Shown here piece by piece: positions 1 to 64,000 of a stretch of 64,000 nt of DNA; within the stretch, counting starts at the first letter, position 1, and each line of letters begins with the position of its first letter. The notes beneath the pieces were generated by a model. That model saw nothing but the letters and a program-made list of their open reading frames with translations. It made no database searches and was not told where the DNA came from. The position numbers and the translations under genes were made by a program. This stretch comes from Cyclobacterium xiamenense. Its GTDB lineage: Bacteria; Bacteroidota; Bacteroidia; Cytophagales; Cyclobacteriaceae. The stretch is taken from contig NZ_WIOK01000003.1 of NCBI RefSeq assembly GCF_009467825.1, positions 124,001 to 188,000 on the forward strand. Reading direction: 5' to 3'.

Positions 1-1
1 G

Positions 2-295
2 GGCAACTTTGGGGCCACAGCAGGCATTGCCGAAATGCTCCTGCAGTCGCATGAGGAAGGGATCATCCGCTTACTACCGGCACTGCCCGAGGCATGGGAC
101 AGGGGCCAGGTAACCGGCCTGAAAGCACGAGGGAATTTTGAGGTAGGTATGGAATGGGAAGCTGGAAAACTGAAAAAAGCGACTATTCTGGCGCTGCGCG
201 GGGGCAAAACCAAGGTACTTTATAAAGGTAAAGAATGGGTTATAGACCTAAAAAAAGGGGAGTCGGAGTCGCTCTTTCCGGGATCTGAGGACTAG
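2..295 (+). CDS. C-terminal end of a GH95-type alpha-L-fucosidase/glycosidase (partial)
   Basis: The reading frame is open from the left edge, so only the last 97 residues are present. It begins with GNFGATAGIAEMLLQSHEEG, followed by a stretch with LLPALP, GLKARG and the closing beta-sandwich. This is the pattern at the end of the (alpha/alpha)6 barrel and C-terminal domain of glycoside hydrolase family 95 proteins, which remove fucose or galactose from glycans, usually outside the cell or in the periplasm. The first ATG (35) lies inside the domain and is not the start. The substrate cannot be judged from this fragment, and no polysaccharide-utilisation genes follow downstream. Confidence 0.8.
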   Translation, partial: GNFGATAGIAEMLLQSHEEGIIRLLPALPEAWDRGQVTGLKARGNFEVGMEWEAGKLKKATILALRGGKTKVLYKGKEWVIDLKKGESESLFPGSED

Positions 296-303
296 GTAAG
301 GCG

Positions 304-442
304 CTATTCCTTTTCCATTTTTAAGAAAGTTAATCCAGGCTTCTTATTTAGCCCCAGTTCAAAAATTCGTATCAAAGTCGATAGTTGTATATTAGCTCTT
401 CCATTTTCAAGTTTAGAAATATAGCTTTTTCCCAAACCGTTG
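304..442 (-). pseudogene. 5'-truncated XRE-type helix-turn-helix regulator remnant
   Basis: On the minus strand about 45 codons read GKSYISKLENGRANIQLSTL and then run to a stop at 304. SYISKLENGR is the recognition-helix part of an XRE/lambda-repressor HTH, as in solitary antitoxin-like regulators. Upstream of about 442 the frame stays open, but the residues there are translated from repeat DNA: two RAxPLW stretches come from the two REP-like palindromes at 470 and 572. The first helices of the domain are missing. I read this as a regulator gene cut off at its 5' end by the repeat/transposase insertion. No partner gene survives. Confidence 0.6.
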
Positions 443-469
443 TAGATCGTAATTAGTATCACGAACCAT

Positions 470-489
470 AGGGGCGTAGCCCTGAAATC
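470..489 (+). repeat. REP-like palindrome, upstream copy 1
   Basis: AGGGGCGTAGCCCTGAAAT forms an imperfect GGGC(GTA)GCCC hairpin. It is one of four related units around the broken transposase gene. This copy and the next have the same orientation. The two downstream copies are reverse complements. Confidence 0.75.
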
Positions 490-571
490 TTTTAGCCGTG
501 GAAATGTAAAACAAGTGGCAAAAGCTTTGGTACTTAATCTTTGTAGAACTAGATTAGTTTTAGGGACCCAA

Positions 572-590
572 AGGGGCTCAGCCCTGACAT
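572..590 (+). repeat. REP-like palindrome, upstream copy 2
   Basis: AGGGGCTCAGCCCTGACAT is the second forward unit and ends six bases before the transposase ATG at 597. It differs from copy 1 mainly in the loop. Confidence 0.75.
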
Positions 591-596
591 CGTGCC

Positions 597-1059
597 ATGG
601 CAAATACATAATACACAACTATACGTCCAATTCGTTTTCTCTGTCGAGGGCAGGGGAAACTTTATCAGGGAGTCTTATCGTGACGAATTGGAAAAGGTGA
701 TGTGTGGCATCGTTTCCAACCATAAATGTAAAACGTATGCTATCTATTGTAATCCGGATCATACACATCTTTTTGCGAGCATACACCCTACTATTTCCCC
801 TTCCAAACTAATGGAACAGGTCAAATCAGGTTCAACGACATGGCTGAACCAAAAAAAGCTTGTTCCTGGTAAATTTGCATGGCAGCACGGATTTGGGGCG
901 TTCACCTATTCCAGGTCCCACATTGACAGGGTCGTAAAATATGTCTTGAACCAACCCGAACACCATAAGAAGCAATCGTTTAGGGATGAGTATTTGATGT
1001 TGCTTGACAAATTCAGTGTTGAATAGGATCCCAAATATCTTTTTGAATGGTACGACTGA
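597..1059 (+). pseudogene. IS200-like / REP-associated tyrosine (Y1) transposase, inactivated
   Basis: The product is a small HUH/Y1 transposase: QLYVQFVFSV near the N-terminus, HTH in NPDHTHLFASI as the metal-binding pair, a WQHGFGAFTYS stretch, and YVLNQPEHHKK. Such enzymes (RAYTs) cut single-stranded DNA at REP hairpins. Two lesions are readable. From ATG 597 the frame gives MANT and then TAA at 609; dropping one A at 610-611 restores MANTYTQLYVQF, the usual family N-terminus. At 1024 a TAG replaces what is normally a Tyr codon, and the next ten in-frame codons still read DPKYLFEWYD before TGA at 1057. A GTG at 592 could express a 144-residue product lacking both ends, so residual function is not excluded. 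Confidence 0.85.
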
Positions 1060-1215
1060 CTGAGATGTCAGGGATACGTGCCTGGATTTCGAGTGGATAT
1101 AGATTCATTCCAACCAGAAAATGACAACCGTTCTAAGATAAAGGTGTGTTGCGGCCTGAACAATTCTGTGAGGGCTTTGACTCCAAATTGTTGTCTTGAA
1201 GGAAGGACGGAATAG

Positions 1216-1235
1216 ATTTCAGGGCTAACGCCCCT
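1216..1235 (-). repeat. REP-like palindrome, downstream copy 3 (inverted)
   Basis: ATTTCAGGGCTAACGCCCCT is the reverse complement of the upstream unit type, with a slightly different loop. It lies about 160 bases past the original end of the transposase gene. Confidence 0.75.
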
Positions 1236-1267
1236 CATTTTCGTCGACGCAGGTTTCTTCTACTACG

Positions 1268-1286
1268 ATTACAGGGCTACGCCCCT
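1268..1286 (-). repeat. REP-like palindrome, downstream copy 4 (inverted)
   Basis: ATTACAGGGCTACGCCCCT is the fourth unit. Its core AGGGCTACGCCCCT is the exact reverse complement of the core of copy 1 at 470. Confidence 0.75.
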
Positions 1287-1645
1287 GGGTTTAGTCACAA
1301 AATTTATTGGTGGGACTTTTTACTCAAGTTCCTTAAAACTTGCTCTATTGAGCAGATAGGGCCATTGTAGTTGCTACTAAAACAGTTTTTCACCCCATTT
1401 TATTTAAAGTGAGGTGAAAAATTAACATGGATTGCCCGTTCACAGTCCAATAAAGCCCGATTCATAGCAACTACATTGCTGTTTTGAGGAAAATGAGTTA
1501 TCTACGAATTGGACCCGTATAGGTATAATTCAAAAGAAGGATTGGGTATTGGTTTTAGTCCCTGAATTGTACGTCGGAATAGATCAAAACCGGATTGTCC
1601 TGATTTTCAGTATTTTTTGAAGCTGATGTCACAACCTGATTTCCG

Positions 1646-2638
1646 TCAAAAAATGCCGTATTCCGAATCAGATTTAGGCATGGGCTGAAATACTCCTATC
1701 TGTCTGGCTTTTTTATCAATCATTACTTGATAGGCTTCCTTCATTCCATCCGGAAGAAAGCTTTTTTCCACAAACCCATGCCATTTAGGTATCGTCTTTT
1801 TGAAACGCTCGAAGATATTATCGAATGCTTTCTGATCGATTTCAAACCTCCCCATTGCTGCTTCAAAATCCCTGCGTGTTAGTTTCCTTTTTTTTCCGTT
1901 AAGGGTGAGTGCCAATTCTTCGTTATCTCCTTCAACCACCAATTGGGCAGCTACCATGTCATAAGCGGGACTCAGGTTGTATCCCCTTTTCGGATCTTTA
2001 AACAAGGAGAAGTTTTTCAGGTGCATGTCATTGTTGCCGGTGAGGAAACAAAATACAACCTGCTCAAAAAAGTTGATGATATCAAATCCGGGATTGGTCG
2101 AAAAGTGAACCAGTGCTTTTCCAATCTGTTCATAGGAACCACGGTATTTTGATTCTGTTAACCGTTCAGTCAGTTGGCACATGTCTTCCATATGGAATTT
2201 TTGCTTTCCTTTTCTATCTATTCGTTTGGTGATGTAAGAAAGCTCACCTGACTTTAACCGGATCAGTGAATGCGGAACAGTCCTTATTCCGGCTATGGCT
2301 GCCAAATGCATCGTGAGGTCTTCCAGCTCGGGTAAACTTGGATAATGTTCACTCGGCGGTTTCAATATGTATCCGCCCCAAACACCCATAATCGTCAGTT
2401 TTTGAGGCGTATCTTTTTCAGTCATTGTTTCCAGCCCTAAGGAAAGCTTTGCCTGTACGCCGGTTACGGACGACTGGCGCTGTATAACCTTTTCAGCCAG
2501 TTCCAGCATCTGATCATTGGTATATTCCAATAGGGGAGGAACCGACATACCGAATAGTTTCTTGCTGCATTTAGAGTGAAAATCCATTTCGCCTCTATCC
2601 AGTTCCTTATAACAATATAAACAGCAATTTTTACTCAT
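1646..2638 (-). CDS. HipT-like toxin kinase (HipA C-terminal domain), split-HipA system
   Basis: This 330-residue protein has the HipA kinase fold without the HipA N-terminal subdomain. It starts with a CxxC...HxxC cluster (CLYC, then FHSKC), then a glycine-rich loop SSVTGVQAKLSL in which SS is the likely autophosphorylation site, LKPP for ATP binding, the catalytic GNNDMHLKN (Asp about 204) and the metal-binding SPAYDM (Asp about 227). HipA/HipT kinases phosphorylate aminoacyl-tRNA synthetases and halt growth. I chose ATG 2638 because its ATGAGTAA overlaps the stop of the upstream gene, a coupled arrangement. An ATG at 2665 would add nine basic residues. It is the third gene of a hipB-hipS-hipT-like operon. 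Confidence 0.88.
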   Translation of the reverse strand: MSKNCCLYCYKELDRGEMDFHSKCSKKLFGMSVPPLLEYTNDQMLELAEKVIQRQSSVTGVQAKLSLGLETMTEKDTPQKLTIMGVWGGYILKPPSEHYPSLPELEDLTMHLAAIAGIRTVPHSLIRLKSGELSYITKRIDRKGKQKFHMEDMCQLTERLTESKYRGSYEQIGKALVHFSTNPGFDIINFFEQVVFCFLTGNNDMHLKNFSLFKDPKRGYNLSPAYDMVAAQLVVEGDNEELALTLNGKKRKLTRRDFEAAMGRFEIDQKAFDNIFERFKKTIPKWHGFVEKSFLPDGMKEAYQVMIDKKARQIGVFQPMPKSDSEYGIF

Positions 2639-2966
2639 CTTCTTTTTCCTCTTCCAATGATTCAATACTTACTGCGCCAATGCAGTCGTGACATGTTTTA
2701 AGTAACAAACCCATCCGATCCCGTGCACTTAGTTTCCAGTTTTTTTCAGCGATATCCAATAACCAACCCTCCGGTATCAGACCGTCAAAAAACGGAAAGA
2801 GCACTTTATCCTGAAATGGTTTTTCCTGTAGCGGAAGTGTTAAACTTACTGGCTCTGCATTATCTCTTTTCAGATAAACATCCCTGTATTGAAAATGATA
2901 TCCTTCCTCGTCTTCTTGCAGGATTCCTGCCCAATCGTTGTGCATAAATACTTTAGCCTTTCTCAT
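2631..2966 (-). CDS. HipS-like small protein (HipA N-terminal subdomain)
   Basis: These 111 residues match the N-terminal subdomain 1 that precedes the kinase in full-length HipA: AKVFMHNDWAGILQEDEEGY, then SLTLPLQEKPF and FFDGLIPEGW. In the tripartite HipBST system of enteropathogenic E. coli this domain is a separate protein, HipS, and acts as the antitoxin. It overlaps hipB by 14 bases and hipT by 8, so the three are probably translated together. The antitoxin role here is inferred from that family. In two-gene HipAB systems the same domain is part of the toxin. Confidence 0.82.
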   Translation of the reverse strand: MRKAKVFMHNDWAGILQEDEEGYHFQYRDVYLKRDNAEPVSLTLPLQEKPFQDKVLFPFFDGLIPEGWLLDIAEKNWKLSARDRMGLLLKTCHDCIGAVSIESLEEEKEDE

Positions 2967-3201
2967 GGATCAGTTTATTGCGGTTTATTGGCACCGGACC
3001 GAGTTCATAACCAAACAATATCAATACCTGGTTAACTTTATCTTTTTGCAGGGAAGGTTTATCACGTTCTAGCTCACGTACAAAACGTAAGCCGACGCCA
3101 GCTTTATCTGCCAGACCTTGTTGCGTAAGGCCTAGTGCCTTTCTTTTCTCCTTTACAAAACTGCTTAAGGGTAAAGCAGGATAGTTATTTCCGGTATTCA
3201 T
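2953..3201 (-). CDS. HipB-like XRE antitoxin/autorepressor
   Basis: This 82-residue XRE-family HTH protein has the motif FVKEKRKALGLTQQGLADKA followed by the recognition helix VGLRFVRELERDKPSL, typical of HipB/Y4mF antitoxins. It is the first gene of the operon. HipB dimers bind inverted repeats in their own promoter and, in some systems, also neutralise the kinase. The four TACCC-N4-GGGTA palindromes just upstream (3214-3349) are the obvious target. The short C-terminal tail after residue 65 (GYELGPVPINRNK) resembles HipB tails that contact the kinase. Confidence 0.88.
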   Translation of the reverse strand: MNTGNNYPALPLSSFVKEKRKALGLTQQGLADKAGVGLRFVRELERDKPSLQKDKVNQVLILFGYELGPVPINRNKLIHEKG

Positions 3202-3213
3202 TCGTATGGTAGT

Positions 3214-3349
3214 TACCCGTTTGGGTACAAATATACAAAAAAGAAGTGAAAATATACCCCTTCGGGTACAAATTTGCGTAGATACTTACTTATTATACCC
3301 TATTGGGTATAAATTCGATTATTATTTACAATTTAAACCCGTACGGGTA
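3214..3349 (-). promoter_or_regulatory. Four phased operator palindromes and promoter of the hipBST-like operon
   Basis: Four inverted repeats of form TACCC-N4-GGGTA lie at 3214-3227, 3255-3268, 3296-3309 and 3336-3349; the last begins AACCC. Start-to-start distances are 41, 41 and 40 bp, close to four helical turns, so all sites face nearly the same side of the DNA. On the minus strand a -7 element TATATTTG (3235-3228) lies between the first two sites. The start site would fall near 3221, inside operator 1, and operator 2 would cover the -33 region. Bound HipB would therefore block the promoter. Operators 3 and 4 lie further upstream. Confidence 0.82.
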
Positions 3350-3520
3350 TAATAAAAAAGAGGGCAGGATCTACTCCTTAAACGAAATTTCAGAAAATTA
3401 AACGCAGAAGCGCACATTTTGCAAGCAGAAAAAATAATGGAAAATACCCGAACCCTACAAAAGCGGTTTTTCATAGAAAGGAGCTTATAATCAAATCGCT
3501 TCAACCAGCCTATCACCTGC

Positions 3521-4615
3521 CTATTCTGTGAGTAGCGAACTCTCCGGCAAGGCAAAGGCAACAACATTGGGCTCCGCATCTACGGTGAGTCCATAGATGA
3601 CACCCTTCTCTTCATCCACGGTAAATGCGGTTAGCGGGTAGTCTAGCGAATACTGATGTACAATTTTTCCTTGGTAATCAAAAACAAAAATCCGATTCAA
3701 TTCATCTGGATCACTGATGTTTCGAAAGCTTTTACCCAGGTGAAGCCCGTATATTCGTTCTTTCCCGGCAAAACTGTCCAAATACTTTACCGTAAGTGTT
3801 TTCATGTTCATAGCTGCCATGGGATAGCCCCTACTGTAGTCCACCTCAAATTCCGGAACTTCATCAACGGGACCTCTGATAGAAAGGATCTTTCCAGATG
3901 CCTTATCCAATACATCGATAAAATCCCGTCTGGATCCTGCAGCGATAAATTTACGTTTATCGGGAGAGGCTTTTAATCTTCCCTGATGTATACTGCTTAT
4001 CACATTGTAAGGAACATCTTTGCGATCGATCATACTGTCCCAGGTACCGTAGGCGGCCAATGTATCCCCTTGCAGCGACACCTCAAAATACTTATCGTTA
4101 CCATCCACCATCGTAACCAATAAGCTGGTATCTGATGCCCAGGTCAAATCAGCTACATAATGGAAAATCTCTCCCAATCTCAACTGGCTTTCTGCCAATT
4201 TGGAAGTCCCTTCATTAACGGAGTACTTTGAAAAAAAAGTTTGTTCCAAATCGTAGCACCAGAAGCTTTCTTTTTCAGAGGCGGGTTCCAATTTCCATAC
4301 CAGGGTTGCTTCTCCCGGACCAAGGCCATTCTTCCCGGTACTGCGGATGTATTTTTCGGATTGTATGTCAAGGATATGCAAAAGATCGCCATTGCTTCTT
4401 TCACTTACCACCAGGTAATCTCCCAAACACAAAATATTTCTCGGGTTTGTTATGTTGGGAAAATTGTACTTTTTCCCGACCAAGGCTATCGGATCCGGAA
4501 GATCCTTTTCATCAAAAACAACGATTTCTTCGATTTCGTTTTCCTCCGATGCGGGAGAACAGGCAAAGCCTAAAGCGAAAAATCCAACTAGAAGGGTTAA
4601 TTTATTGCGCATCAT
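3521..4615 (-). CDS. BF3164-like six-bladed beta-propeller lipoprotein
   Basis: This 364-residue protein begins with a lipoprotein signal (KLTLLVGFFALGFAC, lipid Cys at residue 19) followed by an acidic tether. The rest is beta-rich with repeating blades: NILCLGDYLVVSERS, LLHILDIQSEKY, FSKYSVNEG, IYGLHLGKSF and IFVFDYQGKIVHQYSLDYPL. That is the pattern of Bacteroidota BF3164/TolB-like propeller lipoproteins, whose function is unknown. It lies 74 bases downstream of the NVEALA-type peptide gene on the same strand, an association seen elsewhere in the phylum. It is probably anchored in the outer membrane. No enzyme motif is visible. Confidence 0.75.
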   Translation of the reverse strand: MMRNKLTLLVGFFALGFACSPASEENEIEEIVVFDEKDLPDPIALVGKKYNFPNITNPRNILCLGDYLVVSERSNGDLLHILDIQSEKYIRSTGKNGLGPGEATLVWKLEPASEKESFWCYDLEQTFFSKYSVNEGTSKLAESQLRLGEIFHYVADLTWASDTSLLVTMVDGNDKYFEVSLQGDTLAAYGTWDSMIDRKDVPYNVISSIHQGRLKASPDKRKFIAAGSRRDFIDVLDKASGKILSIRGPVDEVPEFEVDYSRGYPMAAMNMKTLTVKYLDSFAGKERIYGLHLGKSFRNISDPDELNRIFVFDYQGKIVHQYSLDYPLTAFTVDEEKGVIYGLTVDAEPNVVAFALPESSLLTE

Positions 4616-4689
4616 TTCTTGAGAATTGATATCAAAATCAAGTTGAAAGGGAGTAGGACATCTTTGAAGCCTACTCCATTAAAAGTTAG

Positions 4690-4917
4690 TTAAATACAGG
4701 TATCATCATTTGGCACCCAAATGGAGTCTGCAAATTTCAACCCAATTGGGTGCGGACAGGAGTCATTCCACGAGCAACATACGCCTCCATATTCATTAGA
4801 ACCCGCAATCGCCTTCTCCAAGGCCACTTCGGTTGCAGAAAAGGGCGCTTCCGTCCCACTAACCCCAAACTGCCAGCCGGCCACCAGCATAACCGTTACA
4901 GCCCCAAAGGCTGCCAT
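4690..4917 (-). CDS. NVEALA-type small secreted peptide
   Basis: This 75-residue protein has a hydrophobic N-terminus (AAFGAVTVMLVAGWQFGV), a LEKAIAGSNE stretch in the position of the NVEALA motif, and a Cys-rich tail GGVCCSWNDSCPHP...DDTC. NVEALA-family peptides of Bacteroidota share exactly this layout and have no known function. The start is uncertain. In frame before ATG 4917 are ATT-AAT-AAA-AAG-AAA with no nearby ATG, so the usual MKKK start would need an ATT codon at 4932. The BF3164-like lipoprotein gene follows on the same strand. Confidence 0.65.
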   Translation of the reverse strand: MAAFGAVTVMLVAGWQFGVSGTEAPFSATEVALEKAIAGSNEYGGVCCSWNDSCPHPIGLKFADSIWVPNDDTCI

Positions 4918-5421
4918 TTTCTTTTTATTAATGGGAAATCCATTGCCTCACATCTTTATTCGAGATCAAGGAAAACCGTAAATCTGCCATACAATCCGGT
5001 AATTAACTGATTACAAGCCGATAAAACCTGACAGGTTTCCCCTGGCCAAGTTTTGTTTTTTGTTACTTCTACATAAAAACCTGACAGGTTTGTAAACGTC
5101 AGATAAAACATTGAATATCACTTAAAATGATAAAAAAACCCGAGAACTAAAACTATTCTTTTAAAAAATACTGAAAAAATTTACAACTGATCTGTTTTAA
5201 AGCGTATGCGGGGGATTTAGGTTGTGTTTTGACATTGTGCCATCCGGTAACTGGTTTTCACGGCTTTATAGGAATGTACCTTGACTGCTGACTATTGGGC
5301 TTCCATTTCCGATTTTAGTGTTTTCTGAGTATTTTCGTTCCTAACATTAGGTCCCACTTGCCCGTATATCTAAACTAGTTGCGGCTAGAAGTAAACATAA
5401 AGCCAACGGATTAGTAAAAAA
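4918..5421. other. Non-coding stretch with two palindromic AAACCTGACAGGTTT repeats
   Basis: I see no gene between the NVEALA gene and the antitoxin gene. Two copies of the perfect palindrome AAACCTG-A-CAGGTTT lie at 5024-5038 and 5077-5091, each preceded by TAA or ATA. The remainder, about 5110-5400, is AT-rich without recognised signals. Confidence 0.6.
5024..5091. repeat. Pair of 15-bp palindromic repeats
   Basis: AAACCTGACAGGTTT occurs twice, 53 bp apart start to start (5024 and 5077). Each copy is a perfect odd palindrome centred on A. Such short dispersed palindromes are common between genes of many Bacteroidota. I assign no function. Confidence 0.75.
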
Positions 5422-5622
5422 ATGAAGCAGCTTACGATAAATATCGCAGACAATAAATTTGACGTTTTCCTGGAGTTTATCAAGACCCTGGATTATGTAG
5501 AGGTAGCAGATGACGAAGAAAAGGCATTGGAGGAACTTCAAAATAGCCTGATCCAGGTCAAACGTATGAAGGAAGGGAAGCTCCCCAGGCAATCGGCCGA
5601 AGAATTCCTCAATGAGCTATAA
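5422..5622 (+). CDS. Type II antitoxin of a RelE/ParE-family pair
   Basis: This 66-residue acidic, helical protein begins MKQLTINIADNKFDVFLEFI and ends PRQSAEEFLNEL. The form is common in Bacteroidota antitoxins: a short beta-strand dimerisation start, a coiled middle and a toxin-wrapping tail. Its stop overlaps the ATG of the toxin gene at 5612, which is typical of toxin-antitoxin operons. The toxin carries a premature stop, so this antitoxin is probably an orphan. The exact antitoxin family is not certain. Confidence 0.75.
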   Translation: MKQLTINIADNKFDVFLEFIKTLDYVEVADDEEKALEELQNSLIQVKRMKEGKLPRQSAEEFLNEL

Positions 5623-5941
5623 GGTAATCCCCACACCTAATTTTAAAAAGTTGGCTAAAAAACTGGCCAAAAAGTATTCCTCCCTAAAAACTGACTTACA
5701 GTATTTAATTGAGACCTTGGTCGAAAATCCTGCATCCGGAACCCCTCTTGGGCATAACCTCTATAAGATTCGGATAAAGATATCCTAAAAAAATAGAGGG
5801 AAGTCTGGTGGAGCCAGAGTGATTACTTTTCTTGTAACCGATGACCAGGAAGTTTATTTGCTACACATCTACGACAAGAGTCAACTTGAAAATCTGACTA
5901 AAGACCAGCTGGGCGATCTGCTCAAAAACGCTGGGCTGTAA
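5612..5941 (+). pseudogene. RelE/ParE-family toxin interrupted by an in-frame TAA
   Basis: From ATG 5612 the frame reads MSYKVIPTPNFKKLAKKLAK and, near codon 53, LYKIRIKIS, then TAA at 5786-5788. The same frame continues without a shift as KNRGKSGGARVITFLVTDD and on through EVYLLHIYDKSQLENLTKDQ to a normal stop at 5939. GKSGGARVI is the conserved core strand of RelE-like mRNA interferases. The gene is therefore full length (109 codons) apart from one nonsense codon at position 59. The truncated 58-residue product would lack the catalytic core. The intact antitoxin gene lies directly upstream. Confidence 0.88.
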
Positions 5942-6097
5942 AGAAACGTTAGTCCTTTTTCAGAAATTCTCTGAAATTTTCACTAAACTACCTGGAACTC
6001 AACTTCAAATTGGTATCTCAATGCCTTTTATTGTTCCTATTGTCCGTCGGGGCACCTTTTCTTCATACCTTACTCAATCATCGTTTAGCTCCCCGTG

Positions 6098-6184
6098 AAC
6101 CCCATCCGGGGTTGGAGAGTTTGGAGGTAGTCCACGAGCCGTGGGCTGCACCCACGGTTAGTGTTGTTTAGGCCCTTCAGGCCT
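6098..6184. repeat. Three consecutive REP-like hairpins
   Basis: Three hairpins follow each other: AACCCC/GGGGTT (loop ATCC), CCGTGGG/CCCACGG (loop CTGCA) and AGGCC/GGCCT (loop CTTCA). The last is the mirror of the unit at 6309. Confidence 0.65.
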
Positions 6185-6308
6185 GCCTTTACTGAGAGAA
6201 TCATTAATCATCTAAAACGGCATTTTCAAAAACTATTTTTTCTTCCGCCCAATCATATTCTAATGAAGTCCAAAATTGCTTATCGACAAAGATCACCTAA
6301 TTGACTCC

Positions 6309-6355
6309 GAAGCCTGAAGGGCTTCAATAAAAATAGCCCCGGGCGAAACCCGGGG
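6309..6355. repeat. Two REP-like hairpins in inverted order
   Basis: GAAGCC-TGAAG-GGCTTC and CCCCGGG-CGAAA-CCCGGGG follow each other 11 bases apart. Relative to the 6098-6184 cluster the order and orientation are reversed, as at the two ends of a REP-bounded element. Confidence 0.65.
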
Positions 6356-6521
6356 TCTATGAGCCGTTAAATCTTGCGCCAACCCCGGAGTGGGTTGAAC
6401 CACCGCTTGCAGCTCAACATGGATTGTTGCCAACCTGTCCCCTCTGCCGATCTGGGATTGGATTGGTTCCATTTCTTACCAATCTGTTGAAAAATTTTTA
6501 CGAACGAAAAAATCCCCCTTG

Positions 6522-6541
6522 CCCTCCGCCGCGGCGGAGGG
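6522..6541. repeat. 20-bp perfect GC-rich palindrome
   Basis: CCCTCCGCCGCGGCGGAGGG is a perfect 20-bp palindrome with no loop. It has no adjacent T-tract, so it is not a standard terminator of the minus-strand phosphatase gene, which ends at 6648 and reads towards it. Confidence 0.6.
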
Positions 6542-6647
6542 ATTTGTACTCGCTGTGATTTTACACATACATTCCCAAATAATGCCGCATTCCGGATCAA
6601 ACCGAAAGCATTAAATCTTAAGACTAGCTAACTTCCCTTATAACCAA

Positions 6648-8291
6648 TCATTTCGCATCCACTATCTCACCGATCGGCTGACCGGAAGCTCCATTGGGAA
6701 GCCTGGTTTTTAGCAGCATGGCCAGCGTGGGGGCAATATCGGTGATGGTGGCATAGCGGCTGCTGCTTCCGGCCGGAACGCCCCAACCGTAAAATACAAT
6801 CGGTACATGCGTATCGTAAGTATAGCCGGTGCCGTGGGTGGTGCCCCGGACGGAATTGGTCAGCCAGGCCGGTTCCAATATGACCAGCACATCCCCGGAA
6901 GCCTTGTGGTTGAAGCCCATCTGAAGCAAATGTTTCCTGCCATGGTTGTATTCCAATCGTCTCAAGTCCTCCGCCGTGTAGGTTTCCTTAATTCCGTCAA
7001 AGCGCAGCAGGAAATCGGCGACTTCCTTTTGCATGTCGGCCAGCACCAGCCCCTTCTCTTTGGCCAGCTCCTGGTTTAAGAAGACCTGCTCGTTGGAGTA
7101 ATTGGAAATCCAGTCTCCCTCCCCAAATTGCTGATTGGTAAATCCTTTTAATTGGGTCAGTACAAAGCGCGTATCCAAGCTTCCGGCAGCCACCCGTTCG
7201 CTCTGCATGTAACTGACCACGTCCGCTACGCCATGGTCTGCCGTCAAAAACACCAGGTATTCGCCCTCGCCGATCTCCCGGTCCAGGTAATCAAAAAATT
7301 CCGCCAATTCCCGGTCCAGGCGTAGGTAATTGTCCTCCACCTCTACCGAAGAGGGGCCAAACCGGTGTCCGATATAATCGGTAGAAGAAAAACTCACCGC
7401 CAGAAAGTCCGTCTCTCCTCTTTTCCCCAATTGCTCCCCTTCCAGAGCGGCATAGGCCAGGTCCAGGGTGAGGGTATTGCCGTAGGGAGTGGTGCTGATC
7501 AGGCCCAGTCCTCCATTGTCCTCCGTCAAAGCGGGCAGTTCATAGGGAAAAGTAGGTGTTTCCATGCCAATGAAGGGCGATTCAAACGCATTGTCATCCG
7601 CTGCCCCCTGCACATAGGTTTCTACCGGAAATAGTGGCTCCCAGGTTTGGGACAAATAGTTCTGCGGTAATTTTCTGTCGTTAAAGGCCTTGACCCAATC
7701 CGGCAAGGCCTCGTAGTAATAAGTGGATGTCATGAATTCCCCGGTTTTGGCATCGTACCAGTAGGCATCCCCCATGTGTCCGGCTGGCAAGGCCGCCCCT
7801 CGGTCCTTAATGGCGATCCCAACCACTTTCGACCGCTTTCCGGTAGCAAACATCAGCTCATCCGTAATGGTACTGCTCAATAGGTTTTTGGGAGAAATCT
7901 CGCCACTCGAAGCGGTGCCGGCCACTCCTGTAACGGTACTGTCTTCGGCACAATACACCGTTCGTCCCAGCGACCGTACAAACCAATCGTTGCCAATGAT
8001 GCCATGGGTAGCCGGGGTAGTGCCGGTGTAAACGGAAGCATGTCCCGGGCCGGTGTAGGTGGGGATGTAATTGTAATGGCCATTTTGCATCATGAACCCT
8101 TCGTTCATCAGTCTTTTGAAGCCATCCTCCACGAACCGGTCCTGATAGCGGTAAAAATACTCCTGACGCATTTGGTCTACCACGATTCCTACGACCAGTT
8201 TGGGTCGTTCCACAGGAGCGGATGGCGTATCCTGAGCCCTGCCTACCTGAGAAAGGATCAACAGTCCCAGAACAATAATTTTTTTCATCAT
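6648..8291 (-). CDS. pafA: PafA-type alkaline phosphatase
   Basis: This secreted alkaline phosphatase-superfamily enzyme of 547 residues hydrolyses phosphate monoesters at two zinc ions in the periplasm. A Sec signal (KKIIVLGLLILSQVGRAQ) leads into the VDQMR metal site. The nucleophile is Thr80 in PTYTGPGHAS, with Asn101 in GIIGND and the Lys162/Arg164 pair in IAIKDRGAA that marks PafA monoesterases as opposed to NPP diesterases. TADHG and THGTG supply further ligands. I chose ATG 8291 over ATG 8315 because a -7 element (TATATTTG, 8320-8313) would put transcription start near 8306. It is monocistronic as far as seen. Confidence 0.9.
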   Translation of the reverse strand: MMKKIIVLGLLILSQVGRAQDTPSAPVERPKLVVGIVVDQMRQEYFYRYQDRFVEDGFKRLMNEGFMMQNGHYNYIPTYTGPGHASVYTGTTPATHGIIGNDWFVRSLGRTVYCAEDSTVTGVAGTASSGEISPKNLLSSTITDELMFATGKRSKVVGIAIKDRGAALPAGHMGDAYWYDAKTGEFMTSTYYYEALPDWVKAFNDRKLPQNYLSQTWEPLFPVETYVQGAADDNAFESPFIGMETPTFPYELPALTEDNGGLGLISTTPYGNTLTLDLAYAALEGEQLGKRGETDFLAVSFSSTDYIGHRFGPSSVEVEDNYLRLDRELAEFFDYLDREIGEGEYLVFLTADHGVADVVSYMQSERVAAGSLDTRFVLTQLKGFTNQQFGEGDWISNYSNEQVFLNQELAKEKGLVLADMQKEVADFLLRFDGIKETYTAEDLRRLEYNHGRKHLLQMGFNHKASGDVLVILEPAWLTNSVRGTTHGTGYTYDTHVPIVFYGWGVPAGSSSRYATITDIAPTLAMLLKTRLPNGASGQPIGEIVDAK

Positions 8292-8312
8292 GCTATTGGT
8301 TTCTGATATGCG

Positions 8313-8320
8313 CAAATATA
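8313..8320 (-). promoter_or_regulatory. -7 promoter element before pafA
   Basis: On the minus strand this reads TATATTTG, matching the Bacteroidota TAnnTTTG -7 consensus. The start site would be about 15 bases before the chosen ATG. I see no good -33 TTG at 19 bp spacing. Confidence 0.45.
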
Positions 8321-8412
8321 CCTTTTTGGCCCTTCAAGAGATGCATACCGAACCAAGTAATTCCTGTAAAATGGGATTAACGGCCGAAACTTCATCCCAG
8401 GTTCATCTGGAA

Positions 8413-9066
8413 TTAATCCCGGTTTTTCAGGTCTCCGTTTTTGATGGATTTGATGAATTGGGCCCAGGCAAAGGGATTGAGCAAGGGCAGGGGTCTTGGT
8501 CCATACCGGTCCAGGGTTTGCTGGGTCTGCTGGTTGGTAAATTGCCGGAAATTCTCGTTGCCGGAAGCGGGCATTTCTTCCGCCCAGCGGAGGAGTAACT
8601 GGGGGCTAAGGTTGCCCCGGTTGAGTGGAGGTTCCGCATCGATATTCACCGCCAAAATGGCATTTTTGAATTCCTCCTCGGTGGGATAGGGCATGACCTG
8701 CACCTCCTGCAGGGCGATTTCGTCCTGCACCATGGTGAGGATGTAGCTTACCTTATCTTCATCAATATCTTCCGGAATGGTAATCGTCTGTCGCTTGAGA
8801 CCAATAAAGGAAAAAACCACGCTGTCTCCCGCCAGCACGGGCATGGAAAAGTACCCGAACCGATTGCTGCTCGTTCCCCTGCCCTTTTTGGGCACGTAGA
8901 TGTTCACCCCGGGAATGGCCGTGGTACTGTCTGCATTCAAAATGACGCCCGACAGTTGCACTACCTTTCGCTCCGGCGTATCCTGGGCATTGGCCGGCAA
9001 GCAATGCGCCGCATACGCAACGAGGACGAGTAGGGCTATTCGTAAGTACTTTTTCACGTATCTCAT
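8413..9066 (-). CDS. Secreted protein with carboxypeptidase-regulatory-like domain
   Basis: The protein is 217 residues from the ATG at 9066, which gives a clean Sec signal (RIALLVLVAYAAHCLPANAQ). The open frame extends further up, but without a signal at its start. After the signal comes a CarboxypepD_reg-like beta-sandwich: VVQLSGVILNADSTTAIPGV, then VPKKGRGTSSNRFGYFSM and VVFSFIGLKRQTI. This fold is the N-terminal extension of SusC-type receptors but here stands alone. The C-terminal 80 residues (FRQFTNQQTQQTLDRYGP) have no recognised domain. It is probably periplasmic or outer-membrane associated. Function unknown. Confidence 0.75.
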   Translation of the reverse strand: MRYVKKYLRIALLVLVAYAAHCLPANAQDTPERKVVQLSGVILNADSTTAIPGVNIYVPKKGRGTSSNRFGYFSMPVLAGDSVVFSFIGLKRQTITIPEDIDEDKVSYILTMVQDEIALQEVQVMPYPTEEEFKNAILAVNIDAEPPLNRGNLSPQLLLRWAEEMPASGNENFRQFTNQQTQQTLDRYGPRPLPLLNPFAWAQFIKSIKNGDLKNRD

Positions 9067-9208
9067 TTTTCCAAAGGCCTGCCTCCCATCTTGGCATACA
9101 GTACGAAAGCAAGCCGGTTTTGTAACAAAGCCAATGATTTCACGATAATAAGAGAAATACACCTGAATTCATTAACTTCAACCGGTTTTATTTGTTAAAG
9201 TTAATTAA

Positions 9209-9592
9209 ATGCGCTTAAAAAACATAAGTTTAAGTTATGGGATGCGTGTCTTCAAGGCGCTTTCGGAAGAACCCCGGGTACGAATCCTCCATTTGCTGAT
9301 GCAAAACGAGGAATTGTGTATATCGGACATGGAACACATTCTGGATTTTACCCAGACCAAAACGAGTCGACACGTCACCTACTTAAAAAACGCGGGATTG
9401 ATCGGAAGCCGGAAAACCGATCAATGGACCTTCTACTACATTCTGGAGGAGGCCCAGGAAGTCCTGGGGCAAATTTTGAAATTTATCCAAAAAGACCAAA
9501 ACCTGCTCCGGGATCAGGAAATCTACGAAATCCTCTACTCCAACCGGGAACTGGCCAAAAACAAGATTGAAAACAACCTGTATCGAAAGTAA
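9209..9592 (+). CDS. ArsR-type winged-helix transcriptional regulator
   Basis: This 127-residue protein has the ArsR layout: VFKALSEEPRVRILHLLM (helices 1-2), LCISDMEHILDFTQTKTSRH (HTH with the SRH of the recognition helix), and a wing with GSRKTDQWTFYYI. No cysteine cluster of the metal-sensing ELCVCD type is present; the equivalent is LCISD with a single Cys. Metal sensing by the classical site is therefore unlikely. It lies divergent from the regulatory-domain protein and six bases before the YjjG-type nucleotidase gene, with which it is probably co-transcribed. Confidence 0.85.
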   Translation: MRLKNISLSYGMRVFKALSEEPRVRILHLLMQNEELCISDMEHILDFTQTKTSRHVTYLKNAGLIGSRKTDQWTFYYILEEAQEVLGQILKFIQKDQNLLRDQEIYEILYSNRELAKNKIENNLYRK

Positions 9593-9598
9593 CTTTCC

Positions 9599-10294
9599 AT
9601 GAAACCTTACCGCCACCTGCTTTTTGATTTGGACCATACCCTATGGGATTACGACAGCAATGTGAGGGATTCCCTCACGGAATTGTATGCGCAGCACCGA
9701 TTGGCCGAACTGGGTACCGCTACGTTTGAGGCGTTTTTTGAGGCCTTTCAGGCCACCAACCTGGAGCTCTGGGATCAGTTTAACCGTGGGCAGGTGGATC
9801 GAGATCAGCTGCGGGCCATCCGATTCCCGAAGGTCTTTACCCGAGCTCAGCTCTCAGAGGCCCATATTCCCCGATCCCTGGAAGACGATTTTATCCGCCT
9901 TACCTCTTCCAAGGCAAAGGTAATGGATCAGGCCGTGGAAATGTTGCACTACCTGGGCGAAACCTACGATTTACACATCGTCACCAATGGGTTTAACGAG
10001 AGCCAATACGCCAAATTAAAAGCCTCCGGGCTCGACAAGCATTTCAAAGTAGTGGTTACCTCCGAATCTTCTGGGTTTCGAAAACCCGATCAGCGTATTT
10101 TTGCCCATACCCTCCGGGAAATCGGCACCCTTCCCAACGAATGCCTGATGATCGGGGACAACCCTACCTCGGATATCCTCGGCGCCAAAAATGCCTCCAT
10201 CGATCAGGTACATTTTAATCCCAGGGGCCTAAAAAGCCCGGTTCCCGCTACCTTTACCATCCGCCACCTTTCGGAATTAAAAACCTTCCTTTGA
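9599..10294 (+). CDS. yjjG: YjjG-family HAD noncanonical pyrimidine nucleotidase
   Basis: This 231-residue haloacid dehalogenase-family phosphatase has motif I LLFDLDHTLWDYD (nucleophile first Asp), motif II VTNGF, motif III lysine in GFRKPD and motif IV MIGDNPTSDILGAKN. The WDYDSN context and alpha-helical cap are typical of the YjjG group, which dephosphorylates non-canonical nucleoside monophosphates such as 5-fluoro-dUMP and dUMP, a house-cleaning role in the cytoplasm. It follows the ArsR-type gene by six bases. Confidence 0.88.
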   Translation: MKPYRHLLFDLDHTLWDYDSNVRDSLTELYAQHRLAELGTATFEAFFEAFQATNLELWDQFNRGQVDRDQLRAIRFPKVFTRAQLSEAHIPRSLEDDFIRLTSSKAKVMDQAVEMLHYLGETYDLHIVTNGFNESQYAKLKASGLDKHFKVVVTSESSGFRKPDQRIFAHTLREIGTLPNECLMIGDNPTSDILGAKNASIDQVHFNPRGLKSPVPATFTIRHLSELKTFL

Positions 10295-10370
10295 ACCCTG
10301 CGCAGGAGCAGTTCGTTGTTAACGTGTACACGCTATAAAACCATTTCTTGCACCAAAACACCGACACTTT

Positions 10371-12002
10371 ATGCTTAAAGGCTTTTTTACCGTACCCGAA
10401 CCAAGCAATGAACCCGTAAAAGACTATGCACCCGGCTCACCGGAAAGGGCCGCTCTTCAGGAGGCCATCGCCGCTGCACGTTCGCAGGTGAAAGACATTC
10501 CCATGTACATCGGCGGGGAGGAAATCCGAACGGAAAAGACCCAATCCCTGCACCCTCCTCACGATCACAAGCACTTATTGGGGCATTTTCACGAAGGAGA
10601 CAAGGGCCACGTCACCCAGGCGATAAACGCTGCATTGGGAGCCAAACATGCCTGGGAAAACATGCAATGGGAGCAACGGGCAGCTATTTTTCTGAAGGCG
10701 GCCGACTTGCTCGCGGGGCCCTACCGACACCGGATCAATGCCGCCACCATGCTGGGACAATCCAAAAATGCCTTCCAGGCGGAGATCGATGCGGCTTGCG
10801 AGTTGATCGATTTTCTGCGGTTCAACGTGAAATTTATGTCCGAAATCTATGCACAACAGCCGCCTATCAGTGGGAATGGCGTCTGGAACCGCACCGAACA
10901 CCGGCCGCTGGAAGGATTCGTTTTTGCCATTACTCCGTTTAATTTCACGGCAATTGCCGGCAACCTGCCGACGGCACCAGCCATGATGGGAAATACAGTC
11001 ATCTGGAAACCGGCCCATACCCAGATCTATGCAGCCCAAGTGTTGATGCAGGTATTCCAAGAGGCAGGGGTACCGGATGGTGTCATCAACCTCATCTACG
11101 TGGATGGACCGGATGCCGGAGAAGTGATTTTCTCGCATCCCGATTTTGCAGGGCTGCATTTTACCGGATCCACGGGGGTGTTTCAGCATCTATGGAAAAC
11201 CATCGGGGCGAACATTGCGCTGTACAAAACGTATCCGCGCATCGTGGGCGAAACGGGCGGCAAGGACTTTGTGATCGCCCACAAATCGGCCGATCCGAAG
11301 GCAGTGGCCACGGCCCTCAGCCGGGGGGCCTTTGAATACCAGGGGCAAAAATGCAGCGCGGCTTCCCGGGCCTATATTCCTACCAATCTATGGGAACAGG
11401 TAAAGGACTTTTTGCTGGCAGACCTGGCTTCCATGAAGATGGGAGGGCCGGAGGATTTTGGCAATTTCATCAATGCCGTTATCGATGAAAAAGCCTTTGA
11501 TAAGATCAGCGGATACATCGAGGCAGCAAAAAAAGCGGATCAGGTGGAAGTAATTGCCGGAGGTACCTGCGACAAATCCAAGGGATATTTTATCGAGCCT
11601 ACGGTACTACTGGTGCAGGATCCCCTGTACACTACCATGGTTGAGGAAATCTTCGGTCCCGTGCTGAGTATTTACGTCTACCAGGAAAACCATTACGAAG
11701 AAGCCCTGGAACTGGTCAATCAGACCTCCCCCTATGCGCTTACCGGCGCGGTCTTTTCCAGGGACCGATACGCCATCGAACTGGCCACTTCCAACTTGCG
11801 GCATGCAGCCGGTAATTTCTACATCAACGACAAGCCTACCGGAGCGGTGGTGGGGCAACAGCCCTTTGGAGGCGCACGGGCTTCCGGTACCAACGATAAG
11901 GCAGGCTCCATGATTAACCTGCTGCGTTGGGTTTCTCCCCGCACCATTAAGGAAACCTTTGTCAGCGCCACGGATTACCGCTACCCCTTTTTAGGAGAAT
12001 AG
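10371..12002 (+). CDS. pruA: L-glutamate gamma-semialdehyde (1-pyrroline-5-carboxylate) dehydrogenase
   Basis: This 543-residue NAD-dependent aldehyde dehydrogenase carries out the second step of proline breakdown, oxidising glutamate semialdehyde to glutamate. It is the single-domain form, as in eukaryotes and Bacteroidota, not the PutA fusion. Visible motifs are FAITPFNFTAIAGNLPTAPA, WKPA (Lys213), FTGST, the general base Glu294 in GETGGKDFV, nucleophile Cys328 in YQGQKCSAASRAY, and EEIFGPVLSIYVY. No proline dehydrogenase gene lies nearby. A strong hairpin terminator follows within 50 bases. Confidence 0.95.
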   Translation: MLKGFFTVPEPSNEPVKDYAPGSPERAALQEAIAAARSQVKDIPMYIGGEEIRTEKTQSLHPPHDHKHLLGHFHEGDKGHVTQAINAALGAKHAWENMQWEQRAAIFLKAADLLAGPYRHRINAATMLGQSKNAFQAEIDAACELIDFLRFNVKFMSEIYAQQPPISGNGVWNRTEHRPLEGFVFAITPFNFTAIAGNLPTAPAMMGNTVIWKPAHTQIYAAQVLMQVFQEAGVPDGVINLIYVDGPDAGEVIFSHPDFAGLHFTGSTGVFQHLWKTIGANIALYKTYPRIVGETGGKDFVIAHKSADPKAVATALSRGAFEYQGQKCSAASRAYIPTNLWEQVKDFLLADLASMKMGGPEDFGNFINAVIDEKAFDKISGYIEAAKKADQVEVIAGGTCDKSKGYFIEPTVLLVQDPLYTTMVEEIFGPVLSIYVYQENHYEEALELVNQTSPYALTGAVFSRDRYAIELATSNLRHAAGNFYINDKPTGAVVGQQPFGGARASGTNDKAGSMINLLRWVSPRTIKETFVSATDYRYPFLGE

Positions 12003-12014
12003 CAACCGGACACA

Positions 12015-12050
12015 AAAAGCGCATGGTTTCCCGAGGAGCCATGCGCTTTT
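12015..12050. terminator. Bidirectional terminator between pruA and the histidine kinase
   Basis: A 12-bp perfect stem AAAAGCGCATGG/CCATGCGCTTTT with a 12-base loop lies between two convergent genes. T-runs on both strands suit termination in both directions. Confidence 0.85.
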
Positions 12051-12079
12051 TATTTGTAGACGGACGGTCCCCTTACGGC

Positions 12080-13288
12080 TCACTCCTCGGCTTCCCGCAC
12101 ACCCAGCAATACGATCCGAAAAGTTGTCCCCTTTCCCAGTTCGGAGGCATTGACGAAAATACGACCATTGTGGTAGCCTTCAATGATCCGCTTTGCCAGG
12201 GTAAGTCCCAGGCCCCAGCCGCGTTGCCGGGTGGTAAAGCCGGGGTTAAATACCTTTCCAAACATTTTCTTCTCAATGCCTTTTCCGGTATCGCTGATAT
12301 CGACAAACACGTATTTTTCGCTCTCCTTCACGATGTTGATGTGAATCGCACCTTGCCCTTTCATGGCATCTACTGCATTTTTGCAAATATTTTCAATGAC
12401 CCATTCAAACAGGGAGCGGTTCATCTGCGCATAGATGTCTTCCGCATGGGAATTGAGATCCATGCTTACCTTACTAGAAATCCGCGGCCGCAGGTAACTG
12501 ATGGCGTCTCCGATGACCTGATACACATTTTCGGGTTTGATTACCGGCGTGCTGCCAATATTACTGAAGCGCTCGGTCACCATGCTTAGCTTGTGGATAT
12601 CCTTCTCCAGCTCCTGAATCACCTCCTGATTTTCCTCAAATACGGGAGAATTACGCAGGTAATCTACCCAGGCCATGAGGGAGGCAAGGGGGGTTCCCAA
12701 CTGATGGGCGGTCTCCTTGGTAAGGCCTGCCCAGAGGCGGTTTTGTTCGGCCACCTTGCTTTGGTTAAAGAAAGCGTAAGCAAGAATGCCAAAAACCAAA
12801 ATCACCGAAAGCTGCACGTAGGGGTAGTACTGAAGACGGGTGAGCAGGTCGGAGTTTCTGTAGAAAATAAAGGCATCGTCCGAGAGACGTATGGGCTCGT
12901 AAAGCTCCTTCATCGAAGCCAGTTCTTCGAGTAGTTGTTGCTTCTTTTCCTCCTCGGTACTGTTTTTTCGGAAGTGAACGTTTTTGTACTCAATCGGCTC
13001 CCCCGCTGCATTCACGGTGATGACGGGTATGGACCTGTTTTCCTGGATGATTACCTGAAAGACGAAAGTCAGGTTATCGGAGTTGACAGAGGCATATTCC
13101 AGTGCCTCGGCGTACAGGTCTACCTGCCGCCTCTCCCGTATCTTCAGCTCCTCCACCAGGGTATTGGTGTAGTAGATAGACCCCAGGCCAATAATGATGG
13201 AAAAGGCAAATACCGCCCATTTTACCTTCCCCCTGTTTTTGTAGAGATCCAGTGATGTCAGGTCTTGAAATTTTCTCTTCATTGGCAA
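12080..13288 (-). CDS. Membrane-bound orphan sensor histidine kinase
   Basis: These 402 residues form a classical sensor kinase. There is a transmembrane helix at about 22-40, a periplasmic sensor segment of about 115 residues with no named fold, and a second helix at about 155-175. The dimerisation box KETAHQLGTPLASLMAWVDY follows (phospho-accepting His195; HQLGTPL is the form usual in Bacteroidota), then an ATPase with ICKNAVDAM (N box), ISDTGKGIEKKMFGKVFNPG (G1/F) and RGWGLGLTLAKRII (G2). No response regulator gene is adjacent. It runs convergently towards pruA. The signal sensed is unknown. Confidence 0.88.
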   Translation of the reverse strand: MPMKRKFQDLTSLDLYKNRGKVKWAVFAFSIIIGLGSIYYTNTLVEELKIRERRQVDLYAEALEYASVNSDNLTFVFQVIIQENRSIPVITVNAAGEPIEYKNVHFRKNSTEEEKKQQLLEELASMKELYEPIRLSDDAFIFYRNSDLLTRLQYYPYVQLSVILVFGILAYAFFNQSKVAEQNRLWAGLTKETAHQLGTPLASLMAWVDYLRNSPVFEENQEVIQELEKDIHKLSMVTERFSNIGSTPVIKPENVYQVIGDAISYLRPRISSKVSMDLNSHAEDIYAQMNRSLFEWVIENICKNAVDAMKGQGAIHINIVKESEKYVFVDISDTGKGIEKKMFGKVFNPGFTTRQRGWGLGLTLAKRIIEGYHNGRIFVNASELGKGTTFRIVLLGVREAEE

Positions 13289-13406
13289 AAGATGTTTCCG
13301 AACTTAAAGAAGTTCCTATTCAGAAACAATAGTTACGCGTCATTATTGCTTCGGAGTGGAAAAAAATCCACCGGTAGCAGGACCCCCACTTGGCCGTGAA
13401 AAATTC

Positions 13407-14720
13407 TTAGTTATTGTCGGTGAGCCATTTCCAGAGCACCTTGTAGCCCACCTTGGTACCGTGCACCAGAATACCGATCCGGTAAATCTTCCCGGCCATC
13501 CAGGTAGTGACCAAAAAACCGGCCACCAATAAGGCGATGGAAAGGGCCAATTGGTGCCAGGGCACCCCAAAACTCACCCGACCCATCATGGCTACCGGAG
13601 AGGTAAAGGGTATGATGGAAAGCCAATACGACACGCGGCTGTTGGGATCGTCCAACACAAAAATAAACAAGCCCATGTAGGCGATCAAGAGCGGGATGGT
13701 TACCGGAAACATGAACTGTTGCGCATCCGAGGGACTGTCTACCGCCGCGCCTATGGCCGCAAAAAACGCCCCGTAAAGCAGGTAGCCGCCGACGAAGTAG
13801 ATCAGGAATGCGAGCGTTAACTGCAGAAAGTCAATTCCCTGAAGCAATTGCAGCATTTCGCCGACATCCTGCTGCCCAGTATCCGGAAATACTCCCGGCT
13901 GCCCCGACATCTCCATGAGTTGTTGCTGCGGCATTTTCATCCCGAAGTAGCCCATGACCAGGGACGAAACGGCGCCGATAAGCACGATCCATATCAAAAA
14001 CTGCGTCAATCCCACCGCTCCGATTCCCAGAATCTTGCCCATCATCAGCTGAAAGGGTTTCAGCGAGGATACCAGAATCTCAATGATCCGGCTGGATTTT
14101 TCTTCGATGACCCCTTGCATGATTTGGTTCCCATAGACAAAAATGAACGTATAGATCAGTATGCCAGCAATGAAGCCCACCGCATAGTTGACCACGGCGT
14201 GGGAAACGCGGTCCCCTCCCGGTTCCCCCACGATCACCGACTGCACGGAAACATCGGTTTTCAAGGCGGAAAGCACGGCCGGATCAATTCCAGAGTTAAA
14301 CAGGCGAAGCTCTTCAATTTTTTGCTCCAGGGCGGCCTCCAGGCTCGCGATGGTCGTAAGCGAAGGGGTTTCTTCGCAGTAAAAAACGATGCCCTTCGGA
14401 TTTTCCAGGTCCAGTCTGGGGATGTACAGCAAACCAAACCGCTGTCCTTCTTCGACCAGAACTTTGGCTGCTTCCCGGTCGAGTCCCTCGTAGGAAAACG
14501 CATACATTTCGTTGCTTTCGAGAAAATAGGCATTGTTTTCGTCCACCACCTCGATAAAGCGCCGGCTCTCGGTGGGCAGGTCGGTCAGTGCAATCCAGAG
14601 AAACAATCCCAGGATGGTGGGAAAAATCAAGGGCGTGATGAGCGTGGCGAGTAAAAACGACCGTTTCTTTACCCGGGCCAGGTACTCTCGTTTGATGACT
14701 AGCAGAATTTTACCCGGCAT
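13407..14720 (-). CDS. ABC-2-type exporter permease (NatB-like)
   Basis: The permease has 437 residues from ATG 14720. That start overlaps the end of the ATPase gene by 11 bases and gives the usual KREYLARVKKRSFLLATLIT entry; an ATG 12 codons earlier is possible. After the first transmembrane helix comes a large extracytoplasmic domain (about residues 45-180), then five helices, with YGNQIMQGVIEEKSSRIIEI between the first two, a conserved motif of the NatB/ABC2_membrane_3 group. With the preceding ATPase it makes a complete exporter. The substrate is not evident; NatAB of Bacillus moves Na+. Confidence 0.85.
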   Translation of the reverse strand: MPGKILLVIKREYLARVKKRSFLLATLITPLIFPTILGLFLWIALTDLPTESRRFIEVVDENNAYFLESNEMYAFSYEGLDREAAKVLVEEGQRFGLLYIPRLDLENPKGIVFYCEETPSLTTIASLEAALEQKIEELRLFNSGIDPAVLSALKTDVSVQSVIVGEPGGDRVSHAVVNYAVGFIAGILIYTFIFVYGNQIMQGVIEEKSSRIIEILVSSLKPFQLMMGKILGIGAVGLTQFLIWIVLIGAVSSLVMGYFGMKMPQQQLMEMSGQPGVFPDTGQQDVGEMLQLLQGIDFLQLTLAFLIYFVGGYLLYGAFFAAIGAAVDSPSDAQQFMFPVTIPLLIAYMGLFIFVLDDPNSRVSYWLSIIPFTSPVAMMGRVSFGVPWHQLALSIALLVAGFLVTTWMAGKIYRIGILVHGTKVGYKVLWKWLTDNN

Positions 14721-15612
14721 GACTCTCGTTGATTTTTTGAATGAATATTTCCTCAATGCTGGGGATGATCTCTTCGAATCCCAGGATTTCGCCCTGCTCC
14801 ATCAGCTCCCGCAGCAGCGAATTGGGCTGCCGTCCCTGAAGCTCCACGGTAAATTCCACCCATCCTTCCCTACGGACGACGTCTTCCCAGGGAAGGGACA
14901 TAGTGGGCGTCTCCGGAATTAGTTTTACGAGGAACCGGTTGGTCTTTGCTTCGTCCTTTATCGTTTTTACCGGACCGTCGAGAACTTTACGGGCCCGGTT
15001 GATTAGAGCTATTTGGTCGCAGAGCAATTCTACCGACTCCATGCGGTGGGTGGACAGGATAATGGTGGTACCCAGACGCTTTAATTCCAGAATTTCGTTT
15101 TTGATTATTTCTGCATTGACCGGATCAAAGCCCGAGAAGGGCTCGTCGAGAATTAACAGGTCCGGCTGGTGGATCACGGTGGCGATGAACTGCACTTTCT
15201 GCGCCATGCCTTTGGACAGGTCTTGTATTTTATTTTCTTTCCAGCGGGTCAGATCCAATTTATCCAGCCAACGGTTTATCCGCAGCAGGGCTTCCTGCTT
15301 TTTGAGTCCTTTGATTTGGGCAAAATACAGGAGCTGTTCGGTTACTTTCATCGCTTTGTACAGCCCTCTTTCCTCGGGCAGGTAGCCGATGTCCCGCACG
15401 TGCCGCATGCGCAGCGGTTCGCCTTTAATCCGAATGTCCCCGGAATCCTGTTCGATAATCTGGTTAACGATGCGGATGAAGGTGGTCTTTCCGGCTCCGT
15501 TGGGCCCCAAAAGCCCAAAAATGAGCCCTTGCTCAACGGAGAGGTCAAAGTCTTTCAGGGCTTGATGTGCCCCATAGGATTTATTTAACGAACGGACGTG
15601 TAACAGTTCCAA
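14710..15612 (-). CDS. ABC transporter ATP-binding protein (NatA-like)
   Basis: This 300-residue cytoplasmic ATPase has Walker [16 protein letters not shown], a signature motif LSKGMAQKVQ (a NatA-type variant of LSGGQ), Walker B LLILDEPFSGFDPVN and the switch His in STHRMES. After residue 215 it has the C-terminal DUF4162-type extension found in exporters of this class. It overlaps and drives the permease gene that follows. Confidence 0.9.
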   Translation of the reverse strand: MELLHVRSLNKSYGAHQALKDFDLSVEQGLIFGLLGPNGAGKTTFIRIVNQIIEQDSGDIRIKGEPLRMRHVRDIGYLPEERGLYKAMKVTEQLLYFAQIKGLKKQEALLRINRWLDKLDLTRWKENKIQDLSKGMAQKVQFIATVIHQPDLLILDEPFSGFDPVNAEIIKNEILELKRLGTTIILSTHRMESVELLCDQIALINRARKVLDGPVKTIKDEAKTNRFLVKLIPETPTMSLPWEDVVRREGWVEFTVELQGRQPNSLLRELMEQGEILGFEEIIPSIEEIFIQKINESHAG

Positions 15613-15667
15613 CAGAAGTAAAATTTAATCGTCTCTTTCCAACCCAAAAACAAACAACGGGAAGTTC

Positions 15668-16555
15668 TTATTCCAAAGATACAGATCCCACGGAAACATC
15701 AATCAAAAAGGTCATGAGGTTTTTGGCGTCTGCCTGGTAGCCCTTGCTGACATAGGTGTTTTCTGCGATTTCCCGGAGGTGTCGCGGCACCTTGGTCCGG
15801 CACATGGCGGTTGCTTTGATCTTCACCAGGTAGGGGAGTTTTTCTTCGGGCAGCTTGATGGATACGGAACCAGCGCCGACCATGGCGTTGACCGTGGTCC
15901 GTTGGGCCATGGTATCCCCAAAGGAGAGGTTCACCGAGCCGTAGTTCACATCCACCAGCAACAAGCGGGCATTGGACAGCTGCAGGTCATCTGCGTAGAA
16001 AGAACCCATATTGATGGCCACGGCAAGGGTATCCATGGCAACGGAATTGGGTACCGGGTTGGAATAATTCAAAAAAACGTCGGCAGAGGCGGTCTTGATG
16101 ATGCAATTGGAAATGGGTAGGTTGGCAAAATCCAGCCGGGCTTTGCCGATGCCAAAGTTCAGGTGTAGGTCGTAAAGAAAACCGGCATCCAGTCCTACCT
16201 GCCAATTATGGTCAAAATCAGCGTCTCCACTTGAAAAAAGCCGGTAAGAAAGGTTTTTGCTGAGGCTTTCGGATTCCACATTTTTATGGTCCAATTGGGC
16301 ATGCAGTACCCCGTCGGAAAAATGGTGAATGAAGGTAGGCAGGATGTTGACGGTACCCAGACTGGCATCTGCATGGAAGGGCAAGCCCTTGTAGGCACGC
16401 TGAATGGTAGACACGCCTTTGTAGCTGGAAAAGTGCAGATTAACCAAGTTAATCCCTTCCCGATCGGACACCTCAAAATGCCTTAAAATTTGCCCATTGG
16501 AGGAAAAACTCAGACAGGTAAACAGACTAGCTACTACAATCAATTCCTTAAACAT
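15668..16555 (-). CDS. Exported beta-helical protein of unknown function (DUF4097-like)
   Basis: The protein has 295 residues with a Sec signal (LIVVASLFTCLSFSSNGQ). The rest is short beta strands with repeated [AS]xGS[VF] or DVNYGSVNLSF turns: LGTVNILPTF, INMGSFYADDLQL, DVNYGSVNLSFGD, VGAGSVSIKLPEE and VSVGSVSLE. This resembles the toast-rack/DUF4097 adhesin-like fold and is probably periplasmic or surface located. No catalytic motif is seen. It lies downstream of dnaJ, but a strong terminator separates them. Confidence 0.6.
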   Translation of the reverse strand: MFKELIVVASLFTCLSFSSNGQILRHFEVSDREGINLVNLHFSSYKGVSTIQRAYKGLPFHADASLGTVNILPTFIHHFSDGVLHAQLDHKNVESESLSKNLSYRLFSSGDADFDHNWQVGLDAGFLYDLHLNFGIGKARLDFANLPISNCIIKTASADVFLNYSNPVPNSVAMDTLAVAINMGSFYADDLQLSNARLLLVDVNYGSVNLSFGDTMAQRTTVNAMVGAGSVSIKLPEEKLPYLVKIKATAMCRTKVPRHLREIAENTYVSKGYQADAKNLMTFLIDVSVGSVSLE

Positions 16556-16591
16556 ACGGAATTAATACGGGTTGGCTTTCAAAAGGTTTCT

Positions 16592-16630
16592 TTGAAAAAA
16601 GTGAATGGCCGTATTCTGGCCATTCACTTT
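16592..16630 (-). terminator. Terminator after dnaJ
   Basis: A 13-bp perfect stem AAAGTGAATGGCC/GGCCATTCACTTT (16598-16610 with 16618-16630, 7-base loop) begins at the last base of the dnaJ stop codon. On the minus strand it is followed by a T-run. Confidence 0.9.
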
Positions 16631-17739
16631 CAAAAGAATTCCTTTACTTTATCAAAGATACTTTTTTCAGACTTTCCCGGATTGGGTTTGAAGTTTTCCG
16701 AATCCCGGAGCGACTCCAGTTTTTCCCGCTCCTCTTTGGTCACCTCCTTCGGCGTCCACACGTTTACGTGGATGAGCTGGTCTCCTTTTCCGTAGCCGTT
16801 TAATTCCTTGATGCCTTTCCCCTTCAGACGTAAAATTTTTCCCGCCTGGGTACCTGGCTCTATTTTTATTTTCACTTTGCCATCGATGGTAGGCACTTCC
16901 AACGAAGCTCCGAGGGCCACGTCCACAAAGCTCAGGTAGAGGTCATAGACCACGTTATTACCATCCCGTACGAGCACCTCATCGGCAATTTCCTCTATCA
17001 GAATCAGTAAATCCCCTGGAACGCCTCCGGGAATTTCGTTTCCTTTGCTACTCAAGCTGAGTTGCATGCCTTCCGACACACCGGCCGGAATATTGATGGG
17101 AATGATCTCTTCCTTCACCACCAGCCCTCGGGCATCGGCATTGGCGGGCTTTTTATCCACTACCTGACCGCTTCCTTCACAGGCAGGGCAGGTACTGGCG
17201 GAGACCATCTGTCCCAGCATGGTATTCACCACTTTTTTGATCTGTCCCGCTCCCTGGCAGGTGGAGCAGGTCTTAAAGGTAACCCCATCGGCAATCATGT
17301 GCCGCTTTACTTTAATCTTTTTCTCCACGCCATTTGCCAGCTCCTGGAGGGTAAGCTTGAGCTTGACGCGCAGGTTGGTGCCTTTCTTCGTTCGGCGTGA
17401 ACTTCTGCCTCCTCCGCCAAAGAAGGAATCAAAACCTCCCCCGCCAAAGATATCACCAAATTGAGAGAAGATGTCGTCCATATTCATTCCTCCTCCACCG
17501 AAGCCGCCGTTTCCACCGACTCCCTGGTGTCCAAATTGGTCGTAACGCTGGCGTTTCTCCGGATTACTCAGCACCTCGTAGGCCTCTGCGGCTTCCTTAA
17601 ACTTATCCTCAGCACTGGGGTCCCCCGGGTTTTTGTCCGGGTGGTACTTGATCGCCAGTTTTCTGTACGCCTTTTTTATCTCTTCGGCGCTGGCACCCTT
17701 TGCGATACCAAGCACTTCGTAATAATCTCTTTTTGCCAT
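16630..17739 (-). CDS. dnaJ: Chaperone DnaJ with a single remaining zinc centre
   Basis: This 369-residue Hsp40 co-chaperone stimulates DnaK. It has a J domain with HPD in [10 protein letters not shown], a Gly/Phe-rich linker (about 75-115) and C-terminal substrate domains. The zinc finger is reduced: only CSTCQGAG and CPACEGSG remain, equivalent to repeats 2 and 3 (zinc centre II). The positions of repeats 1 and 4 read [12 protein letters not shown] and [10 protein letters not shown], so zinc centre I is gone. Centre II is the one reported as essential for work with DnaK, so activity with DnaK is expected. It follows grpE by six bases. Confidence 0.93.
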
Positions 17740-17745
17740 ATATCT

Positions 17746-18336
17746 TTAGTTTCCAATGACCACTTTTGCAAACCGAACGACCTTGCCGGCCATGGTGTAT
17801 CCTTTTTCGACCACATCGACGATTTTGCCTTTTAACTCCTCGGAAGGAGCAGGTATTTGGGTAATTGCCTCGTGATATTCCGCGTCAAAGTCCTTCCCAA
17901 CCAGATCCTCCATCGGCTGCAAGCCCTTGGCGGTAAGTACCCGCAGTAATTTATTGTAGATTAACTTGCTTCCGGCCTGTTTTTGTTCCTCCTCCGGATC
18001 GGAGGCATTTTCGGCCTTAAAGGAACGTTCAAAATCATCCAGAATGGGTAGCACCTCCTGCATCAAGTCTTTGGAAGCCGTATTTACCAACTCCAAACGT
18101 TCCTTTGCAGTCCTTCTTCGGAAGTTTTCGAATTCTGAATACAGCCTGACATACTTGTCCTTCAGCTCCTGATTTTCCCTTGCCAATTTGTCCGACTCCG
18201 CACCTTCCGCTTCATCGGTTTCATTTGAAACGTTCGAAGCGGACTCTTTGTTTTCATCTCCTTCGTTTACAGGGTTTTCGACGGTTTCTGTCTGTTCAAG
18301 GCCTTGATCCTTATCTTCTTTTGCTCTATCTGTCAT
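17746..18336 (-). CDS. grpE: Nucleotide exchange factor GrpE
   Basis: These 196 residues comprise an acidic low-complexity N-terminus (1-55), a long coiled coil (NQELKDKYVRLYSEFENFRR) and the C-terminal beta domain with YHEAITQIPAPSEELKGKIV and GYTMAGKVVRFAKVVI. GrpE releases ADP from DnaK. It lies directly upstream of dnaJ in one operon. dnaK is not in the window. Confidence 0.95.
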   Translation of the reverse strand: MTDRAKEDKDQGLEQTETVENPVNEGDENKESASNVSNETDEAEGAESDKLARENQELKDKYVRLYSEFENFRRRTAKERLELVNTASKDLMQEVLPILDDFERSFKAENASDPEEEQKQAGSKLIYNKLLRVLTAKGLQPMEDLVGKDFDAEYHEAITQIPAPSEELKGKIVDVVEKGYTMAGKVVRFAKVVIGN

Positions 18337-18415
18337 TTTTATATCTGTTTTTCAAAAATCCAATATACGGAAACAATTAACTTGCCATCTTTCCCGAATG
18401 TGCCATTCTGACACG

Positions 18416-19405
18416 CTAGTGCAAGGACTTCCAAATCAAGTCCTTTAGTTCGGAGAGATGGTATCCAGTCACCGCAGATATAAATACATGCGGTACCTCT
18501 ATCGGTAGTTCGGCTTCCAGGGCGTTCATGAGTTCGGCATCCAATAGATCCGCCTTGGAGATCGCCAGGATGCGCTTCTTGTCGAGTAGCTCCGGATTGT
18601 ATTGGTTCAGTTCCGAAACCAAGATCCGGTACTGTTCTCCCAGGTGAGCCGCATCCGCCGGAATAACAAAAAGCAGGATGGAGTTCCGCTCAATGTGTCG
18701 CAGAAAACGCAAGCCCAGCCCCTTTCCTTCGGCAGCACCCTCGATTATCCCCGGAATGTCCGCCATCACAAAGGACCTGCCTTCCCGGTAATCGACCACA
18801 CCCAGGTTCGGAACCAGGGTGGTAAACGCATAGTCTGCTATTTCGGGTTTGGCAGCCGATAGACAGGAAAGGAGTGTAGATTTTCCCGCATTCGGAAAAC
18901 CGACCAGGCCCACATCCGCTAGTAGCTTCAATTCAAGGACCATCCATTCTTCCACGCCCTCTCCTCCCGGTTGGGCATAGTGGGGCGCCTGATTGGTGGC
19001 TGTTTTAAAATGATCGTTTCCCAAGCCCCCTCTGCCGCCCGGGGTGAGGATAAACTCCTGCCCGTCCTCGGTAATTTCGCACCGGACCTCGCCGGTTTCG
19101 GCTTCTTTGGCCACGGTACCGATGGGTACTTCCAGGACTACATCCTGCCCGTCAGATCCCTTTCGCCGGCCCCCTTCTCCATTGCTGCCCCGTTCGGCGA
19201 TAACGTGTTTTTTGTACTTGAGGTGCAGCAAGGTCCATAGTTGGGCATTGCCTCTTAGGATCACGTGTCCACCACGGCCGCCATCGCCTCCATCGGGACC
19301 GCCCTTGGGCACGTGTTTTTCCCGGCGAAAATGGACCGAACCGTTGCCCCCGGCTCCCGAACGGGAGCAAAATTTCACGTAATCAATAAAATTGGAACTT
19401 GCCAC
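18416..19405 (-). CDS. obgE: GTPase Obg/CgtA
   Basis: This 329-residue ribosome-assembly and stress GTPase starts with the glycine-rich Obg fold ([14 protein letters not shown], then [11 protein letters not shown]), followed by the G domain: G1 [12 protein letters not shown]3 [17 protein letters not shown]4 as SKAD and G5 as ISAVTG. It lacks the variable C-terminal OCT domain found in some species. It acts with the 50S subunit in the cytoplasm. The adk operon upstream has its own terminator. Confidence 0.95.
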
Positions 19406-19470
19406 GCTTGTATGAATCCTAGTTGGTTGCTCATTAGTTTTTCCGGCAGGATGTCCTTCAACCTGCCGAA

Positions 19471-19501
19471 AAAGAAAATGGCCAAGCCCAGATGCTTAGC
19501 C
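19471..19501 (-). terminator. Terminator after adk
   Basis: On the minus strand the stem GGCTAAGC/GCTTGGCC (one G-T pair, six-base loop) is followed by ATTTTCTTTTT. It lies 26 bases past the adk stop. Confidence 0.7.
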
Positions 19502-19526
19502 AATCACTGAAACGCAAAGGTACGGA

Positions 19527-20099
19527 TTAATACGCATCTATAACAGCGCATATCTTCTGGAAAATCTCATCAATGGCTCCTACGCCATGAATTTTTGCCA
19601 GTTTGCCTTGTTCCTCGTAGTAGTTCGCCACTGGGAGGGTTTCTTCGTTGTAGACCTTGATGCGGTTATTTATTTTGTCTTCATCCTGATCGTCTGCCCT
19701 TCCCGAGGTTTTTCCTCGTTCCTTGATACGCTTTTTCAATTCCTCCTCGGGCACCTCCAGGGAGATCATGCCCGAAATACGCGTTCCTTTTTTCGTCAGC
19801 AACTCATCCAGCGCTTTAGCCTGCGCCACCGTGCGGGGAAAGCCGTCGAAAATGAACCCGGTCAGATCGGCGGTGGCATTGATCTTCTCATCCACCATAC
19901 CAATGACGACCTCGTCAGGAACCAGGTTGCCCTCATCCATGTATTTTTGGGCCAGTTTTCCCAGTTCCGTACCTTCCCCCAGGTGTTTCCGGAAAAGATC
20001 TCCGGTGGAAATGTGGTCGATTTTATATTTTTCGATCAATTTTTCACTTTGGGTACCCTTTCCCGCACCGGGAGGGCCAAACAAAACAATATTCAACAT
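19527..20099 (-). CDS. adk: Adenylate kinase
   Basis: This 190-residue enzyme converts AMP and ATP to two ADP. It has the P-loop GPPGAGKGTQSEKL, AMP-site DHISTGDLFRKH and GFPRT, and a short LID (RGKTSGRADDQDEDKINNR). The short LID without zinc cysteines is the form usual in Bacteroidota. Its ATG is three bases after the hpt stop. Bacteroidota often pair or fuse these two genes, which share purine salvage. Confidence 0.95.
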   Translation of the reverse strand: MLNIVLFGPPGAGKGTQSEKLIEKYKIDHISTGDLFRKHLGEGTELGKLAQKYMDEGNLVPDEVVIGMVDEKINATADLTGFIFDGFPRTVAQAKALDELLTKKGTRISGMISLEVPEEELKKRIKERGKTSGRADDQDEDKINNRIKVYNEETLPVANYYEEQGKLAKIHGVGAIDEIFQKICAVIDAY

Positions 20100-20102
20100 A
20101 GG

Positions 20103-20660
20103 TTAATTTTTTTTATGATTAAATGATTGGATTTCTGTCTTCTGATAGAGCGCCCGGAGATTCCTACCCTGCCCCGAATAGTCCAGTCCATAGCCGACCA
20201 CAAACAAATCCGGGATCTCGAAACCAAGGTACCGAATCCGTAGGTTTTCCTGAAGGGCCGTCGGCTTCAGCAACAAACTGGCAATTTCCACACTACGCGG
20301 ATTTTCTCGCCCTAACAAGTCCAACAAGTAGGCCATGCTTTTTCCCGTATCTACAATATCTTCGATAACGATCACGTCTTTTCCGCTTAGGTCGCACTCC
20401 AATCCTAGCAAACTTCGGACCTTCCCGGTGCTTTGTGTCCCGGAATAGGAAGCGATTTTAACAAACGTGATGCCGATCGGCAGATCAATTGCCTTGCAAA
20501 TATCCGACATAAACATGAAACTACCGTTCAATACGGCGACTAATACGGGAGATTTCCCGCGGTAGTCTTCGTTTATTTCGGCCCCCAATTCGTTTACCCG
20601 GCTTAAAAGTTGCGCTTCCGTAATAAATGGTGCAAAAAAGAGGTCTTTGATCTTGATCAT
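20103..20660 (-). CDS. hpt: Hypoxanthine phosphoribosyltransferase
   Basis: The enzyme has 185 residues from the ATG at 20660; the frame is open for 13 more codons that look untranslated. It joins hypoxanthine or guanine to PRPP. Visible are VLNGSFMFMSDI, the flexible-loop region SYSGTQSTGKV, the PRPP loop VIVIEDIVDTGKSM and the C-terminal DLFVVGYGLDYSG that reads the base. It is the first gene of the hpt-adk operon. Confidence 0.93.
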   Translation of the reverse strand: MIKIKDLFFAPFITEAQLLSRVNELGAEINEDYRGKSPVLVAVLNGSFMFMSDICKAIDLPIGITFVKIASYSGTQSTGKVRSLLGLECDLSGKDVIVIEDIVDTGKSMAYLLDLLGRENPRSVEIASLLLKPTALQENLRIRYLGFEIPDLFVVGYGLDYSGQGRNLRALYQKTEIQSFNHKKN

Positions 20661-20734
20661 CTTCGTTCCAGTTCCTGGGTTGGGCAGCCCTTCTACCAAA
20701 ATGTATCACCGAATAAAAGACTTTTTCGAATCCA

Positions 20735-21652
20735 TTACAAATTTTGCATCAAATATTGATACAATTTAATCATGCAATCCAAATCAAAAAAAGAGGCTTT
20801 TTCCGAAGGCGTATGGGGATTTTCTTCCCCGATTCCGATAAAACACCAATCGATCGGATAGGGACTCATTTGGATTTCCCGCCCATCGCTCCCGCCGGCT
20901 GCTTCCACCTCCAGCTGATAGGGAACTTCGCTCTCCTCCGCCAGGCGAATGATTTTGTTCAGAAAGGTTTTCCGGGGAATAAAACTGTCCCGAAGGGATA
21001 CCACTGCTCCCTGATGCAGGTGTACGCCGTCCGTAACCCAGGTAACATCCGCTATCAGTGCCTGTTTGATTGCCCAATTTTCGTAGATAAACCGGATTAG
21101 AAAGGGCATGGAACCACCTCCATGTTCTTCGTAGGTAGTAAATGCAACGATACCGTTCTCGAGGGTTTCACAGAGTTTGAGCAGCGCATACAGGCCTAAC
21201 CGATTGTCCAGGTAGGCCGCCTCAATGGTTCCCGCTGCCATCCGAATGTCTTGCTCAAAAGACAAAAGCGTCCCGCGCTGAATAGCGCGCGGAAAGTCGT
21301 GGTATACATTCCCTTGCTGCTCCTGAATCCGGCAACGAATGGCACCTACGGCATCTTCTCCCTGAAGCCAGGTACCAGGAATCACTTCCGGTCCACCTAC
21401 CGGCACCAGTTGGTTTTCGTACCTGCTCGTAAAGCCTACCGTATCCATGTGTGCAAATGCAGCCGTTTGGGGATTTCCAAAAACCAACAAAATATTTTCA
21501 TGAAATTCATCTCCAAAAAAAATTTTTGGTGAAACATTCCATGAGCTTCTTCGTTTCACAATGTGGTTGATTAAACAATCGGATATTCTGGATTCGTCGC
21601 CCGATACGCTATTTATTAGTAGAATTTCTTTCAATAAATCGTCCATTGGCAT
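20735..21652 (-). CDS. M42/M20-like zinc aminopeptidase
   Basis: This 305-residue cytoplasmic di-zinc peptidase relative has AHMDTVGF (first His and Asp ligands), YLDNRLGLYALLKL (bridging Asp), TTYEEHGGGSMPF (catalytic Glu pair), IADVTWVTDG (Asp) and ENPHTPSEKA (His). The order fits M42 glutamyl/leucyl aminopeptidases, but the protein is shorter than the usual 340-360 residues. The second domain has VHLHQGAVVSLRDSF. Substrate unknown. It lies 74 bases upstream of hpt. Confidence 0.78.
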   Translation of the reverse strand: MPMDDLLKEILLINSVSGDESRISDCLINHIVKRRSSWNVSPKIFFGDEFHENILLVFGNPQTAAFAHMDTVGFTSRYENQLVPVGGPEVIPGTWLQGEDAVGAIRCRIQEQQGNVYHDFPRAIQRGTLLSFEQDIRMAAGTIEAAYLDNRLGLYALLKLCETLENGIVAFTTYEEHGGGSMPFLIRFIYENWAIKQALIADVTWVTDGVHLHQGAVVSLRDSFIPRKTFLNKIIRLAEESEVPYQLEVEAAGGSDGREIQMSPYPIDWCFIGIGEENPHTPSEKASFFDLDCMIKLYQYLMQNL

Positions 21653-21721
21653 AGTTTATGTTAAATTATTTTATAAATTTCGGGTTCAGAATCCTTTTTA
21701 TGGAAACAATTGAGATAGATG

Positions 21722-21752
21722 TTTAAAGTTCCCGTAAATTAATATACATTTG
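21722..21752 (+). promoter_or_regulatory. Promoter of the OmpA-family gene
   Basis: TACATTTG (21745-21752) fits the TAnnTTTG -7 element, with a TTTA at 21722 about 19-20 bases upstream in the -33 position. The start site would be near 21759, leaving a 5' leader of about 70 bases. Confidence 0.6.
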
Positions 21753-21826
21753 TAACACAAACCGAGTAAAAACTAGTAGCAATCAAAATCAATTAAAACA
21801 CTGAATGTTGTAAAAAATTTTTTATC

Positions 21827-23101
21827 ATGAAAAAAATAATACTATCAACACTAATGGTTGGTGCTTTAGCGATAGGTGCTAATGCTCAAGACGACTTCAA
21901 CAAATGGTCCATAGAAGTTAATGGAGGGTTCAATAAACCAATGGCGCCAATCACGCCGGGATATTTTTCTCCGACATTAAACCTGGGCCATGTAGATCTG
22001 GGAGCCAGATACATGTTTAACGAGAAATTTGGAACCAAACTTGATTTTGGTTTTGGTAGCTTCAACAATGCAAGCGATACACCGGATTTCTCTTCAAACT
22101 ACTACCGGGTAAACCTTCAGGGTGTAGCCAATCTTGGACGTATCATGAATTGGGAAACCTTTTCTCAGACGTTCAATCTATTGGGACACTTCGGAGGTGG
22201 AATCGGAAGGTTGACACCCCAGGAGAATCAGTGGGCTGATTTTCAGGACAACCAATACAATATTATCACGGGAATGACACTACAGGTCAGACTTAGTGAC
22301 CGTATCGCCTTAAATGGAGATATCACCAATATTGTAGCCGGTCGTCAGGACGTAGCCTTCGATGGCGCTTCGTCCATCAACCCCGCTACTGATAACGGAT
22401 ACTATGGCGCGAACGCTGTGTGGTGGACCGGAACAGTTGGATTGACTTTCTATCTGGGCAGCAATGCGACACACGCAGACTGGTACCTGAGAGAAAGCAA
22501 GTATGCTACCAAAGAAGAATTGGCAACGCAAATCGGTGAAATCAAGGACATGCTGAAAGACTCCGATGGAGACGGTGTTCCGGATTACCTGGACAAAGAG
22601 CCAAACACTCCTGCCGGCGCCCGTGTAGATTCCCACGGTGTAACCATGGATTCAGACGGTGACGGTATTCCTGACCACGTGGATAAGTGTCCCTTCGTTC
22701 CCGGCCCTGCTTCCCTTGACGGATGTGCGCCTGACGATACCGAAGAGATCGATTACCTGGCGAAGGCTATCAACGACGGGTACGTGAACGTGTACTTTGC
22801 TTTTGACAGCGCAAAGCCACTTGGTTACTCTGCATCTGCAGCTCACTACGTTTCTAACTTCATGAAGCGCAATCCAGGTGTTCAGGTAGAGCTGAAAGGC
22901 TATGCTGACGAATTAGGTCCTGAGGACTACAACATCAAGCTTTCTGAGAGACGAGCTAAGTCTGTGTACGATCTCTTGATCGCCTCCGGAGTTTCCGAAT
23001 CCAGACTTTCGTACAAAGGGTACGGTGAAGATACCAGCGTTGATAAGTCATCTGCTGATGCACGTCAAATGGCCAGAAGGGTGAGCTTCGAGATTAAATA
23101 A
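21827..23101 (+). CDS. OmpA-family outer-membrane protein with TSP3 repeats
   Basis: The protein has 424 residues. A signal peptide (IILSTLMVGALAIGANAQ) is followed by an eight-stranded porin-type barrel (22-225). Next come thrombospondin type-3 calcium repeats (DSDGDGVPDYLDKEPN and DSDGDGIPDHVDKCPF) and a C-terminal OmpA peptidoglycan-binding domain with KGYADELGPEDYNIKLSERR. Such proteins tie the outer membrane to the peptidoglycan. A consensus -7 element, a 70-base leader and a good terminator suggest high, monocistronic expression. Codon choice is noticeably uniform. Confidence 0.93.
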   Translation: MKKIILSTLMVGALAIGANAQDDFNKWSIEVNGGFNKPMAPITPGYFSPTLNLGHVDLGARYMFNEKFGTKLDFGFGSFNNASDTPDFSSNYYRVNLQGVANLGRIMNWETFSQTFNLLGHFGGGIGRLTPQENQWADFQDNQYNIITGMTLQVRLSDRIALNGDITNIVAGRQDVAFDGASSINPATDNGYYGANAVWWTGTVGLTFYLGSNATHADWYLRESKYATKEELATQIGEIKDMLKDSDGDGVPDYLDKEPNTPAGARVDSHGVTMDSDGDGIPDHVDKCPFVPGPASLDGCAPDDTEEIDYLAKAINDGYVNVYFAFDSAKPLGYSASAAHYVSNFMKRNPGVQVELKGYADELGPEDYNIKLSERRAKSVYDLLIASGVSESRLSYKGYGEDTSVDKSSADARQMARRVSFEIK

Positions 23102-23125
23102 AACGAGAAAAACATTGAAATAGTA

Positions 23126-23155
23126 AAACCCGGTCTGTTTGGATCGGGTTTTTTT
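23126..23155 (+). terminator. Terminator after the OmpA-family gene
   Basis: AACCCGGTC and GGATCGGGTT form a stem around TGTTT, followed by a run of T. Confidence 0.8.
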
Positions 23156-23173
23156 GTTTTACTTTGTTTTGTC

Positions 23174-23824
23174 ATGTTCATCCTAACACAAAAAAACTCC
23201 ATAGCCAATCAATTTCTGGCAGAACTCCGGGACGTTTCGGTTCAGGGGGACCGCATGCGTTTTCGGAAAAATCTGGAACGCCTGGGAGAGATCATGGCCT
23301 ATGAGATTTCAAAATCGCTTCCCTACACCCCCTCAGAACTATCTGGACCCTTTGGTAACGTACAAACCGAGATACCCGCAGAACAGCCCGTGATTGTCTC
23401 GGTACTTCGGGCAGCGGTTCCTTTTTACCAGGGGGTGCTCAATTTTTTTGATCGGGCCGACAGTGGATTTATTGGTGCATACCGCGTAGAAAACCACCCC
23501 AATGAAACGGAAATTTCAATCCGTCTGAATTACCTGGCTGCCCCTTCGTTGGAAAACAAAACGGTGCTTTTGGTCGATCCCATGTTAGCCACTGGAAAGT
23601 CCTTTGTGAAGAGCGCTCAACACTTGATAAGCCACGGAAAACCGAAAAAGATTGAAATTGTAAGCGTAATAGCTGCACCGGAAGGAATCGATTACATACA
23701 AAAAAACCTGAACATTCCCCACCGTTTTTGGACGGTGGCGCTCGATGAAAAATTAAATGCACAATCCTACATCATTCCAGGGCTCGGGGATGCCGGTGAT
23801 CTCGCTTTTGGGCCTAAACTTTAA
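23174..23824 (+). CDS. upp: Uracil phosphoribosyltransferase
   Basis: This 216-residue pyrimidine-salvage enzyme makes UMP from uracil and PRPP. It has VSVLRAAVPFYQGVLNFF, the PRPP loop LLVDPMLATGKSFV, and the C-terminal uracil-binding stretch (IIPGLGDAGDLAFG). It starts at an ATG 14 bases after the T-run of the preceding terminator and precedes the antiporter gene by 14 bases. Confidence 0.94.
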   Translation: MFILTQKNSIANQFLAELRDVSVQGDRMRFRKNLERLGEIMAYEISKSLPYTPSELSGPFGNVQTEIPAEQPVIVSVLRAAVPFYQGVLNFFDRADSGFIGAYRVENHPNETEISIRLNYLAAPSLENKTVLLVDPMLATGKSFVKSAQHLISHGKPKKIEIVSVIAAPEGIDYIQKNLNIPHRFWTVALDEKLNAQSYIIPGLGDAGDLAFGPKL

Positions 23825-23838
23825 TTGATTCGTACTAC

Positions 23839-24765
23839 ATGAGTTACTTGTTGTTAGCAGTAGGACTGCTGGTATTGCTGTTTGGTGGAAAATTTCTGGT
23901 GGATGGAGCATCTTCCATCGCTTCCCGTCTTGGGTTGAGTCCTGGACTTATTGGTCTCACCATTGTGGCCTTTGGTACCTCTGCTCCGGAACTATTGGTG
24001 AGCGTGACAGCTGCCTTGAAAGGATCGAGCGATATTGCCATTGGAAACGTAGTAGGAAGTAACATATCGAACATTACGCTTGTTCTGGGCATCAGTGTGC
24101 TTATTTTTCCCATCTACATTGAAAAATCTACCCTTCGATTGGACTATCCGTTTACCCTGATCAGTTCCCTGCTTTTTTTCGTTTTCGCCTTCAATGGCCT
24201 CATTTCGTTCGTAGAAGGGATGGTTCTCTTGTTTTGTTTTGTCGCACTCAATTGGTACTTCTTCAAAACGATTGAGCGGGTAGAGTTTTCGGAAGCAGAT
24301 GCCGAAGCCATGAAAAAACAACCAGTCTGGCTGGCAATCCTACAGCTGGCAGGAGGCGCAGCCGGTTTGTATTTCGGATCGGACCTGGTGGTGGAAAACG
24401 GGACCCAAATCGCACAGGCCCTGGGCATCAGCGAGCGAATCATTGGGGTGACCATTATTGCAATTGGCACCAGCCTCCCGGAACTGGTGACGTCGGTTCT
24501 TGCTGCCATAAAAAAAGAAACGGCATTGGCACTGGGAAACATTCTGGGAAGCAACATCATGAATGTTTTCTCCATCATCGGCTTTACGGCGGTGATCAAA
24601 CCCATACCCGTTACTCCGGACTTTATTTATTCGGATTTTATCTGGATGCTTGGATTTACATTACTGCTGTTTCCCTTTATGCGAATCAATTACTTGATCT
24701 CCCGTGTCAATGGGGCGGTATTGCTCGTAGGATATGGTATTTATTTATACCTATTGATCGCATGA
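23839..24765 (+). CDS. Calcium/sodium antiporter (CaCA family, YrbG-like)
   Basis: This 308-residue inner-membrane exchanger has about ten helices and two inverted alpha repeats: VAFGTSAPELLVSVTAALKG with GNVVGSNISNITLVLG, and IAIGTSLPELVTSVLAAIKK with LGNILGSNIMNVFSII. The two GT(S)xPE and GNxxGSN motifs hold the ion-binding Glu and Asn. It exports Ca2+ in exchange for Na+ or H+. Its stop overlaps the next ATG as ATGA, so the following small membrane protein is translationally coupled. Confidence 0.92.
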   Translation: MSYLLLAVGLLVLLFGGKFLVDGASSIASRLGLSPGLIGLTIVAFGTSAPELLVSVTAALKGSSDIAIGNVVGSNISNITLVLGISVLIFPIYIEKSTLRLDYPFTLISSLLFFVFAFNGLISFVEGMVLLFCFVALNWYFFKTIERVEFSEADAEAMKKQPVWLAILQLAGGAAGLYFGSDLVVENGTQIAQALGISERIIGVTIIAIGTSLPELVTSVLAAIKKETALALGNILGSNIMNVFSIIGFTAVIKPIPVTPDFIYSDFIWMLGFTLLLFPFMRINYLISRVNGAVLLVGYGIYLYLLIA

Positions 24766-25220
24766 GCGAGTACCTGGTTACTTTTTTGGGCATCTATTTC
24801 CTATGCCTGTTTAAATTCATCGCAGGCCCGCTCCTGGGCTCTGCAGCTGGTTTCGGACTAGGTGAAATTGTAGTCGTTACGGTGTCAGGTATGATGACTT
24901 CGGTTGTGTTGTTTTCTTTTTTGGGCGAGTGGTTTAGAAAAAACTGGGGTTTGATCCGACGAAAAAAACCCAAACGCTTTTCAAAAAAGACGCGCAATAT
25001 CATCCATGTCTGGCACAGGTTTGGTATTTGGGGCATCGCATTTTTGACGCCGGTAGTGCTTACGCCAATCGGAGGTACGGTAGTACTCACCTCCTTTGGA
25101 ATCGCCAAACGAAAAATCCTGTTCAGCATGCTGGTGAGTTCGCTTTTTTGGGCCATTACTTTTGGCCTCAGCATAGAGCGGCTGTTAGAAATCCCCTTCT
25201 TGAAAAATCTCTGGCTATAA
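24762..25220 (+). CDS. Small integral membrane protein of unknown function
   Basis: The protein has 152 residues with about four hydrophobic helices: LVTFLGIYFLCLFKFIAGPL, IVVVTVSGMMTSVVLFSFLG, GIWGIAFLTPVVLTPIGGTV and ILFSMLVSSLFWAITFGLSI. A very basic loop (RRKKPKRFSKKTRN) lies between helices 2 and 3. The TPVVLTPIGGT stretch recalls small multidrug-export/SNARE-associated proteins (Sm_multidrug_ex, DedA-like), but I would not name it. ATGA overlap with the antiporter gene suggests a linked role. Confidence 0.6.
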   Translation: MSEYLVTFLGIYFLCLFKFIAGPLLGSAAGFGLGEIVVVTVSGMMTSVVLFSFLGEWFRKNWGLIRRKKPKRFSKKTRNIIHVWHRFGIWGIAFLTPVVLTPIGGTVVLTSFGIAKRKILFSMLVSSLFWAITFGLSIERLLEIPFLKNLWL

Positions 25221-25297
25221 ATGGAGATTTATACCAGCAGTGGCATCGCTCAGGTTTTTGCCTTGCTACTCCTGACACCCCACACCGATCCAACAGA

Positions 25298-25333
25298 AAA
25301 AGGCTGCCTTTATACGTTTAGACAGCCCCTTTT
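25298..25333. terminator. Probable bidirectional terminator
   Basis: AAAAAGGCTGCC and GACAGCCCCTTTT pair with one bulge around a 10-base loop, between the plus-strand membrane protein gene and the minus-strand FKBP gene. Confidence 0.6.
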
Positions 25334-25355
25334 GTGAATCAGCTTCAGTGTCAAT

Positions 25356-26315
25356 TTATTGCACCGCCAATATTTCTGCTTTGAACCAAACGGGAGTAAA
25401 GGGCCTCACCAGATCGATCTGCTCCCCCCTCTCTACCAAGTCCGCTCGGATCGCTTCGGGAAGAATTTGAATGGAATTTACGTAGGAGGCAAAAGAGGTG
25501 GCCAGCACTTCGATCTTTTCATCTGGCAAAACGCCCTTCAAGCCTTCGTTCAAAAAGGTCAATCCCGAACTGCCTATGGAAATGGTCGTGGGTTGATTGG
25601 AGGTGTAGGACTCGAAAGCAGGCGCTGCCGCTCCCAATTCGAACAACTCAAAATCAAACGAGACATTGCTCCCCAATTTCGATTCGGTTTTGGTTTCGTC
25701 TCCTACTTCCACGCTCCGGAAATAAACCCCGTCGGCAACTTCTTCAAACCCCTCCAGTTCGTTTTCCTCGATGAAGTCTTGAATCAGTTGTTCCTCCCGT
25801 TGCTGAAGCTCTTCTTCTGTATATTTCTTGACAAATTTCAGCTGGATTACCAGGTTTGAAGCAGGTAGGATCAATTGCTCATACCCATAATTCCCAAAAG
25901 CCAGGTAGGATGGGGTATAAAGCATCATTTCTTCCCCTTCCCTAGCAAGACCTGCGGCATAGGTGATGGCGATGGGCCACAAGCCATCCTGGCTATAGTT
26001 AAAATATTTCGGTTCCTTGGATTCATCCAGGTAGGAATCGATCAACTGACCGTCTATAGTTTTGATTTCATAGTAAATACCGATGTAGTCTGCATTGACA
26101 AACTGAGCGGCGTCCGGCTTTTCCTCGGTTTTTTCGTAATAAAACCCTGCTTGCGCCTTGGTTGCATTGATATTATTGGAGGAAATGTACTCCTCCATTA
26201 TCAAATTGTCCCGGGTGATGGACTGATCCAGATCGGTTTCGGTTTCTTCTATGCAGGAGGTGAATAACATGGTGGAAAGCCCTAAAAGCCAGCCAAATCT
26301 GTTGGATAAAATCAT
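25356..26315 (-). CDS. FKBP-type peptidyl-prolyl isomerase lipoprotein
   Basis: The protein has 319 residues with a lipoprotein signal (GWLLGLSTMLFTSC, Cys21). Two FKBP-like modules follow. The first (about 70-165) has ADYIGIYYEIKTIDGQLIDS, WPIAITYAAGLAREGEEMML and PSYLAFGNYG...LILPASNLVIQLKFV. The second (about 195-318) has GSNVSFDFELFEL, GLKGVLPDEKIEVL and FTPVWFKAEIL but lacks much of the active-site pattern. It is probably a periplasmic-facing folding factor. Confidence 0.78.
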   Translation of the reverse strand: MILSNRFGWLLGLSTMLFTSCIEETETDLDQSITRDNLIMEEYISSNNINATKAQAGFYYEKTEEKPDAAQFVNADYIGIYYEIKTIDGQLIDSYLDESKEPKYFNYSQDGLWPIAITYAAGLAREGEEMMLYTPSYLAFGNYGYEQLILPASNLVIQLKFVKKYTEEELQQREEQLIQDFIEENELEGFEEVADGVYFRSVEVGDETKTESKLGSNVSFDFELFELGAAAPAFESYTSNQPTTISIGSSGLTFLNEGLKGVLPDEKIEVLATSFASYVNSIQILPEAIRADLVERGEQIDLVRPFTPVWFKAEILAVQ

Positions 26316-26344
26316 GGTAAAATAGCTAATTTAATGGATATGGT

Positions 26345-27673
26345 TTATTTATTCTTTAGGTTGAAATTCATGCGAAGGTTTACTCCACCGATGGAAAACT
26401 GTTGGTTGGCAAAGGTAAGGTTGCTTAGCGGTAGTTTGTAAAACGGCTCCAGGGAAAAATAAAATTCGTTGTTTAGCTTGTATTCGTACCCAAAGGAAAT
26501 GTTCAACAAACCCGCCAAGTCGGCGTTACGCTGATCGGAAGCAGGTGTATTGATGGTACTGAATTGTTGCACATTTGGCGCATATTCCAACGTACCACTC
26601 ATGCTATTGGCGGTGAACAAGGATTGGGTTTGCACGGTTTCCACGGTGTTTTGCTCCAAATAAACCATGCTGGAAAGTCCGGTAATGAGGTAGATACCCG
26701 TCTGTTTTTTGTCGAATACCTTGTATTTCAGGTTAACGGGAATATCCAGTGATGCAAAATTCAATTGATAGTCGGTATCAATGATGTTGCTATTCGTGCG
26801 CGCATCAAAACTAGGGGTTGCTTGCTGCCGGAGCGGTTGGAAATTTTGCGGCGAAACACGTTGGCTTGCATAGGCCAGACCTACATCCAGTTTTAGTCTC
26901 TTGGTCAGCGATATTTCAGACATCAACCCTGCTCCCAGATTCATGCCTGATACCGGGTTGGAGTTGGCCTGAGGGCTTACCATCAGGCCAACTTTCACTG
27001 CACGAGATTCGGTGGGTACCTCGTTGGCCTCCGGTACTTCCTCGGCTGTTTTCCACTGGTCTACCATTTGTTGGGCCTCGGACTCGGAAATGCCTTCCTT
27101 CTGTTCGGTTTGCGGAATGGATTCAAAAAGAAAATCGGAAGCGACTTTTTCCGTCACTACGGCCTGAAAATCCGCCCATGCGTCTCCAAAGGCCATGGAC
27201 CAAAAACCCGGATCTCCTGCGACTGTTTCGGGCACTGCTTCCACTTTTCGCTTGTCGTTCGATTCCGGGCTACCTTTTCGCGCCGGAATGGCTGTTGGAG
27301 CTAAGGCAAGAGCAGGGCCTTGTTGAGCGTTTTCAGCTGGCTTCTCACTAGAGGAGGTGGGCGCGGTTGAATCAATGACAGGCTGGCTATTTTCCTCAGA
27401 AAACAGCGGATCCTCTATCGAAATGGAGTCTGTCAAGGCCCGCACCTTCTCTTCAATAATTGCTTGTTCGGGGTAATACAGGAAGAAAAAGAGCAGACTG
27501 GCGGCAATTCCTGCCCCCAGAAAGGGCCATAAAACAAGCCAACGCCCGCTTTTTTTGGGCTTGAAATAGGCCTTCGAAAACTTTTCCCAAGCCTGTGGAT
27601 CAAAGGGCTCTTCATGGCTACTGAAGGAGGCTTTGATCTTCTCCACAAGTTTCTTATCGAACTGCTCCTTCAT
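26345..27673 (-). CDS. Anti-sigma-like membrane protein fused to a C-terminal beta-barrel domain
   Basis: The protein has 442 residues. Residues 1-44 are a basic cytoplasmic segment with AWEKFSKAYFK, followed by one transmembrane helix (about 46-67). Then comes a long Ser/Pro/Glu-rich linker (70-225) and a domain of about 215 residues with alternating strands typical of small outer-membrane barrels (VKVGLMVSPQ, GAGLMSEISLTKRLKLDVGL, FGYEYKLNNEFYFSLEPFYK, GGVNLRMNFNLK). Its ATG lies inside the end of the ECF sigma gene (20-base overlap). The position, cytoplasmic tail and helix suggest an anti-sigma factor; the barrel would then reach the outer membrane. Confidence 0.65.
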   Translation of the reverse strand: MKEQFDKKLVEKIKASFSSHEEPFDPQAWEKFSKAYFKPKKSGRWLVLWPFLGAGIAASLLFFFLYYPEQAIIEEKVRALTDSISIEDPLFSEENSQPVIDSTAPTSSSEKPAENAQQGPALALAPTAIPARKGSPESNDKRKVEAVPETVAGDPGFWSMAFGDAWADFQAVVTEKVASDFLFESIPQTEQKEGISESEAQQMVDQWKTAEEVPEANEVPTESRAVKVGLMVSPQANSNPVSGMNLGAGLMSEISLTKRLKLDVGLAYASQRVSPQNFQPLRQQATPSFDARTNSNIIDTDYQLNFASLDIPVNLKYKVFDKKQTGIYLITGLSSMVYLEQNTVETVQTQSLFTANSMSGTLEYAPNVQQFSTINTPASDQRNADLAGLLNISFGYEYKLNNEFYFSLEPFYKLPLSNLTFANQQFSIGGVNLRMNFNLKNK

Positions 27674-28232
27674 TTTTTATTTGATTGATTGCAATAATTT
27701 TTTCGCGTAATTTTTCTTTGGCTCTTGCCAGGTACGTTCGGCAAGTACTAGCGGGCATTCCCAGTTTTTCTCCAATTTCATTGTGCTTGTACCCCTCAAT
27801 TTCATACATGTTGAATACCAGGCGCAAGGTTTCGGGAAGCTCTCCTAGCGAGCGAAGGATGTCTTCTTTTGACAACGTATCTATGATGTCCGGATCGTAG
27901 GTCACGGCATTGGCCTTTTCGATATCCATCGCCGCGTAATGTTTTAAGTTTTTTCGGTAATAATCCACCGACGTATTGATAATGATCCGTCGAAACCAGG
28001 CCTTAAACGAATTGTCGATTGAAAACTGATCCAATTTATCGAACGCTTTCATAAAGCTGTCGTTGACGATTTCACAGGCCTCCTCCCTACTTCCGGAATA
28101 CCGAAGCGCGACACTCATGGCATAGCCATAAAAGTGCCGGTAAAGCCTTTCCAACGAACTCCGGTCCCGTTTTTGCGCTTTTTGTATGAGGTCTTTCTCC
28201 AAAAGCCTTTCGTTAATACTAAGTAGGTTCAT
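27654..28232 (-). CDS. ECF-type RNA polymerase sigma factor
   Basis: The sigma factor has 192 residues from the ATG at 28232; the upstream open frame lacks family similarity. Region 2 has LERLYRHFYGYAMSVALRYS, EACEIVNDSFMKAFDKLDQF and FKAWFRRIIINTSVDYYRK. Region 4 has LGELPETLRLVFNMYEIEGY and HNEIGEKLGMPASTCRTYLA. It directs RNA polymerase to a stress or envelope regulon. Translation is coupled to the following anti-sigma-like barrel protein by a 20-base overlap, so the latter very likely controls it. Confidence 0.9.
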   Translation of the reverse strand: MNLLSINERLLEKDLIQKAQKRDRSSLERLYRHFYGYAMSVALRYSGSREEACEIVNDSFMKAFDKLDQFSIDNSFKAWFRRIIINTSVDYYRKNLKHYAAMDIEKANAVTYDPDIIDTLSKEDILRSLGELPETLRLVFNMYEIEGYKHNEIGEKLGMPASTCRTYLARAKEKLREKIIAINQIKNEGAVR

Positions 28233-28497
28233 TATCCTGACGCAATCCCTGAAAGAAACGCTACAGGCAGACAAAAATTTTTCTCTCAGGTTCCATAAAT
28301 CGGCGAAGCGGCTGTTCATTTGGGGCGAAAAGCCTGGCTGAAAATGCTTACCTGCCAAACCGATAAATCAAGCCCATAATAACCGGATACGTATTGTCCG
28401 CTCCAGTTGGCCTTTGTTTGTTAGCATAATCTGATTATTTTTAGACCTGCAACGGTAACAATGCGCACAAATTTAGCGTTTATTTTCCTGATCATCT

Positions 28498-29232
28498 ATG
28501 AAGGTTAAAATGAAATACTTACTTATTCTGGCTCTGGCGTTGCTGGCTACGCATCCATTGCTGGCACAGCGCGGTGAGGCGGGTGACTACGACTACGATC
28601 AGGAGGTACTGTTTGGAATCAATAAAAATACCAATGGAGGATTAATCGGCGGTGTCAGCTTCAAATTGGGCTCCCGTATAGGTGATAATTTGTTTCAATT
28701 TTTCAATCTGGAATTGGCAAACGTAAAAAATCCGAAAGAGGTCCGATACAATACCGTTTTGGGAAACAGCTACATCTTTGGTAAATCCAATTACCTGTAT
28801 GCCATTCGCCCCCAATACGGTAGAGAGGTGCTTATTTTTAAGAAAGCCCCCCATCAAGGCGTCCAAATTTCCCTGTTGGGTGCCATTGGTCCATCCATCG
28901 GCCTGATTGCTCCGTATTTTATCGAATATTCGCTCAACCGCACCGAGACGGTACGCGAGCAATACGATCCTGCCGTGCACCAAAGTCGATTCAACGTGTT
29001 GGGCCCAGGCAGGCTTTTTGAGGGAATCGGGGATTCCGAGATTGCCTTTGGTGGAAATGCCAAGGCAGCCATGACCTTTGAATTCGGATTTTTTAAATCG
29101 AACGTAACCGGAGTGGAACTGGGTTACCAATTAGAGGGTTTTACCAAAGAGATTCCTTTGATGCCCACTACGGAAAATCGGCAGGTTTTCCAATCCGTCT
29201 ACTTTACCCTCTTTTACGGGTTTCGGCGGTAG
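28498..29232 (+). CDS. Outer-membrane beta-barrel protein, unknown
   Basis: The protein has 244 residues with a signal peptide ([18 protein letters not shown]). The rest looks like a small barrel: [81 protein letters not shown] and [12 protein letters not shown]. The end in an aromatic/Arg strand fits outer-membrane insertion. No domain name comes to mind. It lies alone between the divergent sigma operon and lipA. Confidence 0.6.
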
Positions 29233-29245
29233 CAAATCGGGTTCC

Positions 29246-29276
29246 TTTGGGATTCCTGCCTATTTCATTAATTTTG
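29246..29276 (+). promoter_or_regulatory. Promoter of lipA
   Basis: TTTG (29246-29249), a 19-base spacer, then TAATTTTG (29269-29276) match the Bacteroidota TTTG-N19-TAnnTTTG promoter exactly. The start site would be near 29283, about 14 bases before the ATG. Confidence 0.75.
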
Positions 29277-29296
29277 GACCGAATAAAACATTCGAT

Positions 29297-30175
29297 ATGA
29301 TAGAACTGCCGGTAATAGCTGAAGCACAAACAAAAAAGAAAAAACCAGACTGGCTCCGGGTAAAATTACCCATTGGCAAAGAATACGCAAAGGTGCGCAA
29401 ACTGGTGGACGAACACAAACTGCACACCATTTGTGAAAGTGGAAACTGTCCCAACATGGGCGAATGCTGGGGCGCCGGAACGGCGACCTTTATGATACTT
29501 GGAAACGTTTGTACCCGCTCATGCTCCTTCTGCGCCGTGGCCACCGGAAGGCCTCCGGAATACGATGAGGACGAGCCCAGACGCGTCGCCGAAGCTATCA
29601 AGCTCATGCAGGTAAAACATGCCGTTATCACCTCGGTAAACCGGGATGAGCTAAAAGACCGGGGAGCAGAAATTTGGTACCAGACAGTCACCGAAACCAA
29701 GAAACTTTCGCCGGAAACGACCATTGAAACCTTGATACCCGATGTGAAAAGCAACTGGGATGCCTTGTACCGCATGATTAGTGCAGGTCAGGAAGTAGTT
29801 TCCCACAACATGGAAACCGTCGAACGCCTGTACCGAAGGGTACGCCCCCAAGCCAAGTACGCGCGTTCCCTGGAGCAAATAAAGCTAACCAAAGAATACG
29901 GCAAACGAACCAAGACAGGCATCATGCTAGGATTGGGGGAAACCAAAGAGGAAGTGCATCAGGCCATGGATCATTTGGTCGCGCATGGATGCGATATCTT
30001 AACACTCGGTCAGTACCTGCAGCCTACCAGCCGCCACATTGAAGTGGCGGAATTCATCCACCCGGAACAGTTCGAAGCCTACCGGGAAGCCGGACTGGAA
30101 AGAGGACTCAAATACGTAGAATCCGGACCATTGGTTCGATCCTCCTACCACGCAGAGAGACACGTCAATGTCTAG
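29297..30175 (+). CDS. lipA: Lipoyl synthase
   Basis: This 292-residue radical-SAM enzyme inserts two sulfurs into octanoyl groups on lipoyl domains. The auxiliary cluster motif is [12 protein letters not shown] and the radical-SAM cluster is CTRSCSFC, with SAM binding around [10 protein letters not shown]. The C-terminal [12 protein letters not shown] and the serine of [12 protein letters not shown] (the cluster ligand Ser) are present. It has a consensus promoter just upstream and a perfect-stem terminator just downstream, so it forms a single-gene unit. Confidence 0.96.
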
Positions 30176-30213
30176 AAAAAAGCGGTTCTTTTTCACAGGA
30201 ACCGCTTTTTTTT
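30176..30213 (+). terminator. Terminator after lipA
   Basis: A 13-bp perfect stem AAAAAAGCGGTTC/GAACCGCTTTTTT with a 10-base loop begins two bases after the lipA stop and ends in a T-run. Confidence 0.9.
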
Positions 30214-30305
30214 GGGATTTTGTCGGCTAAAAAACAGATAATGGTTTATTTTTTGTAATTTAAGGATGTCCTTATTGACATACACGGTTTTAATTTGGCA
30301 TCACA

Positions 30306-30899
30306 ATGAATTTCAACAAACTATATGCGTTGCTATTTCTGGGGTTATTGCTGATTTCCTGTTCACCTAAGACCATCGGGGGATTAAGCAAGGAGGAATA
30401 CGCTTCCTGGAAACAGCAGAAAAAAGAGCTGACGCCGGAAGGGTACAAAAACCTGGTGGAAACCAACGAACAGCTCGCTGAGGAAAATCGCAGTTACTCG
30501 GAAAAAGAGGCGAACCTGAATCAGGTCATTGAAGATAAGAATCATGAAATCAGCCGCTTAACGCAACAACTTTCCAGAATGGGAACGCAAGCGTCGGGAG
30601 ACCGCCCGGTAGCGGACACAGAAACCAATCCCTGGGATCGTGGGGTGGTATTCAAGGTCCAACTGGCCGCATTTGATGACTATGACCTGCGAGAGCTTAC
30701 CGAAAATGGCAGCGACCTCAAAATTATCGACCAGGACGGCTACATCAAATACGTGCTGGGCCAGTTTCGGGACTACGAGATGGCCGATGCATTCAAGAAA
30801 AAACTACGCAAAATCGGCGTAAAAGAAGCCTGGATCGTGCCGTACAAGGACGGTGAACGCGTCCCACTTAAGGAGGTACTTACCGAGGTGATTGAGTAA
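30306..30899 (+). CDS. Lipoprotein with coiled coil and SPOR-like C-terminus
   Basis: The protein has 197 residues with a lipoprotein signal (LYALLFLGLLLISC, Cys20). A coiled coil of about 65 residues follows (LVETNEQLAEENRSYSEKEA), then a linker, then a C-terminal domain of about 75 residues: VVFKVQLAAFDDYDLRELT, GYIKYVLGQFRDYEMADAFK and GVKEAWIVPYKDGERV. This is the beta-alpha-beta layout of SPOR-type modules that bind denuded peptidoglycan at division sites. SPOR assignment is by pattern only. Confidence 0.7.
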   Translation: MNFNKLYALLFLGLLLISCSPKTIGGLSKEEYASWKQQKKELTPEGYKNLVETNEQLAEENRSYSEKEANLNQVIEDKNHEISRLTQQLSRMGTQASGDRPVADTETNPWDRGVVFKVQLAAFDDYDLRELTENGSDLKIIDQDGYIKYVLGQFRDYEMADAFKKKLRKIGVKEAWIVPYKDGERVPLKEVLTEVIE

Positions 30900-31006
30900 T
30901 TTTAAGCGGCTAGCCTCCTGATGTTTGGGCATTGCTTTCGTTTTTTAGCGAAGATATGGGAATTTTTTGCCCTGTCCGGCCTGTTTGTTTTGTAATTTAC
31001 CCCAGT

Positions 31007-32707
31007 ATGGATTTTAGATGGAAACGTAAACACAAGGCGCTAGAAGAGACCGTCGAACGCCTGAGCAGCGATATCAACGTAAACCCTACCCTTGCGAACA
31101 TGCTGGTAAATCGGGGTATAGCGGATTTTCAGCAAGCCAAAGATTTTTTTCGTCCGGACCTCGACAAACTACACGATCCCATGCGCATGAAGGACATGGA
31201 TCTGGCTGTAAACCGCCTCGTCAGGGCCATTGAAAACAACGAGCCCATTTTGGTATATGGCGATTACGACGTGGACGGGACCACCTCTGTCGCCATGTTT
31301 TACAGTTTTCTTACCTCGTTTTACCCACACGTGGCCTTTTATATCCCCGATCGGTACAAAGAAGGGTACGGTATTTCGGAAAAAGGCGTTCGGTATGCCG
31401 CAGAAAACAAGTTCAAGCTTCTGGTGTCCCTGGACTGTGGCATTAAAGCCCTGGACAAAATCGATTTGGCTAATGAATTGGGGGTGGATTGTATCATCTG
31501 TGATCACCACACCCCCGGAGAGCAGCTTCCTAAAGCCATCGCCGTTTTGGATCCCAAACGCAAGGATTGCTCCTATCCGTACAAAGAACTGAGTGGCTGT
31601 GGGGTGGGCTTTAAATTGGTTCAGGCCTTCTCGGAATTCACCGGGCGAAGTCAGGCAAACCTGTACTCCTATCTGGACCTGGTCGCCATCAGTATCGCTT
31701 CGGATATCGTCCCCATCACCGGGGAGAACCGTATTCTCGCCTACTACGGACTGGACCGGATCAACAACAACCCAAGGCCCGGAATCAAAGCGTTGATCCT
31801 TAAGGGCAAAGTCGAAAAGGACATCGACATCACCGACATTGTATTCAAAATCGGTCCGAGGATCAACGCCTCCGGTCGCCTGGAACATGCCAAAGCTTCT
31901 GTGGAATTACTCATTGCTTCCAGCCTTGACGAAGGTGTCCGACGGGCCGAGCTGGTTGAAGATGTCAATGCTGCCCGAAAAAATTTCGATGAAAACATCA
32001 CCCGGGAAGCGTTGGAAATGATCGATACCCAGGAACAAAATGGCAGCTCCAAAAGTACCGTGCTGTTTAAAGAAGATTGGCACAAGGGGGTTATCGGCAT
32101 CGTGGCTTCCCGCTGCATCGAAAAATATTACCGGCCTACGATCATCCTCACCGAATCCAATAACAAGGCCACCGGCAGCGCACGCTCCGTTTTCGACTTT
32201 GATATTTACGAAGCCATCGCTGCTTGCAGCGATTTACTGGAGCAATTTGGCGGACATAAATACGCTGCCGGACTTACCTTATCCGTCGAAAACGTCCCCG
32301 CCTTTCAAAAGAAATTTGAATCCATTGTCAGCGAACGAGTCAGTGAGATTCACTTAAAACCCATTCTTGAGATCGACGAGGAACTGATTTTGGATCAAAT
32401 TAACTACCGGTTTTACAACATTTTAAAGCAAATGGCTCCCTTTGGTCCGGGCAATCCGGAGCCTGTTTTTTGCGCAAATCAGGTACATGCCGAAAACGTG
32501 CGGGTTTTAAAAGACAAACACCTCCGGTTTGAAATCATTCAAGACGGACAAAATACCCGTCCCGTCTGTATTGGCTTCGGATTTGCTAAGTACTACGAGT
32601 TGCTAAACAGTAAAATGCGTTTTAATATCGCATTCGAAATTCGAGAAAATACCTTTCGCAACACCAGCAGCCTCCAATTGTACGTAAAGGATATCAAATT
32701 TGACTAA
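31007..32707 (+). CDS. recJ: Single-stranded-DNA exonuclease RecJ
   Basis: This 566-residue 5'-3' ssDNA exonuclease acts in recombination and mismatch repair. I chose ATG 31007 ([10 protein letters not shown]) over the longer open frame because homologues begin there. DHH-family motifs are [53 protein letters not shown] and the DHHA1 part [11 protein letters not shown]. The C-terminal OB domain is [13 protein letters not shown] onwards. Its stop is two bases before lptB. Confidence 0.94.
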
Positions 32708-32709
32708 CA

Positions 32710-33441
32710 ATGATATTAAGGGCAGAACACCTGATCAAGATATACAAGAAAAAAAAGGTGGTGAATGACATCTCCGTCTCCGTAGAACAGGGAGAAATTG
32801 TCGGGCTATTGGGGCCCAACGGAGCCGGTAAGACTACGTCGTTCTACATGATCGTGGGCCTAATCAAGCCTAACGGCGGAAGGGTCTTCCTGGACGGAGA
32901 TGACATCACCTCCCTCCCCATGTATAGGCGGGCAAAACTGGGAATCGGCTACCTGGCTCAGGAAGCTTCAGTTTTCCGGAAACTCACGGTAGAAGAGAAT
33001 ATCCTGGCGGTATTGGAAATGACCAGCTTACCTAAAAAGGAGCAAAAGGAAAAAGTGGATCAGCTTCTGGAGGAATTCAGCCTTACCCATGTACGGAAAA
33101 ACCTCGGCATGGTGCTCTCCGGGGGAGAACGGCGACGAACCGAAATCGCCCGGGCACTATCGGTGGACCCCAAGTTTGTGCTTCTGGACGAACCCTTTGC
33201 CGGAGTAGACCCCATTGCGGTAGAAGAAATCCAATACATCGTTGCCAAACTTAAAGACAAAAATATCGGGATCCTGATCACCGACCACAATGTAAACGAG
33301 ACACTTTCCATCACCGACCGTGCTTATTTAATGTTTGAAGGTCGGCTACTCAAAGCCGGTACTGCCGAGGAACTCGCTGCAGACGAGCAGGTCCGAAAGG
33401 TTTATCTGGGCAAAAACTTTGAGCTAAAAAGAAAAATTTAA
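32710..33441 (+). CDS. lptB: LPS export ABC transporter ATPase LptB
   Basis: This 243-residue cytoplasmic ATPase powers LptFG extraction of lipopolysaccharide from the inner membrane. It has Walker [17 protein letters not shown], the Q-loop region [20 protein letters not shown], signature [12 protein letters not shown], Walker [19 protein letters not shown] and the switch ITDHNVNE, all as in LptB. It follows recJ by two bases and precedes the GH3 gene by 15. The permease genes lptF/G are not in this window. Confidence 0.93.
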
Positions 33442-33456
33442 ACGGAAATCCCTCAC

Positions 33457-34974
33457 ATGGAAGTCATCAATACCTTTATGACCTGGATCTTTAAGAACCG
33501 GATTGGTCAGATTGAAAAATTCAAAAACAACCCCCTCGAAATCCAGCACGAGATTCTGTTTAAATTGATCTACACCGCCAGAGACACCGAGTTTGGTAAA
33601 AAGCATCATTTCAGGCAAATTTCCTCGTACAAAGATTTTAATCAGTGGGTGCCTATGCACGACTACGAAAGCATCATGCCTTATATCGAACAGACGATGA
33701 AAGGCCAGCAGAACGTGATATGGCCCACCCCCATCCATTGGTTTTCCAAGTCCTCCGGTACTACCTCCTCCCGCAGTAAATTCATCCCGGTATCGCCGGA
33801 GAGTTTGGAAGAATGCCACTTCAAAGGAGGAAAAGACATGCTTTCCCTCTACGTAACCAACTATCCCAATACCAAACTTTTTACCGGAAAAAGCCTGTCT
33901 ATTGGCGGCAGCCTGCAAACCAACCCGCTGGATTACAACAAAAGTAGTTCCTATGGCGACATCTCAGCGGTCATTATGCGCAACCTACCCAAATGGGCAC
34001 AATTGGCCCGAACGCCCAGCCTGGAGGTCGCCCTCATGAGTGAGTGGGAGGAAAAAATCGAAAAAATGGCCGAGGAAACGATTGGCGAAAACGTAACCAG
34101 CCTAACCGGCGTGCCTACCTGGACGCTCGTTTTGATCGATAAAGTTCTCGAAAAGACCGGAAGCAGCAACATTCTGGATGTCTGGCCCAACTTGGAAGTG
34201 TTTTTTCATGGTGCAGTGGCTTTTGGTCCCTACCGAAACCTTTTTCAGAAACTCATCCCTTCGGAAGGAATGCATTACATGGAAACATACAATGCCTCCG
34301 AAGGTTTTTTTGGTATTCAAGACCAAATCGACAGTGACGAACTGCTGTTAATGCTCGATTATGGAATATTTTACGAATTCATCCCTATGGAAGAACTGGA
34401 GCAGGAGCAGCCTACAGTCATTCCCCTGGATGAGGTAGAAGTGGGGAAAAACTATGCCTTGCTGATTACCACGAATGCCGGACTCTGGCGCTATAAAATT
34501 GGGGACACCGTGAAGTTTACCTCCATCCGGCCCTATCGTTTCAAAATTTCCGGACGTACCAAGCACTTTATCAACGCATTTGGCGAAGAACTCATCGTAG
34601 AAAACGCTGAAAAAGCCATCGAAAATACGTGCAAAATCACCGGAGCCAGCATTAGCAACTTTACCGCAGCACCCGTGTATTTTGGCGATAATCAGGAACA
34701 GGGTACACACGAGTGGATCATCGAGTTTGTGCATTTCCCAGAGGACCGCGAGACCTTTGTTCGAATCCTGGACGAAGAGCTGCGTGCAGCCAATTCAGAT
34801 TACGATGCCAAACGCTACCGCGACATGGTACTCAAATTACCGATCGTCCACCTGGTCGAAGAGGGATTGTTTGAGAAATGGCTCAAATCCAAAGGGAAAC
34901 TCGGAGGACAAAACAAAGTACCGCGGCTTTCAAATAACCGGGATTACCTGGATGAAATTGTCCGGCTATTGTAA
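33457..34974 (+). CDS. GH3-family acyl-acid-amido synthetase-like protein
   Basis: These 505 residues match the GH3 auxin-responsive promoter family across their length: TEFGKKHHFRQI and WFSKSSGTTSSRSKFIPVS (adenylation P-loop), YNASEGFFGIQDQ, LLITTNAGLWRYKIGDTVKF and ISGRTKHFINAFGEELIVEN. Plant GH3 enzymes join amino acids to jasmonate or auxin through an acyl-adenylate. The bacterial members have no settled substrate. The gene is in line with recJ and lptB and probably in their operon. It runs convergently towards mazG. Confidence 0.88.
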   Translation: MEVINTFMTWIFKNRIGQIEKFKNNPLEIQHEILFKLIYTARDTEFGKKHHFRQISSYKDFNQWVPMHDYESIMPYIEQTMKGQQNVIWPTPIHWFSKSSGTTSSRSKFIPVSPESLEECHFKGGKDMLSLYVTNYPNTKLFTGKSLSIGGSLQTNPLDYNKSSSYGDISAVIMRNLPKWAQLARTPSLEVALMSEWEEKIEKMAEETIGENVTSLTGVPTWTLVLIDKVLEKTGSSNILDVWPNLEVFFHGAVAFGPYRNLFQKLIPSEGMHYMETYNASEGFFGIQDQIDSDELLLMLDYGIFYEFIPMEELEQEQPTVIPLDEVEVGKNYALLITTNAGLWRYKIGDTVKFTSIRPYRFKISGRTKHFINAFGEELIVENAEKAIENTCKITGASISNFTAAPVYFGDNQEQGTHEWIIEFVHFPEDRETFVRILDEELRAANSDYDAKRYRDMVLKLPIVHLVEEGLFEKWLKSKGKLGGQNKVPRLSNNRDYLDEIVRLL

Positions 34975-35324
34975 GCCCGGTTACCGGGCAGCGAACAAAA
35001 TTAAATTCTATTCCCGGCAATTAAATAAGGGAGCTACGGGAGGCGTAACCAAAGAAACGGCGACAAAACCAACCGGCAAAAACCAGCTAATTTCGCGGCA
35101 TTCAGCGAATGAAAAAAGCAAGCTTTTTTTATCCACATTTTCGTCCAGTTATTCACATCGAGTGAAGATCCTTATTTATTCTACTGTTTTTCAGGCATTT
35201 ATATAGTTAAAAAAAATCGTTACTTTGTGGATAAACTTGAAAAATTATAATTTTTTTGCATGATGGGTCAAACGAAAGGGTGGATAATCCGGCTTCCGAA
35301 ATTTTATTTTCTTGCGCCATTTTT
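34975..35324. other. DnaA-box cluster: candidate replication origin or DnaA reservoir
   Basis: This is a gene-free stretch between convergent genes. Perfect DnaA boxes TTATCCACA are at 35129-35137 (plus) and 35226-35234 (minus, TGTGGATAA). Near-perfect boxes are TTATTCACA at 35149-35157 and GGTGGATAA at 35279-35287 (minus). The left pair points right and the right pair points left, around an AT-rich core (about 35165-35262) with runs such as TTAAAAAAAATCG and AAAATTATAATTTTTTT. A 7-bp hairpin AAAAAAG/CTTTTTT (35112-35129) touches the first box and may end the GH3 transcript. No promoter is expected here, so the boxes are unlikely to serve gene control. Confidence 0.6.
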
Positions 35325-36113
35325 TCACTCCCGTTTTTTTGCTTCCTCCCAAAATACGTCCATTTCAGCCAGACTCATATCGGCAAGTGATTTTCCGGAA
35401 TTTCTGGCTGCTTTTTCCAAAAATTGAAATCGGTGGATGAATTTTCGGTTGGTACGTTCCAGTGCCTCCTCCGGATTGATATCCAGGAATCGGGCATAAT
35501 TGATCAGAGAAAAGAGCACATCTCCAAATTCGGCCGCCACTGCATCTCTGTCCCGCTCCCGCTGATCCATGGCCTCTTTGAATTCCTGTAGTTCTTCCTG
35601 TACTTTCTCCCAGACCTGCTCGTCGGCTTCCCAATCAAATCCTACCCCACGTGCTTTCTCTTGAATCCGCATGGCTTTGATCAAAGCAGGAAGCGACTTG
35701 GGTACGCCTCCCAGGACACTTTGGTTTCCCTTTTCCTTAAGCTTGATTTTCTCCCAGTTCTGTTTGACGGCCTCTTCGTCCTTCGCTTCCGTCTCCGCAT
35801 AGATATGCGGATGCCGTCTGATCAGCTTCTCGTTTAGCTGCCGAATCACGGCCCCAATATCAAAAGCCCGCTGCTCATCACCCAGTCGCGCGTAAAAAAC
35901 AATGTGAAGCAACAAATCCCCCAACTCCTTCTTAACTTCTTCCAGATCGCTATCGAGGATGGCATCCGATAACTCAAAGGTCTCTTCGATCGTCAGGTGC
36001 CGGAGCGTCTCCATGGTCTGCTTTTTATCCCAGGGACATTGCTCCCGCAGTTCATCCATAATGGTCAACAATTGATCAAAAGCTGTCAGTTGGGATTTCC
36101 TCTTTTCGGACAT
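35325..36113 (-). CDS. mazG: Nucleoside triphosphate pyrophosphohydrolase MazG
   Basis: This 262-residue cytoplasmic house-cleaning enzyme hydrolyses NTPs to NMP and pyrophosphate. It has two MazG repeats. The first has CPWDKKQTMETLRHLTIEET and KKELGDLLLHIVFYARL (EExxE...D metal site). The second has VQEELQEFKEAM and AAEFGDVLFSLINYARFL. The length is typical. It lies convergent to the GH3 gene across the DnaA-box cluster. Confidence 0.94.
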   Translation of the reverse strand: MSEKRKSQLTAFDQLLTIMDELREQCPWDKKQTMETLRHLTIEETFELSDAILDSDLEEVKKELGDLLLHIVFYARLGDEQRAFDIGAVIRQLNEKLIRRHPHIYAETEAKDEEAVKQNWEKIKLKEKGNQSVLGGVPKSLPALIKAMRIQEKARGVGFDWEADEQVWEKVQEELQEFKEAMDQRERDRDAVAAEFGDVLFSLINYARFLDINPEEALERTNRKFIHRFQFLEKAARNSGKSLADMSLAEMDVFWEEAKKRE

Positions 36114-36170
36114 AGGTATAAAATTGCTAGGAAACTTATACGTCGGTAGGAACGTTTTGAAAGTAATACG

Positions 36171-36178
36171 TAAATTTG
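36171..36178 (+). promoter_or_regulatory. -7 promoter element before the NqrM-like gene
   Basis: TAAATTTG fits TAnnTTTG. The start site would be near 36185, about 10 bases before ATG 36195. I see no clear -33 TTG at standard spacing. Confidence 0.5.
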
Positions 36179-36194
36179 CAGAAATAAATTTGAT

Positions 36195-36425
36195 ATGACA
36201 ACTGTATATTTAACATTGGCATTCCTGGCGATTTTTTTCATTTTGATGTCTGTAAGGCTTATTTTCCTTAAAAACGGACAGTTCAAAGGAACCTGCGCCT
36301 CTCAAAACCCCTACCTGAACAAAGATGGGGGAACCTGCGGCTATTGCGGAAAAAAAGTGGATTCCGACGCTTCTTGCGGCAACCCTGACAACGAGGTGGA
36401 CAAGGTAATGGCCCGGTTTAAATAA
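36195..36425 (+). CDS. NqrM-like small membrane protein with clustered cysteines
   Basis: The protein has 76 residues. One N-terminal helix (YLTLAFLAIFFILMSVRLIF) is followed by KNGQFKGTCASQNPYLNKDG, then CGYCGKK and a last Cys in DASCGNPDNE. A membrane anchor followed by a K-G-[ST]-C motif and further cysteines resembles NqrM (DUF539), the factor that helps insert iron into Na+-translocating NADH:quinone reductase. The resemblance is by layout, and nqr genes are not in the window. Close relatives are widespread in Bacteroidota as uncharacterised membrane proteins. Confidence 0.6.
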   Translation: MTTVYLTLAFLAIFFILMSVRLIFLKNGQFKGTCASQNPYLNKDGGTCGYCGKKVDSDASCGNPDNEVDKVMARFK

Positions 36426-36489
36426 GAAGGATGCCCTGGCAGATGCAAATGGACCTACTTTTACACATTCTTTTATAAATTTCTTTTAC

Positions 36490-37881
36490 GTGGCATTAAT
36501 CAAATCAATCTCAGGTATACGGGGCACCATCGGTGGGAAACCCGGAGAAGGCCTGACTCCGTTGGATATTGTAAAATTTTCCGCCGCTTACGGCGCCTGG
36601 GTCCTGGAAAATTCCGATCAGAAAAAAATTGTGATCGGCAGGGATGCGCGCTTGTCCGGAGAAATGGTTGCGCAACTGGTAACCCAAACCCTGCTGGGGA
36701 TGGGGCTGGATGTGGTCGACCTGGGCCTAAGCACTACCCCAACCGTAGAATTGGCCGTTCCCAGAGAAAATGCCGGAGGGGGAATCATCGTGACCGCTAG
36801 TCACAATCCCATTCAATGGAATGCCTTGAAGCTTCTAAATAAGCAGGGCGAGTTCATTTCTGACAGCGAGGGTCAGGAAGTCTTGCGAAAAGCAGCAACG
36901 GATGACTTCCTATTTGCAGAAGTTCGCAAGCTGGGAACCTATAGCAAAAACGACGACTACCTCGACTACCACATCCAGCACGTACTTGGCCTCGACCTGG
37001 TGGACCGGGAAGCAATCGCCGAGCGAAAATTTAAAATCATTGTTGACTGTGTGAATTCTACCGGAGGTTTGGCTGTGCCAAGGCTGCTAAAAGCCCTCGG
37101 CGTGGAACTGGTGGAAGAGCTGTTTTGTGAACCCAACGGGGAGTTTCCTCACAATCCTGAGCCCCTTCCCGAGCACCTGCGGGATATTTCACTAAAGCTG
37201 GAAAATGGAAATTATGACCTGGGCATCGTGGTCGACCCGGATGTGGATCGCCTTGCCTTCCTAAACGAAGACGGGAGCTTCTTCGGCGAAGAATATACGC
37301 TCGTGGCTGTGGCGGACTACGTACTCTCGCAAAAAACAGGCAACACCGTTTCCAACCTGAGCTCCACACGGGCCCTTCGGGACGTCACCGACAAGAGGGG
37401 CGGGCAGTACCAGGCCGCGGCTGTGGGCGAGGTGAATGTCGTCAATCAAATGAAAGCTACGGATGCCATCATTGGCGGTGAAGGAAATGGAGGGATCATT
37501 TATCCGGAATCTCATTATGGCCGAGATGCCTTGGTGGGCATTGGCTTATTCCTGACCCATCTGGCTAAGTTTGGAAAAACAACCAGTCGACTTAGGGCCA
37601 GCTACCCCAATTATTTCATCTCAAAAAACAAGATTGAACTCACGCCTACCATCAATGTGGACGGTATCCTTGATCGAATCAAATTGAAGTACCAGAAGTA
37701 TCCGATCAACACCCTCGACGGTGTAAAGATCGAATTCGACAAGGAATGGGTGCACCTGAGAAAGTCCAATACCGAACCCATCATTCGTATCTACTCCGAA
37801 TCGGAAACCTCCGCAACTGCCGACCACCTCGCCAACAAAATCATGTTGGATATCAAAGAAATCATTGCCGAGAAAAGCTAA
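36490..37881 (+). CDS. glmM: Phosphoglucosamine mutase (GlmM-type phosphohexomutase)
   Basis: The enzyme has 463 residues starting at GTG 36490 (ALIKSISGIRGTIGG). It interconverts glucosamine-6-P and glucosamine-1-P for peptidoglycan and LPS. It has the phosphoserine loop TASHNPIQWNALK, metal site DPDVDRLAF, sugar loop GGEGNGGIIYP and the phosphate-binding C-terminal RKSNTEPIIRIYSES. Members of this superfamily may act on mannose or glucose phosphates too. The GTG start is supported by the immediate family N-terminus. Confidence 0.9.
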   Translation: MALIKSISGIRGTIGGKPGEGLTPLDIVKFSAAYGAWVLENSDQKKIVIGRDARLSGEMVAQLVTQTLLGMGLDVVDLGLSTTPTVELAVPRENAGGGIIVTASHNPIQWNALKLLNKQGEFISDSEGQEVLRKAATDDFLFAEVRKLGTYSKNDDYLDYHIQHVLGLDLVDREAIAERKFKIIVDCVNSTGGLAVPRLLKALGVELVEELFCEPNGEFPHNPEPLPEHLRDISLKLENGNYDLGIVVDPDVDRLAFLNEDGSFFGEEYTLVAVADYVLSQKTGNTVSNLSSTRALRDVTDKRGGQYQAAAVGEVNVVNQMKATDAIIGGEGNGGIIYPESHYGRDALVGIGLFLTHLAKFGKTTSRLRASYPNYFISKNKIELTPTINVDGILDRIKLKYQKYPINTLDGVKIEFDKEWVHLRKSNTEPIIRIYSESETSATADHLANKIMLDIKEIIAEKS

Positions 37882-37898
37882 TTTCCGCCCCCCTACGC

Positions 37899-39050
37899 AT
37901 GGCCAGTTTGCCCTCGATCTATTTAGACAATGCCGCTACAACGCCCCTGGACGAACGGGTATTGGAGGCCATGATGCCGTTTTTTACGGGTAACTACGGA
38001 AACCCTTCCTCGGTACATGCACACGGCAGAAATGCACGGGTGGAACTGGAAAAAGCCCGAAAAAAAATCGCTTCCCTGCTGTGCGTTAGTCCCGGGGAAA
38101 TCGTTTTTACCTCCGGCGGTACGGAAGCCGATAACACGGCCCTCCTGGGAGCGATTTCTGCCTATGGAATTCAGCAAATTATTAGTTCCCCGTTGGAACA
38201 CCACGCGGTTTTGCACGTGGTCGAGCAGGCCAGCAGGAGGCTTGGCATTACCCTATCTTTGCTAGACGTCGACGCAAACGGCTCGGTGAATCTGGAACAA
38301 CTGGAGCAACTTCTCCAAAAAAATCCCCGCTCCCTGGTATCCCTCATGCACGGCAACAACGAAATTGGCAACCTCGCCGACCTGGCTGCCGTGTCGCAAT
38401 ACTGTCGGGAACACGGAGCCTATTTTCATTCGGACACGGTACAAACCGTCGGCCACTACCCGCTTAATTTACAAGAGCTGTCCGTCGATGCCATTGTTGG
38501 ATCGGCCCATAAATTTCACGGACCAAAAGGAGTGGGATTTCTATACATCAATAAAGCTAAAAAAATCCCTCCCCTAATCGAAGGGGGCTCTCAGGAACGG
38601 AATCGTAGAGGGGGTACCGAAAACATTGCCGCAATCGCCGGCATGGCCAAAGCCATGGAAATCGCCCAGGAAAACCAAGAACAACACCGCCAGCAGGTTT
38701 CCGCCCTGAAAGATTATTTCATACGGCAGCTTCAGCAAGCCATACCAGGAGTCACCTTTAATGGCTTGTCCGGGGATCCATCCCGGAGTCTGTACACCGT
38801 CCTTAACGTCGGTTTTCCTCCCAATGAAGCTACCCGTGGCATGCTCTTGTTTCACCTGGATCTCGCGGGCATTTCCGCATCCGGAGGATCGGCTTGCAGC
38901 AGTGGTGCCCGATTGGGTTCCCATGTCCTGCAAGCGCTGGGTGCGGATCCGGAAAGAGAAAACGTACGGTTTTCCTTCAGCCGCTTCACTACGAATGAGG
39001 AAGTGGATTACACCGTCACTCAGCTAAAAGGACTTTACCCGGGCCAATAG
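37899..39050 (+). CDS. Cysteine desulfurase (NifS/IscS-like)
   Basis: This 383-residue PLP enzyme moves sulfur from cysteine for Fe-S clusters, thiolation and thiamine. ATG 37899 gives the family start ASLPSIYLDNAATTPLDERV. It has TSGGTEADNTALLGA, H in SSPLEHHAVLHV, the PLP lysine in VGSAHKFHGPKGVGF and the active-site loop Cys in ASGGSACSSGA. The short loop and CSSGA sequence fit class I enzymes. It follows glmM by 17 bases. Confidence 0.93.
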   Translation: MASLPSIYLDNAATTPLDERVLEAMMPFFTGNYGNPSSVHAHGRNARVELEKARKKIASLLCVSPGEIVFTSGGTEADNTALLGAISAYGIQQIISSPLEHHAVLHVVEQASRRLGITLSLLDVDANGSVNLEQLEQLLQKNPRSLVSLMHGNNEIGNLADLAAVSQYCREHGAYFHSDTVQTVGHYPLNLQELSVDAIVGSAHKFHGPKGVGFLYINKAKKIPPLIEGGSQERNRRGGTENIAAIAGMAKAMEIAQENQEQHRQQVSALKDYFIRQLQQAIPGVTFNGLSGDPSRSLYTVLNVGFPPNEATRGMLLFHLDLAGISASGGSACSSGARLGSHVLQALGADPERENVRFSFSRFTTNEEVDYTVTQLKGLYPGQ

Positions 39051-39071
39051 GTTAGGAAAAAAAGAACGGCC

Positions 39072-40028
39072 TCACCGAAAAGGCAGCCGAGCCAGGTCCA
39101 CATTGCCTCCCGATAAGATAATTCCCACCTGCTGCCCCTGAAAACGGGATTTATTTCGCAATACCACGGCAAGAGGCACCGCGCAACTGGGCTCTACCAC
39201 CAACTTCATTCGTTCATAGATCAATTTCATGGCAGCAATGATTTCATCATCACTGACCGTAAGGATGTCCGTGACGTAGCGGGATATGATAGCGAAATTT
39301 ATTTCTCCCAATGAAGTCAACAATCCATCCGCGATGGAATTTGCCTGTTGCAATGGAATCCGTTTTCCGGCCAGGAAGGACTTTTGAGCATCGTCTGCAC
39401 CTTCAGGTTCTGCGCCGATCACCTTCGTTTCGGGCGAAAAAAAATGGGTCGCAAGTGCCGTCCCGGAAAGTAGTCCTCCACCTCCAACCGGCGTCATCAA
39501 TACATCGAGGGACAAGCCGGATTCAACGATTTCGTAAGCGCAGGTAGCTTGACCTTCTATTACATCCCAATGGTCATAGGGAGGGATAAAAACCGCTCCA
39601 TAGGTGGACACAACGGACCGAAGACCTTCCTCCCGGGCCTGCAGGTTAGGCTCACATTCGAAAATCAGTCCTCCGTATTCTCTCACGGCCCGTTTTTTTA
39701 TTTCCGGAGCAGTAGCGGGCATCACGATATAGGCCGGGATTCCAGCTGCGGAGGCAGCCCGTGCCAGGGCCGCAGCATGGTTACCGGAGGAGTGTGTAGC
39801 TACTCCTTTCTCCCGTTGGGAAGGCTGCAGTTTTAGTACCGCATTTGCCGCTCCCCTGGCTTTGAAAGCGCCCACTTTCTGAAAATTCTCACACTTAAAA
39901 ATCAACTCACATCCTGCAAGCTTGTTGATAGCGGATGAACGCATCAGCGGCGTCCAATGCACGAAGGCATCGATTCGCTCACGCGCTTCAACGATGCTGT
40001 GTGAATCAATTTCCAGCTTCTTTTTCAT
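39072..40028 (-). CDS. PLP-dependent threonine/serine dehydratase or serine racemase
   Basis: This 318-residue fold-type II PLP enzyme has the PLP lysine in CENFQKVGAFKARGA, the substrate loop SSGNHAAALA, the phosphate-binding glycine loop VGGGGLLSG and the C-terminal SGGNVDL. It has no ACT regulatory domain, so it is of the catabolic or racemase type, not biosynthetic IlvA. The metal-site residues GAEPEGADDA also occur in serine racemases. It lies opposite the M23-M20-racemase run, another amino-acid-directed set. Confidence 0.88.
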   Translation of the reverse strand: MKKKLEIDSHSIVEARERIDAFVHWTPLMRSSAINKLAGCELIFKCENFQKVGAFKARGAANAVLKLQPSQREKGVATHSSGNHAAALARAASAAGIPAYIVMPATAPEIKKRAVREYGGLIFECEPNLQAREEGLRSVVSTYGAVFIPPYDHWDVIEGQATCAYEIVESGLSLDVLMTPVGGGGLLSGTALATHFFSPETKVIGAEPEGADDAQKSFLAGKRIPLQQANSIADGLLTSLGEINFAIISRYVTDILTVSDDEIIAAMKLIYERMKLVVEPSCAVPLAVVLRNKSRFQGQQVGIILSGGNVDLARLPFR

Positions 40029-40170
40029 AGGCTAAAAATGCATAAAAATCCAAAAGCGGCAAAGACTTTGGTTGAATCTTTGCATCCAGAAATCCGTGGG
40101 ATTTCCTTTTACCCGCTGACAAAATCCCTATATTGAGTCTGTTTTTAGAAATTGTTTTTGCATACCGCAT

Positions 40171-40842
40171 ATGGCCACACAAACAACCGATTTCTTCCCG
40201 CTAATGGGGGAAGCGCTCAACAGGGACAATACCCTCGGCCTGGACATGAGCGCCGCGAACAGGTCCTTATGCCAGATTGACTTGCAGGATACCCTGGCGT
40301 TTTCGGCCTTTATCTCAGGTCTGCTGGCAGACGGGCAAAAGAAATACGGTGTGGGCGGATATGCTGAAAAACGAGCAATTTACCAGCGAAGCCAGGTATT
40401 TGCACACCAGCTGTGTACCTTCCGAAACATCCACCTGGGCGTGGATATCTGGGCTCCGTCCGGAACAGCTGTCTTTTGCCCGCTGCCGGGAAAGGTGCAC
40501 AGTTTTCAGGATAACGCCGGTTTTGGAAATTATGGGCCCACGATCATCCTGGAACATCACTGGCAGAAAGAAACAATCTTTAGCCTGTATGGCCACCTGA
40601 GTCGTAAAGACCTGAATCAGTTAAAACCCGGACAAACTTTTCTTAGCGGAGAAAAAATCGGACATTTGGGTCCGGCCGGAGAGAATGGAAACTGGCCTCC
40701 ACACGTGCATTTTCAGATCATTCGTGATTTGGGCAATTGGTCGGGAGACTATCCAGGAGTTTGTGCAGAGATGGAAACCGATCACTATTTATCCAATTGC
40801 CCGGACCCCTGTTCCTGGCTGGGTCTCCAGGCCTTTTGGTAG
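40171..40842 (+). CDS. Stand-alone M23-fold protein without a signal peptide
   Basis: This 223-residue protein has the lysostaphin/LytM zinc fold: HLGVDIW (His88, Asp92), YGHLS (His142) and PPHVHF (His178, His180). There is no Sec signal or membrane helix, so it should be cytoplasmic. The context (GPTIILEHHW, LGPAGENGNWPPHVHFQII, DYPGVC, LSNCPDP) is close to the M23 module that some bacteria carry in fusion with a class III aminotransferase and a kinase-like domain, not to cell-wall hydrolases. An amidohydrolase follows after 21 bases, then a racemase. A role in cytosolic amino-acid or peptide chemistry is inferred. Confidence 0.75.
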   Translation: MATQTTDFFPLMGEALNRDNTLGLDMSAANRSLCQIDLQDTLAFSAFISGLLADGQKKYGVGGYAEKRAIYQRSQVFAHQLCTFRNIHLGVDIWAPSGTAVFCPLPGKVHSFQDNAGFGNYGPTIILEHHWQKETIFSLYGHLSRKDLNQLKPGQTFLSGEKIGHLGPAGENGNWPPHVHFQIIRDLGNWSGDYPGVCAEMETDHYLSNCPDPCSWLGLQAFW

Positions 40843-40863
40843 TAAACACAACAATTGACTTGC

Positions 40864-42003
40864 ATGACAATGAATTCCCAAACAGTAAAAAAAATACGTG
40901 CTTTCAGAAAGGAGTTGCATCAGGAACCGGAAGTTTCCGGAAAAGAACAGCAAACCTCTTCAAAGATAAAAGCTTTTTTCGAGGCGCTACAGCCGGATGA
41001 AATCGTGGAAGACCTGGGGCCCTATGGGCTAGGGGTGGTTTTTAAAGGAAAAGAAAAAGGCCCAACCACGCTGATTCGGGCGGAGCTGGACGCACTACCA
41101 ATTCCAGAAGTGGGGAATCACCGCCATAAAAGCAAAAATCAGGGTGTCTCCCACACCTGTGGCCATGACGGTCACATGGCCATTGTTTGCGGTGTAGGAC
41201 TGGAACTGGCAGCGCAACGACCCGCGAAAGGAAAGGTGGTCTTGATCTTCCAGCCCTCTGAGGAAACCGGACTGGGGGCTGGCCAGATGATTGAATCAAC
41301 AAATTTCGCTCAGATACAGCCGGATTTTGCTTTTGCCCTGCACAACCTGCCCGGGTACGCCAAAAATGAAATTGTTCTAAAAAAAGGTGCATTTACCGCT
41401 GCTTCTAAAGGAATGACCATTTCCTTACATGGGAAAACAAGCCATGCCGCACATCCGGAAGACGGCTTGAGCCCGGCAGAAGCCATGTGCAAATTGATAA
41501 TCGCTTTGGAAAAATTACCCGAAAGCATCCCGGACTTCTCGTTGGTAACCGTCATCCATGCCCAACTGGGAGAGATTGCCTTTGGGACCTCTCCCGGTGA
41601 AGCACAAGTGATGGCTACCCTACGTACCTTCGACAACAAGACCATGCAGGCCCTGACCAACCATGCAGAAAAACTAGTTGGCTTGATTGCCAGGGAGCAG
41701 GGCCTGGACTATAACATCAGCTATTGCGAGGAATTTGAGGCCGTTATCAACGACGTGGTACCCTGGGAACTGGTAAATGACGCCGCCAAAGAACTCGCCT
41801 TAAAGCGAAAACACATTCGGACTCCGTTTCGCTGGTCAGAGGATTTTGGCAAATTCGCCTCCCTGACCAACAGCTTTCTATTCGGCTTGGGCGCGGGCAA
41901 GCAACAACCCCAACTTCACGAGGGGCATTACGATTTTCCGGACGAAATCCTGGGGACGGGTGTCGCGCTTTTTACAGCCATCATCAAAAAACTAAACTAT
42001 TAA
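40864..42003 (+). CDS. M20-family amidohydrolase (IAA-amino acid/hippurate hydrolase type)
   Basis: These 379 residues start at ATG 40864; a TTG at 40855 is possible. The di-metal site is HTCGHDGHMA (Cys, His) with PSEETGLGAGQM (Glu pair), FALHNLPG (His) and, at the end, QLHEGHYDFPDE. The lid domain has TASKGMTISLHGKTSHAAHP. Such enzymes cleave N-acyl amino acids in the cytoplasm. No signal peptide is present. It lies between the M23-fold gene and the racemase gene (4 bases before the latter). Confidence 0.9.
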   Translation: MTMNSQTVKKIRAFRKELHQEPEVSGKEQQTSSKIKAFFEALQPDEIVEDLGPYGLGVVFKGKEKGPTTLIRAELDALPIPEVGNHRHKSKNQGVSHTCGHDGHMAIVCGVGLELAAQRPAKGKVVLIFQPSEETGLGAGQMIESTNFAQIQPDFAFALHNLPGYAKNEIVLKKGAFTAASKGMTISLHGKTSHAAHPEDGLSPAEAMCKLIIALEKLPESIPDFSLVTVIHAQLGEIAFGTSPGEAQVMATLRTFDNKTMQALTNHAEKLVGLIAREQGLDYNISYCEEFEAVINDVVPWELVNDAAKELALKRKHIRTPFRWSEDFGKFASLTNSFLFGLGAGKQQPQLHEGHYDFPDEILGTGVALFTAIIKKLNY

Positions 42004-42007
42004 TTTT

Positions 42008-43162
42008 ATGGTTCACACCTCCTACATTGAACTGAGCAAGGGCGCTTACAAAAATAACCTCAAATTTATTCGAAGTCAGGTAGGGTCGCACGTCACCATC
42101 TCTTCGGTCGTCAAAGGAAATGCCTACGGCCACGGGATAGAAAACACCGTTAAAATAGCAGAAAGCGCTGGAATTCGGCACTTCAGCACATTCAGCACCG
42201 ATGAGGCCATCCGGGTGGAAGCTTCCTCCACAAAAAACAGTGAAATCATGATCATGGGAATGGTGGACAACGAGAGTATCCCCTACCTGATCCAGCACGA
42301 AATCAGCTTCTATGTATTTGAGCTAGACCGATTGAGATGCGCCATCGAAACCAGCAAAACTCTCGGGAAAAAGGCAAAAATCCATGTAGAAGTCGAAACC
42401 GGGTTTCATCGGACGGGTTTTGAATGGGAGGAACGAACCGCCCTGGCGGAAGTACTGCTTTCAAACCGGGAAAACCTACAGTTGTGCGGTCTTTGCACCC
42501 ATTACGCTGGAGCGGAAAGTGTCGGCAATTACGTTCGTATTCAAAATCAGATTAAAACCTACCTGGAATTCAAACAATGGTTTCAGGAAAAGGGCTTGTA
42601 TTTTGATAAATACCACACTGCCTGCTCGGCCGCTTCCCTGAGCTACCCCGAGACCATCATGGATATGGTACGCATCGGAATCGCTCAGTACGGCTTCTGG
42701 CCCAGTCAGGAAACCTACATGTTTAAATTTAAACAGCTGGCTCCGAACATGAAAAATCCTTTGAAACGATTGATCAGTTGGAAAAGCCAGGTGATGAGTG
42801 TCAAAAAGGTGAAAATTGGTGATTTTGTGGGCTATGGCAACAGCTACATGGCGTCCCGCAACATGACCATTGCGCTGGTACCCATCGGATACTGCCATGG
42901 ATTCAGCCGGAACCTGAGCAATTTGGGAAAAGTGCTGATTCATGGGAAAATCCTTCCGGTAGTAGGGACCGTCACGATGAATGCCATATCCATCGATATC
43001 ACCGATCTCCAAAAGGCCCGTAAGGGGGATGAGGTGGTGATCATCGGCCGCCAAAAAAGAAATGAGATCACGGTTGCCTCCTTTGGCGAATCCACCCAAC
43101 AGGTGAATTACGAGCTATTGACCCGGTTGCCCCACGATATTCCCAGAAAAATTATCTCCTAA
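42008..43162 (+). CDS. Alanine racemase-like PLP enzyme, divergent
   Basis: This 384-residue fold-type III racemase has the PLP lysine in SSVVKGNAYGHG, MDMVRIGIAQYGFWPS (Arg of the PLP pyridine contact) and the catalytic-Tyr region DFVGYGNSY. Several signatures depart from ordinary Alr: VPIGYCHGFSR in place of GYADGYPR, and GTVTMNAISIDITD in place of GRVSMDQ. Many Bacteroidota make D-Ala with a MurF-Alr fusion, so this separate, divergent copy may act on another amino acid. It is the last gene of the M23-M20-racemase run. Confidence 0.85.
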   Translation: MVHTSYIELSKGAYKNNLKFIRSQVGSHVTISSVVKGNAYGHGIENTVKIAESAGIRHFSTFSTDEAIRVEASSTKNSEIMIMGMVDNESIPYLIQHEISFYVFELDRLRCAIETSKTLGKKAKIHVEVETGFHRTGFEWEERTALAEVLLSNRENLQLCGLCTHYAGAESVGNYVRIQNQIKTYLEFKQWFQEKGLYFDKYHTACSAASLSYPETIMDMVRIGIAQYGFWPSQETYMFKFKQLAPNMKNPLKRLISWKSQVMSVKKVKIGDFVGYGNSYMASRNMTIALVPIGYCHGFSRNLSNLGKVLIHGKILPVVGTVTMNAISIDITDLQKARKGDEVVIIGRQKRNEITVASFGESTQQVNYELLTRLPHDIPRKIIS

Positions 43163-43243
43163 TCGGTTTTTAGAATGGTATTTGCTTGACGTACTTACCA
43201 GGCACATCCTGGTATCCGATATTTCAAACGTAAAAACGATTCT

Positions 43244-43648
43244 ATGAAATTCTTATTCAACACAGTTCTTACAGGTTTACTGGCCATCGGTTTGGTTGCC
43301 TGCAATCCCGAACCCGTAGAGCTATCGGATCACGATTGGTTCGTAACGGATTTGGCGGGATCTTCGGCCGCAAAGGAGAAATTAGCCGATCTTTCGCTCG
43401 AATTTAAGGAGGAACAGGCAATTGGCGGATTTGCCGGGTGCAACGACTACCGGGGGGCTGCCACCTATAACCGGGAGCAAATTAAATTTTCGACGCTGTA
43501 TGCGGACACCGATTCCTGCGACGACATCAACCTGGAAAAACGGTTCCTTTCCAATCTGGAATCCAGTACCAGCTATACCTACCGTGCCGGAACATTGGTA
43601 CTTTACGACGATGGCGGAAACATCCTGGTAGAAATGGAAAAAAATTAG
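43244..43648 (+). CDS. META/HslJ-domain lipoprotein
   Basis: The protein has 134 residues with a lipoprotein signal (VLTGLLAIGLVAC, good LVAC lipobox). The remainder is the META beta fold: HDWFVTDLAGSS, LSLEFKEEQAIGGFAGCNDY, TYNREQIKFSTLYADTDSCD, and TLVLYDDGGNILVEME. The FAGCNDYRG stretch corresponds to the conserved G-x-GCN-x-[FY] of META/HslJ proteins, which are envelope stress related in E. coli. Confidence 0.85.
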   Translation: MKFLFNTVLTGLLAIGLVACNPEPVELSDHDWFVTDLAGSSAAKEKLADLSLEFKEEQAIGGFAGCNDYRGAATYNREQIKFSTLYADTDSCDDINLEKRFLSNLESSTSYTYRAGTLVLYDDGGNILVEMEKN

Positions 43649-43690
43649 GTCGAATGAAGAGACCAGACTTTCGTCAAAAAAGCATCCGGC

Positions 43691-44545
43691 TCAGCTAAAA
43701 ATAATGGTGCGGTTGCCCACTACCTTAATTTTTTGGGCCAGGTGGTATTTGATGGCCCTGGAAAGGACTACTTTTTCGACGTCCTGCCCGATTTGCACCA
43801 GCTCATCGACGGTATTGTGGTGCCTTACGCGCGCCACATCCTGCTCGATGATGGGCCCTGCGTCCAGTTCTTCCGTCACGTAATGGGCCGTTGCACCAAT
43901 TATTTTCACCCCTCTTTTGTAGGCAGCGTGGTAGGGTTTTGCGCCGACAAAGGCCGGTAAAAACGAATGGTGGATATTGATGATGCTGTTTGGAAAATGG
44001 GAGATAAAAACAGGGGACAAAATCTGCATGTACCGGGCTAGCACCACAAAATCGACACCATGCGCCTGAAGCAAGCGAATCTGTTCTGCTTCCTGGCTCA
44101 CTTTGTTTGCCTTCGTTACCGGCAGGTGGTAGAAAGGAATCCCAAAGGCCTTGACCACCGGCTCAAGGTCCGGGTGATTGGAAATAACCAGGGGGATATC
44201 CACCTGAAACTGCCCGGAATAATACCGGCTGAGTATGTCAAACAAACAGTGTGACAATTTTGAAACGAACAGCGCCATTTTTGGCTTTGGGAAATTAAAT
44301 GACAAGGTATAGTTCATGTCAAAAACCGCCGCTACCTGACTGCCAAATTGTTCGTGAATTTGGTCTTTGGCAATCCCAAAGGTATCAAGTTCCCACTCTG
44401 CCCGCATGAAAAAATCCCCGATCTCCTCGTCTATGTATTGATCAATGGCCAAAATATTTCCATTATTTTCGAACAAAAACCGGGAAACGGCGGCGACAAT
44501 GCCTTTGTTGTCTTTGCATTGGATGATGAGTATGGCAGTATGCAT
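43691..44545 (-). CDS. purU: Formyltetrahydrofolate deformylase
   Basis: This 284-residue cytoplasmic enzyme hydrolyses 10-formyl-THF to THF and formate. It has an N-terminal ACT domain (KDNKGIVAAVSRFLFENNGN) and a formyltransferase-like catalytic domain with VVLARYMQILSP, INIHHSFLPAFVGAKPYHAA (Asn and His of the active site) and GATAHYVTEELDAGPII (Asp). Length and order match PurU. It balances one-carbon units with glyA, which lies further along. Confidence 0.94.
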   Translation of the reverse strand: MHTAILIIQCKDNKGIVAAVSRFLFENNGNILAIDQYIDEEIGDFFMRAEWELDTFGIAKDQIHEQFGSQVAAVFDMNYTLSFNFPKPKMALFVSKLSHCLFDILSRYYSGQFQVDIPLVISNHPDLEPVVKAFGIPFYHLPVTKANKVSQEAEQIRLLQAHGVDFVVLARYMQILSPVFISHFPNSIINIHHSFLPAFVGAKPYHAAYKRGVKIIGATAHYVTEELDAGPIIEQDVARVRHHNTVDELVQIGQDVEKVVLSRAIKYHLAQKIKVVGNRTIIFS

Positions 44546-44590
44546 GGGATAGGTTTATTGAGTTATCGGCAGATGCTGTAGGGAAAAAGG

Positions 44591-47527
44591 TTAAGCAAGC
44601 AATGCGGAAATATCTTCCTGGCTAAGGCTTTTGATAAAACTCTCCTCGGTACTGATCAATTCGCCCGCAAGCGCCATTTTTCGTTCCTGAAGCGCCATGA
44701 TCTTTTCCTCGACCGTATTTCGGGTAATGAACTTATAAATGATTACTTTATTTTGTTGACCGATGCGATGAGCTCGGTCAATGGCCTGCGACTCTACGGC
44801 AGGATTCCACCAGGGGTCCAACAAAAACACGTATTCCGCTTTGGTCAGATTTAGGCCCACTCCACCAGCTTTGAGCGAAATCAGGAATACCTGTATGTTG
44901 GGATCTTCCTGGAAGCGGGTTACTTGTGCCTGCCGGTCTTTCGTTGCGCCATCCAAATAGGCAAAGGGGATTTGTTCCTGGCATAAGAATTCTTTGACAA
45001 TCGCCAGATGCCTGACAAATTGACTAAAAATCAATACTTTATGCCCTTCACTTACCGTGGATTTTACCATATGGGTCACGTCTTCCAGTTTACCCGAGTC
45101 GCCGGTGTATCCCTCGTCCACCATTTTTGGATGATTTGCCAGTTGGCGGAGCTGAGTCAACCCTCTCAGTAAGGTGAGCGATTTCTTGGAAACTCCGGGA
45201 ATAGATAACTCATCAATGATCTTGTCCCGGTAATAGGCCTTGACATCCTCGTAGGCGTTTTCCTGTTCCGAGGTCATGGTAGAGTATTGTACATTGACCA
45301 CTTTTTCCGGAAGGTCGGTGGCCACTTGAGATTTTAGCCTCCTCAGGATAAAAGGCTTGATCATCGCGTTGAGCTTTCCAATTTTGTCGGTGTCGTTCTT
45401 TTTTTCGATGGGCATCAAAAACTGTTTCTTAAACGCTGTTTGCCCACCCAACAGGCCCCGATTGATAAAGTTCATCTGCGACCACAGGTCCATGGTACCG
45501 TTTTCAACCGGAGTACCTGTCAAAATCAGTTTATGATTGCTCTTTAGTTGGATCACTGCTTTGGAAATGATGCTATCGGGGTTTTTGATCGCCTGAGATT
45601 CGTCCAGAATGATATAGTTAAAATAAAACTCCTTTAAAATTTCGATATCCAATCGGGCGATGCCGTACGAGGTCAGCACCAGATCGTACCGCCCAAACTG
45701 GCTGCAGTCCTTGATGCGCTGTGTCCCGGTATAAATTAGTATTCGCAGTTTAGGAGTAAATTTTTTGGCCTCCAGCTCCCAGTTGTATATCAGGGAGGTG
45801 GGCATGACGAGCAGCGAAGTAGTTCCCTCCGAACGTTCCTTTTCCATGGCCAGCAATGCCAGGGTTTGCACGGTTTTTCCCAGGCCCATATCGTCAGCCA
45901 GGCATCCACCAAAATTGTACTCGTTGAGAAACCGCATCCAATTATAACCCGCCTTCTGATACGGACGAAGTGTACCTTTGAAGTAATGGGACAAGGCGTA
46001 ATCGTCAATGGAAGAAAAATCTTTCAATTTTTTCAGCCGCTCACTCAGAGACAGTTTGATTAGATTCCCTTTCTCGAGTTCTTGCGCCAATGCAATGTGA
46101 TGCTTCTTTAATTTGAAGTTGCCCTGTTCGGCCTCCTTCTCTTCCATAAAAGAAAAAATCTCTCCATAATTCACAAACCAGGATTTTGGAATAATGGCCA
46201 CCTCGTCATTTGGAAGTTGGATTTCCGTTTTACCTTTCATGAGTAATTTCCTGAATTTCAGGAAGGATATTTCGTACTCTCCAAACGTAACGGTAGCTTC
46301 TACATCGAACCAATCAATTTTTTCGTGGATTTTCACATTGATCTTGGCCGAACCAATGAAATACTTCTTGCCTTTATCCTGAGAAGTCTGGTGAATTTTT
46401 ATGCCCAACTCGTCCAAACCCGGTCGATGGTTAATGATCCAGTCGTAGGCTTCCCGCTTGGACATGGAAAACCGGCCATTCCTTACCGGCAACCCTTTCG
46501 ACTTTAGGAAATCTCCATAGTAGGTTTCTCGGTCCAGATCCCGCACTACCTTATGAAAGGTATAATCATCTCCGTTTTTTTCCAATTCCACATTGGTAGG
46601 TTTGGCCTGATCTGCTCTAAAGGTATAGTCTCCGTACGTAAAACGAAGATCAAATACCATTTTCTCTTCTTCTTCGATACCGGTGTTTTTTCCAAACATA
46701 TCCACGGTAGGGTTACCCGGCAAATCGCCTAAAAACAAGATCGGTTGGGGATCGGATCGCTCTACTTTGATTTCGAAGCCTTTCGCAAACACATCAAAGG
46801 AAGCCAGCAACTGGGTCACAAACTTTTGGTAATAGGATTCCTCAACTTTTTTGGGAATAACGATAAACTTTTTATTCAAAAAAGGAAGCAGCTTTTTCCC
46901 ATCCACATCCTTTTCGAAGCTAAAAAGTCGAGAATCGACCACCAGCCAGGCCGGTTGGTGGCAAATAAGATAGCTTCCTTTGTACTGCCATTCCAGTTTT
47001 TCGCTTTTATACTTGATGGTTGGGAAATAATGCGTGTTTTCTTCGTTTCTCCGGAAATGAAAAAGCACAGATGCTTTCTCGGGCATGATTTCGATTTCCT
47101 TCCATACCGGATTTCCATCGTTTCCCATTTCAAACAAGCGCTTGTGTTTGATTTTTTCTAAAATTTTTGCCCGGGTAATTTCCAGCCTACCCTCGATTAG
47201 CTTTTGTATTTCCTTGTTGGCCTGCGTTTGCTGCCCTTCCTCGAATACCTTCCGTAAAAATTCTTTGGGCTTGTTATTTTTTACATTAAACTTTTTTATG
47301 ATCGCTTCCTGCTGCATGCTGTCCATCAGGCGTATCAGCTCCAGGTCGGTGTCATCGATGCCTCCCTCAAATTCACGCGCATTCTTGTAGGAAATATTTT
47401 GATACGCAAAAGACAACCTCCCTTTTTCGTCCAGCTGTACCGCAAAAGACTCAAAAAGAATACCAAGAAACTCATGACTAAAAAGAGAATATACGATTTC
47501 AAACGGCTTTTCGGAAGCTACTTTCAT
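44591..47527 (-). CDS. SNF2-family DEAD/DEAH-type ATPase (helicase-like)
   Basis: The protein has 978 residues. The C-terminal half is a complete SNF2 motor: motif I DDMGLGKTVQTLALL, Ia PTSLIYNWELEAKKF, II as DESQ in YIILDESQAIKNP, III LTGTPVENG, IV KVLIFSQFVRHL, V SLKAGGVGLNLTKA and VI QAIDRAHRIGQ. The N-terminal 500 residues include a bacterial SNF2-associated region without a recognised zinc finger. Such proteins move along DNA and remodel protein-DNA or polymerase complexes, like RapA. It lies downstream of the permease gene on the same strand. Confidence 0.9.
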   Translation of the reverse strand: MKVASEKPFEIVYSLFSHEFLGILFESFAVQLDEKGRLSFAYQNISYKNAREFEGGIDDTDLELIRLMDSMQQEAIIKKFNVKNNKPKEFLRKVFEEGQQTQANKEIQKLIEGRLEITRAKILEKIKHKRLFEMGNDGNPVWKEIEIMPEKASVLFHFRRNEENTHYFPTIKYKSEKLEWQYKGSYLICHQPAWLVVDSRLFSFEKDVDGKKLLPFLNKKFIVIPKKVEESYYQKFVTQLLASFDVFAKGFEIKVERSDPQPILFLGDLPGNPTVDMFGKNTGIEEEEKMVFDLRFTYGDYTFRADQAKPTNVELEKNGDDYTFHKVVRDLDRETYYGDFLKSKGLPVRNGRFSMSKREAYDWIINHRPGLDELGIKIHQTSQDKGKKYFIGSAKINVKIHEKIDWFDVEATVTFGEYEISFLKFRKLLMKGKTEIQLPNDEVAIIPKSWFVNYGEIFSFMEEKEAEQGNFKLKKHHIALAQELEKGNLIKLSLSERLKKLKDFSSIDDYALSHYFKGTLRPYQKAGYNWMRFLNEYNFGGCLADDMGLGKTVQTLALLAMEKERSEGTTSLLVMPTSLIYNWELEAKKFTPKLRILIYTGTQRIKDCSQFGRYDLVLTSYGIARLDIEILKEFYFNYIILDESQAIKNPDSIISKAVIQLKSNHKLILTGTPVENGTMDLWSQMNFINRGLLGGQTAFKKQFLMPIEKKNDTDKIGKLNAMIKPFILRRLKSQVATDLPEKVVNVQYSTMTSEQENAYEDVKAYYRDKIIDELSIPGVSKKSLTLLRGLTQLRQLANHPKMVDEGYTGDSGKLEDVTHMVKSTVSEGHKVLIFSQFVRHLAIVKEFLCQEQIPFAYLDGATKDRQAQVTRFQEDPNIQVFLISLKAGGVGLNLTKAEYVFLLDPWWNPAVESQAIDRAHRIGQQNKVIIYKFITRNTVEEKIMALQERKMALAGELISTEESFIKSLSQEDISALLA

Positions 47528-47636
47528 TGCAGGTGTTTTTGAACAAAAAGGAACGTATTGCTGTGTTTTTTAGATTTGGCAGTTTGCAAATTACAGAAAT
47601 ATTTAAAAAATTTAAAGAGATCATCCCTTTTATCGG

Positions 47637-48860
47637 CTATAAATGTCGGGTGGTTGAAACCTTCGAGGCAATCAAGGCCGGCCGGTAAGATGCCAACAGG
47701 GTAATGATGATCACACTCAGACTGGTATACAAAAAGTCCGTCCATTGCATCTTTACCGGGTAGGCATCCACAATGGAGGAGGTAACACCCAGTGAAACCA
47801 AACCGAACCTATCCTGAATCCAGCAAATCAAGAAACCAAGCAACAAACCTGCAACTGCCCCCGAAAAGGCGATAATGGCCCCTTCCTTCAAAAAAATGGC
47901 TCGGATAAACCGACGCGTTCCCCCCATGGATAGCAAAACCGCGATGTCTTTCTTTTTTTCTATGGCGAGCATGCTCAGTGAAAAAAATATATTGAACGAC
48001 GCGACTGCTAAAATAAAGGTTAGGGTAAGGAAAACGAATAGTTTTTCCAGCCGGATGGTCATCAGTAAGCTTGCATGTTGCTCGTCACTGTCTTTTACCG
48101 AAAAATCTTCGCCCAGTAATTGCCGTAAATTGTCCTTCACCGCCTGAATGGAATAACCTTCCGCTACCTTGATTTCCAACGCAGTTCGCCGTTCGCCGTA
48201 CTCCAATAAGCGGGCGGCAAAATCCAAGGGGACAATGAGGTATTCGTCGTCGTATTGTTTTTCGATACTAAATATCCCTGCGGGACGGATCACTTCGCGA
48301 TTGTACATACTAGAGGGATCAATGCTACCCGCCCGGGGCTCTTTGGGATAAAAAACCTGCATCAATTCAAATTCATCGTCCAGATCAAGCAGAAGAAAAT
48401 ACGACAAGCCCCTACCGAGAATGGCCTCGGGCCTACCCTCCTCCCCCAAGCTCATTTCTCCCGTAAGGCGCCCTTTTTCAAAGCGGTTTTGTCCCAGAAA
48501 ATTATCCGAAACACCTTTTAGCGTAGCCACTACCTGATGATCCCCGTAGCGAACCAGGGCATTGTCCTCAATCACCTCTGTTAGAATGGCCACTCCCTCG
48601 CTATTTTCTATGGAAGCGAGAAAGTCCCCGTCCACTTCAAACGACTTCCCCATAACCGGCATCACCTTCAAATCCGCATCAAAGGACGCATATAGCCCCT
48701 TTATCAGATCTTCCAATCCATTAAATACGGACAATACGACCACCAGAGCCATGGTTCCGACGGCCACACCGATCATCGAAATCCTCGACAGAACCGTGAT
48801 GAAATTTTTTTTGGCTTTACTCTTAAAGTACCTTGCCGCTATGAAATAGGAGAGGTTCAA
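47637..48860 (-). CDS. FtsX/LolC-E-type ABC transporter permease
   Basis: The permease has 407 residues with four helices: one near the N-terminus (ISMIGVAVGTMALVVVLSVFNGLE), a large periplasmic MacB-like domain (about 45-265), then three helices with FLTLTFILAVASFNIFFSLS, AIEKKKDIAVLLSMGGTRRF and IAFSGAVAGLLLGFLICWIQ. This is the LolC/LolE layout for moving lipoproteins to the outer membrane. The ATPase is not adjacent. It follows rbfA by 11 bases. Confidence 0.85.
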   Translation of the reverse strand: MNLSYFIAARYFKSKAKKNFITVLSRISMIGVAVGTMALVVVLSVFNGLEDLIKGLYASFDADLKVMPVMGKSFEVDGDFLASIENSEGVAILTEVIEDNALVRYGDHQVVATLKGVSDNFLGQNRFEKGRLTGEMSLGEEGRPEAILGRGLSYFLLLDLDDEFELMQVFYPKEPRAGSIDPSSMYNREVIRPAGIFSIEKQYDDEYLIVPLDFAARLLEYGERRTALEIKVAEGYSIQAVKDNLRQLLGEDFSVKDSDEQHASLLMTIRLEKLFVFLTLTFILAVASFNIFFSLSMLAIEKKKDIAVLLSMGGTRRFIRAIFLKEGAIIAFSGAVAGLLLGFLICWIQDRFGLVSLGVTSSIVDAYPVKMQWTDFLYTSLSVIIITLLASYRPALIASKVSTTRHL

Positions 48861-48871
48861 GTGTGCATTGG

Positions 48872-49255
48872 TTAGTTTTCTTCTTCGTCTTCCGTTTCAT
48901 CCGACGGGTCCGGAATCTCCAGTTTGGAGATCACCTCGTCCATGTGTTGGGCGTAAGCAGCGGACTCATCCAGGTAAAAGACCAATTCGGGAATCACCCG
49001 TACCGACTTCCCGATGCGGTTGCCCAGGAATTTCCGTAGCTGACCCTTATTTTCATTTATCCGCTCAAACAACGCCTGGTTATCGGCCAGTAAAAAACTC
49101 AAATTTACCTTCGCCACACCGAGGTCCGGACTCATCAGTACCCGAACTACGGTCACCATGGCTTTGCCTACCAGCGGCTTCCCCTCCCGCTGAAAAATTT
49201 CTCCCAGCTCCTTTTGGATTAATTTCGAATATTTTTGTTGTCGCTTCGTTTCCAT
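48872..49255 (-). CDS. rbfA: 30S ribosome-binding factor A
   Basis: This 127-residue KH-fold cold-shock maturation factor for 16S rRNA has ETKRQQKYSKLIQKELGEIF, VTVVRVLMSPDLGVAKVNLS and FLGNRIGKSVRVIPELVFYL with DESAAYA, plus an acidic tail. On the minus strand TAAATTTG (49283-49276) is a likely -7 element about 20 bases before the ATG. Confidence 0.93.
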   Translation of the reverse strand: METKRQQKYSKLIQKELGEIFQREGKPLVGKAMVTVVRVLMSPDLGVAKVNLSFLLADNQALFERINENKGQLRKFLGNRIGKSVRVIPELVFYLDESAAYAQHMDEVISKLEIPDPSDETEDEEEN

Positions 49256-49340
49256 GCTGCCGTTTTTATTCGTAACAAATTTAGTGAAATATACGGGTAA
49301 CCTTTAATTTCGTAAATTGAGTTTTAAACAAATATAAGCC

Positions 49341-50738
49341 TTGCTTGAATTTTTCAAAATTAACGACCCGTTGCGAATGGTTGGAATCTTTTTCCTACTG
49401 TTGCTTTTCCGGATTCCGTATTCGTTTATCGACATTCCCCTTACCCAACCGGAATTGCTTTGGCAAATGCTGGGCGAGCGAACGGCGGCAGGAAACCTGC
49501 CCTACGTTGATACGCTGGACGGTACGGGGCCGTTTTCAGTGGTAATTTATTGGTTCAATGAACTGCTGACAGGCAATTCCCTGCTTTCGTTTCGGATTAT
49601 TGCTTTTGTTCTACTGATCTCCCAAATCTATTTTACCAACGAACTTTTTATCAAAATCAACGCCTACGAGGAGAATAACTACCTGCCCGCCTTGATCATG
49701 GCCATCACCTTTCAACTATCCTTCGATTTCATGACGCTTTCTCCGGCATTGATGGGCAGCCTTTTCCTAATGCTGGCAATGGGACATTTACTGAGCCAAA
49801 CGACCATCAATGCCAATCCGGTACCTTCCGTTCTGTTGATGGGGTTTTGGGGAGGCGTGGCGTTTTGTTTTCATTTCCCTTACCTGGTCTTTCTCCCTTT
49901 CCTACTACTTACAGGCTTGTTTATCATTGGGATTTCCTTTCAGCAGTTGTGCCTGCTGCTTACCGCCTACTTGCTTCCAATGAGCCTTTGTATGGTCTAC
50001 TATTTTCTACGGGATGGCCTAAGCGAATTCATTGAATTGTACCTGCTGCTGGGATTTAAGGTGCCCCCTGTTTACCACGTCAACACCAACGGGCTCTTGG
50101 TGATTTTTTCCCTACCCTTGTTCCTCGCCCTTATCGGTTATATCAATAATAGCCTGCAGCACCGCATGAATGTGACCCAACAAAAGCAAAATCAGTTGAT
50201 GTTGGTATTTTTACTGGTAAACCTGGGGTCGTTTTTTCTTCTCGATCGGGTAAGTCCGTTCCAATTTGTCATGCTTATCCCCCCGCTGGTCTATTTTATC
50301 TCCCACTTGCTCAGCCTCGGTAAGAAAAGAAGCACCCAGCAAGGCATGATCTACGGGTACCTCTTGCTAATACCACTGATAGGCTATGGTTGGGTATTCT
50401 ACCAAAGCCATACCCCCGCGTTTGACAGTTATGCGGCTAGATCAATGGAAACTACCCAAACAGATGGGGATATAAAAGTCATGGTACTGGGAGAAAATCT
50501 GGACCGCTACTCCAGAACCGGAATGGGCAATCCTTACCTGAATTTCCGTCTAACCAGACAGTATTTTGAAGAAATGGATCCAATGGACAGGAAAATGAAG
50601 TTTTATAACGACCTACGGAAAGCCTCCCCCGACCTGATCATCGATGTGGACACAACCTATGCTTCCTGGGCAAGCGGCATTCCTGCTTTGGATCAGCTTT
50701 ACCGCAGAAATGGACAGGTGCTCCAAAGAACCGAATAA
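49341..50738 (+). CDS. Polytopic membrane protein, GT-C-like, unknown
   Basis: The protein has 465 residues starting at TTG 49341 (LEFFKINDPLRM); an in-frame ATG follows at 49377. About eleven helices span residues 13-350, and the last 95 residues (DSYAARSMETTQTDGDIKVM...) are extracytoplasmic. The first loop (LGERTAAGNLPYVDTLDGTG) has the acidic residues and place of the catalytic loop of GT-C/ArnT-like glycosyltransferases (xxYxDxxxxxGP). I infer a lipid-linked sugar transferase or related protein, at low confidence. It is divergent from rbfA. Confidence 0.5.
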   Translation: MLEFFKINDPLRMVGIFFLLLLFRIPYSFIDIPLTQPELLWQMLGERTAAGNLPYVDTLDGTGPFSVVIYWFNELLTGNSLLSFRIIAFVLLISQIYFTNELFIKINAYEENNYLPALIMAITFQLSFDFMTLSPALMGSLFLMLAMGHLLSQTTINANPVPSVLLMGFWGGVAFCFHFPYLVFLPFLLLTGLFIIGISFQQLCLLLTAYLLPMSLCMVYYFLRDGLSEFIELYLLLGFKVPPVYHVNTNGLLVIFSLPLFLALIGYINNSLQHRMNVTQQKQNQLMLVFLLVNLGSFFLLDRVSPFQFVMLIPPLVYFISHLLSLGKKRSTQQGMIYGYLLLIPLIGYGWVFYQSHTPAFDSYAARSMETTQTDGDIKVMVLGENLDRYSRTGMGNPYLNFRLTRQYFEEMDPMDRKMKFYNDLRKASPDLIIDVDTTYASWASGIPALDQLYRRNGQVLQRTE

Positions 50739-50785
50739 AACGAAAGCGTTTGATTGCGAAAGCCAGGCCTTTCCTCAATCACCGA

Positions 50786-51220
50786 TTAGCAGGGTATCTT
50801 ATTCACGCGTCTGGCATGCCTTCCTCCTTCAAATTCGGTAGTAAGAAACCGCAACACCATTTTTTCGGTAAGCTCGAAAGAAACGAACCGGGAAGGGATA
50901 GAGATTAGGTTGGCGTCGTTGTGCTGCCGAGCCAACTCCGCCAGCTCCTCATTCCAGCAAATAGCAGCACGAATGGCTTGGTGCTTATTAGCCGTGATCG
51001 CCACTCCGTTTCCGCTTCCGCAGAGGATTACTCCCAGGCGAAATTCACCCGATTCCACCGCTTCGCACAAAGGGTGCACGTAATCCGGATAATCTACCGA
51101 TGCATCCGTATAGGGACCAAAGTCCTTGACTTCGTAGCCTTTTTTTTCCAGCCGGTCGATCAGCTGCTGCTTGTAGGCAAAACCGGCATGATCGCCGCCG
51201 ATGGCAATTTTCTCAGACAT
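50786..51220 (-). CDS. rpiB: Ribose-5-phosphate isomerase B
   Basis: This 144-residue enzyme interconverts ribose-5-P and ribulose-5-P. From ATG 51220 it begins SEKIAIGGDHAGFAYKQQLI. It has DYPDYVHPLCEAV, the catalytic Cys in VILCGSGNGVAI, and ICWNEELAELARQHNDANLI. A longer open frame to 51304 overlaps tatC and lacks similarity. It is the last gene of glyA-tatC-rpiB (10 bases after tatC). Confidence 0.94.
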   Translation of the reverse strand: MSEKIAIGGDHAGFAYKQQLIDRLEKKGYEVKDFGPYTDASVDYPDYVHPLCEAVESGEFRLGVILCGSGNGVAITANKHQAIRAAICWNEELAELARQHNDANLISIPSRFVSFELTEKMVLRFLTTEFEGGRHARRVNKIPC

Positions 51221-51230
51221 GTCTAATGGT

Positions 51231-52076
51231 TTAAAACCCGTTTTCCAATTCATCTTCCCTACGCTTTTTCTCCAGCCGCTTGGCGATGATGATTCCGGCC
51301 TCATACAATACCAAAATAGGCATTGCTATCAGAATTTGGCTGATTACATCCGGAGGAGTAATCAGCGCAGACAAGACCAGGATCACCACGATAGCATGCC
51401 TTCGGTACGTCTTTAGCATCAAGGAAGATACCAAACCCGCCTGGGTTAGAAAATAAATCACGATGGGCAATTGAAACATCACCGCCGATGCAAGCACCAA
51501 CATGGACAAGGTAGAAACATACGAAGTTATGTCAAATTCGTTGGCAATGGAGGGGTCTAACTGATAGTTAGACAGGAAGTTGATCGACAAAGGAGAAAGG
51601 ATAAAATACCCAAAACTAGCCCCCATAAAAAACAGTAAACTCACGAAAAACACGGCTCCACGGGCTGCATTCTTTTCCTTGTCGTACAATCCGGGGCTGA
51701 TAAATCGCCATACCTCCCAAAATACGTAGGGGAAGGAAGCGATCAAACCAACGACCAAACTAGAGGTAATGTGCATGGAAAACTGCCCGGTCATCTGTCT
51801 GCTCTGAATGATAAACGGGAGCTGCTCGATGCACAGCGCCGGCAATGAGAAAAAATCCGACAACTGGCACAGTACGCGGTACGTGATGAAGTCAATTTTG
51901 GACGGGCCTAATATCACCTGCCCGAAAACAAAGCTCTTCGAAAGAAAGGCCAGAACCATAAAAACCAAAATGGCAGATATTGATCGCAGCAAATGCCATC
52001 GCAGTTGCTCCAAATGGTCCAGAAAGGACATGCCGTTCTCTTCTTCCTCTTCTTCGTTGTATTGATCCAGTGCCAC
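51231..52076 (-). CDS. tatC: Sec-independent protein translocase TatC
   Basis: This 281-residue integral membrane protein has six helices. The conserved start MSFLDHLEQLRWHLLRSISA holds the twin-arginine-binding Glu, followed by FWEVWRFISPGLYDKEKNAA and later SMLVLASAVMFQLPIVIYFL and IVVILVLSALITPPDVISQI. It carries folded proteins with RR signals across the inner membrane. An acidic N-terminus and a basic C-terminus lie outside the core. tatA/B are not in the window. Confidence 0.95.
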   Translation of the reverse strand: MALDQYNEEEEEENGMSFLDHLEQLRWHLLRSISAILVFMVLAFLSKSFVFGQVILGPSKIDFITYRVLCQLSDFFSLPALCIEQLPFIIQSRQMTGQFSMHITSSLVVGLIASFPYVFWEVWRFISPGLYDKEKNAARGAVFFVSLLFFMGASFGYFILSPLSINFLSNYQLDPSIANEFDITSYVSTLSMLVLASAVMFQLPIVIYFLTQAGLVSSLMLKTYRRHAIVVILVLSALITPPDVISQILIAMPILVLYEAGIIIAKRLEKKRREDELENGF

Positions 52077-52092
52077 GTACGTTTCTATTTTT

Positions 52093-53361
52093 TTAGTATA
52101 AGGGAAATTGAACCATCCACTCGTTTACTTCTACCTTGATCGATTCCAATTGACTTTCGTCTCCGTGGTGTATCAGGGAACGGTCGATCAAGCCCACAAT
52201 TCGAACCATATCTGCTTCCTTCAGTCCCCGGGTCGTAACCGCTGCCGTGCCGATACGCATGCCGGAAGTTACGAAGGGCGACTTGGTATCAAAAGGAACC
52301 ATGTTTTTATTGATGGTGATGTCTACTTTCCCCAGGGTTTCCTCCGCAATCTTACCAGTCAGCTCTTTATTTCGTAAATCGATCAGCATGAGGTGGTTGT
52401 CGGTACCACCGGATATCAATTGGTATCCCTTTTTGACGAAGGCATCGGCCATTACCGCCGCATTTTTCTTCACCTGCACCACGTAGTCCATGTATTCATC
52501 GGAAAGTGCTTCCTGAAAAGCGATGGCCTTCGCTGCTATAATGTGTTCCAATGGTCCGCCCTGTGTACCTGGAAATACACCTGAATCAAGCAGGGCAGAC
52601 ATCTTGCGCAATTCACCTTTCGGATTTTTTACCCCAAAGGGGTTATCAAAATCCTCCCGCATCAAGATCAGCCCTCCTCGGGGGCCTCTCAATGTCTTGT
52701 GGGTGGTGGTCGTCACTACGTGACAAAACTCAAGCGGATCATTTAGCAAACCACGTGCGATCAATCCCGAGGGATGGGAAATGTCCGCCAGCAAAATCGC
52801 CCCCACCTGATCGGCGATGTTGCGTAGCCGTTCGTAATCCCAGTCCCTGCTGTAAGCAGAAGCGCCGCAAATGAGCAACTTGGGTTTTACAGCGAGGGCT
52901 TTTTCTTCTACCTTGTCGTAATCAATGACTCCGGTAGCTTCCTCCACCCCGTAAAAATGGGGGTCGTATAACTTGCCGGAAAAGTTGACAGGAGAGCCAT
53001 GGGTCAAATGTCCACCGTGGGATAAATCAAACCCAAGGATAGCGTCACCGGCATTCAGACAAGCCAGAAAAACAGCGGCGTTGGCCTGTGCCCCGGAATG
53101 GGGTTGTACATTGGCCCAGGAAGCACCAAATAACTCTTTGGCCCGGTCTATGGCAATTTGCTCAATGTCGTCTACGATTTCACATCCACCATAATACCTT
53201 TTCTTTGGCAATCCTTCGGCGTATTTATTCGTAAGTACGCTACCGGCAGCCTCCATGACCTGTTTGCTGGTAAAGTTTTCTGAAGCAATCAGTTCTATTC
53301 CTCTTTTTTGCCGGTCCTCTTCCCTGCCAATCAGGTCAAATATCAATTGATCTCGTTTCAT
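52093..53361 (-). CDS. glyA: Serine hydroxymethyltransferase
   Basis: This 422-residue PLP enzyme converts serine and THF to glycine and methylene-THF. It has [73 protein letters not shown], the PLP lysine in [18 protein letters not shown] and [15 protein letters not shown]. It is the first gene of a three-gene run with tatC and rpiB (16 and 10 bases apart). A good promoter lies 80-120 bases upstream. Confidence 0.97.
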
Positions 53362-53450
53362 GTAGTAAGCCTGTCATTTTTGCCTTGCTTCCCTTATCCA
53401 TCTAAGGAAAACGGGGAAGTTGCAATCCGTTTGATTTCAAATTCGAATGC

Positions 53451-53481
53451 CAAAATTACTCCTAAACTGCGTATAATCCAA
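53451..53481 (-). promoter_or_regulatory. Promoter of glyA-tatC-rpiB
   Basis: On the minus strand TTG (53481-53479), 20 bases, then TAATTTTG (53458-53451) fit the Bacteroidota promoter. The start site would be near 53444, giving a leader of about 83 bases. Confidence 0.6.
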
Positions 53482-53573
53482 TTGTCTGTTCAAATTGATT
53501 GGGCAATCGTATAAGAAATATTATTCCTGGTTCGGGACCCTGCTGGCTACCTTATTGAACCAATCCTGGATGC

Positions 53574-55841
53574 TTAAAACCTGAATTGCAGGTTTAGGGA
53601 GATGTTTCTACCTGTTTGCGCCACACCGAATGGACGGTATAGGGACATGTGGTCCAGAAAGTAGGTATCGAGGATATTGTTTGCTGCCAGGGATACATCC
53701 AATTCCTGTTGCCAGAGGTTCAAACGAATCCCTGCATGCAGACCCAAAATATAATACCCGGGCGTGGATTCCTCCAGGGGAGCCGGTCGGTTTTGATCCA
53801 ATACCAGACTCCCTGTCACGTTTACATAGGGTTGCTTGAAACTCCCGTAGTCACCGAACGTAAATCCAAGGTCTTGATTCCATCGAAAGGCCGGAATGTA
53901 CGGCAAATAGGTTTGGTCCGATCTGCGCTTCCCAATCACCAGGCTATACGAGGTAGTCCCGGAAAGCCCTGGTAGGGCCGACGGATGAATAGCAAGCATT
54001 ACCTCTCCTCCGTAGAGTCCCGCATTGTCCTGCTCAAATTTCCAGACAGTCAGGTCGCCTCTTCGTTCGTCTGAGGGGGCAAAATAAATGTAGTTGTTTA
54101 CCCGGTTGTAAAAGACCTCTGTGGAAACGGAAAAATCGGCAACCTGGTACCGTATCCCGAAATCCGACTGAATGTTTTGCTCGCGGACGAAATCAGCGCT
54201 TCCTTGCTCAAACCGGGCCGTGCCCGGATGCGGGCCGTTGGAATACAATTCGGCCAAATCCGGTGCCCTGAAACCAGAGGCCACATTCAAGCGGAAACGC
54301 CAGGACTCCGTGGGGCGAAACGTAGCTCCCGCACTGCCGGTGATTCCATCAAACGACCTGCTAAGTTTCCGATCGGCCGGCGACCCGGGAAGTTCAAAAC
54401 CGTAGTCTAGAAAATTTGGTGCACTGGCGTCGGCTGTCACCTTGCGGTAATCGTACCGGAGCCCCCCCTGCACGACCCAGTGCGGATCGGAATAATTCAG
54501 CAAGGCGTACAGCGATCGGTCGTCCTTCACGGCATCCGGAATCAATATCTCCGCCGCATCTACGTAATTCACCGTACGCAGCAAAAAACCCTGAACCCCT
54601 ACGATCGCTTCGATCTTCGGGCCAAGGGATTTGTAGTACTTGATATCGTACATGAAATTGCGCTGCCGCAAGCCCAAATCTACCCGGGCAAAATCATCCT
54701 CTGTTTCCTCCCGAAAATTCCAATGGTAGCCAAAAGTGGCTTTTAGTTTGTCTTCTCCCAGAAAAAGATTGGTCTCTGAGTTTAAAAAATGGTCCGAAAC
54801 GTCTTGAAATGGCAACTGAAGGGCTCGGTCATTTCGCGTGGTTACCAGTGCCTCCTGATTATTCTCATCCAAAATCCCCAGCTTTTGCTTCAGGTAGGTA
54901 TACCGGATTCGGGTGTCCCCCCAGTTTTTTCTAAGGCCCACCCCCGCTTTGATGCCTTGCGTTTGGAAGCGGGTGTTTCCAATGGTGGCACCCGATCCGT
55001 CCTGGTAGTCCGCATGGGATTCGGAGGCTCCCCTCAGGGACCAGAGAAAACCATCCTCCGACGCTCCTTTGATCCCGGCCTCCATTCGCCGGCCGAGGGA
55101 GTTGCTGTACACGCGGGCCTGCACGTCGCCGGTCACTTCTCCGGCGGCTGCATCGGGAGCTTCGATCAAATTTACCACCCCTGCCATGGCTCCAGAGCCG
55201 TAAATAATGGACGCAGGGCCCTTGATGATTTCAACACCCGAAAGGCCCGTTTCGGTAAGGCCAAGTCCGTGGTCTGCCCCCCATTGTTGGTTTTCAAACC
55301 GCGCCCCCTGGTAAACAGACAAAACCCTGCTGAACGATAGGCCCCGAATCACGGGCTTGCTGATACCCGGCCCCAGGGAAACCTCGCTCACCCCGGGTGT
55401 TTTTGCAAGCCCGGTCATCAAACTGGGGTAGGGATTTCGCAGCAGGGATTGTTTGTTAATTTTTTCGATAGAAATGGGGGAACGTTCCCTACTCATAATG
55501 TAGCCGGCAGAAACCACGACCTCGTCCACAGAGGCAGTCGCCGATTCGAGCTGAACGTCCAGCGTGGATTGGTTGGCCGCATTGACTTTTCTCAGTGCCG
55601 TGGCATATCCCACGTAGGAAAACTGGATGGTAAGATTTCGGGAGGGCAGCCCATCGATCCGATAAAGACCCGCTGCATTAGAGATGGCGCCTCTGCCAAG
55701 CTCTGGTACAAAAACCGTGACGCCAATGAGCGGCTCGGAGGTGTCCCCGTCCCGCAAGGTTCCTGACAGTGCATGGGTTTGTGCCCAGGCCGCCGGGACT
55801 AAGGGCAGGAGGAAAATTCCCAGGGTAAATAGGTAATTCAT
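53574..55841 (-). CDS. TonB-dependent outer-membrane receptor
   Basis: The protein has 755 residues with a signal peptide (LFTLGIFLLPLVPAAWAQ). A carboxypeptidase-regulatory-like domain (about 23-105: LSGTLRDGDTSEPLIGVTVF) is followed by the plug (about 115-225: GLAKTPGVSEVSLGPGISKP, VIRGLSFSRVLSVYQGARFE, IYGSGAMAGVVNLIE) and a 22-strand barrel ending in the aromatic LNLQFRF. The size fits siderophore, metal or vitamin receptors, not SusC. The ligand is not known. A small His-rich protein is encoded directly upstream on the same strand, which suggests metal uptake. Confidence 0.92.
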   Translation of the reverse strand: MNYLFTLGIFLLPLVPAAWAQTHALSGTLRDGDTSEPLIGVTVFVPELGRGAISNAAGLYRIDGLPSRNLTIQFSYVGYATALRKVNAANQSTLDVQLESATASVDEVVVSAGYIMSRERSPISIEKINKQSLLRNPYPSLMTGLAKTPGVSEVSLGPGISKPVIRGLSFSRVLSVYQGARFENQQWGADHGLGLTETGLSGVEIIKGPASIIYGSGAMAGVVNLIEAPDAAAGEVTGDVQARVYSNSLGRRMEAGIKGASEDGFLWSLRGASESHADYQDGSGATIGNTRFQTQGIKAGVGLRKNWGDTRIRYTYLKQKLGILDENNQEALVTTRNDRALQLPFQDVSDHFLNSETNLFLGEDKLKATFGYHWNFREETEDDFARVDLGLRQRNFMYDIKYYKSLGPKIEAIVGVQGFLLRTVNYVDAAEILIPDAVKDDRSLYALLNYSDPHWVVQGGLRYDYRKVTADASAPNFLDYGFELPGSPADRKLSRSFDGITGSAGATFRPTESWRFRLNVASGFRAPDLAELYSNGPHPGTARFEQGSADFVREQNIQSDFGIRYQVADFSVSTEVFYNRVNNYIYFAPSDERRGDLTVWKFEQDNAGLYGGEVMLAIHPSALPGLSGTTSYSLVIGKRRSDQTYLPYIPAFRWNQDLGFTFGDYGSFKQPYVNVTGSLVLDQNRPAPLEESTPGYYILGLHAGIRLNLWQQELDVSLAANNILDTYFLDHMSLYRPFGVAQTGRNISLNLQFRF

Positions 55842-55951
55842 AGCGATTGGATTAAATGAAAAAAGCCACGACCAATGCCGGTACTACCCAAGGGCATGCC
55901 GGTAGGCCAAAGAAAAACTCCCCTGTTTCCACAAACGTTTGGAAAAAGAGG

Positions 55952-56317
55952 TCAGTGGTAGCGAATGGCCGGGGGACCCCTCAAGGACAGGGTTTCCCGG
56001 AACTGAACACCGGGATGCTCCAAGGGCAAAAGCGGCCGGGGGACATCGTACACGTGAGTAGCTTCATAGACAAAACCCAATCGGTCAGGCAAAAAAAACT
56101 GCACATGCGTCAGCATGTCCAACAGTAAGATCTCATTTTCGGAATGCTCCCGGTTTTGCTCGTCCTCTTCGGAAAGAAAGGGATGAGCGTGACGGATTAT
56201 TTCCCCCGACTCCAGCACGTGCTCGTGGTAAAAGATCACGTTATTGACCTGCATCAAACCGAGTACAAGCAGCAATCCATACGTAACATTCGGTACTATT
56301 TTTCGAATCAATCTCAA
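55952..56317 (-). CDS. Small His-rich membrane-anchored protein with RGPPA tail
   Basis: The protein has 121 residues: one N-terminal helix (VTYGLLLVLGLMQVNNVIFY), then a segment rich in His and acidic residues (YHEHVLESGEIIRHAHPFLS, EHSENE, LTHVQFF), and a C-terminal LSLRGPPAIRYH. An R-[AG]-P-P ending after a hydrophobic start and His residues recalls DUF2946-type small proteins found beside TonB receptors for copper or other metals. The match is by pattern only. It lies 110 bases upstream of the receptor gene and is probably co-transcribed. Confidence 0.6.
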   Translation of the reverse strand: MRLIRKIVPNVTYGLLLVLGLMQVNNVIFYHEHVLESGEIIRHAHPFLSEEDEQNREHSENEILLLDMLTHVQFFLPDRLGFVYEATHVYDVPRPLLPLEHPGVQFRETLSLRGPPAIRYH

Positions 56318-56339
56318 AATTCAGCAGTCAATGAACAAC

Positions 56340-56369
56340 AAACTTACGCATTAATTGGCAAGGCAGCAA
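56340..56369 (-). promoter_or_regulatory. Promoter of the His-rich protein/TonB receptor unit
   Basis: On the minus strand TTG (56369-56367), 19 bases, then TAAGTTTG (56347-56340) match the consensus. The start site would be near 56333. An 11-bp perfect palindrome ATAAGTCTTAT (56382-56392) lies just upstream of -33 and is a candidate regulator site. Confidence 0.6.
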
Positions 56370-56475
56370 TGGAAACAAAAGATAAGTCTTATTTTTATTT
56401 TAGTCTTGTCTAACAATAAGCACCCAAGGAGTTCGGATTTCTATTTGGAAGTTTAATCGCTTATATTTGTGTGAG

Positions 56476-56847
56476 ATGGATTTCGATTACAGACCCGCGA
56501 CCTATTTCAATGGAACAGGAGCGAGCGCGCTGCTCGTAAAGCTCACCTATCCCGAAAGCCAATGGGGAGAGGAAATATGTATTTTCGCTACCGCTTTGGA
56601 TGGCGAATTGTTTTTTGAAATCGTGGACTTTTATGGCAACGAATACCAATCCAAGCCGGAAGTTTCCAAAAGACCCCTGAACCTTCAGGAGTTGATCTTA
56701 TTGATCGAGTCGCTGGAAGTAGATCCGGAAGCAGAAATCGGAAACATCAACCAAACGCTGGCTGGTATTCCAATCGCCGAAAGCGAACTTTATCCGCAAC
56801 TGAAAGACTATTTTGCCCAAAAACGGGTTCACTTCGGATACAGGTAA
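56476..56847 (+). CDS. Conserved hypothetical protein
   Basis: The protein has 123 residues from ATG 56476. It is acidic and soluble, with no signal or helix anchor. It reads as beta strands then helices: LLVKLTYPESQWGEEICIFA, GELFFEIVDFYGNEYQS, LNLQELILLIESLEVDPEAE, AESELYPQLKDYFAQKRVHF. I do not recognise the family. TATATTTG at 56462-56469 would start transcription at about the A of the ATG, so the message may be leaderless. It precedes the AEC transporter gene by 61 bases. Confidence 0.6.
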   Translation: MDFDYRPATYFNGTGASALLVKLTYPESQWGEEICIFATALDGELFFEIVDFYGNEYQSKPEVSKRPLNLQELILLIESLEVDPEAEIGNINQTLAGIPIAESELYPQLKDYFAQKRVHFGYR

Positions 56848-56908
56848 TCCATCGCTTTTTACCTGCTATTTCTGAGAAATTACGTAGTTTTGCCCGCAAG
56901 TCTATCCC

Positions 56909-57832
56909 ATGTCAAACATACTGCTTGTCCTTAGTTCCATACTGGTTGGCGTATTCCTCCAGAGAATTAAGGAATTTCCGACCGACGCTCCAAAAGCACT
57001 GAACGCCTACCTCATCTACGTAGTGTTACCGGCTGTTTCCTTGCTGTATATTTCCAAGTTGGAACTAAGCCCTTCCCTGCTATTGCCGATTTCTGTGGCG
57101 TGGATCATCTTTTCGCTCAGCTGGGTGCTGTTCGGCTATCTGGGAAAAAAACTCGGCTGGAAAAGAAATACCATTGGCTGTCTGATTATTTGCGGCGGAC
57201 TCTCCAATACCGGTTTCGTCGGCTATCCGATCATCGAAGCAATCTACGGTGCCGAAGGCCTAAAAATCGCAGTATTGGTGGATCAGCCCGGTTCGTTTTT
57301 AGTAGTCAGTAGCCTGGCGATTATTGTTGCTTCCCTGTACGGTGCCGAAAAAATGCGGAAACGAGACATCTCCAAACGAATGCTGGTCTTTCCCCCGTTT
57401 CTATTTTTCCTGATGGCCTTGTTGTTGAACGTTTTTCAAGTAGAGATACGCGGGGTGGTGCAGGAAATTCTCGAAAGTTTTGCTGCCACGCTAACGCCCA
57501 TTGCACTGATCGCGGTGGGTTTGCAAATCAAGATAAAACTCAACGATATCAAGGATAATTTCCTCTGGTACGGGCTGATTCACAAACTGCTGCTGGTACC
57601 GACCGTAATTTTTTTGGTGTATTTTTGGCTATTGCGACCGGAGGGAGAACAAAACCTGATATTCAAGGTAAGCGTAATGGAGGCCGCAATGGCTCCCATG
57701 ATCACCTCTTCCATCATCGCGACCAACTACAACCTTCGACCAAAACTGGCTTCCCTGTTGGTGGGCATTGGCATCCCCCTGTCGTTCCTGACATTAACGG
57801 GCTGGTATTACCTATTGGAGTACTTCCGGTAG
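56909..57832 (+). CDS. AEC-family (auxin efflux carrier type) transporter
   Basis: This 307-residue inner-membrane carrier has ten helices in two inverted halves: LVLSSILVGVFLQRIKEFPT, LNAYLIYVVLPAVSLLYISK, CLIICGGLSNTGFVGYPIIE (the conserved N-T-G-F-[LV]-G-x-P stretch), and in the second half LESFAATLTPIALIAVGLQI and VMEAAMAPMITSSIIATNYN. Bacterial members move malate, malonate and other carboxylates. A TAGTTTTG -7 element is at 56885-56892. Confidence 0.88.
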   Translation: MSNILLVLSSILVGVFLQRIKEFPTDAPKALNAYLIYVVLPAVSLLYISKLELSPSLLLPISVAWIIFSLSWVLFGYLGKKLGWKRNTIGCLIICGGLSNTGFVGYPIIEAIYGAEGLKIAVLVDQPGSFLVVSSLAIIVASLYGAEKMRKRDISKRMLVFPPFLFFLMALLLNVFQVEIRGVVQEILESFAATLTPIALIAVGLQIKIKLNDIKDNFLWYGLIHKLLLVPTVIFLVYFWLLRPEGEQNLIFKVSVMEAAMAPMITSSIIATNYNLRPKLASLLVGIGIPLSFLTLTGWYYLLEYFR

Positions 57833-57834
57833 TG

Positions 57835-60800
57835 TTATTCCGGGTCTGGGTTTTCCTCTCCAGTAGTTTTTTTTCGGTTTGTAAATCCTCGTAAGAGATT
57901 TTTGACCTCGTTTGCCGCCTTTTCTTTGGTTTCTTCGACCAGCCTGGAGGCTTCCTGCTCCACGCTATCCCGCGCGACCGCTGCCTTTTCTTTTACCTCT
58001 TGCCGCAAACTGTCCTCCCGCGCTTTGAATTCAGCGGCGATGTTTTCTTTGGCAGTTGCCTTACCTCCTGATAGCTGCTGTTTTATTGCGTTCGAAACGT
58101 AGCTTTCCAGACTTTCCGAGGATGCCAGGGAAATTTCCGGCCGTCCATAGGTTCCCCCCAGGGTAATTGCCAGTGGAATGGTGGTTCCCGAAAGGTCGGT
58201 TCCCACTAACCCACCGACCAGGCCGGTTACCTGTGGACCAAAGGTATCGGCCGGTACTGCTACCGTCACCAGGTAATTCATCCGGCCATCAAATCCGGTA
58301 CTACCCTGAACGTTGGCCGCATAATTCCATAGCTGCAGCTCAAAGGGCGCTACCTGTAGCATGCCATCGTTGATGTCAACGCGGATATCCAAGGGCTTCA
58401 ACCGAAGCGCTGCTGCATCCTTCAATGGGGTTAGGTTTGCGATTCCTTTTATCAGCGGACTCTCGTTGACCGCGGTTTCGCTGACTGCGATTTGTCCATT
58501 CCCGTCCAGGCTAGACAAAACAGGCAGCATATCCTGTCCCAGAAGTCCGGAAAACGCAAATTTGGTTGCAAAGGTCCCAGCCACATGCTGCGCAATCGGC
58601 GCAAAGGTTTTTATGGTAGTAAATGACTGAAAGGCTTCCTGAATACCCATCCCGCCGATATCCAGTTCCATGGCAAACGAGGGATGGATCAGGTCCCGTG
58701 GGTCGTACGTGCCATCGAATGCAAGGGAGCCGCCCAGGGCACGGGTGGTAAATCCATCCAGGCGCAATACACCGTCTGCCAACCGCAACGCTCCACTGGC
58801 ATCGGTAAGGGAAAGGTTATCGTACCGAATCCGATCTGCCTTCACGCGCATGGTGAAGTCTACATCTGTTGGCAACGGAACCACTTGTAGGCTACTGCTA
58901 TCTTCTTCGGTATTTTCAGAAGCGGTCATCCATTCGTTGACGTTGAAGCTACTGGAATAGAGATCCAGGTTGCCTCTGAGGGCCTGTCCCGCTGCACCAA
59001 ACAGATAGCCCATGTAGTTCGCAAGGGCCCCCGTTGCCTCCAGGGGGCTTTCCCCGAAACGGGCGTCAAATTTGGTCAGACGGATACTTTCCGGGCTGAA
59101 ATCACCAAGTGCTTCATTTATTCGTATCCCTTGGGGATACGTTTCATCCGCATAGTAAAAATCAAGCACCTGCAGCTCTCCGCTAGTCTCAAGTGCTGCA
59201 AAACGGTTGGCTTCTATTGCTTCGTAACTGCCCTTCGCATCAATCGCTGCCCGCACCTTTCCTTCCAGCAGGGTGTTTTCCAATGGAAAAACGGATGCCA
59301 ATTTTGCCAGGTCCGCTGCCCCACGCAGGGAAAAATCGTACCTCATGGCTTCCAGGTCTTCCAGCATTAACCTTCCGCTTACGCTTTCGCCTTCCAATTC
59401 GAAACCGAACGTCGACACATTTACCAGCAGGTCCCGCATCCTCCCAGACGTGTTTTCTGCGTTTGCCCGAAAGTGGATACCTTCGATGGGAGCTGGGTAA
59501 TTGTCACTCTTTACGTACCCTTCCTCAAAGGTGAAGTCGGCAGCTAGCTGTGGGATTTCCCCGGCAATGCTGTCATACCTCCCCGCTGCTTTCACATCCA
59601 GAAAGAGTTTTCCTCTGAGCTCAAGCCCCTCCATCGGGAAGATGGAGGTCAACTCCGCCAAGTCCAGGTTCCCTTTGAGCCCGGCGTCCATTTCGTAACG
59701 AAGGAGGTCTTTTAACTGAAAGTGTCCCACGACTGGCTGGTTGCCAAACTCCAGGGAGAATCGGGAAAGGTCCACCGAGGTACGGTCCAGATCTCCGGTA
59801 GCATTGGCTACCTTCAAATCCAGGTTCACGTGTTGAACCGGCCGGGGAAGATCCGGATATTGAAACATCCCATCATTTACGGTCAACGCAAAATCAAATC
59901 CCGGAAAACTTGTTTCACTGTACACCCCGCGAACGGCTCCTTTAAAATCCATGGACCCAGAGGAGGTCAAAGCGGAAAAGGAGTCGGAATAAATTCCAGG
60001 TACGAGCGACAAAATGCTCTTAAAATCGTTGTTTTGACCAGAAAAAACCATATCCATCTCGATCGACTCCTCGGGCATCGCCAGGAATCCATCGATCCCG
60101 AATCCAAATTCGTTTAGTTTCAACAAGGCATTTTCTGCGGAAAAGCGCATGTTTTCCAGATCCACGTTAATTTTTGAGTCGAGTGTGAGAAATTTGTCCG
60201 AAAGGTATTCCACTCCTTCATAGGTTACATTCACTACATCCATCGTACCCTTCAGCTGCAAATCGTAAACGTCCAGCGTCAGGTCTCCGCTACCCTGCAG
60301 ATCGATGCCTGACAAGGCCATCAGGTAGTCCAGCGAACGGTCGTCGTAAATCAAATCTACATTCTTCACGTCTATCAGGTCTATTCCCATTTGAAAGAAC
60401 GAGGCTGCTGGAGCCGGTTGCTCCACCGCATCCTCTTCCATGGCGATCAAATAATTTGCCTGCCCGTCCTCAAGAACCCTGATCGTAAGTTGCCCATCTT
60501 CCAGGTGCATACCTTTGAGTCGGGGATTCTCCTCAAATAACACAGACCAAACGTCCACGTCTACGTGGAGAGAGCTTACATGGATCAGGGTGTCGTTCTG
60601 AAACGGTGGGTTGCCTTTCACCCCAAAGTCTCCCATGCTTGCTGTCAAATAGGGAAAGTTTTGAAACACAGTCAATCCGACTTCATTCCGGTCATAGTAC
60701 ACCTGTGCGTTGACAGAAGCGGCAAATTCCCGATCCAGCATATCGAAAATCTTATCTTTAAAGAAAAAAGGAACAACGGCGAGTACCAGGAGTAAAATGG

Positions 60801-60837
60801 CAACGACTGTCAGAAATGCGAAAACGAGTTTTTTCAT
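57835..60837 (-). CDS. Large AsmA-like envelope protein
   Basis: The protein has 1000 residues. One N-terminal helix (LVFAFLTVVAILLLVLAVVP) and the AsmA entry FKDKIFDMLDREFAASVNAQ are followed by several repeats of beta-rich segments (LRGKLFLDVKAAGRYDSIAG, LEGKVRAAIDAKGSYEAIEA, LRGNLDLYSSSFNVNEW, GNGQIAVSETAVNESPLIKG). It closes with a coiled-coil tail of Lys/Glu (EFKAREDSLRQEVKEKAAVA). AsmA/TamB-like proteins span the periplasm and are thought to carry phospholipids to the outer membrane. It runs convergently to the AEC gene, three bases apart. Confidence 0.88.
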   Translation of the reverse strand: MKKLVFAFLTVVAILLLVLAVVPFFFKDKIFDMLDREFAASVNAQVYYDRNEVGLTVFQNFPYLTASMGDFGVKGNPPFQNDTLIHVSSLHVDVDVWSVLFEENPRLKGMHLEDGQLTIRVLEDGQANYLIAMEEDAVEQPAPAASFFQMGIDLIDVKNVDLIYDDRSLDYLMALSGIDLQGSGDLTLDVYDLQLKGTMDVVNVTYEGVEYLSDKFLTLDSKINVDLENMRFSAENALLKLNEFGFGIDGFLAMPEESIEMDMVFSGQNNDFKSILSLVPGIYSDSFSALTSSGSMDFKGAVRGVYSETSFPGFDFALTVNDGMFQYPDLPRPVQHVNLDLKVANATGDLDRTSVDLSRFSLEFGNQPVVGHFQLKDLLRYEMDAGLKGNLDLAELTSIFPMEGLELRGKLFLDVKAAGRYDSIAGEIPQLAADFTFEEGYVKSDNYPAPIEGIHFRANAENTSGRMRDLLVNVSTFGFELEGESVSGRLMLEDLEAMRYDFSLRGAADLAKLASVFPLENTLLEGKVRAAIDAKGSYEAIEANRFAALETSGELQVLDFYYADETYPQGIRINEALGDFSPESIRLTKFDARFGESPLEATGALANYMGYLFGAAGQALRGNLDLYSSSFNVNEWMTASENTEEDSSSLQVVPLPTDVDFTMRVKADRIRYDNLSLTDASGALRLADGVLRLDGFTTRALGGSLAFDGTYDPRDLIHPSFAMELDIGGMGIQEAFQSFTTIKTFAPIAQHVAGTFATKFAFSGLLGQDMLPVLSSLDGNGQIAVSETAVNESPLIKGIANLTPLKDAAALRLKPLDIRVDINDGMLQVAPFELQLWNYAANVQGSTGFDGRMNYLVTVAVPADTFGPQVTGLVGGLVGTDLSGTTIPLAITLGGTYGRPEISLASSESLESYVSNAIKQQLSGGKATAKENIAAEFKAREDSLRQEVKEKAAVARDSVEQEASRLVEETKEKAANEVKNLLRGFTNRKKTTGEENPDPE

Positions 60838-60994
60838 GGTAGTTTCTGTCTAAAAATTTACACGTGCTATCCATTAGTTTATTACGTGATTTTGGGCACG
60901 AAGTATACAAATGAATATGCAAAAACAGTACCGTTACCTAACGGCAACAAAAATAACCTGAGGTAGGTCTAAAAATGGGGAGGGGCCACAAGGC

Positions 60995-61603
60995 CTATAC
61001 GGACATCAACCGAAAATGGCAATCGCCTGATTTTGCATGAGAAATTTCCTTGCTTAGGTGGTACACTGCTTCCAGCAAACAGGCATTTTTAATCATTCCC
61101 GCGTCAATCGCCTTAAATCCGATAAGCTCGATAAGTTTTTTTAGCAAGATCCGATCTTCCCTGCTATCCCCACAAAAGTACGTTTCCTTTATTAGCTCGA
61201 GCGGATCGGACTTGGGATAATCCAACCCCAGGTTATTGAATGCTTTAAACAAGCGTTCGTGACCAGTTTCCTTTCGGATATACGTGGTATTACAGTTTAA
61301 ACTTTCATCGTGCAGGCCATTGGTGCAGTCAATGTATAATTTTTCATCAGTCCCGTATTCCTTCAGGTAATTACAAACAACGGGTAAAAATTCATTCTCA
61401 CAGCAAATCAGAACAATATCCGATGCAGTGATCGCGTCCGCATAATTCAGTACATAATGATTCTGCATTCTAAGAATTTTCCACTCCACCTTTCGGGTAC
61501 TGAATCCCTCTCGGACTCCAAATACCACATCCATACCTCTCGCGATAAACTTATTCCCCAAGTTGGTCGCCAGGTCGGTACCTCCTATAATCCCTATATT
61601 CAT
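60995..61603 (-). CDS. F420/NADP oxidoreductase-like Rossmann protein
   Basis: The protein has 202 residues from ATG 61603 (NIGIIGGTDLATNLGNKFIA), which places the GxIGGT dinucleotide loop at the start. Further features are DVVFGVREGF, the DIVLICCENEFLPVV strand, and KLYIDCTNGLHDES. The layout matches NADPH-dependent F420 reductase/NAD-binding domain 9 proteins, but the C-terminal part is short and cofactor F420 is not expected here. It stands between AT-rich non-coding flanks of 157 and 229 bases, unlike its neighbours. Substrate unknown. Confidence 0.65.
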   Translation of the reverse strand: MNIGIIGGTDLATNLGNKFIARGMDVVFGVREGFSTRKVEWKILRMQNHYVLNYADAITASDIVLICCENEFLPVVCNYLKEYGTDEKLYIDCTNGLHDESLNCNTTYIRKETGHERLFKAFNNLGLDYPKSDPLELIKETYFCGDSREDRILLKKLIELIGFKAIDAGMIKNACLLEAVYHLSKEISHAKSGDCHFRLMSV

Positions 61604-61832
61604 TTTATTTATGTTATGATGCATGTAAACTCCACTAATAAACCGTTTGTTTGAAAACCGCGGTAGGTACAAGCCTTGGGTGATTTGGTCACTACTTGGT
61701 GTTTCGTATTAAATGTTTGAAAGCTAATCAATTATAGCGAAAATACAAATTTATTTTTCAAACGCTTAAATATTTTTTTTGAAATATGTTTTTTGCAGTT
61801 AGTCACAAATTCCAAAGACCAATTATTTCTTA

Positions 61833-62636
61833 CTAAAGTTCAAAATAAGTAGTGATTGCATCCAGTAGGTCTTGGTGGACCTTTCCATTGCTGGCCAGAA
61901 TTTGTCCTCCAAACAAGTAATTTTCACCGCCACGAAAGTCAGTAACCTGGCCCCCGGCTTGTTTTACGATCAACGTACCCGCAGCCACGTCGTAGGACTG
62001 CAGGTTATACTCCAGGTAACCCTCTACCCTTCCGCAGGCCACGTAACACAAATCTACCGCGGCAGAACCGAGCCGTCGGAGCCCGTGGGTTTTTTTTAGA
62101 AAATGGGCAAGCAAGTCAAGGTACTGGTCTGTTTTTCCTCCGGCATCGTACGGAAAGCCGGTCGCAACCAGGCTATTCCCCAGGTCCGCAGCAGTACTCA
62201 CCCGAATGGGTTGGTCATTGCAGGTCGCTTCCGATCCCAGACTGGCCGCAAAACACTCGTCCAAATTGATTTCGTATACCACCCCGGAAAGGACTTCGTT
62301 TCCTCGGGCCAGGGCGATTGATACGGCATAGGTTGGAATTCCGTGAACAAAATTGGTGGTCCCATCGAGGGGATCGACAATCCAGGTGAGTTCCTGTTTG
62401 TCATCGGAACGGGTCCCCTCTTCCGTGATAAACCCCGCCTGCGGAAGCAATTCGGCCAATCCCTCGACGATGATCTTTTCCGCTCCTTTGTCCACGTACG
62501 AAACCAGGTCATTAAAGCCCTTTTGCTCCACTTTTTCGCGATTGAAGCTCTTCCCTTCCTCCCGAATGAATGCGCCGGCATGCCGGGCCAGCACGGCTAC
62601 TTCCCGGGTGACCCTTTCCAATTCAAGTTTGTCCAT
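61833..62636 (-). CDS. Inositol monophosphatase-family phosphatase
   Basis: This 267-residue Mg/Li-sensitive phosphatase has the metal sites FITEEGTR (Glu), WIVDPLDGTTNFVHGIPTYA and SYDVAAGTLIVKQAGG. Bacterial members act on inositol phosphates, fructose-1,6-bisphosphate or PAP (CysQ-like). Its ATG overlaps the rsmI stop by one base (TAATG), so it is coupled to that operon. Confidence 0.92.
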   Translation of the reverse strand: MDKLELERVTREVAVLARHAGAFIREEGKSFNREKVEQKGFNDLVSYVDKGAEKIIVEGLAELLPQAGFITEEGTRSDDKQELTWIVDPLDGTTNFVHGIPTYAVSIALARGNEVLSGVVYEINLDECFAASLGSEATCNDQPIRVSTAADLGNSLVATGFPYDAGGKTDQYLDLLAHFLKKTHGLRRLGSAAVDLCYVACGRVEGYLEYNLQSYDVAAGTLIVKQAGGQVTDFRGGENYLFGGQILASNGKVHQDLLDAITTYFEL

Positions 62637-63319
62637 TATTTTCCCGAAACCGTGATAACGATTTCTCCTTTAAGTGTATGTTCGTTATAGTAATCTAGAA
62701 TTTCCATCAGGCTGCCGCGGATATTTTCCTCATGCATCTTGGTCATTTCCCGACTCACGCAGGCCTGCCTTTCCGGTCCAAACGTCTCGGATAACTGTTG
62801 CAGGGTCTTTAGCAGCCGGTGTGGAGATTCGTAGAAAACCATGGTCCGTGTTTCGTCCTTCAGGGATTGTAGGCGGGTATTTCTTCCTTTTTTATGCGGC
62901 AAGAAGCCTTCAAATACGAATCGGTCGTTGGGTAGCCCGGAATTGACAAGAGCGGGTATGATGGCGGTGGCGCCAGGGAGGCTGCAAACCTCAAATCCTG
63001 CGCCAATGGCCTCCCTGACCAACAAAAAGCCAGGATCTGAAATCCCGGGGGTGCCGGCATCCGTTATCAAGGCGAAAACCATCCCTTCACCCATTCTTTT
63101 TAAAATCCGGGAAATACTTTGGTGTTCGTTATGAATGTGATAGCTCTCCAACGGCCGCCGAACGGCATGGTGTTTTAGCAACTTACCGGACGTTCGCGTA
63201 TCTTCTGCTAAGATCACATCCACTTCCTGGAGCGTTTCCAGGGCCCTAAGTGTAATGTCCTTCAGGTTGCCTATTGGCGTGGGTACCAAAAATAGGCTCG
63301 TGGAAGCACTTTCCGCCAT
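62636..63319 (-). CDS. rsmI: 16S rRNA (cytidine(1402)-2'-O)-methyltransferase
   Basis: This 227-residue tetrapyrrole methylase-fold enzyme has LFLVPTPIGNLKDITLRALE, the SAM region VILAEDTRTSGKLL, LITDAGTPGISDPG, SLPGATAIIPALVNSGLPND and FYESPHRLLKTL. It 2'-O-methylates C1402 of 16S rRNA for decoding accuracy. It is joined by one-base TAATG overlaps to the genes on both sides. Confidence 0.95.
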   Translation of the reverse strand: MAESASTSLFLVPTPIGNLKDITLRALETLQEVDVILAEDTRTSGKLLKHHAVRRPLESYHIHNEHQSISRILKRMGEGMVFALITDAGTPGISDPGFLLVREAIGAGFEVCSLPGATAIIPALVNSGLPNDRFVFEGFLPHKKGRNTRLQSLKDETRTMVFYESPHRLLKTLQQLSETFGPERQACVSREMTKMHEENIRGSLMEILDYYNEHTLKGEIVITVSGK

Positions 63320-63549
63320 TAGAGTATCGCCGCTATGGCTTCTGCCAATTTTCTATCTTTTTCTGTAATGGTATTGCCCTGATCGTGGGTAGTCAGTTCT
63401 ATCTGTACCTTGTTGTAGACATTACTCCAGTTGGGATGGTGCTCGTGAGCCTCGGCGAGAAAGGCTACACGCGTCATAAAGGCAAAAGCCTCCTGAAAGT
63501 CCTTAAACTCGAATGTTTGTGTCAACTTATTATCTTCTTCTTTCCACAT
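63319..63549 (-). CDS. phhB: 4a-hydroxytetrahydrobiopterin (pterin-4a-carbinolamine) dehydratase
   Basis: These 76 residues form a single PCD domain: [20 protein letters not shown], the active-site [21 protein letters not shown] (the two His, the Trp and the Asp) and the closing helix. It regenerates pterin cofactor, normally with an aromatic amino-acid hydroxylase, but none is in the window. Many bacteria keep PCD for moonlighting roles. It lies 11 bases after the DUF493 gene. Confidence 0.92.
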
Positions 63550-63560
63550 ATCTTGGTTGG

Positions 63561-63839
63561 TTATAGTGATACTACTCCTTCAATTTTTGCAGCCGCTTTG
63601 TACACCTCGATGATCGATTGGCTGTCTGGCATCATTGCCTTGATGGTGGCACTGGTATATTTTCCCTTCGATGAAACGCGTAATTTCATCTCATGGCCAG
63701 GCAATAAGGCAGCTACTTCTCCTTCTTTGCCGGTGGGCACAATAAACTTAAACATGTACAACGCAGGAAAACTGGTTTGATTTTCCAGTTTTTCCTTAAA
63801 TGAATCGGTGTCGAATTTACTGCTCATATACGTTTGCAA
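63561..63839 (-). CDS. DUF493/YbeD-like protein
   Basis: This 92-residue ACT-like ferredoxin-fold protein has [40 protein letters not shown] and [20 protein letters not shown]. The K-F-[IV]-x-P-x-G and SSKGKY-[TV]-[SA] features mark DUF493. In E. coli YbeD lies with lipoate genes; its role is not settled. It is the first gene of the DUF493-PCD-rsmI-IMPase operon. Confidence 0.88.
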
Positions 63840-63870
63840 CGATTTTTACAGCAAATTAAATCCCTAAAAA

Positions 63871-63902
63871 CCAAAAAATCCCATCCTTCGAAAAGGATGG
63901 GA
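63871..63902 (-). terminator. Terminator of the gene entering from the right edge
   Basis: A perfect 10-bp stem TCCCATCCTT/AAGGATGGGA closes on a CGAA tetraloop (63879-63902). On the minus strand it is followed by TTTTTTGGTTTTT, which suits the minus-strand gene ending at 63927. Confidence 0.88.
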
Positions 63903-63926
63903 TAAAATTTTTGCTTAATTCTGGTA

Positions 63927-64000
63927 TTAAAAGAACTTATACCGATAATCCTTTACTTCTGCCAGCTCTTCCATAGCCATCATGATCATGTAGCCCGTTC
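63927..64000 (-). CDS. C-terminal end of an unidentified gene (partial)
   Basis: On the minus strand the last 24 codons from the right edge read TGYMIMMAMEELAEVKDYRY and then KFF before TAA. A strong terminator follows at once, which supports a real gene end. The fragment is too short to name. Confidence 0.55.
   Translation of the reverse strand, partial: TGYMIMMAMEELAEVKDYRYKFF

What the first reader, a model, noticed from the sequence alone, without database searches (positions are those of the whole stretch)
34975..35324. DnaA-box cluster between convergent genes: candidate oriC
Two perfect (TTATCCACA) and two one-mismatch DnaA boxes lie within 160 bp. The outer pairs point inwards around an AT-rich core, and both flanking genes end here, so no promoter needs them. 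Bacteroidota origins are often not next to dnaA. This may be the origin or a DnaA-titrating site.
Basis: partly seen in the sequence, partly recalled or inferred. Interest (0 to 1): 0.75.

Follow-up and report, generated by a model that had tools for sequence, protein, structure and literature searches.

The report
Conserved DnaA control site, not origin
Between two genes of a Cyclobacterium-like bacterium lies a short stretch of binding sites for DnaA, the protein that starts chromosome copying; it is probably not the starting point itself but a precisely spaced, widely conserved remote site that may help to decide when copying starts.

Summary
The four DnaA boxes are real and under strong selection, but the site is not oriC. 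The genome is a Cyclobacterium relative (Cytophagales, Bacteroidota). In two complete congeners and one complete genome of another genus the skew switch lies elsewhere, at an AT-rich box cluster downstream of a Big_5 gene. The window's cluster lies 828-843 kb from that oriC in the congeners, 326 kb in the third genome. The same arrangement (two direct boxes 20 bp apart, an IHF-like near-palindrome, an inverted box at +96-98, often a fourth at about +150) recurs beside different genes. A profile of it matches 73 of 74 genomes of the family (70 at 35 bits or more; 30 of the 74 had supplied training sequences), and 12 of 13 strong matches in other families keep the geometry. The likeliest reading is a remote DnaA-binding control locus that works like E. 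coli datA, tuning initiation by binding or inactivating DnaA. It is not filed as datA: datA's essential boxes point one way, these face each other. My searches found no paper on such an element in Bacteroidota, but the library is partial. DnaA binding, IHF binding and function are untested.

The parts
35107..35122 (+). Conserved A-rich block GAATGAAAAAAGCAAG upstream of box 1 (role unknown)
   Evidence: Conserved in the genus alignment and in many family elements; absent or weak in some genera
35129..35137 (+). DnaA box 1, TTATCCACA
   Evidence: 9 of 9 columns invariant in 12 genus genomes; perfect in 13 of 14 elements found by gene neighbourhood
35149..35157 (+). DnaA box 2, TTATTCACA here; starts 20 bp after box 1
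   Evidence: 8 of 9 columns invariant; perfect in 10 of 14 elements found by gene neighbourhood
35177..35201 (.). IHF-like, roughly palindromic site (WATCARNNNNTTR at 35189-35201 on + with 1 mismatch; overlapping - strand copy at 35177-35189 with 2 mismatches)
   Evidence: Fixed offset from box 1; 40 of 43 elements have at most 1 mismatch on at least one strand; 300 shuffles of the spacers never approach it. Protein binding not tested
35226..35234 (-). DnaA box 3, TTATCCACA, inverted; starts 97 bp after box 1
   Evidence: 8 of 9 columns invariant in the genus; offset 97 in 35, 96 in 7, 98 in 1 of 43 elements
35279..35287 (-). DnaA box 4, TTATCCACC, inverted; starts 150 bp after box 1
   Evidence: Present in 8 of 12 genus genomes and at +149 to +151 in 23 of 29 family loci
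33457..34974 (+). GH3-family gene, left neighbour only
   Evidence: Pfam PF03321
35325..36113 (-). mazG, right neighbour only
   Evidence: Pfam PF03819

Best explanation
A non-coding chromosomal DnaA-binding control element of about 160-190 bp, separate from oriC. Shown from sequence: two direct DnaA boxes 20 bp apart, an IHF-like site in the middle, and one or two inverted DnaA boxes at fixed distances, kept while spacers and neighbouring genes change. Inferred: DnaA binds the boxes, an IHF/HU-family protein bends the middle sharply, and the two inward-facing DnaA groups are brought together. Lying on one arm rather near oriC, the element would be duplicated early after initiation and would then withdraw or inactivate DnaA and restrain re-initiation, as datA does in E. 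coli. The direction of the effect (inactivation or titration rather than reactivation) is a guess from position and architecture.
For: Kept in 12 of 12 genus genomes with box starts 20, 76-77 and 52-54 bp apart in an intergenic region that is otherwise little conserved (14% of columns invariant, boxes included). The 20-bp double box occurs in 78 of 390 genomes of the order, with no match of the reversed control in any row. Loci found by that pattern, which fixes boxes 1 and 2 only: 29 of 29 family loci L225-L253 and 13 of 17 further family loci also have the inverted third box at 96-98; the other 4 are two oriC loci and two second hits. Profile R1 matches 73 of 74 family genomes (43 of the 44 that gave no training sequence), 70 with 35 bits or more. 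Of 13 non-family matches with 35 bits or more, 12 have +,+,- boxes at 20-21 and 95-101 bp. IHF-like site in 40 of 43. In 14 elements found by gene neighbourhood, not by box pattern, 28 of 42 boxes 1-3 are perfect, against 29 of 276 boxes at oriC in 42 genomes. Element to oriC: 828, 843 and 326 kb in three complete genomes, i.e. 13.3, 13.7 and 7.5% of the chromosome; datA is at 94.7 min and oriC at 84.6 min (passage of PMC5742627).
Against: No binding or phenotype data. Whether this genome has an IHF/HU homologue was not checked. datA's essential boxes share one direction and these do not. G023 has no R1 match and G168, G354 and G268 score below 35 bits among 74 family genomes; 227 of 316 genomes of other families have no match at E 0.001. 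Box 4 is lost in 4 of 12 genus genomes; of four further family matches read, G102 lacks box 1 and G088 lacks box 2 at one mismatch. Of 16 non-family matches read, G141, G026 and G395 do not show the full geometry. Distances in drafts could be measured only with both loci on one contig (17 of 30 genomes, the complete G345 included), which favours short distances. In 11 of 56 loci a reading frame starts 190-256 bp from the element and runs away from it, so a local promoter role is not excluded.
Confidence: 0.66

Rival explanations
1. It is the chromosomal replication origin (oriC).
For: Four boxes, AT-rich middle, convergent neighbours.
Against: Third-position skew keeps its sign through the locus: 11 of 11 20-kb stretches from 0.90 to 1.82 Mb negative in G002, 5 of 5 from 0.99 to 1.52 Mb in G010; both sides positive in G345. 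The switch coincides with the Big_5-linked cluster in all three, which is present in 12 of 12 genus genomes with 3-8 boxes.
Confidence: 0.03
2. Passive titration cluster, like the B. subtilis DnaA-box clusters: it only binds DnaA and needs no bend or special complex.
For: More perfect boxes than at oriC (28 of 42 against 29 of 276); another conserved cluster exists (yjbQ).
Against: A passive sink needs neither spacing fixed to 1-2 bp nor an IHF-like site at a fixed offset.
Confidence: 0.17
3. Chromosome-organisation or segregation site near oriC that uses DnaA or another protein recognising the same 9-mer.
For: Wide conservation, proximity to oriC where measurable, inward-facing layout.
Against: The 9-mers are the same as at oriC; centromere-like motifs were not searched for, so this is weak.
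Confidence: 0.1
4. Local transcription device: DnaA-bound roadblock or terminator between genes, or a DnaA-controlled promoter.
For: The right-hand gene runs toward the element in 56 of 56 loci, the left-hand one in 45 of 56, and in 11 of 56 the left-hand frame starts beside it. DnaA roadblocks at the asnC terminator are mentioned in PMC10950094 (passage). Odds raised from 0.07 to 0.09.
Against: Neighbours differ between genera (GH3/mazG, Transgly/Voltage_CLC and others) while the geometry stays; the scan found no terminator-like site on the + strand here.
Confidence: 0.09

Closest known systems
Escherichia coli datA (DDAH locus)
   Same: Non-coding, outside oriC, fairly near it; DnaA boxes on both sides of an IHF site; distances between boxes and IHF site matter (passages of PMC4585315 and PMC5742627).
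   Different: datA's essential boxes have one direction. In MG1655 the two + boxes that flank the IHF match, which I take for boxes 2 and 3, start 162 bp apart (datA is not annotated in the record). Here the boxes face each other and boxes 2 and 3 start 77 bp apart, around a near-palindromic IHF-like site.
E. coli DARS1 / DARS2
   Same: Non-coding DnaA-box clusters outside oriC; DARS2 needs IHF (passages).
   Different: DARS2 is described with six boxes, IHF and Fis sites; a Fis site was not looked for here and activity is unknown.
Bacillus subtilis DnaA-box clusters (DBCs)
   Same: DnaA-box clusters outside oriC whose joint removal causes early initiation (passage of PMC5295017).
   Different: No fixed bipartite geometry around a bend site is described in the passages seen.
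Cytophagales oriC (Big_5-linked cluster, placed here)
   Same: Same DnaA-box consensus, AT-rich intergenic DNA.
   Different: 3-10 boxes, mostly imperfect, at the skew switch, beside a conserved Big_5 gene.

Membership tests
oriC | Skew changes sign at the site | tested here: not met
   G002, G010; G345
oriC | Cluster of DnaA boxes with AT-rich DNA | tested here: met
oriC | Coverage peak, unwinding, autonomous replication | not testable with these tools
   Needs reads or bench work
datA | Non-coding locus outside oriC and fairly close to it | tested here: met
   7.5-13.7% of the chromosome from oriC in three complete genomes; datA 94.7 vs 84.6 min
datA | DnaA boxes on both sides of an IHF site with constrained spacing | tested here: met
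   consensus only, binding untested
datA | Essential DnaA boxes all in one direction | tested here: not met
   Boxes 1-2 are +, boxes 3-4 are -; datA boxes share one direction (passage; compatible)
[quoted passage not shown]
   Biochemistry
DARS1/DARS2 | Core of three DnaA boxes that releases ADP from DnaA | not testable with these tools
   Three conserved boxes exist; core layout not compared with DARS, activity unknown
B. subtilis type DnaA-box cluster | DnaA-box cluster outside oriC | tested here: met
B. subtilis type DnaA-box cluster | Removal causes early initiation | not testable with these tools
   Genetics
Structured RNA | Match to a known RNA family | tested here: not met
   No Rfam match up to E 1 in 34900-35400; fold z -2.0, 7 of 200 shuffles fold as well, so some structure cannot be excluded

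The most novel reading that the evidence does not exclude
The element is the founding example of a DnaA control locus of Bacteroidota: two inward-facing DnaA groups folded onto each other by a symmetric (homodimer-type) IHF/HU bend, a geometry unlike datA, which stores or switches DnaA and sets initiation timing across one family and part of its order.
Probability: 0.5. Interest if true: 0.87.

Novelty: new variant of a known kind. Interest (0 to 1): 0.76.

Why it matters
Remote DnaA control sites are worked out mainly in E. coli and, less so, B. subtilis; none of my searches returned a paper on such sites in Bacteroidota. A short element with fixed geometry in nearly every genome of a family, traced into other families, is a precise target: delete it, turn half of it round, shift it by half a turn, move it to the terminus. 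The work also gives an oriC landmark (the Big_5 gene) in this order, where dnaA misleads in the genomes examined.

Tried and rejected
Raw GC skew was too noisy to place the origin; third-position skew from genes on both strands was used instead. The yjbQ cluster, with four perfect boxes in this genome, was first suspected to be oriC and rejected: it lies about 111 kb (G000), 203 kb (G002) and 218 kb (G010) from the Big_5 cluster. dnaA-adjacent origin: only 1-3 scattered one-mismatch boxes in the loci around dnaA. RNA or tRNA: nothing convincing (tRNAs sought in 14 loci). GH3-linked function: 5 of 80 GH3 loci in named genomes carry the cluster (three Cyclobacterium, MAG RI_292, Roseivirga sp. 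E12) and elsewhere the element sits by other genes. The looser pattern TTATNCACAN{0,30}TTWTNCAC gave 0-5 places per genome in 12 genomes; it found the GH3-mazG pair in 9 of 9 genus genomes but also unrelated pairs. Of the hits of the strict pattern outside the family, those read in family f11 beside Big_5 are oriC, and other families gave lone pairs or large arrays. My first scan of left neighbours passed over nearer frames; one search mended it.

Limits: R1 was trained on 36 elements, so its matches in 30 of the 74 family genomes are by construction. Boxes 1 and 2 are fixed by the pattern in elements found, so their perfection there is partly selection; the unselected count is given instead. 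Skew exceptions: G002 1.835 Mb (+0.075) and 2.070 Mb (+0.022), G010 1.70 (+0.007) and 1.80 Mb (+0.038) lie on the negative side of the switch, G345 1.40 Mb (-0.012) on the positive side; right of the G002 cluster the first 14 kb is only +0.04 (z 1.5). One search lists only the best places; G268's place was not shown. Paper searches cannot tell datA from the word data.

Full report
The observation. The window as a whole has no excess of boxes, but such a cluster is expected about 0.013 times per genome by a Poisson estimate. The window is G000:C40:124001-188000 of a 5.78-Mb, 97-contig assembly. The closest named GH3 relatives, at 87-88% identity, are Cyclobacterium roseum, Cyclobacterium sp. 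Bin_11 and C. plantarum; Cyclobacterium belongs to Cyclobacteriaceae, Cytophagales, Bacteroidota.

Not the origin. Two genomes of the same genus, G002 and G010, are single contigs with the GH3-mazG locus at 1.277 and 1.226 Mb. I sampled stretches and computed GC skew at third codon positions. In G002 11 of 11 20-kb stretches from 0.90 to 1.82 Mb are negative and 5 of 5 from 2.12 to 2.32 Mb are positive; in G010 5 of 5 from 0.99 to 1.52 Mb are negative, 2.050-2.0687 Mb is -0.089 (z -3.8), 2.0696-2.0896 Mb is +0.072 (z 3.1), and the 4 sampled stretches that follow up to 2.26 Mb are positive (exceptions are listed under Tried and rejected). The switch falls on an AT-rich intergenic cluster of 7-8 boxes downstream of a Big_5-domain gene (Pfam), with an mnmG-like reading frame (named by eye) ending 2.7 kb before the cluster. 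The cluster exists in 12 of 12 genus genomes with 3-8 boxes; in the window's own genome it is at about C97:24.3-24.6 kb, on a contig whose skew goes from negative to positive over its first 60 kb. In a third complete genome, G345 of another genus, the switch is again at the Big_5 gene (-0.115 before, +0.036 and +0.074 after), while both sides of its copy of the element are positive, +0.141 and +0.075. Twenty-nine Big_5 loci from other genera of the family, G345 included, have 4-10 boxes within 450 bp. dnaA is far away in G002 and G010 and on another contig in G000.

A conserved element. The cluster is present in 12 of 12 genus genomes; box starts are 20, 76-77 and 52-54 bp apart. In the alignment the intergenic region is 14% invariant, yet box 1 is 9 of 9, box 2 8 of 9 and box 3 8 of 9 invariant; box 4 is lost in 4 of 12. 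At mazG in the 18 other genomes whose locus was fetched no three boxes lie together, and 5 of 80 named GH3 loci have the cluster, one of them in Roseivirga, which NCBI places in another family. But the 20-bp double box, searched as a pattern in 390 genomes of the order, occurs in 78, and the reversed control in none. Of 30 loci fetched by that call, 29 (all of the same family) also have the inverted box at 97, and 23 of these a fourth at 149-151; the 30th, from another family, is a large array. Of 17 further family loci 13 show the arrangement; the other four are two oriC loci and two second hits in genomes that have the element elsewhere. Over 43 aligned elements the third box starts at 97 (35), 96 (7) or 98 (1).

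The middle. At a fixed place between boxes 2 and 3 lies a pattern close to TAAnnnnYTGAWWWTCARnnnnTTA, which is the IHF consensus quoted in PMC10950094 (TAAnnnnTTGATW; passage) written on both strands. Forty of 43 elements match WATCARNNNNTTR with at most one mismatch on at least one strand at that offset; fewer, 17 of 43, match on both strands when anchored on box 3. The best summed mismatch was 70, against a minimum of 187 in 300 shuffles. Near two-fold symmetry would suit a homodimer; that is inference.

How far it reaches. A sequence-only profile from 36 elements matches 73 of 74 family genomes at E 0.001 or better, 70 with 35 bits or more; 44 of the 74 had given no training sequence and 43 of these match. 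Of four such family matches that I read, two have all three boxes, two lack one at one mismatch. In the other 316 genomes 89 match, many weakly; oriC can match too (L298, 27 bits). I read 16 of the best non-family matches: of the 13 with 35 bits or more, 12 have +,+,- boxes at 20-21 and 95-101 bp (families f5, f7, f10, f20); of the 3 weaker ones, one does. So the arrangement is probably older than the family.

Neighbours and place. In 56 loci the right-hand gene always runs toward the element; the left-hand one does so in 45, while in 11 a frame of 154-178 codons starts 190-256 bp from the element and runs away from it. Neighbours change: GH3/mazG in the window's genus, a Transgly-domain gene and a Voltage_CLC gene in genus g30, others elsewhere. 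In the three complete genomes the element is 828, 843 and 326 kb from oriC; in 16 draft genomes with both loci on one contig, 72-420 kb; 13 of 30 genomes could not be measured. In 14 elements found by gene neighbourhood, 28 of 42 boxes 1-3 are perfect; at oriC in 42 genomes 29 of 276 are.

Reading. Boxes in two inward-facing groups around a bend site, outside but near the origin, with changing neighbours, is what a DnaA control locus would look like. In E. coli, datA needs DnaA boxes 2 and 3 with the IHF site between them, and distances matter (passages of PMC4585315 and PMC5742627). I therefore propose that this element works like datA. It is not filed as datA, because datA's essential boxes share one direction (compatible with the MG1655 sequence) and these do not. 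Whether it titrates, inactivates or reactivates DnaA cannot be told from sequence.

Print. Searches for DnaA boxes or oriC with Bacteroidetes, Bacteroidota, Cyclobacterium or Cytophaga, for datA/DARS with Bacteroidetes, and for DnaA-box clusters (listings and starts of abstracts only) showed no paper on such an element. The library holds only openly licensed papers and the search cannot tell datA from data, so this is weak evidence of novelty. Of the papers cited I saw passages only.

Noticed in passing
L002:9234-9654 (G000:C97:135233-135653); L067:1851-2266; L091:9527-9941: A second DnaA-box cluster with five boxes, partly inside and just downstream of a UPF0047 (yjbQ-like) gene, conserved in G000, G002 and G010 and 111-218 kb from oriC; a direct pair 12 bp apart is kept in all three.
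   Followed up: partly
L080:9650-10025 (G002 5.21 Mb) and L099:9532-9894 (G010 5.27 Mb): A third box cluster with a perfect pair 354 bp apart lies in the region of the terminus-side skew switch, which is only coarsely placed.
   Followed up: no
L199-L211, L213, L214, L298-L304, L314-L342: oriC in this order lies downstream of a Big_5-domain gene; in the family f11 loci read, the array of about ten boxes there has strikingly fixed spacing.
   Followed up: partly
window:35107-35122: An A-rich block (GAATGAAAAAAGCAAG) ending 6 bp before box 1 is conserved in the genus and much of the family; its role is unknown.
   Followed up: partly
L225-L247 (GCTAACT) and L248-L253 (CTGTAAATGAG), just after box 3: A short motif follows box 3 at a nearly fixed place in these genera and is not explained by the DnaA or IHF consensus.
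   Followed up: no
L248, L249, L253, L274-L276, L280, L285-L288: In these 11 loci a frame of 154-178 codons starts 190-256 bp from the element and runs away from it, so the element could there also act on a promoter.
   Followed up: partly
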